IMG/VR virus record: IMGVR_UViG_3300043540_000950
Span: 1 to 37,362 of that record
DNA length: 37,362 nt
Strand: one strand, 5' to 3'
Origin: a virus
This document shows, piece after piece, positions 1 through 37,362 of this stretch (positions are counted from its first letter, which is position 1; each line of letters opens with the position of its first letter). The notes under the pieces were generated by a model that searched no databases, was not told the DNA's origin, and saw only the letters and a list, made by a program, of their open reading frames with translations. Made by a program: the position numbers and the translations under genes.

Positions 1-218
1 ATGGCCACCATCGTAAAAACTCCTTCCGGTACATATAAAGCTCTCGTTCGTCGTCAGGGGTGGCCCACAACGTCCAAGACGTTCAGGACGAAGCGTGATG
101 CCGAGGACTGGGCACGGCGTACTGAGGACGAAATGGTCCGCGGCGTGTACGTTCAGCGCAGTCCTTCCGAGCGGTTGACCCTTGAAAAGGCGCTTGAGCG
201 CTATTGTAAGGCGCCGCA
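1..218 (+). pseudogene. Host tyrosine-recombinase (integrase) gene, 5' fragment cut by the prophage
   Basis: The first 70 or so codons read like the N-terminal arm-type DNA-binding domain of a phage/island integrase: a three-strand beta motif with KTPSGTYKA, GWPTTSKTFRTKRDAEDW and TLEKALERY, which normally leads into the SAM-like core-binding domain. The similarity stops after about codon 68-70 (ERYCK); the frame then runs on for a few phage-encoded codons to a TAA at 232-234. The catalytic domain with its R-H-R-Y residues is absent. This is the only gene here on the plus strand, and it is best explained as a host gene interrupted by transposition of the Mu-like phage. The exact junction is uncertain by some 15 bases. 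Confidence 0.8.
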
Positions 219-223
219 TGAAA

Positions 224-325
224 TGAAAGTTTAAGCCAGTTGATTTGAAACTATATCCTATAGCTTCTGTCGATCAGGAAGTGGGCACCCCGGCTTGGGA
301 TATGGGAGAGGGGAAAGTTTAAGCC
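224..325. repeat. Candidate transposase-binding end repeats
   Basis: A 13-base sequence, GAAAGTTTAAGCC, occurs at 225-237 just inside the phage end and again, identically, at 313-325 within the 3' end of the mom-like gene. A degenerate relative with TTGAAAC is at 245-251 between them. Mu ends carry three transposase-binding sites (R1 and R2 adjacent, R3 further in), and this arrangement of near, middle and distal copies resembles that. Binding by the phage transposase is an inference; the other phage end is needed for comparison. Confidence 0.5.
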
Positions 326-1166
326 TCGGCCGCCAAGACTGGCGGATGAAATAAACATATCGGAATTGCCTCAGCCTGTGACGAACCGCTCGATGGAGGT
401 TTTCCCGCAAGAACACTCCGCGCCGGCCGCCCTTCTTGTGGGCGGTGAGCAGCATTTCATGGTAGGTCTCGCCGTCCAACTCATAGAACGATGTCCAGTG
501 ATGGCCGACGTATAGGAAGTTGGCGGCCTGATAGACGACACCCCAACGCCCGCAGCGTTCGTCGGCGAAACTCTGAACCCACGCCACACCAGGACATGCC
601 TTGCGGATGTACTTGATCGCGTAGGAGATGGTCCGGCTCTCGCTGTTGCGCGGCGCCCGATCATCCATCCACATCCGGTTAAGCTCCAAGTACTGCGTGA
701 CGCCGGTATCGGCGACTACCTTGCCGGCACCCTTCGGGACAAGTGCATATCCGAATTGCAGTACCCCAACCAGATCGCCATCGAGGAACACCCCGAGGTG
801 AACATAACTGTTGTTTACTACCCGCCTTGAATAGTGGTTGGCGATGATGATCTCCACGGCCAAGCGACGAGGAATGGCCGCCACGTAGAAATCGCGGTAG
901 CCAAACCCGGCAAGGCCGAGGGAACCAAAAAAATATCCAGGATTGTTAAAGACCGGCGGTTCATACTCGCCTGGAATAGGCGGGTGATGAGGGGTCGTTT
1001 GTTGCCCACGAGCGTCTCCAGATGACGACGCTCCGTGGCGTTCCTGTTTGGGGCTCGTGGCCCTCAAAAAATTCAATGTCCCGCAGCGCGGGCACTTTAT
1101 TTCAATCTTCAGGTAATTGGCTAAAGCCAATTTTCTATTGCAGTTTCCGCAACGGACTTCTTCCAT
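258..1166 (-). CDS. mom: Com-Mom fusion: zinc ribbon plus adenine hypermodification enzyme
   Basis: Mom converts adenines of phage DNA into a bulky acetamido-type (methylcarbamoyl) form that blocks host restriction enzymes. Residues 1-36 (MEEVRCGNCNRK...) match Mu Com, a small zinc-ribbon RNA-binding protein, with ligands Cys6, Cys9, Cys25 and Cys28. A low-complexity linker (about 40-70) leads to a Mom domain at about 85-295, with the family's HYS at 111-113, LNRMW...NSES at 162-177 and a conserved DERCGRWG region at 202-209. The start at 1166 is chosen because it is the Com start, preceded by AAAGG; a longer frame opens at 1241 but adds no recognisable sequence. In Mu, com and mom are separate overlapping genes, so one 302-residue chain is unusual. 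It is the last gene of the late region, as in Mu. Confidence 0.87.
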   Translation of the reverse strand: MEEVRCGNCNRKLALANYLKIEIKCPRCGTLNFLRATSPKQERHGASSSGDARGQQTTPHHPPIPGEYEPPVFNNPGYFFGSLGLAGFGYRDFYVAAIPRRLAVEIIIANHYSRRVVNNSYVHLGVFLDGDLVGVLQFGYALVPKGAGKVVADTGVTQYLELNRMWMDDRAPRNSESRTISYAIKYIRKACPGVAWVQSFADERCGRWGVVYQAANFLYVGHHWTSFYELDGETYHEMLLTAHKKGGRRGVFLRENLHRAVRHRLRQFRYVYFIRQSWRPRLKLSPLPYPKPGCPLPDRQKL

Positions 1167-1314
1167 ACTGAGCCTTTGTTGATTTTGTGTTAGGCTTTTG
1201 CCCGCCGTGTGCACGGCAAGGGGGCCTCGGCCAAGGCTCACAGGACGGTTCTGTGGGTTGCGGCGGCGGGGTGGGTGTTACCGCACCTATCCCGTCGCTC
1301 CCTTCTTCTCTTCT
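1167..1314 (-). promoter_or_regulatory. Intergenic region upstream of com-mom (probable mom promoter region)
   Basis: This 148-base gap separates the fibre assembly gene from the mom-type gene. In Mu it is the place of the Dam- and C-regulated mom promoter. Here no cluster of GATC sites is present, and the AAAACGTTTT element found at the two other late operons is absent. A short perfect dyad, GCCGTG-TG-CACGGC, lies at about 1204-1217. No clear promoter hexamers can be named; expression could also be read-through from the tail genes. Confidence 0.3.
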
Positions 1315-1836
1315 CTACCAGGTAATCTCTTCGATCTCAGCCGCCGTGCCGCCCGCCGCCACGATGGCCTCAATCTGTGCCTTGAGGGTGCCGGCTTTAA
1401 TGAGCTGCGCCTCCTTGTATGCTCCGCCGTCCTGCATCACCTGGGCAAGTTGATCGGCGGTGTGGAGACGATAGTCACCCACTCCTGCATCGTCGATGCA
1501 CCAGAACACCTGGGGGTGACCGGTGGCCACGGCGCGGGTATATTGCCCGATCAGGTTGAGTTGATCGTGTTCCTTGCCAGGGTAGGCGTGGAGGCTGCCC
1601 AGGGCGGCGGAGGCGAACCCGGCCTCGATAGCGGTGCGGCAAGCGGCGTTGAGGGTGTCGATTTTTATCGACGCAACTTCGGCGACCGATTGAGCGGGGC
1701 CAGGGGTATTTCCTTCAGCCTGCCACGCCTCATATTTTTCCCACCAGCAATGGCCTCGGCTCACAAAAGTATTAGGGGGGATATCTTCAAAGCCGGTGCA
1801 GAATATCAACTCAGGGTTATCAGTCAAATTAAACAT
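1315..1836 (-). CDS. Tail fibre assembly / DUF4376-type protein
   Basis: The protein has 173 residues and sits directly downstream of the tail fibre gene, where Mu encodes its fibre assembly factor U. The N-terminal part (FCTGFEDIPPNTFVSRGHCWWEKYEAW) looks phage-specific. From about residue 55 the sequence (IKIDTLNAACRTAIEAGFAS...LNLIGQ) matches the DUF4376 pattern, which commonly forms the C-terminal part of fibre assembly or tail-tip associated proteins. It probably helps the fibre trimer fold or attach. Seven bases separate it from the fibre gene stop, so the two are co-expressed. Confidence 0.65.
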   Translation of the reverse strand: MFNLTDNPELIFCTGFEDIPPNTFVSRGHCWWEKYEAWQAEGNTPGPAQSVAEVASIKIDTLNAACRTAIEAGFASAALGSLHAYPGKEHDQLNLIGQYTRAVATGHPQVFWCIDDAGVGDYRLHTADQLAQVMQDGGAYKEAQLIKAGTLKAQIEAIVAAGGTAAEIEEITW

Positions 1837-1844
1837 TGCGCCTC

Positions 1845-3440
1845 CTAATAGAACTCGGCATCAGCCGCCCAATGGTATTGAACCCCTTGTCCGGTTCCGG
1901 TATTGGGGCCGCAGCCGGCGCTAAAACCGCCCTGGCCGATAGAAAGAATCCCGCCCGTAACGTCACTCCCGGCGGTATAAATTTTCGTTACCTTTCCCGC
2001 CGCTCCGGTCATCACCCCATAAAGCGTTACTGAAGGAGAAGACCTTTTAGACGTTCTGAAAGACGTCTGAGCAAATATCTCGTTGACGGTAGTAACCTGA
2101 GAAAAAATAAAGGTCGTACAGCCATAGCTTTCCGGCGTCCCCGGTTTTACGGAAAGAGAGTAGCTCTTCTCGTAATAGCCTTCGCACAACGCCCGCGCCG
2201 CGCCTTCAGGAAGGCTCTTGAATTCAGTTGCCGCCGCCGATTTCTCGATCTGGAAGTCCGTCACCTCGATCCAATCGTTGGCAGAACCCGCCCCCGCGAA
2301 GTTTCCGGTTGAAACCTGGAAACCTAGCTGGGTGGCCGTGGCGGGCACGTTGATGGTGACCTGCATGAGCGTGAAGTTTGCCGTCAACAGCGACGACAGG
2401 TTTTGGTTGACCAGGGCCTGTTGCCCGGTCCACGTCCCAGAATTCAAGGCCGATAGGCTTTGATCGTTACCTGTTCCGAACGAAAACACCAAAAACAAGC
2501 CGGCGGCGTAGGTGGAGCCTTTCCGCGACTTGAATGAAATCGTAACCGTCTTTCCGGCATAACGGCGGCAGTCCACACTCCTGGCGACATAGGCAACCTG
2601 GACGCCGTTGACGTAGTTGCCATCGACGCGCGCGATGCGTAACGCAGAACTCACCCCATCGACACCGGGATTTACCTGTTGGGCCGTTAACGTACCGCTA
2701 GGGACACCGGTGCTTTGTACCGCAAAGCGGTCTACAACATAAGTCCATGCGGTGCTGAGCGCGACAGCCGTGCCACAGTTCCGTTGGTCGATTCGCATGT
2801 CCCCATTTATCACCAGGTTATCCCGGAACACGGACCCAGACACTACGGCATTTAATGCCGTAATATCCGCGTTTACGCCACGTGCCGCAAAGCCACCGGC
2901 TTGAGCGTCGATGTCCACGAACAATTCCGTTGTGCTTATATAGTCACCCACTTTCACCACGCTTCCGACCGGCGCCACCGAAGTGATGGCGCCTGGAGTG
3001 ATGGTGCTGAGGTAGTAGCGGCCAGGGGTGAGCCCGGCGAAAATCGGGGCTGCACCGAAGGCGTACATTTTTGCATTGGAAACATCGGCCACGCCGTGCA
3101 CGTCTTGCTTGTCAGTCCCATCCGCGATGGCTTGGTCGTAGCGGCTGTTGGCTGCATCCCAGTACACCGCGTTTCCGGTGATAACGGCCGGTGCGAAGGT
3201 GGCTTGGTCCACCACCACGGCGTGCTGGGCGGTCTGAATCATCTTGGTGATGGCTTGACGAAGTTGGGTCTTGTCGCCCGCGTTCGGCACCATGCTGGCG
3301 CCCGTAATGACATTGACGATTTCCCGCTGGGTGTCCTCGATGGCGGCAGCCGGAACGAGCGAACCTTCGATACCGCCGGCCAGGTTGGCGTCCACGTAGG
3401 GGTCGTCCGCCGCCCCTCCAATTGGTGGGATGTAATCCAT
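1845..3440 (-). CDS. Tail fibre protein (Mu S position)
   Basis: This 531-residue protein is the probable receptor-binding fibre of the contractile tail. The first ~130 residues (PPIGGAADDPYVDANLAGGIEGS...DKTQLRQAITKMIQ) look like the baseplate-attachment part of Mu-like fibres. At about residue 205 the motif NLVINGDMRIDQRN begins a beta-rich distal module often found in phage fibres and surface-binding proteins. The ATG at 3440 has a good GGAG ribosome site; an alternative TTG at 3464 would overlap gp48. The distal half is less GC-rich than the tail genes before it, as is usual for exchanged host-range modules. No DNA invertase gene or inverted copy of fibre sequence is visible nearby, unlike Mu's G segment. 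Confidence 0.8.
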   Translation of the reverse strand: MDYIPPIGGAADDPYVDANLAGGIEGSLVPAAAIEDTQREIVNVITGASMVPNAGDKTQLRQAITKMIQTAQHAVVVDQATFAPAVITGNAVYWDAANSRYDQAIADGTDKQDVHGVADVSNAKMYAFGAAPIFAGLTPGRYYLSTITPGAITSVAPVGSVVKVGDYISTTELFVDIDAQAGGFAARGVNADITALNAVVSGSVFRDNLVINGDMRIDQRNCGTAVALSTAWTYVVDRFAVQSTGVPSGTLTAQQVNPGVDGVSSALRIARVDGNYVNGVQVAYVARSVDCRRYAGKTVTISFKSRKGSTYAAGLFLVFSFGTGNDQSLSALNSGTWTGQQALVNQNLSSLLTANFTLMQVTINVPATATQLGFQVSTGNFAGAGSANDWIEVTDFQIEKSAAATEFKSLPEGAARALCEGYYEKSYSLSVKPGTPESYGCTTFIFSQVTTVNEIFAQTSFRTSKRSSPSVTLYGVMTGAAGKVTKIYTAGSDVTGGILSIGQGGFSAGCGPNTGTGQGVQYHWAADAEFY

Positions 3441-3441
3441 C

Positions 3442-4044
3442 TTATGCTCCTTGATACGCAACAATGACTTGGGTATGGGCTGGTTTCAGCCGGTTGAGCA
3501 GACATTCCAGGTCCGCCGCCCGGCTGATCTTGCCCAGGCTGTCTCCGCATTGGCTGGCGCCGCAGCGGAAGGGGGTGAATCTCGGGCCGGTGACGGTGAC
3601 GCGCCAGTAGTGGCGCACCGTGGCCGGGCCGTTGAGGGCGTCGCCGCAGCGGGAGCGCCCACACATGAACGGGCGGAAAACGTCAATCCGCACGGTGTAG
3701 CCGAGATGCTCGGCGAGGGCCTGGAAGTAGGCGATGGAGGCGCCGCCTCGGGCGGTCAGCTTGGCCGCCACCGCCGCCCGCCGTTCGGCGATGGTTTGCG
3801 CCCCGGTGCCCGTGCAGGTATCAGGCAGTCCGCACACGCGCTCCCAATCGGGCAGCAGCTCGTAGGCGGTGCGGGGGTCGGCCTCCTCGATCAACTGGAG
3901 AGTACGGGAATCAACCCTGGCCAGCTCTTCGGCCATCGCCGCAAGCACTTTCGCCAGGGTACTATCCGGGTCCTGGGGCCAAGCCAAGCCGCTGGGCAGC
4001 AGCGCCTGGAGCTGGCGGCGGTATTTATCGGTCAGGGCTCCCAT
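3442..4044 (-). CDS. Mu gp48-like tail protein (DUF2313/YmfQ)
   Basis: The 200-residue product matches the Mu gp48 / YmfQ family, a small baseplate component that connects the J-like wedge protein to the fibre. Recognisable parts are the start YRRQLQALLPSGLAWPQDPDSTLAKVLAAMAEELARVD and the middle section with LLPDWERVCGLPD and AERRAAVAAKLTARGG, both typical of the family. A pair of CGxSxCGD-type segments (CGRSRCGD and CGASQCGD) is present in the C-terminal half, as is common in this family. It overlaps the end of gp47 by 13 bases and ends 2 bases before the fibre gene, so it belongs to the tail operon. Confidence 0.88.
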   Translation of the reverse strand: MGALTDKYRRQLQALLPSGLAWPQDPDSTLAKVLAAMAEELARVDSRTLQLIEEADPRTAYELLPDWERVCGLPDTCTGTGAQTIAERRAAVAAKLTARGGASIAYFQALAEHLGYTVRIDVFRPFMCGRSRCGDALNGPATVRHYWRVTVTGPRFTPFRCGASQCGDSLGKISRAADLECLLNRLKPAHTQVIVAYQGA

Positions 4045-5087
4045 GTGATGCTCCCCAATTCTGCCATTTCGTTAACGGCATGGGTGACGTTGGCGACGGG
4101 CGACAACAGCTCGTTATCGGTTTCCCCGGCGGCCAAGGAAATAGCCTCCCTTAAATGGGATAGCAGGATGGTTCCTCCTGGCACCGCCTCCCGCAGAATC
4201 AGGTCGTCCAATTCATCTTGTACCGCCGCCCGCACGGCGGGCGTGTCGGGAACGATGCGGATGGTGGGATTGATTGGAACCGGCGTGGGCGCGAATGTAT
4301 AAGGCTCGGCGCCGACGGGGCAATTGGCTTCAATGTGGGCCTGGACCGCCGCCACCTTTGCAGCGTCGGGAATCGGGCCGCCGGCCGCTCCGTCGGTAAC
4401 GAAAGTCACGCCCACCGTGTAGGCGCCGAAATGCAGGGGGAACACCCATACCCGCGTCACTCCAGGCACTTCCAGCGCCCAGGTGACATAGTCATGGGCG
4501 GCGCCGCCGTGGGGCGGCTGGCGGATACGGGCCAGCATCCTGGCGAGGAGGGATTCCTTGCTTTCGTCATCCACCCCGCCGGTCAATCCACTGGCCCCCA
4601 CGGTAGCGGTTCCGACCACGCCGTCGATGGGGCTGGCGAGTGTCAGGGGCGTTCCCTCGGCGGTGTCGCCATCGGCGCCGGCAGTGAGGGCCACCACGTT
4701 GGCCGTGGCGGTTCCGCCCGCCACGATGACGGGTGCTTCGGTGGCGAAATCAACGCCGTCGCGACGCTGGACAACGGTCCCGGCCTCGATGGTTTTGCCA
4801 TCCGTCCCACTAAACACCACCGGTCCGGAGGAGAAAGTGGCGGCGAGGTACGGCACTCCCCAGAATCCGGCATGGCGCTTCAAAACATCAAGCTCTGCGG
4901 TGTCGTAAATAATATTTTTTGCGACGCCATCAACATAGCCATATAGGTCATATATAGAATTCTGACCAACGCGAACAAGGGCGCCAATGTTAGAGCGACG
5001 TAAACCAGCGGCACCTGGTATGAGGCTCTGGAAATCCGCTTCCCCGCGTTCGATCAGCTCTTTAAGAGTGGGGCGATAGAAAGGCAT
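4032..5087 (-). CDS. Baseplate J-like protein (Mu gp47)
   Basis: This is the wedge protein of the contractile baseplate, related to P2 gpJ and T4 gp6. The 351-residue length is normal. The N-terminus MPFYRPTLKELIERGEADF is the family start, and the section TGGVDDESKESLLARMLARIRQPPHGGAAHDYVTWALEVPGVTRVWVFP (described by position, residues about 175-220) carries the conserved PPxGG and PGVTRVWV patterns. The start codon overlaps the stop of gp46 by one base (TAATG), indicating coupled translation. Confidence 0.93.
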   Translation of the reverse strand: MPFYRPTLKELIERGEADFQSLIPGAAGLRRSNIGALVRVGQNSIYDLYGYVDGVAKNIIYDTAELDVLKRHAGFWGVPYLAATFSSGPVVFSGTDGKTIEAGTVVQRRDGVDFATEAPVIVAGGTATANVVALTAGADGDTAEGTPLTLASPIDGVVGTATVGASGLTGGVDDESKESLLARMLARIRQPPHGGAAHDYVTWALEVPGVTRVWVFPLHFGAYTVGVTFVTDGAAGGPIPDAAKVAAVQAHIEANCPVGAEPYTFAPTPVPINPTIRIVPDTPAVRAAVQDELDDLILREAVPGGTILLSHLREAISLAAGETDNELLSPVANVTHAVNEMAELGSITWEP

Positions 5088-5536
5088 TACAGGGTTCTCC
5101 AGAGATAATCGAAACTAAAATCCGCCCGGCTTCCATCGGGCCGGTAGATGGCTACTTTCATACCCAACACCCCATCCCTCAGGATGAAGGCATCGCAGTC
5201 CACGCGGCTGGCCACCCCATCCTCCTCCATCCATTCCAGGGCCTCTCGCAGATATTCGCGGGCCTTTACCACTACCTGGGGGAGTTGCTTTTCCCTGGAC
5301 AGTAGCCAGAGGCGACTCCCCATACGGTCACCGGGAACGGCAGGGTAAGCATCCGACCAATGCCCGCGCCGGTCCGTCTCGCCGAAGGGCAGCACGTCGT
5401 CGGGCTCGGCCCGGCGGTCGGTGAACAGGGAGAGAATGACGGCAGTCTCAAGCCCATCGTCCTCCTCAAGCCCCAAGGTGCCGATGGCCCAGTCGGCGCC
5501 CTTGTCGAATCCCATGAAAACCGTTTTGAAGTCCAT
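5087..5536 (-). CDS. Mu gp46-like baseplate protein (GP46 family)
   Basis: The product has 149 residues and matches the Mu gp46 family, relatives of the T4 gp25 / P2 gpW baseplate wedge proteins. Visible hallmarks are LETAVILSLFTDRRA near residue 30, then DRRGHWSDAYP and GSRLWLLSREKQ, which are the most conserved stretches of the family. It lies between the spike gene gp45 and the J-like gene gp47, the same order as in Mu. Only 11 bases separate it from gp45, so it has no promoter of its own. Confidence 0.92.
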   Translation of the reverse strand: MDFKTVFMGFDKGADWAIGTLGLEEDDGLETAVILSLFTDRRAEPDDVLPFGETDRRGHWSDAYPAVPGDRMGSRLWLLSREKQLPQVVVKAREYLREALEWMEEDGVASRVDCDAFILRDGVLGMKVAIYRPDGSRADFSFDYLWRTL

Positions 5537-5547
5537 TTAATCGGCCT

Positions 5548-6129
5548 TTACATGGTCTGATTGGGCGCGGCGGTGGGGCTTCCGGTCACGTCGTTCTCGT
5601 TGTGGGTGTGACCGTCGTAGGTGTCCCGCATGGCGCTCATGGTGCGGCCGCCCGTGTCGCACAGGTCGCGGATTTCGCCGGTCACTTCCAGCAGCGGCGT
5701 GTCCATGCGCACCTTCTCCGCCGCCTCGATCAGTACCCCCTTGGCGCGAATAACCACCCAGCCGTCGGCCCGTAGGTAAACGCGGTGCCCAGTCCCAAGC
5801 TTGTCCAGGATGGTATAGAGGCACGATTCGCCGGCGGCCAGTCCGGTTGGGCGGTAGCGGCGGTCGTCCACCGCCACCAGGACGCCACGGTCGCGGTTGC
5901 CCCCCACCGCCAGGAACACCCCTTCCGCCCCGGCCAGAGGCACGGAGGTGTGGCCGTAGTTCTGGTAACGGTCTGCGCCGTCCCTCACCTCTCCGGCCAG
6001 CAGTTTCACCTGGGCGCGCTGCATTTTATGGGCATCGTTCAGGGCGGACAGCACCGCCAAGCCAACCATCAGCCGCACCCGACGCATCACCGGGGCCATG
6101 ATTTTTTGCACGGCGGCGATCATTTCCAC
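5548..6129 (-). CDS. Baseplate spike protein (Mu gp45)
   Basis: This 193-residue protein forms the central spike that pierces the host outer membrane. The N-terminal half carries an OB-fold-type segment and the C-terminal half a beta-helix-like repeat region. Near the end, DGHTHNEND gives His174 and His176, the HxH pair that in Mu gp45 and P2 gpV coordinates iron at the spike tip. It overlaps the 3' end of the hub gene P by 10 bases. The length and the neighbours agree with Mu. Confidence 0.92.
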   Translation of the reverse strand: MEMIAAVQKIMAPVMRRVRLMVGLAVLSALNDAHKMQRAQVKLLAGEVRDGADRYQNYGHTSVPLAGAEGVFLAVGGNRDRGVLVAVDDRRYRPTGLAAGESCLYTILDKLGTGHRVYLRADGWVVIRAKGVLIEAAEKVRMDTPLLEVTGEIRDLCDTGGRTMSAMRDTYDGHTHNENDVTGSPTAAPNQTM

Positions 6130-7226
6130 TCCTCCTTCATGGCTTTCTTGGCCCCCGCTACGTTATGCGCCGCACCGTTCTTGCCTTTAATGGCGGTGGA
6201 CAGGCGGGTCCCTTTAACGCCCTCCAGCAGCTCGAAGGCTTCCGGCCTGGCCAGCTCCAGTTCGGTGAGTGTGCCGCTGTCGTCCAGGGTGTAGGTGCAG
6301 GACACGATCAGCACCTCGAAGTCCGCATGGATGAGAGGCGACTTGAGGTTGACGCGGGTGTTGGGTGTCCACAGGGAGCCATCCGCCCGCCGCCAACCCC
6401 GCACCGTGACGGTGGCCCGGCTGCCGCGCCCACGGCGCACGTTGCGCTCCCACTCGGCGCGACGGCGGAAGGAGGTGTGTTCACCCTCCTCGGCCAGTAC
6501 GATCAGTGGCCGGTAGCGGGTGATGGCATCGTCTCGCGCTTCGCCGCTCGCGCCGGTGACGGTTTCGCCGAAGTTGTCGTCGTCCTCGCGGCCGTGCCCC
6601 TTCACGATGTAGTTGGAAAAACGCTCCCGATGGCTAAATGAACCACGAGCGCGGAGGATATTCACCCCTTCCTCCAGGGCCGCGCCGGATTTCTCCCGGC
6701 CGGAGCGGGTAATCACCAGGTTGCCAAGGCCGTCCGCCATCAACAGCACCCCGCGCATACGGGCGGCGCGGTCCAGGCACTCGAACACCGTTTCCCCTTC
6801 CTGGATGTTGAAGCTGGAGAACGACTCGGAGACGGAAACCTCCTCGATCACCTTGATGCCGAACGGTCGGCACAGGTCGCGGGCGATCTGCGCCAGGGTC
6901 CGTCCCTTCCACTGTCCGGACTTGTGGATGGCGGAGCAGTCCACCAAATCGGCGGTCTTGTCCCGCCCCTCTACCGAAATGCCGTGGGAGTTGGCGTCAT
7001 AGTCCGGGCTGGGTTCGTCCACGTAGCCGGTGATGACGGGCTCGCCATCCATCAACACTTGGCACGGTTCGCCGGGGTGAATGGGGCGGGGGGTTGGGGT
7101 GCCCTCCCATTTCTCGGTCACGCCCAGGGTGAACGCCCCGGCGATCTGCTCGATGCCCCGCTGCACCCGGACGGATTTCCAGCCACCGTAAAGGCTGCCG
7201 CCCACTTTAAGCTCCAGCCCGTTCAC
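6120..7226 (-). CDS. Baseplate hub protein (Mu P, gp44)
   Basis: The 368-residue product belongs to the Mu P / P2 gpD / T4 gp27 hub family. Supporting sequence includes the start LELKVGGSLYGGWKSVRVQRGIEQ (family-typical beta-barrel entry), the segment with PGEPCQVLMDGEPVITGYVDE, and SVEGRDKTADLVDCSA at about residue 85-100, the most characteristic motif. It acts as the platform on which the spike and wedge assemble. It overlaps the end of N by 4 bases (ATGA). Mu has a separate C-dependent promoter ahead of this gene; no copy of the 24-base late element is seen here. Confidence 0.92.
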   Translation of the reverse strand: MNGLELKVGGSLYGGWKSVRVQRGIEQIAGAFTLGVTEKWEGTPTPRPIHPGEPCQVLMDGEPVITGYVDEPSPDYDANSHGISVEGRDKTADLVDCSAIHKSGQWKGRTLAQIARDLCRPFGIKVIEEVSVSESFSSFNIQEGETVFECLDRAARMRGVLLMADGLGNLVITRSGREKSGAALEEGVNILRARGSFSHRERFSNYIVKGHGREDDDNFGETVTGASGEARDDAITRYRPLIVLAEEGEHTSFRRRAEWERNVRRGRGSRATVTVRGWRRADGSLWTPNTRVNLKSPLIHADFEVLIVSCTYTLDDSGTLTELELARPEAFELLEGVKGTRLSTAIKGKNGAAHNVAGAKKAMKEEWK

Positions 7227-8488
7227 AGCAGCACCTCCAGGGCACGGCCGCCGGGGACGAAGCCAGGATGGACAACGCGGTTGCGGGCCACGATCTCGTC
7301 GGCCCGCGTGGCGTCGCCGTAGATGCGGTGGGCCGCCACCACGGCGGGCAGGGTGGAGGGCAGTTCAACGCTTCCCACCCGTGCCAGCCGGGAGCCGCGC
7401 TCGGAAACATCCTTCACCACCGCTACCCGCAGCTTCGCCAGGGCGAGGTGCGCCGGGTCGGCGAGGCGGACGGGGGAGGAAGCCCCCGGAATGGTCGGCA
7501 TGGCCACGCCGGTAAGCTGGTCGTCAAGACGCCCCGCCACCGTGTCGCGAGTGGCCACCGCCTCGTCATAGCTGGGCCACGTCATCCGGCTAGTGAGGCG
7601 GGCCGCCTCCACCAGCGCCCCCTGGCGGGCCAGGGCGATGATGGCCGCCTGGTTGCGGGCCTGGGCCTGGCGGGTTGGCGTCACGGCCGGCGTGGAGAAC
7701 AGCGGAGGACGGGCAACAAGGGGAGAAGGCGCCGCCTCGTCGCCGAAGTCGAACAGGTGGGACAGGGCGCGGAAGCCGTCCAGGGGAGAAAGCGCCATCG
7801 ACGCCAGGGCGGAGATGGAACCCAGCAGCAGGTCGGCCAGGGCGCCGGGGTTCTGCACCAGGGAAATCATATTGCCCAGGCCGCCCAAGCGGGCCAGGCC
7901 GAATTCCGACAACAGCCCGCCGTCGCACCGCATGAGGCCGGTAAGGGTGTCCACCTGGCCCAGCAGGGAAGAGGCCATGTCCATGCCGTGCTGGGCCGCC
8001 CATGCCGGGAGGCCGTCCACCGAAAACACGCTGCCGAAGTCCTCCGCCACGGCGCCCAGGGCATCGTCCGCCGCCGAGGCCACCCGACCCTGGGTGTCGG
8101 CGCGGACCGTGGGTTCCTCGTTGGCGCTGCCTTCCACGAACGTCATGGAGATGCGGCACAGTCCTCCTTCGTCGATATTCTCCGACCACCGCGCCGGCTG
8201 CGTCGCCGTGACCGTGATGGTCCCCCGGTACGGGTGGACCAAGGGGCCGGAACCGGGTTCCTCGATAGCGGCCAGGAGCTTGTCCCGCTTGTCCATATAG
8301 TCGGCGCCGATGACGAAGCCTTCGACCATGAACTCCCGCTTTGCCCGGCCCATGTCCTCCGGGTAAACCGTGTCCCGCTTGGGGTATTCGTGCACCACCA
8401 CCCGCCGCCCTGCCTCGCCGGATGCGGCCTTCACGTGGAAGGGGACGCCACGGAAGGAAGCGGGGCGGAGATTGTCGCGCCAGCTCAT
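7223..8488 (-). CDS. DNA circularisation / tail protein N (Mu gp43)
   Basis: The protein has 421 residues. Its first 95 residues (MSWRDNLRPASFRGVPFHVKAA..., VHEYPKRDTVYPEDMGRAKREF, VHPYRGT) are the DNA-circularisation N-terminal domain of Mu gpN. In Mu this virion protein is carried in the tail and is placed at the distal tube; the name derives from the injected protein that circularises DNA. The remainder is alanine- and glycine-rich helical sequence typical of the family's C-terminal part. The start overlaps the stop of the tape measure gene by 4 bases. Confidence 0.9.
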   Translation of the reverse strand: MSWRDNLRPASFRGVPFHVKAASGEAGRRVVVHEYPKRDTVYPEDMGRAKREFMVEGFVIGADYMDKRDKLLAAIEEPGSGPLVHPYRGTITVTATQPARWSENIDEGGLCRISMTFVEGSANEEPTVRADTQGRVASAADDALGAVAEDFGSVFSVDGLPAWAAQHGMDMASSLLGQVDTLTGLMRCDGGLLSEFGLARLGGLGNMISLVQNPGALADLLLGSISALASMALSPLDGFRALSHLFDFGDEAAPSPLVARPPLFSTPAVTPTRQAQARNQAAIIALARQGALVEAARLTSRMTWPSYDEAVATRDTVAGRLDDQLTGVAMPTIPGASSPVRLADPAHLALAKLRVAVVKDVSERGSRLARVGSVELPSTLPAVVAAHRIYGDATRADEIVARNRVVHPGFVPGGRALEVLL

Positions 8489-10326
8489 CCGGTCACCATC
8501 GTGCGGCCGGTGTGGACGTTGATGGGAACGTCCTTGTTGGCGGACTTGGAGGAAACGACCGATGCGGAACCGTCGGACAGTACCCGGAGGGTGATTTCCC
8601 CGCCGACTTTTGCATCCTCCAGCTTCTTCGTCATCTCCACTGCCCGGCGGGCCTCCTCGTTGCCGAAGAATGCCAGGGTCTTGGCGATGGCGCCGCCGAT
8701 GATGTCAGTGCCGGCGCCTTCCAGCCGGGTGCCCTTGGCGGCTTTTTCGCCCAGCCAGTTGAGGCCGGAACCGACGGCATAACCGCCAGCCCCTGCTGCC
8801 GCGACACCCGCTCCAATCGTGGCAAGCCCACCTGCTCCCATTGTCCCCAGGGCGCCTATCGGTAGACTCCCCACCATCGCGGCGAGAGTCTTTGCCTTGC
8901 CTGCCACCTTTCCGGCACCGCCCGCCGCATTGGCCGCCGCGCCGGCAATGTCCGCCGCGCCGCCGCCAAGGGAGGCCGGGAAGTTGACCACATACACCGG
9001 GGTTACGCCGGCCGCCGCTTCCAGGGCCTTGCCCTCGGCAACGCCGGCAGCCGTGCCGCCGAAACGCTTTGCAAGACTGGAGATTCCCTTGCTCCCATAG
9101 CGGGCAGCGGCAAGAGTGCCTAGGGCCAAGGCGCCGCCTCCAAGCAGCGCTTCCTTTCCGTTTATGCCCAAGCCGCCGTTGTTTTTATCCATCCCCCAGC
9201 GGATGACGTTTTGAAGGGTTTCGTTGATGGGCTGCGCGAAATCGTCGGCGGCGTGGCGCAGGGCGTTTCTCATACGGCCCACTTGGTCCACGGAGTTGGC
9301 GATGGCTTCCGGCAGGTCTTTTTTCAGGGTGCCGCCTGCCCCGGCGATCTGCTTGGAGAATTCGTCCATCTTGGTCAGCGAATCGCCGCCGAGCAGGGTC
9401 TTGAGGCCCTTGATGGTATCCAGGTCGGCGTGGCCGAAGGCCTTTTGCAGGAAGCCGGCCCGCGCCTGGTCGGTGGTGAGCTTGTCGTATTGCTTCTTGA
9501 TGTCCTTGAGCACTTCCACAGCATCACGGCGGGTGCCGGAAGCGTCGAAGAACTTGACGCCGGTGGCCTTGGCGGCGTCCTTCATGTATTTCTGGTTGGT
9601 GAACAGCCGCAGGGTGCTGTCCGCCAGGGTAGCCAGCCGCTCCGGCTGGCGCTCGATGAGGGACAGGGTTTCGATGAAGGCCAGGGTCTTGTCGAATCCC
9701 ATGCCGGCGCCGGAGGCGTTGACCCCGACGCGGGCGAAGATGTCGGACAGGTTCTCCAGCTCCGCATTGCCCTGGCGCCCCGCCACCGTCATCTTGTCCA
9801 GCAGTTCAACGGCCAAGCCGGGTTTGGAAAGGTCGAACTGGAACGCCTGTCCGGCAACGGTGAGGCCGGCGGTCAGCCGTTCGGCGTTGGCCCCAGTGAC
9901 GGCAACGGCGGTATTGACGCCGCCGATCACGGGCAGGGCCTCGCGGAAATTCAGGCCGGACTGGACGGCGTTGTTGAAGCCGACTTGCAGGTCGTCCACA
10001 TTCTGCCCGGTGTATTCCGACATGGTGAACAACTCGCGGCGCAGGCCGGCGACTTCGGCGCGGGATACGCCGGCAGTCTGCCCGATCTGCATCAGGCTCT
10101 TGTCCATGCGGGCGGACTGCATGATCTTGGACACCACGCCCACCGACACGCCGATGGAAGCCAGCTTGCCTTCCACGCTACCCATCGCGCCCTTGAAGGC
10201 GTCGAATTCCCGCTTCACTGCGCCGCCGAAACGATGCACCCGCCCCTCGGCCTGGGTCAGGCCGGAGACGAAGCGGGCGGCGTCTGCGTATAGCTTCAGC
10301 CCGATGGACAGGTCGCGGTTGCTCAT
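8485..10326 (-). CDS. Tail tape measure protein (Mu gp42)
   Basis: At 613 residues this is the longest tail gene and lies just after the tail chaperone, both expected of a tape measure. The N-terminal third contains the TP901-type core, with QIGQTAGVSRAEVAGLRRELFTMS and the ASGAGMGFDKTLAFIETL region. Residues 390-540 are small-residue-rich hydrophobic segments (GALALGTLAAARYG, GLATIGAGVAAAGAGGYAVG) that could span or insert into the host membrane during ejection. It determines tail length and helps channel DNA into the cell. Its ATG overlaps the frame -1 extension of the chaperone gene. Confidence 0.92.
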   Translation of the reverse strand: MSNRDLSIGLKLYADAARFVSGLTQAEGRVHRFGGAVKREFDAFKGAMGSVEGKLASIGVSVGVVSKIMQSARMDKSLMQIGQTAGVSRAEVAGLRRELFTMSEYTGQNVDDLQVGFNNAVQSGLNFREALPVIGGVNTAVAVTGANAERLTAGLTVAGQAFQFDLSKPGLAVELLDKMTVAGRQGNAELENLSDIFARVGVNASGAGMGFDKTLAFIETLSLIERQPERLATLADSTLRLFTNQKYMKDAAKATGVKFFDASGTRRDAVEVLKDIKKQYDKLTTDQARAGFLQKAFGHADLDTIKGLKTLLGGDSLTKMDEFSKQIAGAGGTLKKDLPEAIANSVDQVGRMRNALRHAADDFAQPINETLQNVIRWGMDKNNGGLGINGKEALLGGGALALGTLAAARYGSKGISSLAKRFGGTAAGVAEGKALEAAAGVTPVYVVNFPASLGGGAADIAGAAANAAGGAGKVAGKAKTLAAMVGSLPIGALGTMGAGGLATIGAGVAAAGAGGYAVGSGLNWLGEKAAKGTRLEGAGTDIIGGAIAKTLAFFGNEEARRAVEMTKKLEDAKVGGEITLRVLSDGSASVVSSKSANKDVPINVHTGRTMVTG

Positions 10327-10477
10327 TGGTCGGCTTTAGCGGTGATGATGACTTCCAGGTAGTGGTTGAATTCGGCCGGAGAAAGGCCGAGGATTTCAGC
10401 CCGGCTCCAGCCGGTTTTCATGGACAGCAGCAGAACCCGGTTCAGGATTCCTCGCTGCTGCCCGGCTCGTCTTCCCC
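10323..10477 (-). CDS. Frame -1 extension of the tail assembly chaperone (gp41 frameshift product)
   Basis: In frame -1 relative to the chaperone gene, an open frame of about 50 codons runs from the GGGGGA run at 10473-10478 to a TGA overlapping the tape measure ATG. It encodes VLLLSMKTGWSRAEILGLSP and then EFNHYLEVI, which resembles the second half of GpE-type chaperones. It has no ribosome site of its own. Frameshifting between two chaperone frames ahead of the tape measure is conserved in long-tailed phages. A slip on the G run would give a fusion of about 153 residues instead of 113. Confidence 0.6.
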
Positions 10478-10783
10478 CAGGGCGTCAACCTTCGTTTGGG
10501 CGTCGCGGAGGATGCGCCAGTCGGCGGGTTTCAACTTGCGAATCATGCCGATGGTGACGGGGCCGTCGAATCCACCGACCTGTTCCAGTTGCCGCACCAT
10601 GAGCTGGGCCGCGAAATTGAGGGGCTTAGTAACGTCCGCGAGCAGTTCGGCATCCAGCAGGTCTTCCACCGTGGATTCGCGCAGCACGAAATCCTTGTGC
10701 GCCTGGCCGCCGATGATGAAACCATGCTTGATCTGGCCGACCGCCTTGCCGTCCACGATCACGAAATCGGGTTTTTTGCTCAT
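10442..10783 (-). CDS. Tail assembly chaperone (Mu gp41)
   Basis: The 113-residue product matches the Mu gp41 tail assembly family: FVIVDGKAVGQIKHGFIIGG, then VLRESTVEDLLDAE and KLKPADWRILRDAQ. It would coat the tape measure during tube polymerisation and is not part of the virion. The ATG at 10783 overlaps the stop of the tube gene by one base and is preceded by GGAGGCGTG. Longer in-frame starts at up to 10972 lie inside the tube gene and are rejected. Its last codons contain the slippery G run described separately. Confidence 0.88.
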   Translation of the reverse strand: MSKKPDFVIVDGKAVGQIKHGFIIGGQAHKDFVLRESTVEDLLDAELLADVTKPLNFAAQLMVRQLEQVGGFDGPVTIGMIRKLKPADWRILRDAQTKVDALGEDEPGSSEES

Positions 10784-11133
10784 CACGCCTCCTCGCACTT
10801 GATGCCGCTGAAATTCAATTTCACTTCCCCTTTGGAAAGCTCCAGGGCGCCCGCGCACCAGGCGTTGCGCAGCACGTAGCTGCGGCCGGAGTCGGTATCG
10901 AAGGATAGGGTGGCGTCGGTGATGCCCTGGAGTTCCTTGAGGCTCGTCTCCCCGGTGTGGGAGATGGTGCAATCCACCTCCGGGGCGGTGAGGGATTCGG
11001 AGTAGCCCACCACGCCGGAATCGGCGAGCACCGGCTCCCGCTTCACGTCGCCGAACTTGAGGGTGGCGCCTTCCTTGGAGGCCAGGCGCTTGCCTCCCAC
11101 GGTGATGAATACGCGCCCGGTAACTTGAGCCAT
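10783..11133 (-). CDS. Tail tube protein (Mu M, gp40)
   Basis: This 116-residue protein matches the Mu M family of inner tail tube subunits, with GRVFITVGGKRLASKEGATL at the start, then SESLTAPEVDCTISH and LNFSGIKCEEA at the end. Tube subunits are short beta-barrels that stack as hexamers beneath the sheath. It follows the sheath gene by 12 bases with AAAGGAGC upstream of the ATG. Position and size agree fully with Mu. Confidence 0.92.
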   Translation of the reverse strand: MAQVTGRVFITVGGKRLASKEGATLKFGDVKREPVLADSGVVGYSESLTAPEVDCTISHTGETSLKELQGITDATLSFDTDSGRSYVLRNAWCAGALELSKGEVKLNFSGIKCEEA

Positions 11134-11145
11134 GTCAATGCTCCT

Positions 11146-12633
11146 TTACAAAATGAACTGGACCGACGCGGCGAACACGTCGAACTGGTTGACGGTGTTG
11201 GGCGGGATGATGGCGTTGACCCGGTTCTTGTCGGTCTCGCTGCGGACCACGAGCAGGTCGCGCTTGAACTGTTCCAGGTCTTCCAGCAGTCCCACTTCGG
11301 CCAGCTTGCCGGCGGTGGCGATGAGGGTGTTGCGGATGAGCTTGGGGGTGGCGATATTCTGGCCCGCGGCGATCTGCCCCAGCACGTCGTCGCCGGCCAG
11401 CTTGTGGGCCGGATAGTCGCGTACCACGGCGAAGCGGAAGGCGTAGCGCATGTAGTCCACCGTCCACTTGGTGTTGAGCTTCAACAGGCTCACGTCCTCC
11501 AGGCCGGCGGCGTTGGTCTGGTAGGTGGTGACCACCTGCTCGATGAGGCAGCGCCCGGCTTGGTCGAAGGTCACGGTGGAAATGCCGTCATGGAGCAGCA
11601 GGTTGCGCTCGGTGTCGGTGAAGCGGTCGGCCTCGGCCGGCGCCATCACGTCGGGCAGGGGGATGGTCTTGAACGGCACCGCCGGGTCGTTGGCGCCGGA
11701 GAATTCAATCGCCGCGCCCCATTGGGCCGCGTTCACCCACGGCAGGCTGGGACAGCGCTTGAGGCCGAACAGGGAACTGTGGGGGCTGTTGCGGGCCGAG
11801 CCGTAGGTGGCGAGCTGGGAATAGGTGCCGGGCCGGCAGCCGAACAGGTGGCCGGTGCGCATGTCCAGGCCGCCCCAGCGGGATTGCAGCTCCGATTCCA
11901 GGGCGGTCACGTTGGCGGCATCGGTCCACGGCATGATGATGGTGTAGTAGGCACCGCTGCTCATGGCGGCGATGGCCTCCAGAACGTCCGGGTTGGCGGT
12001 GCCGCCGGACATCGCGGTGACGGTGGCGGTCAGCCCGGCCGGGGTGGTTTCGTCCACGTAGTAATTCACGCGCACGTCGATGCCGTTGCCTTCTTCCCCC
12101 TTGTGGCGGGCGGTGAGGTTCACCTTGGCGGGGTCCACACCGTCCACGGCGGCGGTCACCGCCAAATCCAGCGCGGCGTTGATGGCGGCGGCAAAGGCGG
12201 TGGCGATGGCGGCGGGGGTCTGCCCCACGGAAATGCCGGTCTGCACCCGCGTCCCGCCGATGTAGGCGTTGAGGGTGCCGGCGGCGGTGGGGCTGCCGCC
12301 GAAGGTGACGGCGCCCGCAGCCGCCTGCCCGGCGGCGTTGTCGTCCAGGGCCAGCGCCCACATCTCCGACGCGGGGTTGACCTTGAGGGCCGCCGGAATC
12401 ATCTGGGCCAGCATGGAGCCGCGCCCGAAGTAGTTGACGCCGTCCTCCTTGCGGGTGACGCGGGTCAGCACCCCTTCGGCGACGGAGCCGGAGGCCAGGC
12501 GCTGGCCCAGCAGCAGGATGCGCCGGGGCATACCGGGCAGGCCGCGCACGGCGTGGGTATGGTCAATCTCCAGCCAGGCGCCGGGGACGCGCCAGTCGGT
12601 GGGGATGGAAAGGAAGGTGATGTTGTCCGGCAT
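11146..12633 (-). CDS. Tail sheath protein (Mu L, gp39)
   Basis: The 495-residue product is the contractile sheath. Family features include the N-terminus PDNITFLSIPTDWRVPGAW, PRRILLLGQRL near residue 37, the internal domain with VNLTARHKGEEGNGIDVRV, and the C-terminal VVRDYPAHKLAGDD and DLLVVRSETDKNRVNAIIP, which are among the best conserved in Mu-type sheaths. The sheath contracts to drive the tube and spike through the envelope. It lies between gp38 and the tube gene as in Mu. Confidence 0.95.
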   Translation of the reverse strand: MPDNITFLSIPTDWRVPGAWLEIDHTHAVRGLPGMPRRILLLGQRLASGSVAEGVLTRVTRKEDGVNYFGRGSMLAQMIPAALKVNPASEMWALALDDNAAGQAAAGAVTFGGSPTAAGTLNAYIGGTRVQTGISVGQTPAAIATAFAAAINAALDLAVTAAVDGVDPAKVNLTARHKGEEGNGIDVRVNYYVDETTPAGLTATVTAMSGGTANPDVLEAIAAMSSGAYYTIIMPWTDAANVTALESELQSRWGGLDMRTGHLFGCRPGTYSQLATYGSARNSPHSSLFGLKRCPSLPWVNAAQWGAAIEFSGANDPAVPFKTIPLPDVMAPAEADRFTDTERNLLLHDGISTVTFDQAGRCLIEQVVTTYQTNAAGLEDVSLLKLNTKWTVDYMRYAFRFAVVRDYPAHKLAGDDVLGQIAAGQNIATPKLIRNTLIATAGKLAEVGLLEDLEQFKRDLLVVRSETDKNRVNAIIPPNTVNQFDVFAASVQFIL

Positions 12634-12636
12634 GGT

Positions 12637-12822
12637 TTACTCCTTGCTGGTGGACTTCTTGGATTTGGCGGGGGCCACGATCTCCACGTCGCCGTCCTTG
12701 ATGCGGCGCAGCCAGAAGGCGGACCGCTCCACGGTTTCACCCTCGGCGGCGAGGACTTCGCCGTTTTCCTTGCGCACACGCGCCCCGTTCAGGGGCTTCA
12801 CGAAAATCTGCTGCACAGCCAT
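12637..12822 (-). CDS. Mu gp38-like small tail protein (DUF2635)
   Basis: The 61-residue protein has the DUF2635 pattern: IFVKPLNGARVRKENGEVL, then a conserved SAFWLRRIKDGDVEI. The C-terminal tail is lysine- and serine-rich. Function is not established for the family; its constant place directly before the sheath gene suggests a role in tail assembly. It is preceded by a short gap after gp37 and ends 3 bases before the sheath start. Confidence 0.88.
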   Translation of the reverse strand: MAVQQIFVKPLNGARVRKENGEVLAAEGETVERSAFWLRRIKDGDVEIVAPAKSKKSTSKE

Positions 12823-12831
12823 GTCTGACTC

Positions 12832-13422
12832 CTATCTGAGCTGAAGTTGGTCGGTGAGGTCGGGGGCGCTGCCGGTGTGGTCGGGCGGCTCTTGCAGCCA
12901 CTTTTCATGCTCGGCTGGAGTCTCGAAGGGCTCGATGTCGTAGTCGCCGTGGAAGGTGATGAAGTCGTCCAGGGCGGCATCGTCCAGGAAGGATGGAAGC
13001 TGCACCGGGGTGCCCTCCAGCCGCAGCACCGCCACGTGGAGCCCGGCCTGGTAAAGCTGCTCGTCCTTGACGAAATCCACCCCCCGCACCGTCCAGGACG
13101 TGCCGCCCGCGCTGGCGCCGTTCAGCAACGCCAGCAGGGCGTCGGTCAATTCGTACAACCCGATGAGGCGGCCATCCCCCTGCATCGCACCCTTGTGGCC
13201 GGCGGCGTTGCGGGACACGGCGGCCACGCTGAAACGGGGCTGGGCCTGGTCCTTGATGGAGAAGGACGCCGGGGACACGTAGATGGCCGGGGCGCTGGCG
13301 CCGAACTTCTTCACCAGGGCGGCGCCGTCCAGCTCGGGCAGGGCGTCCACCTCCCGCACCCGCTGGGCCACTGGCGCGCTGCGGATGCGGTCCACCAGGC
13401 CGGTTTCCAGTTCAGCCAGCAT
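12832..13422 (-). CDS. Mu gp37-like protein (DUF1834)
   Basis: This 196-residue protein fits the Mu gp37 / DUF1834 family by its start (LAELETGLVDRIRSAP...), by the region around LYELTDALLALLNG at residues 90-105, and by its place between the G-like gene and gp38. The family is thought to contribute to the head-tail joining or tail terminator region; this is by position rather than demonstrated here. The C-terminal ~35 residues (EHEKWLQEPPDHTGSAPDL) look like a loose acidic tail. It overlaps the preceding gene by 11 bases. Confidence 0.85.
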   Translation of the reverse strand: MLAELETGLVDRIRSAPVAQRVREVDALPELDGAALVKKFGASAPAIYVSPASFSIKDQAQPRFSVAAVSRNAAGHKGAMQGDGRLIGLYELTDALLALLNGASAGGTSWTVRGVDFVKDEQLYQAGLHVAVLRLEGTPVQLPSFLDDAALDDFITFHGDYDIEPFETPAEHEKWLQEPPDHTGSAPDLTDQLQLR

Positions 13423-13903
13423 AAAAGGCTCCTTTAATATCCTTGAAAGCGATGGCCACGATTTCCCGTTCGTCGTCGCCGTTCACCCCCAGGTAGGGCC
13501 TGGCGGGGATGGTGACGGATTGGGTGGTGACGAACCCACCGCCGGCCAACATGAAGCGCAGGCTGGGCTTGTGCTTGGGGCGGATGACGCCGCCCTGCTG
13601 GTGGATGGGGCCGTAGAGCATGTTGGTGCCCCAGGCCGCCCAATCCCGCCCGGAAATGTGGGTAATGGAATCCCCCAGGTGGCCGTCCCGTGTCAGGGTC
13701 TTGCCGCCGGAAATCTGCGCCCGCAGGCTCTTTTTCCAGGGCTGTCCGTCGGGGCCGGTCTCCAGGTCGAAGCGCTCGCGGGTAGAGGCTTCGCCGTAGG
13801 CGCCGATCTCTCCCATCATCCGGGACGGGTCGCGGCCCAGGGCGATGGCCCGGTTGAGGCTGTCGCGGAGGCCGGAAGCGTCGATGGTGTAGTGGAGCTG
13901 CAT
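13412..13903 (-). CDS. Virion morphogenesis protein (Mu G-like)
   Basis: The 163-residue product belongs to the virion morphogenesis / tail completion family that includes Mu G and P2 gpS. Key sequence is RMMGEIGAYGEASTRERFDLE, then GPDGQPWKKSLRAQISGGKTLTRDG (family core, residues about 50-75), and the end IPARPYLGVNGDDEREIV. In Mu itself gene G lies next to F, before I; here it is placed after gp36, an order known from other transposable phages. The ATG at 13903 is chosen over upstream in-frame starts because these lie inside gp36. Confidence 0.88.
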   Translation of the reverse strand: MQLHYTIDASGLRDSLNRAIALGRDPSRMMGEIGAYGEASTRERFDLETGPDGQPWKKSLRAQISGGKTLTRDGHLGDSITHISGRDWAAWGTNMLYGPIHQQGGVIRPKHKPSLRFMLAGGGFVTTQSVTIPARPYLGVNGDDEREIVAIAFKDIKGAFYAG

Positions 13904-13905
13904 GG

Positions 13906-14406
13906 TCAGTAGTCCTTTAGGCTTTCGCGGGTGAACACGGACTGCCCGGCATCCACCATCACCTCGCCCACGGCGGCCGGGGTTTCGGCGGCGGCGTTGG
14001 GGCCGATGCTGACCTTTCCGTCCCTCAACGCCCGCAGGAACTCCATCGCGGCGTCGAAGCGCTTTTGCACCACGTCGGTGGCGCCGTCGTCGTAGAGGTA
14101 GTAGCGGGCCAGGTTGCACTCGGTCAGCGCCACCACCTCGGGCGGGTTCACCAGGGGGATGGAATAACGCCCCACCAGGTAGCCGTTGATGGTGTCGTAG
14201 GCGTCCTGCTGCGCACGCTGCACCAGGGCCAAGGCCGCCGCCCCAGCCGCCTGCTCGGCCGGCGTATAGGCGGACACGTCACCGCCCGCCGCCAGGGCCT
14301 GGAGCAGCGGACCGCTGACGAGGCGGGGGATGCCCCGGTCGGCCCGCTGGGCGATCTCGTCGGCGCCGAAGCGCTCAAGGAGGGCGGTGGTGGCGGCGTA
14401 GGGCAT
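13906..14406 (-). CDS. Mu gp36-like protein (DUF1320)
   Basis: The protein has 166 residues and the DUF1320 pattern: YAATTALLERFGADEIAQRAD at the start, a central helical region with AYDTINGYLVGRYSIPL and LTECNLARYYLYDD, then RFDAAMEFLRALRDGKVSIG. This family sits at the head-tail connector position and is a likely adaptor. It is preceded closely by gp35 and followed two bases later by the G-like gene. Confidence 0.9.
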   Translation of the reverse strand: MPYAATTALLERFGADEIAQRADRGIPRLVSGPLLQALAAGGDVSAYTPAEQAAGAAALALVQRAQQDAYDTINGYLVGRYSIPLVNPPEVVALTECNLARYYLYDDGATDVVQKRFDAAMEFLRALRDGKVSIGPNAAAETPAAVGEVMVDAGQSVFTRESLKDY

Positions 14407-14409
14407 GGA

Positions 14410-14685
14410 TTACTTGGCCTTCGCGGCGGGTTTTTTGGCCGGGGCGGGCTTGGGGTTGGCCTGGGCGGGGTCGGCAGCGGCTTGGCCTTCAGCCGTGTTT
14501 TCCCCCTCCCCCAGCCCCTCCCCCGCCTGCGGGAGAGGGGAGGAAGGCTGCGGGGTGGATTTGGCCACGATCACTCCGGCCGCCAGCAGCGGCGCGGCGT
14601 GTTTCTCGTCCAGCTCCACTTCGGCGTCGATGGCGTAGCGCTCCTTGTCGTGCTCCAGGGGGGATTTGACGGTGTACCTTTTCAT
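14410..14685 (-). CDS. Mu gp35-like small protein containing an embedded repeat
   Basis: This 91-residue protein has a conserved head (MKRYTVKSPLEHDKERYAID, then EVELDEKHAAPLLAAGVIV) like the small protein following the capsid gene in Mu-like phages. From about residue 46 the sequence becomes SPLPQAGEGLGEGE, which is the translation of a GC-rich palindromic repeat common in proteobacterial genomes, and ends in an Ala/Pro/Lys-rich tail. The useful folded part is therefore probably only the first ~45 residues. The function is unknown; a head or connector role is inferred from position. Confidence 0.7.
   Translation of the reverse strand: MKRYTVKSPLEHDKERYAIDAEVELDEKHAAPLLAAGVIVAKSTPQPSSPLPQAGEGLGEGENTAEGQAAADPAQANPKPAPAKKPAAKAK
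14501..14544. repeat. Palindromic GC-rich repeat inside gp35
   Basis: The plus strand here reads as C-rich tracts followed by GCCTGCGGGAGAGGGGAGG. The inner arms, CCCCTCCCCC against GGGAGAGGGG, can form a hairpin around GCCTGC. The translated form PLPQAGEG is a recurring false-peptide signature of a dispersed intergenic repeat in many Proteobacteria. Its presence in frame in a phage gene suggests insertion of a host repeat without loss of the reading frame. Confidence 0.6.
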
Positions 14686-14695
14686 GGCCGCCCCC

Positions 14696-15742
14696 TTACG
14701 CCACCGCGTTCTGGAAGAAGTAGCCAAGGTCGCCGGCCGTGACCAGCTCCTTGACGTACTCGCCCACGCGCACCCGCTGGCCGCCCCGCAGGCCGATGTC
14801 GGAATCGGGCTTGGCACCGGCGATGCGGCCGCCCCACTGGGCGGTGAAGCCGAAGGTGGTGCCGGACTGGGGGCCGGCCAGCTTGTCGCGGTAGATGAAG
14901 GAGGCGTGCTTGCCCCACACCCGCTGCATGGCCACCGGCTGGCCCTTGCGGGCGGTGTTGACGAAGCCCTCGCCGATCAGCACGTCGTCCAGTTCCAGCA
15001 ACTCCGCCAGGGCCTGGCGGCTGGCGATGCCGGAATCGCCGGAGTTGCCGTGCACCGCCTTGACCACTTTGGGGTGGCGGGACAGGACGGAGGCGGTGGC
15101 GCGGCCGAAGACGGCGATGTTGGGCCGCATGATGCAGCTATCCAGGGCGTCCATGATGGCGCCGATGGGGTCGGAGTTGGTGTAGTCGCTCCACTGGCCG
15201 GTGCCGCTGAGGGTGACCTTGTTGGCGGCGCCGTAGGTGTTGGCGTTGAACACCAGGTTGGCGGTGCGGATTTCGCGGTCCAACAGGATCAGGTTGGTGA
15301 GCTGCTCGGCGGACATCTTGAGGGGGTCCTGGTTGGGAGCGGCGTTGTCGATGTCATCCTGGGGGATGGGGTCGTCCAGGCCATACCCTTCGCAGGAGGC
15401 GGTCTGTTCGGTGGACGAGAAGCTGACCTCGTTGGGCTTGGACTTCCGGCCCACGCGGGTATCGGGCACCGTGAACCCTTCGCCCAGGGCGAGGAGCTGG
15501 TACTTGAACTCTTGCTTTCCCACCGGGGTGCGCGGCAGCACGTCATCGGCGATCAGCTTCTTGTTGCGGTAAGCGATGGCCACCGCCGTCAGCTCCGGGG
15601 TGATGGGGAACGGGGCGGTGGAGAGGGCCATCAGGCCCACGCCGGCCATCGCGTGGTCGGGCAGCAGGCCGAAGGACAGGGCGACGACGGCCACCGCCAC
15701 CATCAACAGGTTCCACTTGTAGGTATTGAAATAGGCTTTCAT
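14696..15742 (-). CDS. Major capsid protein
   Basis: The 348-residue product lies after the decoration protein and matches the major capsid of the B3/D3112-type transposable phages rather than Mu T. Core patterns are VLPRTPVGKQEFKYQLLALGEGF, the conserved RVGRKSKPNEVSFS, then DDPIPQDDIDNA and the C-terminal GGQRVRVGEYVKELV. The N-terminus is odd: KWNLLMVAVAVVALSFGLLP is a hydrophobic stretch followed by HAMAG, resembling a signal peptide with an AxA cleavage site. The ATG at 15742 has GGAGAAAAC upstream, so this start is well supported. Capsid maturation may remove the leader. Confidence 0.87.
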   Translation of the reverse strand: MKAYFNTYKWNLLMVAVAVVALSFGLLPDHAMAGVGLMALSTAPFPITPELTAVAIAYRNKKLIADDVLPRTPVGKQEFKYQLLALGEGFTVPDTRVGRKSKPNEVSFSSTEQTASCEGYGLDDPIPQDDIDNAAPNQDPLKMSAEQLTNLILLDREIRTANLVFNANTYGAANKVTLSGTGQWSDYTNSDPIGAIMDALDSCIMRPNIAVFGRATASVLSRHPKVVKAVHGNSGDSGIASRQALAELLELDDVLIGEGFVNTARKGQPVAMQRVWGKHASFIYRDKLAGPQSGTTFGFTAQWGGRIAGAKPDSDIGLRGGQRVRVGEYVKELVTAGDLGYFFQNAVA

Positions 15743-15759
15743 GGGTGTTTTCTCCTGGG

Positions 15760-16134
15760 TTAACCCTGCATCACGCCGGGGGCGATGAGGGCGGGGGCGA
15801 TGTCGCCGAGCACGGCGGACACTTCCGCGAAACCGATGATGCGGACGTTGGCGCCGGCCGCCGGGGCGGCGGCCACGGCACGGCCAGAGGCGTCGGCGGT
15901 GATGGGGGCGCCACGGGTGACGGTGCCGCCGTATTCCACGTCGGCGATGCCGGCGCGGACCACGTCCAGGCGCTCGCCGTCGGCGGCGGCCAGCTCGCCG
16001 GAAATACCCATCAGGGCGTCGGTGGCGGCGGACGCCTGGGCGGCCTTGCCGTCGGCGGCGCCGGGCTTGACGATGCGGAACGGGGAAACGGCGCCGTCCG
16101 CGACATGGTTCTTGATGTTGGTGGGGGTGCCCAT
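15760..16134 (-). CDS. Head decoration protein (DUF2190)
   Basis: This 124-residue protein shows the DUF2190 / capsid cement pattern: IKNHVADGAVSPFRIVKPG at the start, a middle with GTVTRGAPITADASGRAVAA, and RIIGFAEVSAVLGDIAPALIAPG at the end. Such beta-rich proteins sit on the capsid surface and stabilise it. The start overlaps the stop of the I gene by one base (TAATG), and the capsid gene follows after a short gap with a strong ribosome site. Confidence 0.85.
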   Translation of the reverse strand: MGTPTNIKNHVADGAVSPFRIVKPGAADGKAAQASAATDALMGISGELAAADGERLDVVRAGIADVEYGGTVTRGAPITADASGRAVAAAPAAGANVRIIGFAEVSAVLGDIAPALIAPGVMQG

Positions 16135-16625
16135 TACTTCGCTCCTTTCGTGGTGACGTGCTGTACGGCATCGGCGGTGCTGATGACGCGGCCCGCCTGG
16201 GCCTCGGATTCCTGGAACTCCACGGCGGCCTTGGCGATGGCATGGGCGTCATCCGTGTCCAGGGGGGCGCCGTCATCCTTCACGATCTCACCGAACTCCA
16301 CCTGCTTGGGCAGGCTGCCGACGAAGGCGCGGAACCACCCCAGGCTGGGGGTCTTTACCGCCTCGTCGCCCTCGCCGAACTCCACCACCGCGTCGGAGGG
16401 AATGGCGGCCATGAATTCCACCAGCCCGTCGCGGTGGACGGGCAGGACGCGCCCCTCCTTCACCATGCCCTCGACGAATTCGGCCACCTCTGCCCGGCGG
16501 GCATCGGCCTCCTTCTTGCGCAGGGCCTCCTCGCGCTCGGCGAAGCTGGCGGCCTGGGCGGCCAGCGCCTCTTCCTGTTTCTTGATTTCCGCCTCCTTGG
16601 CGGCCAGTTCCTCGGGGGTGGGCAT
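16134..16625 (-). CDS. Nested scaffold protein (Mu Z-like) from an internal start of I
   Basis: Inside the I gene, codon 220 is an ATG (MPTPEELAAKEAE) preceded at proper distance by AAGGAGA. That is a strong ribosome site at the exact boundary between the protease part and the coiled-coil scaffold part. Mu makes its scaffold Z from a nested start in I, so translation of a separate 163-residue scaffold is expected. The evidence for its use is the ribosome site and family precedent. Confidence 0.7.
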   Translation of the reverse strand: MPTPEELAAKEAEIKKQEEALAAQAASFAEREEALRKKEADARRAEVAEFVEGMVKEGRVLPVHRDGLVEFMAAIPSDAVVEFGEGDEAVKTPSLGWFRAFVGSLPKQVEFGEIVKDDGAPLDTDDAHAIAKAAVEFQESEAQAGRVISTADAVQHVTTKGAK

Positions 16626-17282
16626 GGTTGCCGTCTCCTTTTTGTGAGTGGGTTGGGAAGCCTCGGAAAAACCGACGGGGACGCTTTCTTCCCGCACGGC
16701 CTCGGTGGCCAGGGTGTTGACTTCGTAGTCGGGGATGATCTTGTCGGCCTCCTCCAGGCCGCGCTCGCCGATGAACCAATCCCGCAGGCGGCGCCACAGG
16801 CCGGCGTTGACGCGGTCGCCCCAGTCGCCGAACTCCTTCGGGTCCAGGGCCTCGGAAAAGACCAGGACACCGTCCTCTCCCTCGGCAAACTCCGGGTCGG
16901 GCATCCCCTTTACGGCGGGAGGCATGGCGCCCAGGAAACCGACGTGCTTGAGGTAATACACGCCTGGGACGGGGTTGTTGGGGTGATCGGGGGAATAAAA
17001 CGAGGCGGAGCGCTTTTTCCAGCGGCCGGCTTGCACGTCCTCGGCGAACTCAAGGTCCACCTGGCGAGGGGCGGCGAACATCACGCCGCCGCGCTTCTCC
17101 AGGGATTGCACCCAGCCGTAGGCGGGGGCGTCGGTCTTGGGGTGCCCCTTGACCAGGGGAGCCTCATGGAGGGAAGGGTCGTAGGCTGCGACGGAGGCGG
17201 CAATATCGGCGCCGGAGAAGGTGACAACCGTACCGTCCGAAGCAACGTGCCTGCCGGCCTTGAAAATTTGAAAGGGTTTCAT
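16134..17282 (-). CDS. Prohead protease and scaffold (Mu I protein)
   Basis: The 382-residue product matches the Mu I protein. Residues 1-160 form the protease part, with FSGADIAASVAAYDPSLHEAPLVKGHP (family signature, residues 22-48), DAPAYGWV, and SASFYSPDHPNN...HVGFLGAMPP. Residues 220-290 form a long coiled coil (KEAEIKKQEEALAAQ, FAEREEALRKKEADARRAEV), the scaffold. In Mu the scaffold is also made alone as Z from an internal start. This is the first gene after a 392-base gap carrying the 24-base late element, so it probably begins a transcription unit. Confidence 0.92.
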   Translation of the reverse strand: MKPFQIFKAGRHVASDGTVVTFSGADIAASVAAYDPSLHEAPLVKGHPKTDAPAYGWVQSLEKRGGVMFAAPRQVDLEFAEDVQAGRWKKRSASFYSPDHPNNPVPGVYYLKHVGFLGAMPPAVKGMPDPEFAEGEDGVLVFSEALDPKEFGDWGDRVNAGLWRRLRDWFIGERGLEEADKIIPDYEVNTLATEAVREESVPVGFSEASQPTHKKETATMPTPEELAAKEAEIKKQEEALAAQAASFAEREEALRKKEADARRAEVAEFVEGMVKEGRVLPVHRDGLVEFMAAIPSDAVVEFGEGDEAVKTPSLGWFRAFVGSLPKQVEFGEIVKDDGAPLDTDDAHAIAKAAVEFQESEAQAGRVISTADAVQHVTTKGAK

Positions 17283-17332
17283 GGTGCCCCTCGTGAATGC
17301 GATGGGGCAATTCTGCGGGGCGGGGGCGGTGC

Positions 17333-17356
17333 GGTCCCGGAAAACGTTTTAGGAAT
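17333..17356 (-). promoter_or_regulatory. 24-base late element, copy upstream of gene I
   Basis: This sequence is identical over 24 bases to 25140-25163. Its centre is the perfect dyad AAAACGTTTT. It lies 50 bases before the I start codon. Two identical non-coding copies, each ahead of the first gene of a late unit, suggest an operator for a dimeric activator, most simply the Mor/C-family protein encoded at 25703. The exact role is inferred. Confidence 0.55.
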
Positions 17357-17524
17357 TACGGGAGGGCGGGGGGAGTGATTTTTTTAGGGTAGCACCCCTC
17401 CATTTCGGGGGGCAATCCTCGCGTGGGGGTGTGGGCGATAATCAGCCATGCCCCTACGGGGATTTAACGGCCATTTAACAGGCTGGAAAATCTTTCGGCC
17501 ATACATCCGGGTATCCGTCGCAAT

Positions 17525-17551
17525 AAAAAACGATTCCAGGGCCTCTCTGGC
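17525..17551 (-). terminator. Possible weak terminator after MuF
   Basis: On the minus strand a short stem, CCAG with CTGG around an AGAGGCC loop, is followed by AATCG and six T residues. The stem is only four to five base pairs, so efficiency would be low. It sits in the long gap between the MuF gene and the promoter region of gene I. Confidence 0.3.
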
Positions 17552-17674
17552 GGTCTTGTCGGCGCCGGTTTCGGGGGGCTATACTGGAAGTGCGGGTGAG
17601 CTGTGGAAATTCGGAGTCCACAGACGTGGGCGCAACGGCGCCGATGGATGGAGGGACGTCCGGCCTCCCACCCG

Positions 17675-18961
17675 CTACTCCAAATTTCCGCGCACTACCT
17701 GGTACTTTCCCCCCTTCACGCCGCCCTTCAAATCCCCGACGGGTATTTTGCTTGCGCTGCGGGCCATGTTGACGCGGGTCTTGGGCTTCTTGGTCACGAA
17801 GTCCGGCTGTACCACCGCCTTGATCTTGCGGGGGTCTTCGCGGCTTGGCATGACGTAGAGCAGGTTGCCGGTCTCGGTGTCGTACAGCACCGCCTCCAGG
17901 CCGTCGGCCAAGCCCTGGGGCATGGCCGCCCATTCTTCCGGCGCCAGGGCGTCGCCCTTCGCCTGGTGGCGGTCGGCCTTGCGGCCCACCATCAGCCGGT
18001 CCTCGACGGCGATCTCGGCGGATTCGGGCACCGGGCGTCCCATCTTCTCCAGGTAGGCCACGTCGGCGGGCGCCATGAAGCCGGCCACCTTCCACTGCCC
18101 ACGGGCCACGCCGTCCTTGAACACGCCCCCGGTGAAGTCGCTGAACGCCTTGGCCACGCCGGGCAGCAGCTCGGCGCGGGTGGATGCCCAGTAGGCGGCG
18201 CCGATGGCGGCCGGGGCGGCGATGATCTTGTCGGTGACGAACTTGGGCAGGTTGTCCAGCCGCCCGCCGGGCGGGTAGTGGAAAGCCGGGTCCACTCCCG
18301 CCGGTATCTGCTGGATTTCGCCCGTGCGCTTGTTCTGGTAGGTGTAGGCGGGCACCTTGGGGGCGGTGCCCTCCTTGAGGCCGCGCCGGGAAACCATTCC
18401 CTCCGTCATCGGATAGGCCCGGCACTTGCAGCCCCAGGCCTTGACCGGGAAATGGGACGCCCAGAACGGATCGTCCACCGGCAGCACCAATCCATCCCAG
18501 GCGGCGTGTTCCGGCCGTTCATGGGGGGAATGGGTGTGGGCGTAGTGGAGATAGGGCAGCGCGTCCTTGGTGCGCTGGATGCGCTCCCATTGCCCTTCGG
18601 CGTGGGCGGTGCGCAGATTGGTATCGTAGATGGTCTTGAGGCGGCGCGAGCTGCCGAGCTGGGCCTGCACCACTTCCCCCGTGGCCGGGTCACGCATGGG
18701 CTTGACGCCCCACCATCCCTTCGCCTGGAGAATGGGCTTGAGGTCGGCGCGGAACTGCTCCAGGGTGGTGCCCTGGGCAATAGCCTTGTCCACCGCCCCC
18801 CGGATGTCCTGGAGGATGTCCAGGCGCATGGCCTTGGCCACCGTGAAGGCGGCCTGGTGCTCCCGCTGCCACACGTCCCGGTAGTCGAATCCGATCTGGT
18901 AGCCCTTCTGCCGGAAGAAGGCGATGGCCTCTTCGGGCGGGAGCGGTTTCAGGTCAAGCAT
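17675..18961 (-). CDS. MuF minor head protein with extra C-terminal domain
   Basis: The 428-residue product begins with the Mu F / SPP1 gp7 minor head domain. Diagnostic sequence is TIYDTNLRTAHAEGQWER at 110-127, then HERPEHAAWDG at 147-157 and the metal-site-like WGCKCRAYP at 176-184. Beyond residue about 250 there is a separate module (DRLMVGRKADRHQAKG, 321-336; LADGLEAVLYDTETGNLLYV, 351-370; GGKYQVVRGN at the end). This resembles the RNase-toxin-like domains (BECR type) that many MuF proteins carry at their C-termini. The head part links portal and capsid. The start overlaps the portal stop by 8 bases. Confidence 0.85.
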   Translation of the reverse strand: MLDLKPLPPEEAIAFFRQKGYQIGFDYRDVWQREHQAAFTVAKAMRLDILQDIRGAVDKAIAQGTTLEQFRADLKPILQAKGWWGVKPMRDPATGEVVQAQLGSSRRLKTIYDTNLRTAHAEGQWERIQRTKDALPYLHYAHTHSPHERPEHAAWDGLVLPVDDPFWASHFPVKAWGCKCRAYPMTEGMVSRRGLKEGTAPKVPAYTYQNKRTGEIQQIPAGVDPAFHYPPGGRLDNLPKFVTDKIIAAPAAIGAAYWASTRAELLPGVAKAFSDFTGGVFKDGVARGQWKVAGFMAPADVAYLEKMGRPVPESAEIAVEDRLMVGRKADRHQAKGDALAPEEWAAMPQGLADGLEAVLYDTETGNLLYVMPSREDPRKIKAVVQPDFVTKKPKTRVNMARSASKIPVGDLKGGVKGGKYQVVRGNLE

Positions 18962-20411
18962 CGGCCTCGGTGGCGTTCACGCGCCCCCACACATTGGCGG
19001 CGAACTGCCCCTGGGCCAGCCCTTCGGCGAAGGCGGAAACGTCCATGTCCTGGATGATGGAGGGGAGGCTGTCGCGGAATTCCTCCAGGCTGGCGCAGCG
19101 GTCGCGGAGAGCCAAGATGGGCGCGAGAATCGGGTCTTTGGTCCGCTCCCAGTCGGATTCCATCAAGGCCGCCAGGGCGTCCAGCTCGTCGCCGGCTTCG
19201 CCCTCGGCAAAGGCAACCTGGGACGGTTCCTGCCCGGCCGGCGCCACCGGCTCGAAGCCCTCGCCGTAGGTTTCGCGGATGTAGTCCGGCGTTGGCCGGT
19301 AGCCCAAGCGCAGGATGGCTTCGTCACTCTCGGCGCGGTTCTTGCGGGCCTGGAGGTCCTCGGGTTCGGAGAAATCTCGCCATACGGTGGGCGGCTTGGC
19401 CCCCGGCACGTTCAATTCCGTTATCCACTTCACCAGGGTGGCATTGAGGGTGTCGGAGAGCAGGTCCGCGTCGGCCTGGGCCAGCTCCTTGCGCACTTCG
19501 TTGTGGACGCCGGCCTGGGTGCTGCCCAGCCCGGCACCCTGGGCGCTGGTGCTCATGGTCTCGCCCAGCACCGCCTCGCTGATCTGCTCGTCCATATAGC
19601 GGGCCAGGCGCTCGTAGGCGTCGGTGGAGCCGGAGCGGGATGCCTCCAGCAGCTCGATAATCATGCCCTCGGGGATGATGATGCCGGTGTCCTGGGACAG
19701 CGACTTGAGCACGGACAGCAGCTTCTTTTTCTCCTCCGGGCTGGCCCCTTGCGGATATTTGCCCGTCGCCGTGGGGCTGCCGAACTTGTCGGCGAACACC
19801 AGCCAGAAGCTGATGTCCTTGCGCTTGAAGAACACCGGCCAGAACAGCCGCGTTCCCAGGCCGAGGCCGTAGGGGTTGCCCGCCTTGCCGCCGAAGCGGT
19901 GGACGATGAATTTCCTGTCCGGCAGCGCCTCGCCCAGGGACGGCGCCGCCTGGGTGAGATGGCGCAGGCGGCTTTGGGTGTCGAACACGAAGCGCCGCTG
20001 GTCGCGGGCCAGCACGTCGTAGGGGAGCAGCAGGCCGTCCCGCTCGGCCCACATCACCTCCCCCACGGCGTAGCCCTTGAGATTGGCGTCCAGCAGGTCC
20101 AGACAGATGCGGTCGAAGGGCAAGGCGTCCAGGGCATCCTTCACCACCTCGGCGGCCTTCTTGTCCAGCCGCTTATTGGAGGCCGGCAACACGTCCCAGG
20201 GGCGACCGATAACGGCCATCTTGCGCTTTTGCAGCACGGCGTAGGCGTGGCAATCGCGCTCGATCTCGTCGTAGATTTTCAGGCCCTTGGCGCCGCCACG
20301 GGTCAGCAGGGTGTCGTCGTCGGGGGTCAGGATGTCGCCGAAGTAGGACATTCTGAGCACGTCCCGCTCGATGCTGGCGATCTCCTGGGTGAGTTCCTTT
20401 TTCGCTTCCAT
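18954..20411 (-). CDS. Portal protein (Mu gp29, DUF935)
   Basis: The 485-residue product matches the Mu gp29 / DUF935 portal family: DDDTLLTRGGAKGLKIYDEI near residue 31-50, QKRKMAVIGRPWDVLPAS at 61-78, and FIVHRFGGKAGNPYGLGLGTRLFWPV around 168-193. The dodecameric portal is the DNA entry channel of the head. The C-terminal ~90 residues are acidic and alanine-rich. It follows the large terminase by 3 bases, in the usual packaging gene order. Confidence 0.94.
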   Translation of the reverse strand: MEAKKELTQEIASIERDVLRMSYFGDILTPDDDTLLTRGGAKGLKIYDEIERDCHAYAVLQKRKMAVIGRPWDVLPASNKRLDKKAAEVVKDALDALPFDRICLDLLDANLKGYAVGEVMWAERDGLLLPYDVLARDQRRFVFDTQSRLRHLTQAAPSLGEALPDRKFIVHRFGGKAGNPYGLGLGTRLFWPVFFKRKDISFWLVFADKFGSPTATGKYPQGASPEEKKKLLSVLKSLSQDTGIIIPEGMIIELLEASRSGSTDAYERLARYMDEQISEAVLGETMSTSAQGAGLGSTQAGVHNEVRKELAQADADLLSDTLNATLVKWITELNVPGAKPPTVWRDFSEPEDLQARKNRAESDEAILRLGYRPTPDYIRETYGEGFEPVAPAGQEPSQVAFAEGEAGDELDALAALMESDWERTKDPILAPILALRDRCASLEEFRDSLPSIIQDMDVSAFAEGLAQGQFAANVWGRVNATEADA

Positions 20412-20414
20412 TTC

Positions 20415-21977
20415 TTACTCCATCAGGTAATCGGCCAGGTCGGCGCTTTCCCGCGCTTCCCCGGTGGATTCGCCCTCGCAGGGCACCACGTCCCGTTTCA
20501 TGGCGTAGTGGCAGAGGAAGTGGGCGATGGCGGCGTCGCCGTGGCGCTGGAGCTTCTGGCCGTCGCCCTTTTGGGTCTTGGCCTTGGGCAGCTTGGCCAC
20601 GCCGTCGATCACCCGGATGGCGCGCAGGTCGTCGCGGGTCTGGGCGTCGCGGGGGATGTCGGTATAGGTGCCGTCCTGGAGGGCCGCCTTGAAGCGGGGC
20701 ATGTTGTCCAGGTAGATGGCCTCGGAAAGCTGCACCTGCTCGATGCGGGTGCCGCCGAATTTCTGCGCCGCCCGTTCCGCCAGGTAGGCGCCGTTGCCGC
20801 CCTTGTCCAGGGCGCCGTAGCGGAAGCGCGGCAGGCGCTTGACGATGTAGAACAGGGCCTGCTCCTGCTGGGAGAAGGGGCAGTTGGCCAGCTCCACCTG
20901 GAGGCGGCAGCGGTTGACCAGGTCCTCCCCTTCCTCGGCCGCGGCGATCACGGTAAGGTCGCCCACCCGGCCGAAGTCCTCGCCGAAGCTATGGGGCAGG
21001 TGCTGGGCCAGGGCCTCCAGGTGGGGACGCACGTGCTCGTCCAACCAGGCTTCCATTTCCAGCTCGCGCACCGCGTCGGGCAGCAGGGCGAATTCGTTCG
21101 TCCACTTGCCGCGCACCAGCGGGGTTTCGGCCTTCATGCGGGTTTCAATGAGGGACATGGGCAGGAAGGCGCCGCCGCTCTGGGAGGGCACCACGTCCAG
21201 CTCCTCGTCGGCGGCGTCGCCGTAGAAAGCGTAGGCGTCCGCTATCCACTTGGCCTCCCCTTCCGGGGTGTAGGTGAGGCCCTTGCGCAGGCATACCCGG
21301 CGGTAGAGGCCCTGGGCCACCGCCTCACGGAAGGTGATGCGGTGGACGCTGCCCAGGCGCTTTCCGGCGCGGATTTCCTGGATGAGTTCGTTGAAGGGGT
21401 TGTCCACCCCGTCGTGGGTGGAGATGATGCGCACCTTGTCGCCCCACAGCAGCATGGCCATCGCCGCCTTGAGCAGCTCGGCCAGGTCGTTGTGGAAGGC
21501 GGCCTCGTCGATGACGATCACGCCCTGCTTGCCCCGCAGGTTGGTGGGGCGGGAACTGAGGGCCACGATGCGCCGCCCGGTGGCGGGAAAGTCGATCTTG
21601 TAGGTTTTGATTTCCTTGTCGCCGTCCAGAAAGATGCCTTGCTCGATCTCGGAGGCGGCGTAATCGTAAGCCTTCGCCCACATGGCGCAGGCTTCGATGT
21701 ACTCCAGGGCCATGTCCTGGGTGGGACCGATGTAGAAGACGTTGGTGCTGCGTTCCTCCTGGGAGGACAGGAGTACGTCGTCGGCGGCCTCGGCCCAGGT
21801 GAGGCCGATGCGGCGGGACTTCTCGGCGATCTTGAGTGGGCTTTCGTCCGCTATCCATTGCTGCTGGTAGGGAAGCAGGGCGACGGGGGGAGCGTCGGAG
21901 TGCCCCGCGTCATTTTCCAGCAGGTGGGAATGGCCGTTGGTGGCGCGGCGCTGGACCACCAAGGTTTCGCCGCTCAC
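20415..21977 (-). CDS. Terminase large subunit (Mu gp28)
   Basis: This 520-residue protein is the packaging motor. LLPYQQQWIAD opens the ATPase part; the P-loop-like SRRIGLTWA at 54-62 is the deviant Walker A usual for this family, and VIVIDEAA at 153-160 is Walker B. The nuclease half shows EDFGRVGDLT, DKGGNGAY and a final RHGDAAIAH, with acidic residues in the expected places. The start is taken as the GTG at 21977, which overlaps the small subunit stop (GTGA); the ATG further upstream at 22103 lies inside that gene in another frame. Mu-like phages package by headful from integrated DNA. Confidence 0.92.
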   Translation of the reverse strand: MSGETLVVQRRATNGHSHLLENDAGHSDAPPVALLPYQQQWIADESPLKIAEKSRRIGLTWAEAADDVLLSSQEERSTNVFYIGPTQDMALEYIEACAMWAKAYDYAASEIEQGIFLDGDKEIKTYKIDFPATGRRIVALSSRPTNLRGKQGVIVIDEAAFHNDLAELLKAAMAMLLWGDKVRIISTHDGVDNPFNELIQEIRAGKRLGSVHRITFREAVAQGLYRRVCLRKGLTYTPEGEAKWIADAYAFYGDAADEELDVVPSQSGGAFLPMSLIETRMKAETPLVRGKWTNEFALLPDAVRELEMEAWLDEHVRPHLEALAQHLPHSFGEDFGRVGDLTVIAAAEEGEDLVNRCRLQVELANCPFSQQEQALFYIVKRLPRFRYGALDKGGNGAYLAERAAQKFGGTRIEQVQLSEAIYLDNMPRFKAALQDGTYTDIPRDAQTRDDLRAIRVIDGVAKLPKAKTQKGDGQKLQRHGDAAIAHFLCHYAMKRDVVPCEGESTGEARESADLADYLME

Positions 21978-22516
21978 TTCGCAATCCCTAGAATCTGCCG
22001 GCGAATCTCGTCCACTGCTTTGGCGGACAGGCCGCCTTTCTTGGCGATCTTCTCCGCCGCTGCTGCGGCGGCCTCGGCCTTGGCGCTTACTTCCGCCTGC
22101 CACTTCTTCTGGTTGACGCTGGCGCGGGAGATTTCGGCGATGGTCTTGCCGGCGCTGGCCAGGATTTTAAGGCGGTCCTTCGGGTCGTCCGCTTCCTCGG
22201 CCTCCTGGAGGGCCACCAGCACGTCGAACAGTTCGGTTTGAACTAGTGACATGGTGGCAGCGCTGCGCAGGTCGGCATCGTCCGGCGCGGCGGCGGCGAT
22301 GGCGGCGGCGGCGTCGGTGCTGGCACGGATGGCGGCCAGCTTGCGTTTCAGGGCTTGGCTATGGCGGCCGATGGAACTTTTGCCGATCTCGAAGCCCTGC
22401 TCCTCCAGCCAGGATTCCAGGGCCTCCAAACCGCCGAAACCGCCCTGGACCAGGCGGCGGTTGAGTTCGTCCCGCACCTCGGCGGGGAGCAGGGCGATCT
22501 TGGCCGGGGCGGGCAT
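21974..22516 (-). CDS. Terminase small subunit-type protein (Mu gp27, DUF3486)
   Basis: The 180-residue product fits DUF3486, the Mu gp27 family, regarded as the small terminase. LPAEVRDELNRRLVQGGFGG and LEEQGFEIGKSSIGRHSQALK form an HTH-like N-terminal region (residues about 8-55) that would recognise the packaging site. A helical, alanine-rich middle follows, ending in KGGLSAKAVDEIRRQILGIAK. The ATG at 22516 overlaps the preceding stop by one base; the upstream frame to 22555 is rejected. Confidence 0.88.
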   Translation of the reverse strand: MPAPAKIALLPAEVRDELNRRLVQGGFGGLEALESWLEEQGFEIGKSSIGRHSQALKRKLAAIRASTDAAAAIAAAAPDDADLRSAATMSLVQTELFDVLVALQEAEEADDPKDRLKILASAGKTIAEISRASVNQKKWQAEVSAKAEAAAAAAEKIAKKGGLSAKAVDEIRRQILGIAK

Positions 22517-22821
22517 TACCAGTATTTCTCCGGCCGGGCGATGCCGGGGTCGCACTCGACGGTGTACTCGGCCACGTCAACGCCGTGGCGGTTGATGTCG
22601 CCTTTCCAGCGGCCGGAGGGTTCTTTTTTCAACTCCAGCAACTCCCGGTCGGAGAGGTAATCCAGTTCCCGGCGCAGTTCAAGTTCGGTGGCGTCGGGGT
22701 AGATGGCCCGGACAACGGACAGGACCAGCTCCTCATAGGCCCCGTAGGGGTGGGCGTTGTAGAGGGCCAGGATGATATGCCAGCGGATGTTCTCGCGGCG
22801 GAGCTTGGCGTGGTCAATCAT
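22516..22821 (-). CDS. Mu gp26-like protein
   Basis: The 101-residue protein has the shape of a small winged-helix domain (AKLRRENIRWHIILALYNAHP, then ELELRRELDYLSDRELLELKK with a beta wing at GRWKGDINRHGVDVAEYT). It matches the small gene found before the terminase pair in Mu-like phages (gp26). The role is unknown; a DNA-binding function near packaging is plausible. It overlaps the DUF2730 gene by 8 bases. Confidence 0.8.
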   Translation of the reverse strand: MIDHAKLRRENIRWHIILALYNAHPYGAYEELVLSVVRAIYPDATELELRRELDYLSDRELLELKKEPSGRWKGDINRHGVDVAEYTVECDPGIARPEKYW

Positions 22822-23203
22822 GTTTTGCCCCCTCGATGCGGACCTGTTTCACTTCGTTGAACAGGGCGTCCAATTTGGCTTCAATGATGCTTTGCCCCCG
22901 CACCCAGTCGGGGCGCATGGTGTAGTTGACGGGGAGTTCGGCCTTTAGATTGAGGAGGTCGCGTTCCACGCGGGCGCTGGCCGCGACAGCTTCCTTGAGT
23001 TCGGCCTCGAGTTTTCCGAACCGATCGTCGCGGGTTTTCTCCCGAGCCGTTTCCGCTTTCTCCATCGTCTCGAACCGCTCGGCTAGGTTTTTCTGTATCT
23101 GCGCCAGGAGTATCTTTCCGGCGGCGAACGCGAAACCCAGGAACAGGAACAACCACCCGGCCAGGGTGGTGATGAGAGGCCATAGGCCGATGGTCACGTT
23201 CAT
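22814..23203 (-). CDS. Membrane-anchored coiled-coil protein (Mu gp25, DUF2730)
   Basis: The 129-residue product has one membrane segment near residues 7-30 (LWPLITTLAGWLFLFLGFAF) followed by a long charged coiled coil (ERFETMEKAETAREKTRDDRF onwards). This is the layout of DUF2730 proteins of Mu-like phages, located between the lysis genes and the terminase. The topology, one N-terminal anchor and a long helix, would also suit an inner-membrane spanin, but no lipoprotein partner is nested with it. The ATG at 23203 is used since earlier in-frame starts lie in the zinc-finger gene. Confidence 0.78.
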   Translation of the reverse strand: MNVTIGLWPLITTLAGWLFLFLGFAFAAGKILLAQIQKNLAERFETMEKAETAREKTRDDRFGKLEAELKEAVAASARVERDLLNLKAELPVNYTMRPDWVRGQSIIEAKLDALFNEVKQVRIEGAKHD

Positions 23204-23208
23204 TTCGT

Positions 23209-23421
23209 TCAAGTCGCTTTCCTTCGCTCGATGTCGCCCTGGCAGTCGATACAGGTCTTGACCCCAGGCACGGCGAAGCGCCGCGCCCTGGGGATGCGCT
23301 CGCCGCACTCATGGCAAAACAGGGCGGACTTGCCACGGGGCGCTTTCTTCGCTTGCTTCGCCAGGGCGTCCTGCCGCAGCTCTTCCTCCCGTTGAGCGGC
23401 CCTATCCACGTCGTCCATCAC
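23209..23421 (-). CDS. TraR/DksA-type zinc finger protein
   Basis: The 70-residue protein carries Cys36-x2-Cys39 and Cys57-x2-Cys60, arranged as FCHECG...CIDCQGDIERR, the C4 zinc finger of the DksA/TraR family. A helical, charged N-terminus (DDVDRAAQREEELRQDALAKQ) precedes it. Such proteins bind the secondary channel of RNA polymerase and shift promoter use. It starts in the stop of the preceding peptidase gene (ATGA). Mu-like phages often encode one at this place. Confidence 0.9.
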   Translation of the reverse strand: MMDDVDRAAQREEELRQDALAKQAKKAPRGKSALFCHECGERIPRARRFAVPGVKTCIDCQGDIERRKAT

Positions 23422-23984
23422 GCCGTCCTGATGGTGAGCTTGGGGATACCTCCCAGCGCCCGCACCATGTCGTCAGGCGAGGGAATGGAGGGGATGCGGT
23501 TTGTTTTCCACCCGGCCGCCAGGAAGACGCGGGCCGTGAGGGCGCTGCACACCAGGCCGTTTTTGTCCTCGGCCGGGAGCGGAAGGCGCAGCAGGCGCCA
23601 GGCGGCGATGCGCAGCAGGTCGGCGTAGTCGTAGTCGATGCGCTGGCGCAGCATGGCCAGGGCCGCCGCTTTAGCCGCCTCCCCGTCCACCGGGCAGTCG
23701 AAAATATCCAGGTTGCTGTCCGCGTACTGAGACAGGGGAACCAGCACGGCCTTGGCGCCGTCCATTTCGGCGATATACAAACCGCAAGGGTCATGTCCGC
23801 CGGGAACGGCTGCGTTGCAGCTCGTTCCGGCGCCAAGCCCGCCCTCCAGCCACAGGGCGACGGCGGTATGGGTGTAGGGGCTGCCGGTCACGGCCCGCAC
23901 CAGGGCGGGGAATCCGCCATGATTGGAGCGGACGGCGACCATGTCGCCGTTCTTGATGAGGGGGCGAGCTTGTGCGTAGTTCAC
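23418..23984 (-). CDS. Papain-like (YiiX/NlpC-type) peptidase, probable lysis factor
   Basis: The 188-residue product has the circularly permuted NlpC/P60 order: GDMVAVRSNHG then SPYTHTAVAL (His near residue 43) before the catalytic-type Cys in GLVCSALTARVFLAAGW near residue 150. These enzymes cut peptides or amide bonds in the cell wall or lipids. It lies directly after the holin. The GTG at 23984 is chosen because it overlaps the holin stop (GTGA) and has AAAGG upstream; an ATG start at codon 18 is possible. A 51-base hairpin repeat is embedded in the gene around AGTSCNAAVPGGHDPCGL. Confidence 0.68.
   Translation of the reverse strand: MNYAQARPLIKNGDMVAVRSNHGGFPALVRAVTGSPYTHTAVALWLEGGLGAGTSCNAAVPGGHDPCGLYIAEMDGAKAVLVPLSQYADSNLDIFDCPVDGEAAKAAALAMLRQRIDYDYADLLRIAAWRLLRLPLPAEDKNGLVCSALTARVFLAAGWKTNRIPSIPSPDDMVRALGGIPKLTIRTA
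23787..23837. repeat. 51-base hairpin repeat, copy in the peptidase gene
   Basis: This sequence matches 24532-24582 in 44 of 51 positions and in the same orientation. Both can fold into a long imperfect stem. Two of the differences are a compensating pair in the inner stem (C-G in one copy, T-A in the other) and three are in the loop, as expected if the fold is conserved. It is translated here as part of the peptidase, between the His and Cys motifs. Confidence 0.6.
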
Positions 23985-24511
23985 GGCTTGCCTTTCCCGG
24001 TGGAGGCCAGGATGCCGTCTTTTTCGCGACTGCCCCGGCTGGAGCCGAACTCGAACTGATGGGCGTCCCGCAGGCACAAGCCGAACAGGCTGGCGATGGT
24101 GGTGAGCAGGGCCGCCACCTCGCCCGGGATTTCCTGGCGGAACATGGCCAGCACCACAAGGCAGGCGATGAGGCCCACCACGTCAGCGATCACCATCATG
24201 TCGGCGCGGGTGTTGCGGTAGCCGGCCTGGTGCAGGGCCACGTCGCGGGCGCGGGCGTCCCGGCGGTCGGCGAGGTAGGCTTGTTCCAGCTCGGTGTCCG
24301 CCTTGAGCACGGCCAGGTTGAATTCCTGGGCGAGTTGGGCGTCCCGGCGCAGGGCCTCCAGGGCCGCCTCCCCGGTGGGCTGGCCGGTGACGGTCTTGGC
24401 CAGGTCCACCACCTTCTCGGCCACAGCGACGGGCTTGTCGCCGACGCCGAAGTACCGCATGATGGACGGCGCGAATTGCGCCAGGGAGAGGGCCAGGGTG
24501 AGGGGTTCCAT
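23981..24511 (-). CDS. Holin (3TM family)
   Basis: This 176-residue protein lies between the endolysin and the peptidase. Two clear membrane segments are at about 105-124 (MVIADVVGLIACLVVLAMF) and 131-148 (VAALLTTIASLFGLCL); the hydrophobic start (LTLALSLAQFAPSIMRYFG) may be a third. The middle is a helical stretch rich in charged residues, and a basic hydrophilic tail follows. This layout matches the phage 3TM holin family. It would form the membrane lesion releasing the endolysin. Confidence 0.8.
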   Translation of the reverse strand: MEPLTLALSLAQFAPSIMRYFGVGDKPVAVAEKVVDLAKTVTGQPTGEAALEALRRDAQLAQEFNLAVLKADTELEQAYLADRRDARARDVALHQAGYRNTRADMMVIADVVGLIACLVVLAMFRQEIPGEVAALLTTIASLFGLCLRDAHQFEFGSSRGSREKDGILASTGKGKP

Positions 24512-24513
24512 CT

Positions 24514-25110
24514 TTACGCCTCCAGGCCGCTAGGGCCATGTCCGCCGGGAACGGCCGCAAAGCGGCTCGTTTCGGCGCCAAGGATATGCCCGGCCAGGGG
24601 CGCCATGCCGCTGGCCAGCCAGGCGGACACGTCGAAGCCGGGGCAGGTCTTGAGCCACTCGCGGGGCTCCACCTTGCCGTCGCCGTCCTTGTCCGGGGAG
24701 AGGTCGCGGTGGCCGCAGACGCGGGCATCGGGATAGCGCGACCGCAGCATCTTCACGGTATCGGCCAGACCGGCCCATTGGGCGGGGGTGAAATGGTCGG
24801 TGCCAACCATGCACACACCGACGGATTTCGCATTGAAGCCCGCCACGTGGGCGCCGATCTCCTCCACGTCGCGCCCGGAGGCGGTGGTGCCGTTGGTGTA
24901 CACGACGAAGTGGTAGCCGATGGCCTCCAGGCCTGGATTCATACGTCGGCGGGCTTCGGCGGAGCGGTGAAAGCCACGCTGCGTGTGCCAGCCGTCGATC
25001 ACCTGGACGGGGGTCATAAAGCCGGGAGTTCCGGCGGAGCCACGGAACAGGCTGTTGCCGTTGGGCGACGCCGAACAGTGGATGACGATGAGTTTGATTT
25101 CGCGGTTCAT
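24514..25110 (-). CDS. N-acetylmuramoyl-L-alanine amidase endolysin
   Basis: The 198-residue product is an amidase-2 / T7-lysozyme-type endolysin cutting the bond between MurNAc and L-Ala. Zinc ligands are His11 (IVIHCSAS), His134 (CGHRDLSPD) and Cys156 (KTCPGF), with the IGYHFVV segment at 64-70. Between the last two ligands, residues 140-151 form an EF-hand-like loop (DKDGDGKVEPRE). The C-terminal ~20 residues (ETSRFAAVPGGHGPSGLEA) come from an embedded hairpin repeat and are probably not needed. No signal peptide is seen, in line with holin-dependent release. It is the first gene after a terminator and the 24-base late element, the Mu Plys position. Confidence 0.93.
   Translation of the reverse strand: MNREIKLIVIHCSASPNGNSLFRGSAGTPGFMTPVQVIDGWHTQRGFHRSAEARRRMNPGLEAIGYHFVVYTNGTTASGRDVEEIGAHVAGFNAKSVGVCMVGTDHFTPAQWAGLADTVKMLRSRYPDARVCGHRDLSPDKDGDGKVEPREWLKTCPGFDVSAWLASGMAPLAGHILGAETSRFAAVPGGHGPSGLEA
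24532..24582. repeat. 51-base hairpin repeat, copy at the endolysin 3' end
   Basis: This is the second copy of the element at 23787-23837. It forms an imperfect stem around GGCCGC-AAA-GCGGC. It encodes the last ~17 residues of the endolysin, downstream of the catalytic domain, so it may have been acquired by insertion. Its origin, host REP-type repeat or phage element, cannot be decided here. Confidence 0.6.
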
Positions 25111-25139
25111 GCGCCCATCATGCGGGCGCGCGCGCGGGT

Positions 25140-25163
25140 GGTCCCGGAAAACGTTTTAGGAAT
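25140..25163 (-). promoter_or_regulatory. 24-base late element, copy upstream of the endolysin gene
   Basis: This is identical to 17333-17356, with the AAAACGTTTT dyad in the middle. It lies 29 bases before the endolysin ATG and directly beside the terminator of the early operon. The place corresponds to Mu Plys, which needs the activator C. The short distance to the ATG means a very short leader if this is an activator site upstream of a promoter. Confidence 0.55.
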
Positions 25164-25164
25164 G

Positions 25165-25190
25165 AAAAAGCCCGGCGCGGGGCCGGGCTT
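25165..25190 (-). terminator. Rho-independent terminator of the early operon
   Basis: A nine-base-pair stem (AAGCCCGGC with GCCGGGCTT, loop GCGGG) is followed on the minus strand by five T residues. It lies 25 bases after the lipoprotein stop and immediately before the late element. It would end early transcription and keep the lysis genes silent until the late promoter is active. Confidence 0.85.
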
Positions 25191-25214
25191 CGGGCTCGGT
25201 TTTAGGGGTGTTTT

Positions 25215-25676
25215 TTATCCGCCGACCATTCCCAACTCGGGAACAGGCGAGAAGTCCGAGCCAGCCCCGCAAATACGCTTGCATGGCGCTTTGGCGTAAG
25301 CAATGCCAGGATTCTGTCCCCCCCCCATCCGGTAGTAGCACGTCTGCCCTTCCGCCTCGAATTCCTTGGGCATGTACTGCGGGTTTGCGGATACGCTCAC
25401 CGCCAACTCAACCATGCTTTTCCACCCATACTCACGGCCCTCTGTATAACCGGAAGCATCGCGGATGTAGTCCACCTTGGCGGCGGTGATGTCCGACGAA
25501 TACTTGGCCAGCGCCGGGCATTTTTCCATGAATACCCGGACAGCCTCGGCAGACTTTGAGCGGTTCTCCTGGCTCATGTTTTCCGGGGTGGATATGGAGA
25601 TTTCATCAGGCTTTTCAGCACAGGACGCCAGAGTGATGGCGGCAAGCAGTATGGCAACAACGGGAAAGGTTTTCAT
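25215..25676 (-). CDS. Lipoprotein of unknown function
   Basis: This 153-residue protein begins with a lipoprotein signal: basic MKTF, a hydrophobic stretch (VVAILLAAITLA) and the lipobox LASC with Cys19. The mature part has further cysteines (near 54, 113, 132 and 136) but no domain recognised. It has a very strong ribosome site (AAGGAGGAAACC before the ATG) and lies between the Mor-like gene and the terminator. It is not part of the Mu core, so it may be a lysogenic-conversion or superinfection-exclusion protein; that is only a guess from its location and export signal. Confidence 0.75.
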   Translation of the reverse strand: MKTFPVVAILLAAITLASCAEKPDEISISTPENMSQENRSKSAEAVRVFMEKCPALAKYSSDITAAKVDYIRDASGYTEGREYGWKSMVELAVSVSANPQYMPKEFEAEGQTCYYRMGGGQNPGIAYAKAPCKRICGAGSDFSPVPELGMVGG

Positions 25677-25702
25677 GGTTTCCTCCTTCGCGGAAGTTTA
25701 AA

Positions 25703-26077
25703 TCAAAACATCGTCTGTTGCCGCTTCGCCATTTCATAGGCCCGCACGGCGTTGACGATCTGGCGGATGCGCATGACGGTGAGGCCCTCCTCGCGGGCCA
25801 GTTGCTCGTAGTTTTCGCCATTGAAGCGGGCGAAAATTTCCCGGTCCCGCTGGGTGCATTCCCAGGATATTCCCTTGGGGAAATACAATTCGCGGCCTCC
25901 CCATTCCCGGCGCATATATTCCGCCAGTTTCCACGCGATGGCGCGGGCCATATCGGGGTCGATGGCTGCATCCTCTTGGAGAAAGACGGCGGCCTTATCC
26001 GCGAAGTCTTGCAGTTCCTCGGGGTAGGCGCCCTTTTCGTCCATCGCTCGCACCATGTCGGCGGGGGCCAGCTTCAT
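25703..26077 (-). CDS. mor: Mor/C-family transcription activator
   Basis: The 124-residue product matches the Mor activator family: an N-terminal dimerisation part (LQDFADKAAVFLQEDAAIDPDMARAIAWKLA), the conserved GGRELYFPKGISW at 60-72, RDREIFARFNG at 77-87, and a HTH at 88-115 (NYEQLAREEGLTVMRIRQI). Mor turns on Mu's middle promoter and its paralogue C the late ones; both bind dyad sites. Only one such gene is seen here, at the end of the early operon, so it may do both jobs. It overlaps the previous gene by 4 bases. Confidence 0.93.
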   Translation of the reverse strand: MKLAPADMVRAMDEKGAYPEELQDFADKAAVFLQEDAAIDPDMARAIAWKLAEYMRREWGGRELYFPKGISWECTQRDREIFARFNGENYEQLAREEGLTVMRIRQIVNAVRAYEMAKRQQTMF

Positions 26078-26448
26078 TTCGTCACCTTCGCGGCAGCCAG
26101 TTGGCCCAGCGCCTCCCGTAGCCGCCGCTTGTTGGCGGCGATCTGTTCAGGAGTGAGCCGTGGAGGGGGGAGCTTTTTCAAGTCTGGGCGGGCCGGCAGG
26201 GAGGCCAGTACTGCCTTGGGGGTGGGCCAGCGGTCCAACTCTGCTGCCAGGGCCATGAAGGCGGCTTTAAGGCGGGGTAAATCGTGGGCTTCCACCCATC
26301 CGCGCTTGGCGGCCCACAGGACTTGTATCCACACCTGGGTGGTGAGGGTGATGGTTTCCGCCGGGGGGGTGCTTGGCAGGGAGAGGGTGCGCAGCATCTG
26401 CACCCCTTCCACCACGGCGTTGTGGAACCAGGCCGGCGCCTCATTCAT
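26074..26448 (-). CDS. Conserved early protein, unknown function
   Basis: The 124-residue protein (MNEAPAWFHNAVVEGVQMLRTL...) is a mostly helical sequence with a proline-rich linker (KKLPPPRLTPEQIAANKRRLREAL) near residue 90-115. I recognise it only as a type seen between gp16 and mor in transposable phages. It overlaps the preceding gene by 8 bases and its stop overlaps the mor start, so it belongs to the early operon. Confidence 0.7.
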   Translation of the reverse strand: MNEAPAWFHNAVVEGVQMLRTLSLPSTPPAETITLTTQVWIQVLWAAKRGWVEAHDLPRLKAAFMALAAELDRWPTPKAVLASLPARPDLKKLPPPRLTPEQIAANKRRLREALGQLAAAKVTK

Positions 26449-26896
26449 GGCGCTTCATCCCTTCCAGGGCGGCCAGGGCCTGGCCGTCCTTGCTCTTGAA
26501 CTTGTGGGCTGCCGTCTCCCCTCCCTGGGGCAGGACGGCGGGCAACGCCCGTGCCTCCACGCTCTCCAGGACGCGCTTGAGGTAGTTGTGGTTGGACAGG
26601 GGCTTCCACCCCGGCTGGGCGCGTTTATCGTCCAGGGAAGCCACGGTTTCCACCAGGGACTGGGCCAGGGCGGCCTGGTTGGCGCAAAGCCCTTGCACCT
26701 CTCTGGCCAAGCGCAAGGCGCGGTCCCACGACAGGGCGCGGGAGGCGGAGCGGAACAGCCCAAGGTAGGCGAACAGGGGCCGGGACAGGGCCGGCTCCAT
26801 CGGCGCCAGCAACGCCAGCAGCTCGCGGCCGGCGTCGTCCTGGAGGGCGGCCTCGATGCTGAAACGGGCGTGGCAGGCAGGGCAGCTCAGGAGCAT
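26441..26896 (-). CDS. Zinc-ribbon-like early protein, unknown function
   Basis: This 151-residue protein starts with a CPACHARF motif, a half zinc ribbon; no second CxxC pair follows, though Cys70 (GLCANQ) could take part. The rest is helical, with basic residues toward the C-terminus (NHNYLKRVLESVEARAL). The ATG at 26896 lies within the last codons of gp16 and is preferred because the protein start coincides with the CPAC motif. No function can be assigned. Confidence 0.68.
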   Translation of the reverse strand: MLLSCPACHARFSIEAALQDDAGRELLALLAPMEPALSRPLFAYLGLFRSASRALSWDRALRLAREVQGLCANQAALAQSLVETVASLDDKRAQPGWKPLSNHNYLKRVLESVEARALPAVLPQGGETAAHKFKSKDGQALAALEGMKRHE

Positions 26897-27501
26897 TGGG
26901 GCCACCATTGGGGAATCGCCATCGCCAACTGGCGCAACGCCCGGACGTTGCGGGTCCATTTAACATCCGGGGCGTTGCGGCGCTGGAGTTCCTGTTCCAG
27001 GTCGTCGCGGGTCTTGCCGCCCTGGGCCAGCAGTTCGTCCACATGAGCCAGCAGGCCGCGCTTTTCCTGCTCGTAGGCCAGGGCCGCCACTACCTTGCGG
27101 AGGTGTTCGGGCTTGGCCCATTCGAGCTTTTCCACGCCGGGGACGCCGGCGACCTTGTCGGCGGAAACCCGTTTCAGGATGGATTCGGCGTAGCTCCAGG
27201 GCAGCTTCATGTCAGCGAGCTGGGCTTCGATCTTGCCCATAAGGTCGCCCGCGCCGGGGCGGTTGGTTTGGGGGTTGTCCTTGTGCTGGCCGACGTGGCG
27301 CTGTTTTGGGGTGCGAGCGGCGCCGACGCGGCGCAGGTGTTCCAGCACCTTTTCGCAGGCGGCCATGTCCAGCTTGGTGGTGGACCGCACTCCGGCCTGG
27401 GCCTGGAGCATGTCGCGGCGGGTTTCCTCGTCCATGCCGAGCTGGCGGCAGGCGGCGTGGACGGCGCGGCGGCGGGCGGCGAGGCGGGGGGTGGGCTTCA
27501 T
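26887..27501 (-). CDS. Mu gp16-like protein (DUF1018)
   Basis: The 204-residue product matches the phage GP16 / DUF1018 family: RRAVHAACRQLGMDEETRRDMLQAQAG, then STTKLDMAACEKVLEHLRRVG in the first 60 residues. The region LMGKIEAQLADMKLPWSYAESILKR in the middle and the C-terminal helix are also typical. It is a regulatory-type protein of unknown role located shortly before mor. The start overlaps the preceding gene by 4 bases. Confidence 0.9.
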   Translation of the reverse strand: MKPTPRLAARRRAVHAACRQLGMDEETRRDMLQAQAGVRSTTKLDMAACEKVLEHLRRVGAARTPKQRHVGQHKDNPQTNRPGAGDLMGKIEAQLADMKLPWSYAESILKRVSADKVAGVPGVEKLEWAKPEHLRKVVAALAYEQEKRGLLAHVDELLAQGGKTRDDLEQELQRRNAPDVKWTRNVRALRQLAMAIPQWWPQCS

Positions 27502-27848
27502 GCTGGAATCTCCATTTCGGCGATTTCACGCGCCCAGCGCTTGGCCTTGCCCAGGACGGCCATGTAGCTGCCGCCGTAGAACCACGCGGAGCGCCATGAG
27601 CGACACGCGCCGGACGGGGAGCTGGCTTGCATCAGCCAGCCCAGCCGGTTGGTGTCGATGAGGTGGCCGAGGATGAGGTTGTGGCTCCAGCGCTGCATCA
27701 AGCACTCCACGGGAAGACCAAGGGCTTCCAAGGCTTCGGGGTCGTCCAGGATTTCCCGCAACTCGGGCCCGATGTCGAAGGCGGTGACGGGGATGGCATC
27801 GGCCAGGCGGATGACGCGATCTACGCGGATGTCGGGGGCGATGTTCAT
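27498..27848 (-). CDS. Conserved early protein, unknown function
   Basis: The 116-residue protein (MNIAPDIRVDRVIRLADAIPVTAFDIG...) is placed between the cassette array and gp16. A longer open frame extends upstream to 28259, but it overlaps the previous gene in another frame and the ATG at 27848 sits in a TGA overlap, which is the pattern of this operon. Several tryptophans in the C-terminal half (CRSWRSAWFYGGSYMAVLGKA) suggest a compact fold. No function recognised. Confidence 0.7.
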   Translation of the reverse strand: MNIAPDIRVDRVIRLADAIPVTAFDIGPELREILDDPEALEALGLPVECLMQRWSHNLILGHLIDTNRLGWLMQASSPSGACRSWRSAWFYGGSYMAVLGKAKRWAREIAEMEIPA

Positions 27849-28144
27849 AGCGATGAAACCCTGGGCAAGGACCGGCGCAACGCAGCAAGGACGCGGGACC
27901 AGCCCATGCGGGCCTGCCACTCCACGCCATCGGCCACTACCCGGTAGCAGTCGCGCCGGTTGGCCCGGTAGAGGTCGAGCTGGTGGCGAACCTCGCCGAA
28001 GTCGTAGTCGATGACAATCACTGTTCGGCGTAGCCGGGGCAGTTCCGGCGGATAGTCCGGCGCCGGGCCATCCAGGCGCTTCTTCTCCTTCGCGGCTCGG
28101 GCGGCGGCGAGCTTGGCGCTCATACGGGTGCGTTTGCGGTACAT
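27845..28144 (-). CDS. Small basic early protein, unknown function
   Basis: This 99-residue protein has a strongly basic N-terminus (YRKRTRMSAKLAAARAAKEKKR) followed by RRTVIVIDYDFGEVRHQLDLYR. An AAGGA ribosome site lies 11 bases before the ATG at 28144; a GTG at 28153 is a less well spaced alternative. It is the first gene downstream of the cassette insertion, whose left junction is at 28171, so its ribosome site is phage-derived. No family recognised. Confidence 0.68.
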   Translation of the reverse strand: MYRKRTRMSAKLAAARAAKEKKRLDGPAPDYPPELPRLRRTVIVIDYDFGEVRHQLDLYRANRRDCYRVVADGVEWQARMGWSRVLAALRRSLPRVSSL

Positions 28145-28158
28145 ACCTTGCACGGTCC

Positions 28159-28383
28159 TTATAATCTATAGTTAGGGGCATAGTGGTTTGTGCGCCATGT
28201 CTCTTGGTACTTGCAGTGCTCGCAGTGCGTCTCCTGCGAAAGTCCATCAATCCGGCCACGGTTCACGCAAGTGTTGCAGTCTGGTCGCGCTTGTTGTGCA
28301 GCCCCCCAAATGCTTGCCGCATCATCATCACTGCACTCGAAAAACACTCGCTTTTCAAGCCACCACTGCAAAAAATCTCTCAT
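28159..28383 (-). CDS. Cassette 1: small Cys-rich zinc-binding protein
   Basis: The 74-residue product contains CNTC and CEHC pairs about 18 residues apart (RPDCNTCVNRGRIDGLSQETHCEHCKYQE), a likely structural zinc site. Similar small Cys-rich proteins are common in tailed phages; their role is unknown. It has its own ribosome site (AGGAG, six bases before ATG) just inside the attC core of the cassette. Its last codons (APNYRL) read through the left cassette boundary at 28171 into phage sequence, so the native C-terminus is altered by the insertion. Confidence 0.7.
   Translation of the reverse strand: MRDFLQWWLEKRVFFECSDDDAASIWGAAQQARPDCNTCVNRGRIDGLSQETHCEHCKYQETWRTNHYAPNYRL
28171..28177 (+). 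other. Left boundary of the cassette array (GTTAGGG)
   Basis: The sequence GTTAGGG is a GTTRRR-type core. It is the first base triplet of cassette 1 and pairs in 6 of 7 positions with the GCCTAAC at that cassette's other end. No attC arms exist to its left, where phage sequence (CTATAG) begins. This is what is expected at the left junction of cassettes inserted at a secondary G/TT site. Confidence 0.6.
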
Positions 28384-28396
28384 CTCTATCTCCTGC

Positions 28397-28459
28397 GCCT
28401 AACCCGGCGCTCAAGCGGGACCGTCCGCAAGCGTCCGGCCCCTTAGCTCTACGTTAGGG
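28397..28459 (+). other. attC site 1 (cassette 1)
   Basis: Outer cores are GCCTAAC (28397) and GTTAGGG (28453). The inner arms GCTCAAG (28409-28415) and CTTAGC (28442-28447) pair with one unpaired C in the left arm, the extrahelical base that sets attC polarity. The sequence GCTCAAGCGGGAC...GCCCCTTAGC closely resembles Vibrio-type repeats. The site extends into the 3' end of the MazG-like gene. Confidence 0.85.
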
Positions 28460-28752
28460 GCTTGGTGATGCAGCCATCTGCCAACGTTCGCAAGCTTCGT
28501 GTCCGCATTGGAATGCACCTGTTCTTTGCTCACCGGGCCGGCGTTGCACAGCATAATCATTGCCGCCCGCACGTCGCCCATTTCCTTCGCCAGCACGTCG
28601 GCATTGTTCATGCTTCCTGGTCGCAGCGGGTTCGCGCTTGCGTAGCCGTGCCGCAGAATCTTGCCAATCGCCTGAATGCACTCTCCGCATTCCTCGGCCA
28701 AGAGGGCAAGCAGTTCGGCTTGCGCCGGCGTCAGTTCGTTAAAGTGTTCCAT
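28411..28752 (-). CDS. Cassette 2: MazG-like nucleotide pyrophosphohydrolase
   Basis: This 113-residue protein has the metal-binding pattern of all-alpha NTP pyrophosphohydrolases: LAEECGECIQAIGK with Glu20, Glu21 and Glu24, then KEMGDVRAAM with Glu57 and Asp60. MazG-type enzymes hydrolyse nucleoside triphosphates, and phage versions are thought to affect alarmone or nucleotide pools. The ATG at 28752 has AAGGAAAG upstream; a GTG one codon earlier is possible. The last ~15 residues (NVELRGRTLADGPA) are read from attC site 1 and would differ if the cassette were elsewhere. It lies antiparallel to its attC. Confidence 0.8.
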   Translation of the reverse strand: MEHFNELTPAQAELLALLAEECGECIQAIGKILRHGYASANPLRPGSMNNADVLAKEMGDVRAAMIMLCNAGPVSKEQVHSNADTKLANVGRWLHHQAPNVELRGRTLADGPA

Positions 28753-28777
28753 CACTTTCCTTTCCGGGGCGCTCGGC

Positions 28778-28842
28778 CCCTAACCCGGAGCTCAACTCGG
28801 ACGCGGCGAAAATCCGCCGCGCCGGTTAGCTATGCGTTAAAC
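28778..28842 (+). other. attC site 2 (cassette 2)
   Basis: Outer cores are CCCTAAC (28778) and GTTAAAC (28836). Inner arms are AGCTCAAC (28789-28796) and GTTAGCT (28825-28831), again with an extra C in the left arm. A central stem, GACGCGGCG with CGCCGC around AAAATC, closes the structure. The stop codon of the cassette 3 gene lies inside it. Confidence 0.85.
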
Positions 28843-29393
28843 GTCTTGCACCGCCGCGCCAGTTCGACCAGCCATTCACAGAGCGGAGGCGGCGTATGCT
28901 CTCTTTCGGCCTTCGTGATGTGCGGCCGGTAGTCGGTTCGCTTCCGGGTCTGCACCACATAGGCAGCCTCGCCCATGACATAAGGCAGCGGCGGTATATC
29001 TCCAGGCTCGCACCCAACCACGTAGAACCACGTCGCTTTCTCTGCCTTGTGGCCCCACCACTTCTGAGGAGCGGCCAGGGTCCATCCGCCGTAGCTGTCG
29101 CGCTGTCCAGGCTTCGGCAGTCCTGCGGCATCCCACAGCGTCGAGCCTGCCGGGTGCTCCAGCACGCCGCCCCACTTCCGCACCTGGTCAGCCGCCCACA
29201 GGCCCAGGGCCTTCTCGTCCGGCCTCGGCCTGGCGAAGTGGCGCAGCCTTCCCCAGGCGCGGCAGGGCGGGTGCGCCACAACTTGGCAGCCTCCGGGCCA
29301 GCGGCGGGCGTCGCGCTCGGCGTCCCACACGTCACAGTCCGGCAATCGCTTGTAGTTGCTGTCAGCCCTGGCAAAGAGGATGGCTACGGTCAT
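28830..29393 (-). CDS. Cassette 3: phage protein with HPPC and EHP motifs
   Basis: The 187-residue product belongs to a type common in phages of beta- and gammaproteobacteria. Notable motifs are MTVAILFARADSNYK at the start, VVAHPPCRAWGRLR at 38-51 and GVLEHPAGSTLW at 76-87. PPC and E-N/H-P motifs in this order recall the catalytic loop and ENV motif of C5-cytosine methyltransferases, but the usual SAM-binding FxGxG is lacking, so the activity is uncertain. The end of the gene (KTFNA, stop TAG) is in attC site 2. Its start is 11 bases from the attC site 3 core. Confidence 0.75.
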   Translation of the reverse strand: MTVAILFARADSNYKRLPDCDVWDAERDARRWPGGCQVVAHPPCRAWGRLRHFARPRPDEKALGLWAADQVRKWGGVLEHPAGSTLWDAAGLPKPGQRDSYGGWTLAAPQKWWGHKAEKATWFYVVGCEPGDIPPLPYVMGEAAYVVQTRKRTDYRPHITKAEREHTPPPLCEWLVELARRCKTFNA

Positions 29394-29403
29394 CGCAAAA
29401 TCC

Positions 29404-29469
29404 GTTTAACTATCGCTTGCACCGGACCGGCCGCCTGCGGCGTCCGATCCGGTGAAGCTGGCGTTATGG
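29404..29469 (+). other. attC site 3 (cassette 3) and right boundary
   Basis: The left core GTTTAAC (29404) is a perfect match to the consensus and to the start of its own cassette. Inner arms GCTTGCACCGGA (29415-29426) and TCCGGTGAAGC (29448-29458) pair over 11 bases with one extra G in the left arm. The right core, GTTATGG, is degenerate, as expected if it comes from phage sequence at the insertion point and not from another cassette. Confidence 0.83.
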
Positions 29470-29472
29470 GTC

Positions 29473-29937
29473 TTAATCACCCGCCACCCCATCACCTTCC
29501 TCCCCGCATTGGGCCTTGCCGGAAATGGTGTAAACCGGCGCTATCCACCACCCTAGCTCCAGCATCCGCCCGGCCACGGTGCCGGCGTAGCCTTCCCGCC
29601 TTGCCACGTCGAGAATCTTTCCCTTCACGGCGTTTTCCGTCGGACCGGCGTATTCGTGCAGGGGGACCCGTTTCCCCTCCTCCATACCGAAGGCCATGTA
29701 GCCGGCGTGGCTCAGGCTTTCCAGCCGCTCCTTGAACAGCGGGCCGTGGTCTGAGAAGGCGTATTCGGTATGGGTGCCCTCGGAGTTGTAAATCTGCATC
29801 CTGGCACGGGGGTCGCCTTCCTCGCGGAAGAAGTTGACTTCCATGCCGGCAGGCAGCAGGCGGCCGATGTTGAGCATGGAGGCGCGGAGGATTTCCGTTT
29901 TTTCGGCGTCGGTAAGTACTGCGTTATTGCCGCTCAT
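29473..29937 (-). CDS. Early protein next to the cassette array, unknown function
   Basis: The 154-residue protein (SGNNAVLTDAEKTEILRAS...) has a helical N-terminus and a beta-rich middle (NFFREEGDPRARMQIYNSEGTHTEYAF). It ends 10 bases from the right cassette boundary. Under the preferred model it is a phage gene that was directly upstream of the gene at 27845 before cassettes arrived; if the attC polarity were the other way it would itself be a cassette. No domain recognised. Confidence 0.68.
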   Translation of the reverse strand: MSGNNAVLTDAEKTEILRASMLNIGRLLPAGMEVNFFREEGDPRARMQIYNSEGTHTEYAFSDHGPLFKERLESLSHAGYMAFGMEEGKRVPLHEYAGPTENAVKGKILDVARREGYAGTVAGRMLELGWWIAPVYTISGKAQCGEEGDGVAGD

Positions 29938-29938
29938 C

Positions 29939-30169
29939 TCACGCCTCCGATTTCTCGAAAGTTACCGTAATGTCCGCCTTCACCATTTTTAGGTCGGGAT
30001 TTCTGGCTATGAATTCCTTGGTGTCAAGTTTGTCTTGGCCGGTTGTCCATATGGCATCAAGCCATGCCTCGGGGCGATCCTGACCAATCCCAACTACATC
30101 ATAGGAGCGGCCAATAAAAGCCTTCCTGACTACGGCAAAACCAGGGAATGTGCGTCGGCAGCGAGCCAT
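29939..30169 (-). CDS. Small early protein, unknown function
   Basis: This 76-residue protein (ARCRRTFPGFAVVRKAFIGRSYDVVGIGQ...) starts within the stop of the gene before it and ends just before the next start, so it is translated as part of the operon. It is noticeably less GC-rich than most genes here. No motif is recognised. Confidence 0.6.
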   Translation of the reverse strand: MARCRRTFPGFAVVRKAFIGRSYDVVGIGQDRPEAWLDAIWTTGQDKLDTKEFIARNPDLKMVKADITVTFEKSEA

Positions 30170-30471
30170 TACTCGCCCTCCTGATCTTGATATTTGCGTA
30201 ATAACTCCTTAGCGACAGCATCAATATCCTGTGGGTCTGCGCGATATATTTTTTCTTGTTCAAAAACATCGCCAGTAACGGAATCGAATACATCGAAATC
30301 CTTTACTTCTGGAAACAGGTTGTATCGCGCGCCACATTCGGGACACGCGAGGATTAGGTCTATTTCTGGCGAAATCCAACTTGCCGCCGGCTCCATAAAA
30401 GCGGCATTAACGAAATCAAGATGGTCAATTTCTTTGCCACAGGCTTTGCATTCGATACTGATCTCCATCAC
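30169..30471 (-). CDS. Zinc-ribbon early protein, unknown function
   Basis: The 100-residue product carries CKAC at 8-11 and CPEC at 43-46, a two-knuckle zinc ribbon. The rest is acidic (KDFDVFDSVTGDVFEQEKIY). The base composition is clearly AT-richer than its neighbours, suggesting recent acquisition with the gene after it. A role in regulation or nucleic-acid binding is possible but not shown. Confidence 0.65.
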   Translation of the reverse strand: MMEISIECKACGKEIDHLDFVNAAFMEPAASWISPEIDLILACPECGARYNLFPEVKDFDVFDSVTGDVFEQEKIYRADPQDIDAVAKELLRKYQDQEGE

Positions 30472-30477
30472 TCCCCC

Positions 30478-31098
30478 TCACACCGCAGCTATATCAAGCG
30501 AAATAGGCCGGTACTGATCGCTGTCACCCACCCGCTCGTACACCCGGAAATAGGCCTTGCTGCCGCTCACCTGGACGCTGTCACCGATGGCTTGCATGGC
30601 CTTCTGCCATTTCTCGTCGGTGATGTCGAGGCGGCGCAGGCCGAGGATGCGGCCGGTATTTACACGGCCTTCTTTGTCCACCTGGAAGGCGTCATTGATG
30701 AGGGCGCGGATTTCGGCGCGGCTGCCCTCGCTCCATTCGTGGATGCACTGGTCGATCAGCTCCTTGGCCACCTGGAGGCGTTCATCAAACACCAGGCTCT
30801 CGGCGATGGCCCTCTGGATTTTGTAGCGGCCGTCGAAGGACAGGAGGCTGACGTTGCCTTTCTTTCCGCCCATCGTGACGCCGTATTTCTCGCCGGACAG
30901 TTGGATGAATGCCTCGATGTCTCCGAACACGCCGGCCTTGAACTTGGCCATGAGTTCGTTCAATTCCTTTGCCTTGCCGACAATCTCCCTGACCGTCTGG
31001 TCGCGTAGCCGGTCAATCTCCTTCACGGTCTCAATGGGAACCAATCTCCCCTGGGCGTCGGCCATATAGCCGTCAGGTATGGTTTTATCTTTGTTCAT
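30478..31098 (-). CDS. DUF3164 early protein
   Basis: The 206-residue product matches DUF3164 of Mu-like phages closely: IPDGYMADAQGRLVPIE at the start, KYGVTMGGKKGNVSLLSFDG near residue 72-92, then ALINDAFQVDKEGRVNTGRILGLRRL in the C-terminal half. The family often stands where Mu has gam or other host-takeover genes; its biochemical role is unknown. The first 70 residues form a helix-rich section that may be a coiled coil. Confidence 0.9.
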   Translation of the reverse strand: MNKDKTIPDGYMADAQGRLVPIETVKEIDRLRDQTVREIVGKAKELNELMAKFKAGVFGDIEAFIQLSGEKYGVTMGGKKGNVSLLSFDGRYKIQRAIAESLVFDERLQVAKELIDQCIHEWSEGSRAEIRALINDAFQVDKEGRVNTGRILGLRRLDITDEKWQKAMQAIGDSVQVSGSKAYFRVYERVGDSDQYRPISLDIAAV

Positions 31099-31107
31099 GG
31101 GGTGCTC

Positions 31108-31284
31108 CTAGTGATAAACAGGGTTGGTGTCCTTCACCGCCTTGGCGGCCTGGAAGGTCAAGAGGTTGGCGATCCGCTCGGCGTTGCTTTGCTCGGCGGG
31201 GGTCTTGGGCGGGGCGTCCTGGCGCACGCGGAAGGTGACGACTTGCGGGTCAAGGTCTTCCACTTCGATGATGATCTTGGCCAT
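31108..31284 (-). CDS. Small early protein, unknown function (58 residues)
   Basis: A short open frame encodes MAKIIIEVEDLDPQVVTF followed by RVRQDAPPKTPAEQSNAERI and a helical end (FQAAKAVKDTNPVYH). Its ATG overlaps the stop of the preceding gene by one base (TAATG) and it fills the gap to DUF3164, so it is very probably real. A beta-strand start and helical end are visible; no function recognised. Confidence 0.7.
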   Translation of the reverse strand: MAKIIIEVEDLDPQVVTFRVRQDAPPKTPAEQSNAERIANLLTFQAAKAVKDTNPVYH

Positions 31285-31481
31285 TACGCCTCCTTGCGCT
31301 GGAACAGGTCGCAGCGATTGAACGGGGTGGTGATGAAGTCGCCCTGGGTACAGCGGTGATAGGGCTTTAACACCCTCGGCACATCGACGTGCTCGCAGTG
31401 GAAGCAGCAGGCGTCCGGTTCGTCAGGCTTTCGGTTGACGGTGTAGCCGTGGTCGGCCTTGAAGGCTTTGACGCTACCCAT
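31284..31481 (-). CDS. Small Cys-rich early protein
   Basis: The 65-residue product has CCFHCEH near 25-31, a further Cys at 44 and another at 57 (KPYHRCTQGDFITTPFNRCDLF), a pattern fitting one metal site. It resembles small Cys-containing proteins found in many phages. It overlaps the previous gene by 8 bases. Function unknown. Confidence 0.68.
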   Translation of the reverse strand: MGSVKAFKADHGYTVNRKPDEPDACCFHCEHVDVPRVLKPYHRCTQGDFITTPFNRCDLFQRKEA

Positions 31482-31800
31482 TCAGGGCCTCCTTCCTCAT
31501 GCGCTCCAGCAGGTCAACCAGGGAAATCTTCCGCAGGGCGGCCTCGATCTTCATGCTGTGGCCGGCGCGGGAGCGGTGGAAGCGGCAGGTTTCCTCCAGC
31601 TCCTCCCAGGTGGCGGCCATGTAGTAGCCGTCGCTGGGCGTTCCGCAGATGGGGTGCTCGTCCATGCGCAGGTCGGACATCATCTTGCGGACCTCCCGTT
31701 CGGGAACGCCGAGGAGGCCGGCCAGTTGCTTGGCGCGGATGCCGTTGCCCTTACCTTTATGGCCCATGAGAATGGTCAGCAGTTGGTTAGTGTTGCTCAT
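31474..31800 (-). CDS. Winged-helix-like early protein
   Basis: This 108-residue protein contains a probable winged-helix: NQLLTILMGHKGKGNGIRAK, then QLAGLLGVPEREVRKMMSDLR and a beta wing with GTPSDGYYMAATWEEL. A helical tail (MKIEAALRKISLVDLLERMRKE) follows. The ATG at 31800 is taken because earlier in-frame starts lie inside the gene upstream. It is likely a DNA-binding regulator of the early region. Confidence 0.7.
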   Translation of the reverse strand: MSNTNQLLTILMGHKGKGNGIRAKQLAGLLGVPEREVRKMMSDLRMDEHPICGTPSDGYYMAATWEELEETCRFHRSRAGHSMKIEAALRKISLVDLLERMRKEALNG

Positions 31801-31990
31801 GGCTTTCCTCCTCCAGCCAGCAGCGGCCGATGATGGTTTCGATGCCGTCTTCGTAGATGCTGTTGGGGTCAATCTTCACTACCATGTCTTCAGCATCGAG
31901 GGGGCCAACAATAAATCCGTGCATACCGGCGAAATAGGGATGAAATTCCCCCACCACGAACCGGCTTCCTGTTTCAGGTTGTTTGAGCAT
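31787..31990 (-). CDS. Small early protein, unknown function
   Basis: The 67-residue protein (LKQPETGSRFVVGEFHPYFAG, then MHGFIVGPLDAEDMVVKIDP) looks like a small beta-rich acidic domain. It has a GGAGACAG ribosome site 12 bases before the stop of the previous gene is passed, and its end overlaps the next start by 14 bases. No family recognised. Confidence 0.62.
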   Translation of the reverse strand: MLKQPETGSRFVVGEFHPYFAGMHGFIVGPLDAEDMVVKIDPNSIYEDGIETIIGRCWLEEESHEQH

Positions 31991-32002
31991 GACTGTCTCC
32001 TT

Positions 32003-32296
32003 TCACCGTGGAAGCGCCCGATGGCGCAGTTTCTCGAAGTAGTTGCCGTTGCGGACGGGAACGCTGTCCCCCTTGAACTTCATCAGCAGGTTTTCGATGG
32101 CTTCAAGCCGAACGCGCACCCGCTCCTGGGCGGGAAGAAGGGGGGCGGCTTCGCCCACTACTTCTGCCGCACGGGGAAACAGATAGGCTTCGGGGCTGGC
32201 CAGGAAGGCGATAAAGGTGATGCCTGAGGCCCGGAGCCAAGGGTTTGCCTGGTAGATATCGCCGAGCAGGTGCAGCCGTTCGTCTGACATGCGCAT
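32003..32296 (-). CDS. Early protein, unknown function
   Basis: The 97-residue product (SDERLHLLGDIYQANPWLRA...) is helical and contains a proline-alanine section in the middle. Either the ATG at 32296 or one two codons later may be used. It lies 9 bases after the preceding gene. No motif seen. Confidence 0.62.
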   Translation of the reverse strand: MRMSDERLHLLGDIYQANPWLRASGITFIAFLASPEAYLFPRAAEVVGEAAPLLPAQERVRVRLEAIENLLMKFKGDSVPVRNGNYFEKLRHRALPR

Positions 32297-32305
32297 GGCG
32301 TTCTC

Positions 32306-32572
32306 CTAGAAGGTGACGCCTTCCGGCCGGCGGCAGCTTTTAAGCCAGTCACACCAGCGGATGAGGGCGTCAACGGCGGCGTCGCCATCATCGGCCTCGG
32401 GAACGCCGGGGACGAGGAGGGTTTTTCCGTCGTAGGCGTGGCGGGCGGTGGCGGTCATGAGGTCACGGACGGCCTGTTCTTCCCCCTTGCAGATGCCGAT
32501 GGCGGTCCGGGGTGTCTTTTGGCCGAAGTCGATGCGGCCGGTGCGCCAGCAGTAGGCGTGGATTTGGCTCAT
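32306..32572 (-). CDS. Early protein, unknown function (88 residues)
   Basis: The protein starts SQIHAYCWRTGRIDFGQKTP and continues with PRTAIGICKGEEQAVRDLM, a pattern I know from small proteins of phages and prophages without assigned function. It ends IRWCDWLKSCRRPEGVTF. The ATG at 32572 overlaps the stop of the regulator gene (ATGA). An upstream in-frame extension to 32674 overlaps that gene and is rejected. Confidence 0.7.
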   Translation of the reverse strand: MSQIHAYCWRTGRIDFGQKTPRTAIGICKGEEQAVRDLMTATARHAYDGKTLLVPGVPEADDGDAAVDALIRWCDWLKSCRRPEGVTF

Positions 32573-32937
32573 TGTTTGGCTCCTTTTCCGTGGGGGCAGT
32601 CCCGGCAGGCGCGATTCAGCATGACCCGCAGGAAGTTGGCGGTGGTGAAGGGGGCGGCCTGTTCGTCTTGGCATTGGCGCAGGGTGACCTCGCCCAGCAC
32701 CGGACAGGTAACCGTGGCCCGCAGGTATTGGCCTTTCACGCGGGCTTCAAGGCGCTGTAAATCGCCCTTGTAGGTATTCTTGAGGGCGCAGTTGACCATC
32801 GCGGCCGATACGTCCAGGACGCGTGATACGGCGGCCTGGGTGGTCTTGTCGCACTCTTCGGCCAGGCGTAAAACCCACTCGGGGATGGATTCGCCCCAGG
32901 CGGCTTTGGCGGTGTCGATGGCGCTAACCTTGCTCAT
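32569..32937 (-). CDS. HTH-type early regulator
   Basis: This 122-residue protein has a HTH at about 30-60 (KTTQAAVSRVLDVSAAMVNCALKNTYKGDL) after the typical start MSKVSAIDTAKAAWG. It resembles a regulator family often annotated near muB in Mu-like phages. The C-terminal part has CPVLGE and CRDCPHG, possible metal ligands. The start at 32937 is supported by a near-perfect GGAGGAGG ribosome site inside the preceding gene. It probably controls early or lysogenic promoters. Confidence 0.8.
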   Translation of the reverse strand: MSKVSAIDTAKAAWGESIPEWVLRLAEECDKTTQAAVSRVLDVSAAMVNCALKNTYKGDLQRLEARVKGQYLRATVTCPVLGEVTLRQCQDEQAAPFTTANFLRVMLNRACRDCPHGKGAKQ

Positions 32938-33550
32938 CGGCCACCTCCTCCGGGTTGGGGTCGTACATGACCTTGCCCAGGTTGGGGTCCCATACCCGCT
33001 TGATGCGTTGAATCTGAGGCGGTTTAGGACCGGTGTACTTATGGGGCGGAAGGCGGAAACGGCCAGGAACTTTTGGCTTTGCTTTTTGAACAGGCTGGAG
33101 GTAACCGGCGCGAGCCAGGTAGAGGACATAATTCTTGGCTGTTGCCGGGGCGATTGGGGTTTCGTCGGTGCTGGCGGCGTGGGCGAGGTCCCGATAGTCG
33201 AATTCGCCGATCATGCGCATGGTGCGCCACATATTGAGGTTTGCGGTTCCTTGGGTGACGGGCTGGCCGTTGGGCTGGAGGCGGGGTGCATGGATGCCGC
33301 AGTCGCGCAGCAGGGTGTAGCGGCTGGGGACGTATTCGCTTCCCTTGCGGGTTCCTCCTTGTTCGACGCATTTGACGTAGCCGCCGGCTACCAGACATTC
33401 CAAGTAGCTGCGCACGGTGTCTTCATTCACCTTAGAGCGGAGTTCAAGGTCAGACAGGGTGAAATCGCGCAGGGCGCGGATGGCGGCCCACACGCGCTCC
33501 CGTGGGGTGAGCTTGCCGGCGGCCTCGGTGTGTACGGGCTGGCGGGCCAT
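32924..33550 (-). CDS. Double winged-helix early protein
   Basis: The 208-residue protein appears to contain two winged-helix units: LTPRERVWAAIRALRDFTLSDLELRSKV with the following VRSYLECLVAGGYV (residues 12-60), and NMWRTMRMIGEFDYRDLAHAAS with TAKNYVLYLARAGYLQPV (about 105-150). A Pro/Lys-rich tail follows. Such genes lie directly after muB in several transposable phages and may take part in replication or regulation. The start at 33550 follows the muB stop by one base; an in-frame extension to 33619 overlaps muB. Confidence 0.72.
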   Translation of the reverse strand: MARQPVHTEAAGKLTPRERVWAAIRALRDFTLSDLELRSKVNEDTVRSYLECLVAGGYVKCVEQGGTRKGSEYVPSRYTLLRDCGIHAPRLQPNGQPVTQGTANLNMWRTMRMIGEFDYRDLAHAASTDETPIAPATAKNYVLYLARAGYLQPVQKAKPKVPGRFRLPPHKYTGPKPPQIQRIKRVWDPNLGKVMYDPNPEEVADEQG

Positions 33551-33551
33551 G

Positions 33552-34298
33552 TCAGGCCCCCCTGCGGGCGGGGGCGTCCCCGGTGTAGAAGTCGCGGGTG
33601 CCCCAGGAGGCGAGGTCAACCCGCTGGAGCCCTTCCTTGGTGGCCACGTCGCGCACCATGTCGAGGTTCACGCAGATGCGACGGGCGACGGCGCGGGAGC
33701 GTTCGTGGATGCGCTTGAGAAGGTCGTCGGCGATCTCCACGCCGGGGCAGTAGAACTTTGCCAGAAGGGCGGCGTCCTTGTCGGTGGCTGGCTGGGCGGG
33801 TTGCCACACCAAAACGCGATTGTGGAAGCGCTCGGCGCGGGTGAGCTTGCGGGGAAGCTGTTCCTCGCCGATCAGCATGATGGGGGTGCGGCTGGCGTCG
33901 TGGATGTCGCGGATGATTTCCAGGATTTTGGTTTCCACCACGTGGTCCACTTCGTCCACCAGCAGGGGGCGGTTGGAGGCGTGGAGTTCTTCGACGATGG
34001 CGTCGAAGCTCTCGCCGATGGTGCGGCCTGGGCGCAGGCCAAGCTCGCGGCACAGGGCCTCCATGAAGGTCTTTTTGGTGAAGAAGCTGCGGCATTCCAC
34101 GTACACGCCGTTGTACTTGTTGCGGACGTAGGCGGCGGCCATCGTCTTGCCGAGGCCTGAATTTCCGTAAAGACTGGCCATGCGCGGCAGGCTCGGGGAG
34201 CTGTTTTGCAGGCGCTCCATGACGGAGGCGGCCAACAGGACGTTTGACAGTGGCGCCCAAATGCCGCCGGTATTGCCTGGGGTGATGGGTTTGGTCAT
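33552..34298 (-). CDS. B: Transposition ATPase MuB
   Basis: MuB is an AAA+ ATPase that forms filaments on target DNA, delivers it to MuA and gives target immunity. The Walker A motif GNSGLGKT is at 45-52, Walker B LLVDEVD at 112-118, and a sensor-type LIGEE at 142-146. The 248-residue chain is shorter than Mu B (312), lacking the N-terminal HTH region; it starts close to the ATPase core as in the B3-like group. The ATG at 34298 has GGGAGAAG upstream; the open frame extends upstream to 34505 but overlaps muA. Confidence 0.93.
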   Translation of the reverse strand: MTKPITPGNTGGIWAPLSNVLLAASVMERLQNSSPSLPRMASLYGNSGLGKTMAAAYVRNKYNGVYVECRSFFTKKTFMEALCRELGLRPGRTIGESFDAIVEELHASNRPLLVDEVDHVVETKILEIIRDIHDASRTPIMLIGEEQLPRKLTRAERFHNRVLVWQPAQPATDKDAALLAKFYCPGVEIADDLLKRIHERSRAVARRICVNLDMVRDVATKEGLQRVDLASWGTRDFYTGDAPARRGA

Positions 34299-34368
34299 AA
34301 TCTTCTCCCGTGTAGTGCATTCAAAATGCGCCCGCTTGAGGTAGCCGCCTCTCGCGGGCGCGCCTTTT

Positions 34369-36561
34369 CTAGGCCCGCTGTCGCAGCGTGGCCTCGAATT
34401 CTTTTTCCGCTTCTCGCGCCATGCGGCAGTAGGCGCTATCGCCGAATGCGCGGTAGAAGGCGTCTTCCCGGCTGTCCAGGGTTTCTCCGGCTTGCGCCCG
34501 CTCATGGAGGCGTTGCCAGTAGTCGTAGCGCTCCACGTCGCTGTTCAGGCGCTCGACGAGAACGGTTTCCCGCGCCTGTATCCCCGCCTCGAAGTTGGCG
34601 GCCAGGCGCTCGATGTCGGCTTGCTGCTCGGCGGTGAGGGTGGGACGGGGAACGGGGCGGGCCAGGGGGTCGCGGAATTCTCCCTTGACCACGCCGCTGC
34701 CCTTGGGCGCGGGGATGCCGGCCGGGGCTTCTGTTGAGCCTGGCATGTACTTGGCGGCCTCCAGGGCGTCCATGCGGAGTTCGGCTTCCAGGAGCTGTTT
34801 CTGTGCCTTCATGTAGCCCCGGCGGTTGCGCTGGTGCTCGCGGGCGGCGTCGCGGTCGTTGAAGCCTTCGGCGGCGTGGCATTCGGCGTAGCACAAATAA
34901 CGGCCGTCCAGGGTGTAGACGTGGACGCCTTCATGCAGCCGGGCCGGGTCGAAGCGGGCCACCACCTGCTGGCCGCGGTGCTCATTGAGTTCCGGCGCCC
35001 AGTAGCGGTTGGCCAGGGCTTCGCCGACGATGCGGCCGGCGTCCAGGGTGATGGAGCCGTCCACCCGGTTTGCCTTTACGGGTTCTGTTGCCAACAGCCA
35101 CAAGCGCCGCTGAGATTCTGTCGGTTTGCGGATGGCCTTTGTGTTGTAACTTTCCTCGAACACCTGCCAGTAGGAGCGGCCCTTGGCAATGGCGCTCCGG
35201 CGGCCTTCGCGGCGGTTCCAGGCGTCGATTTCGCGGGCCATGACGCGCTCCAGTTCGGCCAGCGGAACGGGGCGGCTCTTGCCGTCGTATTCGTCGGCGT
35301 CGGGCTTGTTGGCCACGCTGTTGCCCGTCCAGGACCCGGCGAATTCGGGGGCCTTGTCCACGATCTCGCCCAATCCGCCCACGCCGAAGCAGCGTTCCAC
35401 CGGCTTTGATTGCCCATGCTTTGGGGTGGCCCACATGACTTGCAGGCCGAGCAGGGGGAATACGCCCAGGGGTTCGTCTTCCCGCACCTTGAAGCGGAAG
35501 CGGGTTTTTGTGCCGCCGGACATGGTCTTGTTGGCGGCGGCCAGGGTGTTGTCCAGGAGGACGTGCTTGTCGGGGATGCCGAAGCGTTCGCACAAGTCGC
35601 CGAAGGACAGGCGGATGACGTCGGTATGCTCGGTTTTGTCGATGCGCCAGGTGGTGATGGCGTTGGAGTACACGTCTTGCCATACCCAGGTTTTGGCGCG
35701 GCAGATTTCGCCATCGGGGAACTGGACCCACAGATTGTGCTTGTATCCGTCGCCGTTGATGATCTCCAGGGCGGAGAGGGCCGATTTGTCGCGTTTCTGC
35801 GCGGGGTACATGGCTTGCAGGGCTTTTTCGCCTTGCCTTGCCAGAACCTTTACGGCTTCGGGTATGGCGTCAAGGCGGCGTTCCAGGGTCTTTTTGCTGG
35901 GGATTTTCCAGCCCCGCTGGGCGGCAATGCGCTGGAGGCGCAGGATGCAGGCGGTGGCGGTGGGCTGCTCCCGGCGCAGGTAGTCGGCCTTGAGGTATTC
36001 CCACGCTTCGGCGTCCATGTCTGCCTTCTTGGTGCGGCCGACGTAGCCGGGGGTGAGGAGGTACAGCCACAGGTGCTCGGGGGCGCCGTCCACCTTGGTT
36101 AGGTAGCGGCTGATGGTGGGGGCGCTAACGGCGTACTTGTCCTCCATCACGGCCACGCGGGCCTTGTAGGGAACGTCCAGGAGTTCAAGCTGCTTCCATT
36201 CCTGCACGGCGGCCAAGCAGTGATGGGCCTTGTCCTTTTCGCTTTGGGGCTTGGCCTCGTACACGGCGGCCAGGGTTTCGGCCTGGGCGTCGGTGTAGTG
36301 GCGGGCCGATTCGATAGTTGGCAGGGTGAGTTGCACGGTGCTGGTTTTGCTCAGGGCGGCGATGGTCTCTGCCGGAAGGGCGGAGAGGGGGTATTCGTAG
36401 CCGCCGCCTCGGCCTTGGCGGGGGCGCTTGGGCCAGGATTCACGGTTTGACCTATCAATAACCCCCGCCCGAGTGGTCGGCATACCAGGAAGACCGGCGA
36501 GTTGTGAGGCGGAATACCAGCTCGATTCATGGTTTAGAATTGGCATGTCGCGGGCGGTCAT
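34369..36561 (-). CDS. A: DDE transposase MuA
   Basis: The 730-residue protein carries out strand transfer in replicative transposition. The catalytic triad is visible as Asp271 (IINGDGYKHN), Asp337 (HVLLDNTLA) and Glu389 (KPVERCFG); the spacing agrees with Mu A (269, 336, 392). The N-terminus (SSWYSASQLAGLPGMPTTRAGV) is the Mu-type winged-helix DNA-binding domain, the middle region 100-240 the end-binding HTH domains. After residue 430 comes the beta-barrel and the basic C-terminal part, with the helical MuB/ClpX-interacting tail. It overlaps the preceding gene by 4 bases. Confidence 0.96.
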   Translation of the reverse strand: MTARDMPILNHESSWYSASQLAGLPGMPTTRAGVIDRSNRESWPKRPRQGRGGGYEYPLSALPAETIAALSKTSTVQLTLPTIESARHYTDAQAETLAAVYEAKPQSEKDKAHHCLAAVQEWKQLELLDVPYKARVAVMEDKYAVSAPTISRYLTKVDGAPEHLWLYLLTPGYVGRTKKADMDAEAWEYLKADYLRREQPTATACILRLQRIAAQRGWKIPSKKTLERRLDAIPEAVKVLARQGEKALQAMYPAQKRDKSALSALEIINGDGYKHNLWVQFPDGEICRAKTWVWQDVYSNAITTWRIDKTEHTDVIRLSFGDLCERFGIPDKHVLLDNTLAAANKTMSGGTKTRFRFKVREDEPLGVFPLLGLQVMWATPKHGQSKPVERCFGVGGLGEIVDKAPEFAGSWTGNSVANKPDADEYDGKSRPVPLAELERVMAREIDAWNRREGRRSAIAKGRSYWQVFEESYNTKAIRKPTESQRRLWLLATEPVKANRVDGSITLDAGRIVGEALANRYWAPELNEHRGQQVVARFDPARLHEGVHVYTLDGRYLCYAECHAAEGFNDRDAAREHQRNRRGYMKAQKQLLEAELRMDALEAAKYMPGSTEAPAGIPAPKGSGVVKGEFRDPLARPVPRPTLTAEQQADIERLAANFEAGIQARETVLVERLNSDVERYDYWQRLHERAQAGETLDSREDAFYRAFGDSAYCRMAREAEKEFEATLRQRA

Positions 36562-36998
36562 TGGTTTCCTCTCTTTGCCTTGAGCATCGCTTGTAATGCC
36601 CGCTTGCGCTCGGCGAGTTCTTTTTCAGCCTGGTGGATGCGGCCCAACTCGATGTAGGCGGCCTCTTCGGCGGTTATAATTTTTCTTCCCCCGCGTTTCC
36701 TGGCGAACAGCCCAAGCATCACGTCTTCGCCCAACGCGGCGTCGAAGGCGATTGCACGTCGGAGGCTGACTTCGTGTTTGTCTTTGGAGGTTGCGGTATA
36801 GGCGTTGAGGACGTGCGCCGTGATGCGCTCGCCCAGGAGGTGGCTCATTTTATCGGCCACGGCGTCACGGGTTGTTCCCCTCTCCTGTGCCAGCGCCAGG
36901 GAGTCGGCCATCGTCGCCGCGATCTCTATGCCGCAGGCGAGGCTTCCGGCCTTCTCGGCGTCGCTGTCGAACAGGGAACGGGTGAACAGGTCGGCCAT
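36558..36998 (-). CDS. Conserved early protein between ner and A
   Basis: This 146-residue protein (LFTRSLFDSDAEKAGSLACG...) matches a family found directly upstream of transposase A in many transposable phages. The section TTRDAVADKMSHLLGERITAHVLNAYTA looks like a HTH or four-helix unit, followed by SLRRAIAFDAALGED and LFARKRGGRKIIT and a C-terminal coiled coil (IHQAEKELAERKRALQAML). The function is unknown; DNA binding is plausible. It begins one base after the ner stop. Confidence 0.75.
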   Translation of the reverse strand: MADLFTRSLFDSDAEKAGSLACGIEIAATMADSLALAQERGTTRDAVADKMSHLLGERITAHVLNAYTATSKDKHEVSLRRAIAFDAALGEDVMLGLFARKRGGRKIITAEEAAYIELGRIHQAEKELAERKRALQAMLKAKRGNQ

Positions 36999-36999
36999 G

Positions 37000-37362
37000 T
37001 CAAACAGTCCCCTCTATTTCGGCATTGCGCCCTAGCTTGAGGGTGTTACTATTTTGTTTAACGTGCTTCCCCTGCCCTCTTTCCTTGCGCTGTCCGAATC
37101 CTGACAGGGGTTTTCCGTCGGCGTCGTAGCGGGTCGGCCATACGTCATGCGGCTTTTCGCCGATGGCCTCGGCGATGATCTTCTCGCCCTTCGGCCACGG
37201 GCGGTGCAGGGTAGAGCGCAGGGTGTTTTCGCTGTAGCCCTTGGCTACCGAGAGTTTGCGCAGGCTTGTTCCGCCCGCATGAAGGGCGGCAACAATGTAC
37301 GCTTTGTTCCAGTCAACGCCTTTGGCGCGGCTGGTTTTTTTGGGCTGTCTAATCTCATCCAT
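37000..37362 (-). CDS. ner: Ner-like repressor of early transcription
   Basis: Ner is the first gene of the Mu early operon and turns down both early and repressor promoters. The 120-residue product shows the Ner/Nlp pattern: DWNKAYIVAALHAGGTSLRKL (residues 17-37), then KGYSENTLRSTLHRPWPKGEKII and the family end KPHDVWPTRYDADGKPL at 70-86. The rest is a Lys/Gln-rich tail longer than in Mu Ner. The ATG is the last codon at the window edge, so an earlier start or the promoter cannot be seen. Confidence 0.93.
   Translation of the reverse strand: MDEIRQPKKTSRAKGVDWNKAYIVAALHAGGTSLRKLSVAKGYSENTLRSTLHRPWPKGEKIIAEAIGEKPHDVWPTRYDADGKPLSGFGQRKERGQGKHVKQNSNTLKLGRNAEIEGTV

Follow-up and report, generated by a model that had tools for sequence, protein, structure and literature searches.

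How did gene cassettes of the integron type come to lie in the early operon of a transposable phage which has no integrase to move them? The window analysed here, a virus record of IMG/VR with a length of 37,362 bases, belongs to a Mu-like phage, since a Mu-type transposase and transposition protein B are both encoded in it. The initial annotation had proposed that three modules of this phage are integron-type cassettes bounded by attC sites and that, in the absence of an integrase, they came from elsewhere or are moved in trans. This reading is supported by the analysis and no part of it was overturned by testing. It needs, however, three additions: the genes run antiparallel to their attC sites, the array has a conserved attI-like end, and related phages encode an integron integrase (IntI). 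With these additions the region 28171-29463 is very probably an array of three cassettes without an integrase, belonging to a phage integron system in which the cassettes are inverted.

Clusters of attC sites in phage genomes have already been described (Qi et al. 2023, PMC9892861). The screen of 10,705 phage genomes yielded 3 complete integrons, one In0 and 17 CALINs, phage attC sites were recombined by IntI1 into attI1, and DNA methyltransferase cassettes were noted (PMC9892861). The arrays of that study are attC clusters in phages like the one in the window, but neither inverted arrays nor a phage IntI clade nor an IntI at the array end were reported (PMC9892861). What appears to be new here, judged by the papers searched, is the inverted-cassette phage lineage; phage attC clusters as such are already known.

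Identity of the attC sites

The sites were analyzed with two covariance models. The first (R1) was built from 23 attCs of bacterial integrons, collected upstream of intI in 80 loci around the integron integrases of bacterial genomes, and no sequence of the window or of related phages was used in its training; the second (R2) was built from 150 integron attCs taken from the R1 matches. Searching the whole window with R1, with the filters off and E-values up to 10 allowed, returned only the sites at 28397-28459 (21.3 bits, E 0.0084), 28778-28842 (16.3 bits, E 0.13) and 29404-29469 (15.2 bits, E 0.23). R2 found the identical three sites and nothing else, all on the plus strand (Table 1). These are exactly the sites which the initial annotation had located, and the outcome which would have refuted it, no significant covariance-model match at any of the three, did not occur. 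The E-values, which come from short calibrations, are rough, as the tool itself states. Nevertheless three matches within about 1 kb, all of one polarity and with none elsewhere in the window, are not due to chance. An Rfam gathering search of the window gave no match.

For sites 2 and 3 the minus strand gave the best fold; in a free fold site 1 was not distinct from its shuffles. We also recomputed the pairing of the end cores of each module and obtained the values claimed before: GTTTAAC/GTTAAAC and CCCTAAC/GTTAGGG match in 7/7 positions and GCCTAAC/GTTAGGG in 6/7. Both covariance models accept all three sites; the R' box of attC3, GTTATGG, departs from the consensus GTTRRRY. Judged by RYYYAAC and GTTRRRY cores, paired L arms, extrahelical bases and covariance-model match the sites qualify as attC; the cassettes are delimited by G↓TT cores, and their ends match each other as in a circle. 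A hand-written strict arm scanner served merely to explore the sequences; site 1 escapes it, it finds about 1.3 matches per shuffled window, and it provides no useful chance control. The case rests on the covariance models.

Stem–loops at such positions could also be regulatory elements of the phage, terminators or translation control structures which resemble attC and are shuffled by homologous recombination at repeats. The location of the attC hairpins in the transcribed leader of each gene is in line with this possibility. Against it stands that both core boxes, the arm geometry, the extrahelical bases and the single polarity agree with models trained on integrons.

Architecture of the array and its entry site

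The early genes lie on the minus strand down to 27.5 kb, and the array is placed among them between a 154-aa gene (29473-29937), for which no relatives were found in viral contigs, and a 102-aa gene (Table 1).

Table 1. Positions of the array components and of the phage genes discussed, in window coordinates
Feature	Position	Strand	Evidence and remarks
Mu-like transposase	34369-36561	-	phrog_310, E 9e-148; opens the early gene block running into the array
Transposition protein B	33552-34505	-	phrog_296, E 6e-58
attC3, outer end of array	29404-29469	+ (top strand)	R2 27.5 bits, E 2e-4; bottom strand fold z -4.5
Cassette 3, 627 bp	28837-29463	+	attC3 and phrog_12600 gene on -; own end cores 7/7; covariance-model match
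phrog_12600 gene, 187 aa, function unknown	28830-29393	-	E 5e-73
attC2	28778-28842	+ (top strand)	R2 28.0 bits, E 1.6e-4; bottom strand fold z -3.4
Cassette 2, 383 bp	28454-28836	+	attC2 and MazG-like gene on -; own end cores 7/7; covariance-model match
MazG-like nucleotide pyrophosphohydrolase gene	28411-28755	-	PF03819, E 2.4e-6, over cut-off; phrog_4856, E 2e-16
attC1	28397-28459	+ (top strand)	R2 30.7 bits, E 3.4e-5
Cassette 1, 282 bp, G↓TT to G↓TT	28172-28453	+	attC1 and 74-aa CxxC protein gene on -; core boundaries, covariance-model match
74-aa gene of cassette 1	28159-28383	-	reads through the core; stop is the TAA on the attI side
attI-like entry site	28140-28177	-	core CCCTAA↓C at 28177-28171 (read on -), 18-19 nt, TGCAAGG, start of the 102-aa gene
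102-aa gene, function unknown	27845-28153	-	directly after the array; anchor gene of the entry site

The MazG-like gene starts either with GTG at 28755 or with ATG at 28752, and its final codons are encoded by attC1. A family search with the 74-aa protein gave no confident family, and a PDB sequence search with the phrog_12600 and MazG-like proteins gave no match. The phrog_12600 gene is present in many phages, with or without attC. This does not contradict the cassette reading, which would have been refuted by related phages with the same genes but no attC at the same borders: where phrog_12600 occurs without attC, the borders differ. Compared with its homologues in the viral contigs L001 (80%) and L002 (78%), the DNA similarity of the phrog_12600 gene of the window ends at the core of the next attC. 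The array DNA as a whole had no match in plasmids and only single-gene matches in phages.

As already stated by the initial annotation, no integrase is encoded: there is no PF00589 match anywhere in the window and hence no IntI. The window thus does not qualify as a complete integron, which requires intI in the element, but with three attC sites and no intI it does qualify as a CALIN, for which two or more attC sites without a nearby intI suffice. One could suppose that a piece of a bacterial integron was taken by chance from a host chromosome and is now inert; pieces of host integrons are known from Vibrio and Shewanella phages (PMC9892861). The lack of a plasmid match and the end of the array argue against this supposition.

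At 28171, the first edge of the array, there is a core without an attC hairpin (fold z +0.8 to +1.2), as expected for an attI-like end. Homologues of the adjoining 102-aa gene are encoded by seven other contigs (L028, L029, L030, L196, L170, L171 and L159), and in every one an array lies just upstream. All seven share the array edge, that is RYYYAA↓C, 18-19 nt, TGCAAG or a near variant, and then the gene, with different last cassettes; two of them, L029 and L030, are identical at the entry site. An inert fragment would hardly end at a conserved phage site used with different cassettes by seven other contigs. We read the conserved edge as a putative attI-like site used in trans, its attI function being inferred from sequence conservation, and the 102-aa gene may be linked to it. 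No IntI over the cut-off was found in those of the seven contigs that were checked, the 102-aa gene had no match in named phages, and no empty entry site was found.

Orientation of the cassette genes

The reversed polarity of the genes in all three cassettes of the window had been overlooked in the initial annotation. In the arrays upstream of bacterial intI the extra unpaired base was in the 5' arm for 109 sites on the cassette strand versus 12 on the other strand. The extrahelical bases of the window sites are in the 5' arm of the plus strand, and the covariance models likewise place the attC top strands on plus. As the genes are on the minus strand, each gene is antiparallel to its attC, with the attC 5' of the gene.

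Viral loci reached via two of the window genes carry attC in 7 of 28 cases, with 22 matches in total, all opposite to the genes. None of the 43 loci reached via the nearby DUF3164 gene has an attC, and consequently that operon does not as a rule carry the array. For a wider sample viral contigs were scanned with a pattern for the common attC half, which gave 68 stretches with 247 R2 matches (E<=2); all but three of these are on the majority strand of their own locus. The minority-strand matches (L161, L184 and L209) were left out of the later gene and strand counts, so that the single-strand purity at these loci is slightly overstated. Nearly all phage data are metagenomic contigs. The phage genes found in the array loci encode terminases, portal and tail proteins, DNA polymerase, helicase, Gam, RecT and endolysin. 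Being Mu-like was considered as a defining trait of array phages and rejected, as phrog_310 is present in only 1 of 50 contigs. In L001 three near-identical 63-bp attC sites (4273-4335, 5920-5982 and 8216-8278) each precede a different gene, and L017 has two paralogous genes of unknown function (6644-7474 and 8762-9688) within and just after one array.

Genes between neighbouring attCs were assigned to a strand by codon scores in about 60 viral loci, and 151 were antiparallel, none parallel and 22 undecided. A gene parallel to the attC top strand, usual though not obligatory for a cassette, is thus found neither in the window nor in any of the 151 decided viral intervals. This count depends on the codon scores; the longest ORFs alone give 72:30 in favour of antiparallel in these GC-rich sequences. 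IntI-bearing viral loci have 45 antiparallel genes versus 2 (18:15, and thus undecided, by longest ORF alone, so that codon scores are needed for a clear outcome). The bacterial integron control had to be based on longest ORFs, because codon scores trained on GC-rich phages leave most bacterial loci undecided, and it gave 80 parallel versus 5 antiparallel genes. Three Burkholderiales arrays with a non-phage IntI also lean towards parallel. The arrays of the named phages Shewanella M16-3 and TJE1 (one site) have attC on the gene strand, parallel like the bacterial arrays; P12002L had no R2 match. Genes on the opposite strand are a recurrent pattern across viral arrays and not a peculiarity of the window.

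The orientation also speaks against an inert piece of a bacterial integron, since the bacterial arrays and those of the two named phages are parallel but the window and its kin are antiparallel; in addition no DNA match of the array cassettes to bacterial integron loci was found beyond the intI gene itself. We consider this origin highly unlikely, although the lack of IntI in the window would agree with it.

Cassette genes and attC sites are closely interlocked. The TAA of the RYYTAA↓C core is the exact stop of 48 of 157 cassette genes, and 33 of the 157 start inside attC; in L017 the ribosome-binding site and the start codon are located in long attC loops. As the genes are flipped with respect to attC, a captured cassette takes the direction of the phage operon and could use a phage promoter for its expression; in a bacterial integron it would lie antisense to Pc. 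The open-access papers searched contained no account of inverted phage arrays (subscription journals and preprints were not covered). The pool of phage cassettes with reversed genes is large and apparently undescribed.

Integron integrases and cassette exchange in related phages

An IntI over the TIGR02249 cut-off is encoded by 5 of 50 array contigs (three of them were also scanned with ncbifam), and in all five intI lies downstream of the array and is co-directional with it. In L182, L191 and L200 a few tens of bases separate the end of the last cassette from the intI start; the core at this end is followed by nTCAATTCG, a motif which precedes intI in 9 of 81 loci. A scan of viral sequences with the phage IntIs as queries yielded 80 loci, in which 106 of 107 attC matches are on the canonical strand and, among the counted matches, 104 are upstream of intI versus 1 downstream. 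The relative arrangement of intI, the attI-like site and attC is thus canonical and only the genes are flipped. An IntI beside the array in several contigs, with attC on the canonical side, is not readily explained by regulatory stem–loops. Phage integrase genes are common beside the viral intI loci. The IntI-like gene of Virus Rctr41k (KX853513, 4680-5678), annotated as xerD, is 46.6% identical to phage IntI; no confident attC sites were found in the first 15.6 kb of this virus.

A quick tree of 136 IntIs, computed with IQ-TREE, unites 61 viral sequences with one from a bacterial genome in a single clade (SH-aLRT 99); the bacterial sampling is partial and the supports are not bootstraps. The one bacterial-genome member, G170:C13, lies at the end of a prophage: besides intI the locus has an antiparallel array, a phage integrase and a small gene of DNA-binding or excisionase-like type. 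Among 399 genomes of the order Burkholderiales 103 carry an IntI, the nearest to the phage query being that of this prophage (62% identical).

With class 1 and chromosomal integrons the phage arrays share the TIGR02249 IntI, attC sites with two core boxes and extrahelical bases, an attI-like site beside intI and the G↓TT unit. They differ in that the genes are flipped relative to attC, that the array is upstream of intI and read towards it, and that intI is co-directional rather than divergent; the window itself is without intI. In the reverse integrons of Treponema denticola and others intI and the cassette genes have the same direction, as in the phage systems (PMC7691350, PMC4909258, PMC6557892). 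There, however, intI comes first, with gene-then-attC cassettes downstream (PMC7691350, PMC4909258, PMC6557892), whereas the phage systems have the array, then the attI-like site, and intI last, so that the genes are reversed and not intI. A reverse integron of the Treponema type was accordingly rejected, the array preceding intI in those phages that have it.

If the array belongs to a phage integron system, its cassettes might still have been moved by a chromosomal integrase of the host instead of a phage IntI. Such integrases are available in many Burkholderiales, and IntI1 has recombined phage attC sites in E. coli (PMC9892861). The cassette pools, however, look separate, without any cassette-level DNA match to bacterial integron loci, and the cassette polarity is opposite to the bacterial one; we regard a host integrase as possible but rather doubtful.

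Cassettes 99-100% identical are shared by unrelated phages. A 394-bp cassette is common to L158/L167 and L176/L222 (99.5% identity) and a 428-bp cassette to L171 and L198 (100%), both with their edges at cores, and 840 bp are common to L200 and L247 (97.5%). L017 contains two copies of a 425-bp block which are 100% identical from one core to the next and have different neighbours. L182 and L252 have flanks of about 97% identity and wholly unlike arrays (2.3 versus 3.4 kb); the swapped region lies between an outer core, which reads GCCTAA↓C in L182 and GCCTGAC in L252, and the core of attI in front of intI. Most cassette edges are inside the R' core, which again argues against regulatory stem–loops shuffled at repeats. 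There are, however, exceptions. L210 is without one cassette present in its near-copies L176 and L222, and the junction falls within 20 bp of shared sequence at the far attC end instead of at R'; the left edge of the cassette common to L198 and L223 is also at the far attC end. The loss in L210 looks like homologous recombination and IntI alone does not explain it, so that homologous recombination also acts on these arrays. The junction between L210 and L222 fits the homology-driven loss which the stem–loop explanation demands, and some array phages encode RecT or similar recombinases. We regard that explanation as very improbable.

For the phage integron system we are able to present only indirect support of recombination by IntI at G↓TT, namely the precise shared and swapped units in related phages, and the event itself remains putative. 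According to the inferred mechanism an IntI provided in trans by another phage or by the host would recombine the folded bottom (minus) attC strand at R', and circular cassettes would insert at the attI-like site between 28171 and 28172, at the downstream end of the early gene block. Captured cassettes would then, by inference, be expressed from the early phage promoter. Counting against our reading is that no IntI is present in the window and none has been shown in its unknown host.

Among 125 cassette proteins most are unknown, and the recognised functions are mostly DNA modification, chiefly DNA methyltransferases. Further recognised products are two Mom-like modification proteins, RNA ligase, HNH endonuclease and one member each of the queuine tRNA-ribosyltransferase and PAPS reductase families. 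One of the cassette proteins has a match to the Acb2/Tad1 hairpin family (PF24729, 9e-14), whose members are known as anti-CBASS/anti-Thoeris sponges. The likely role of the system would be the swapping of counter-defence and other host-takeover genes; the counter-defence role is inferred from family names only.

We consider it likely that diverse phages have in common an integron system which is their own, with a phage IntI clade, attI sites ending the early gene block and a cassette pool of reversed polarity, which is expressed in phages but would be antisense in bacterial integrons. It would serve as a marketplace for counter-defence genes, open in cis to phages which encode IntI and in trans to those which, like that of the window, do not. 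The integron is known as a device of bacteria. If phages have a lineage of it with an integrase clade, entry sites and reversed cassettes of its own, this would account for the precise exchange of single genes among unrelated phages, and the reversed polarity predicts two cassette pools separated in expression. Such a lineage would also give a ready place to seek counter-defence genes, DNA methyltransferases, Mom-like and Acb2/Tad1-type proteins being already among the cassettes. In the IntI phage L191 a run of 42-bp direct repeats was observed at 9904-10150 (gene orientation), inside a DNA methyltransferase-like gene.
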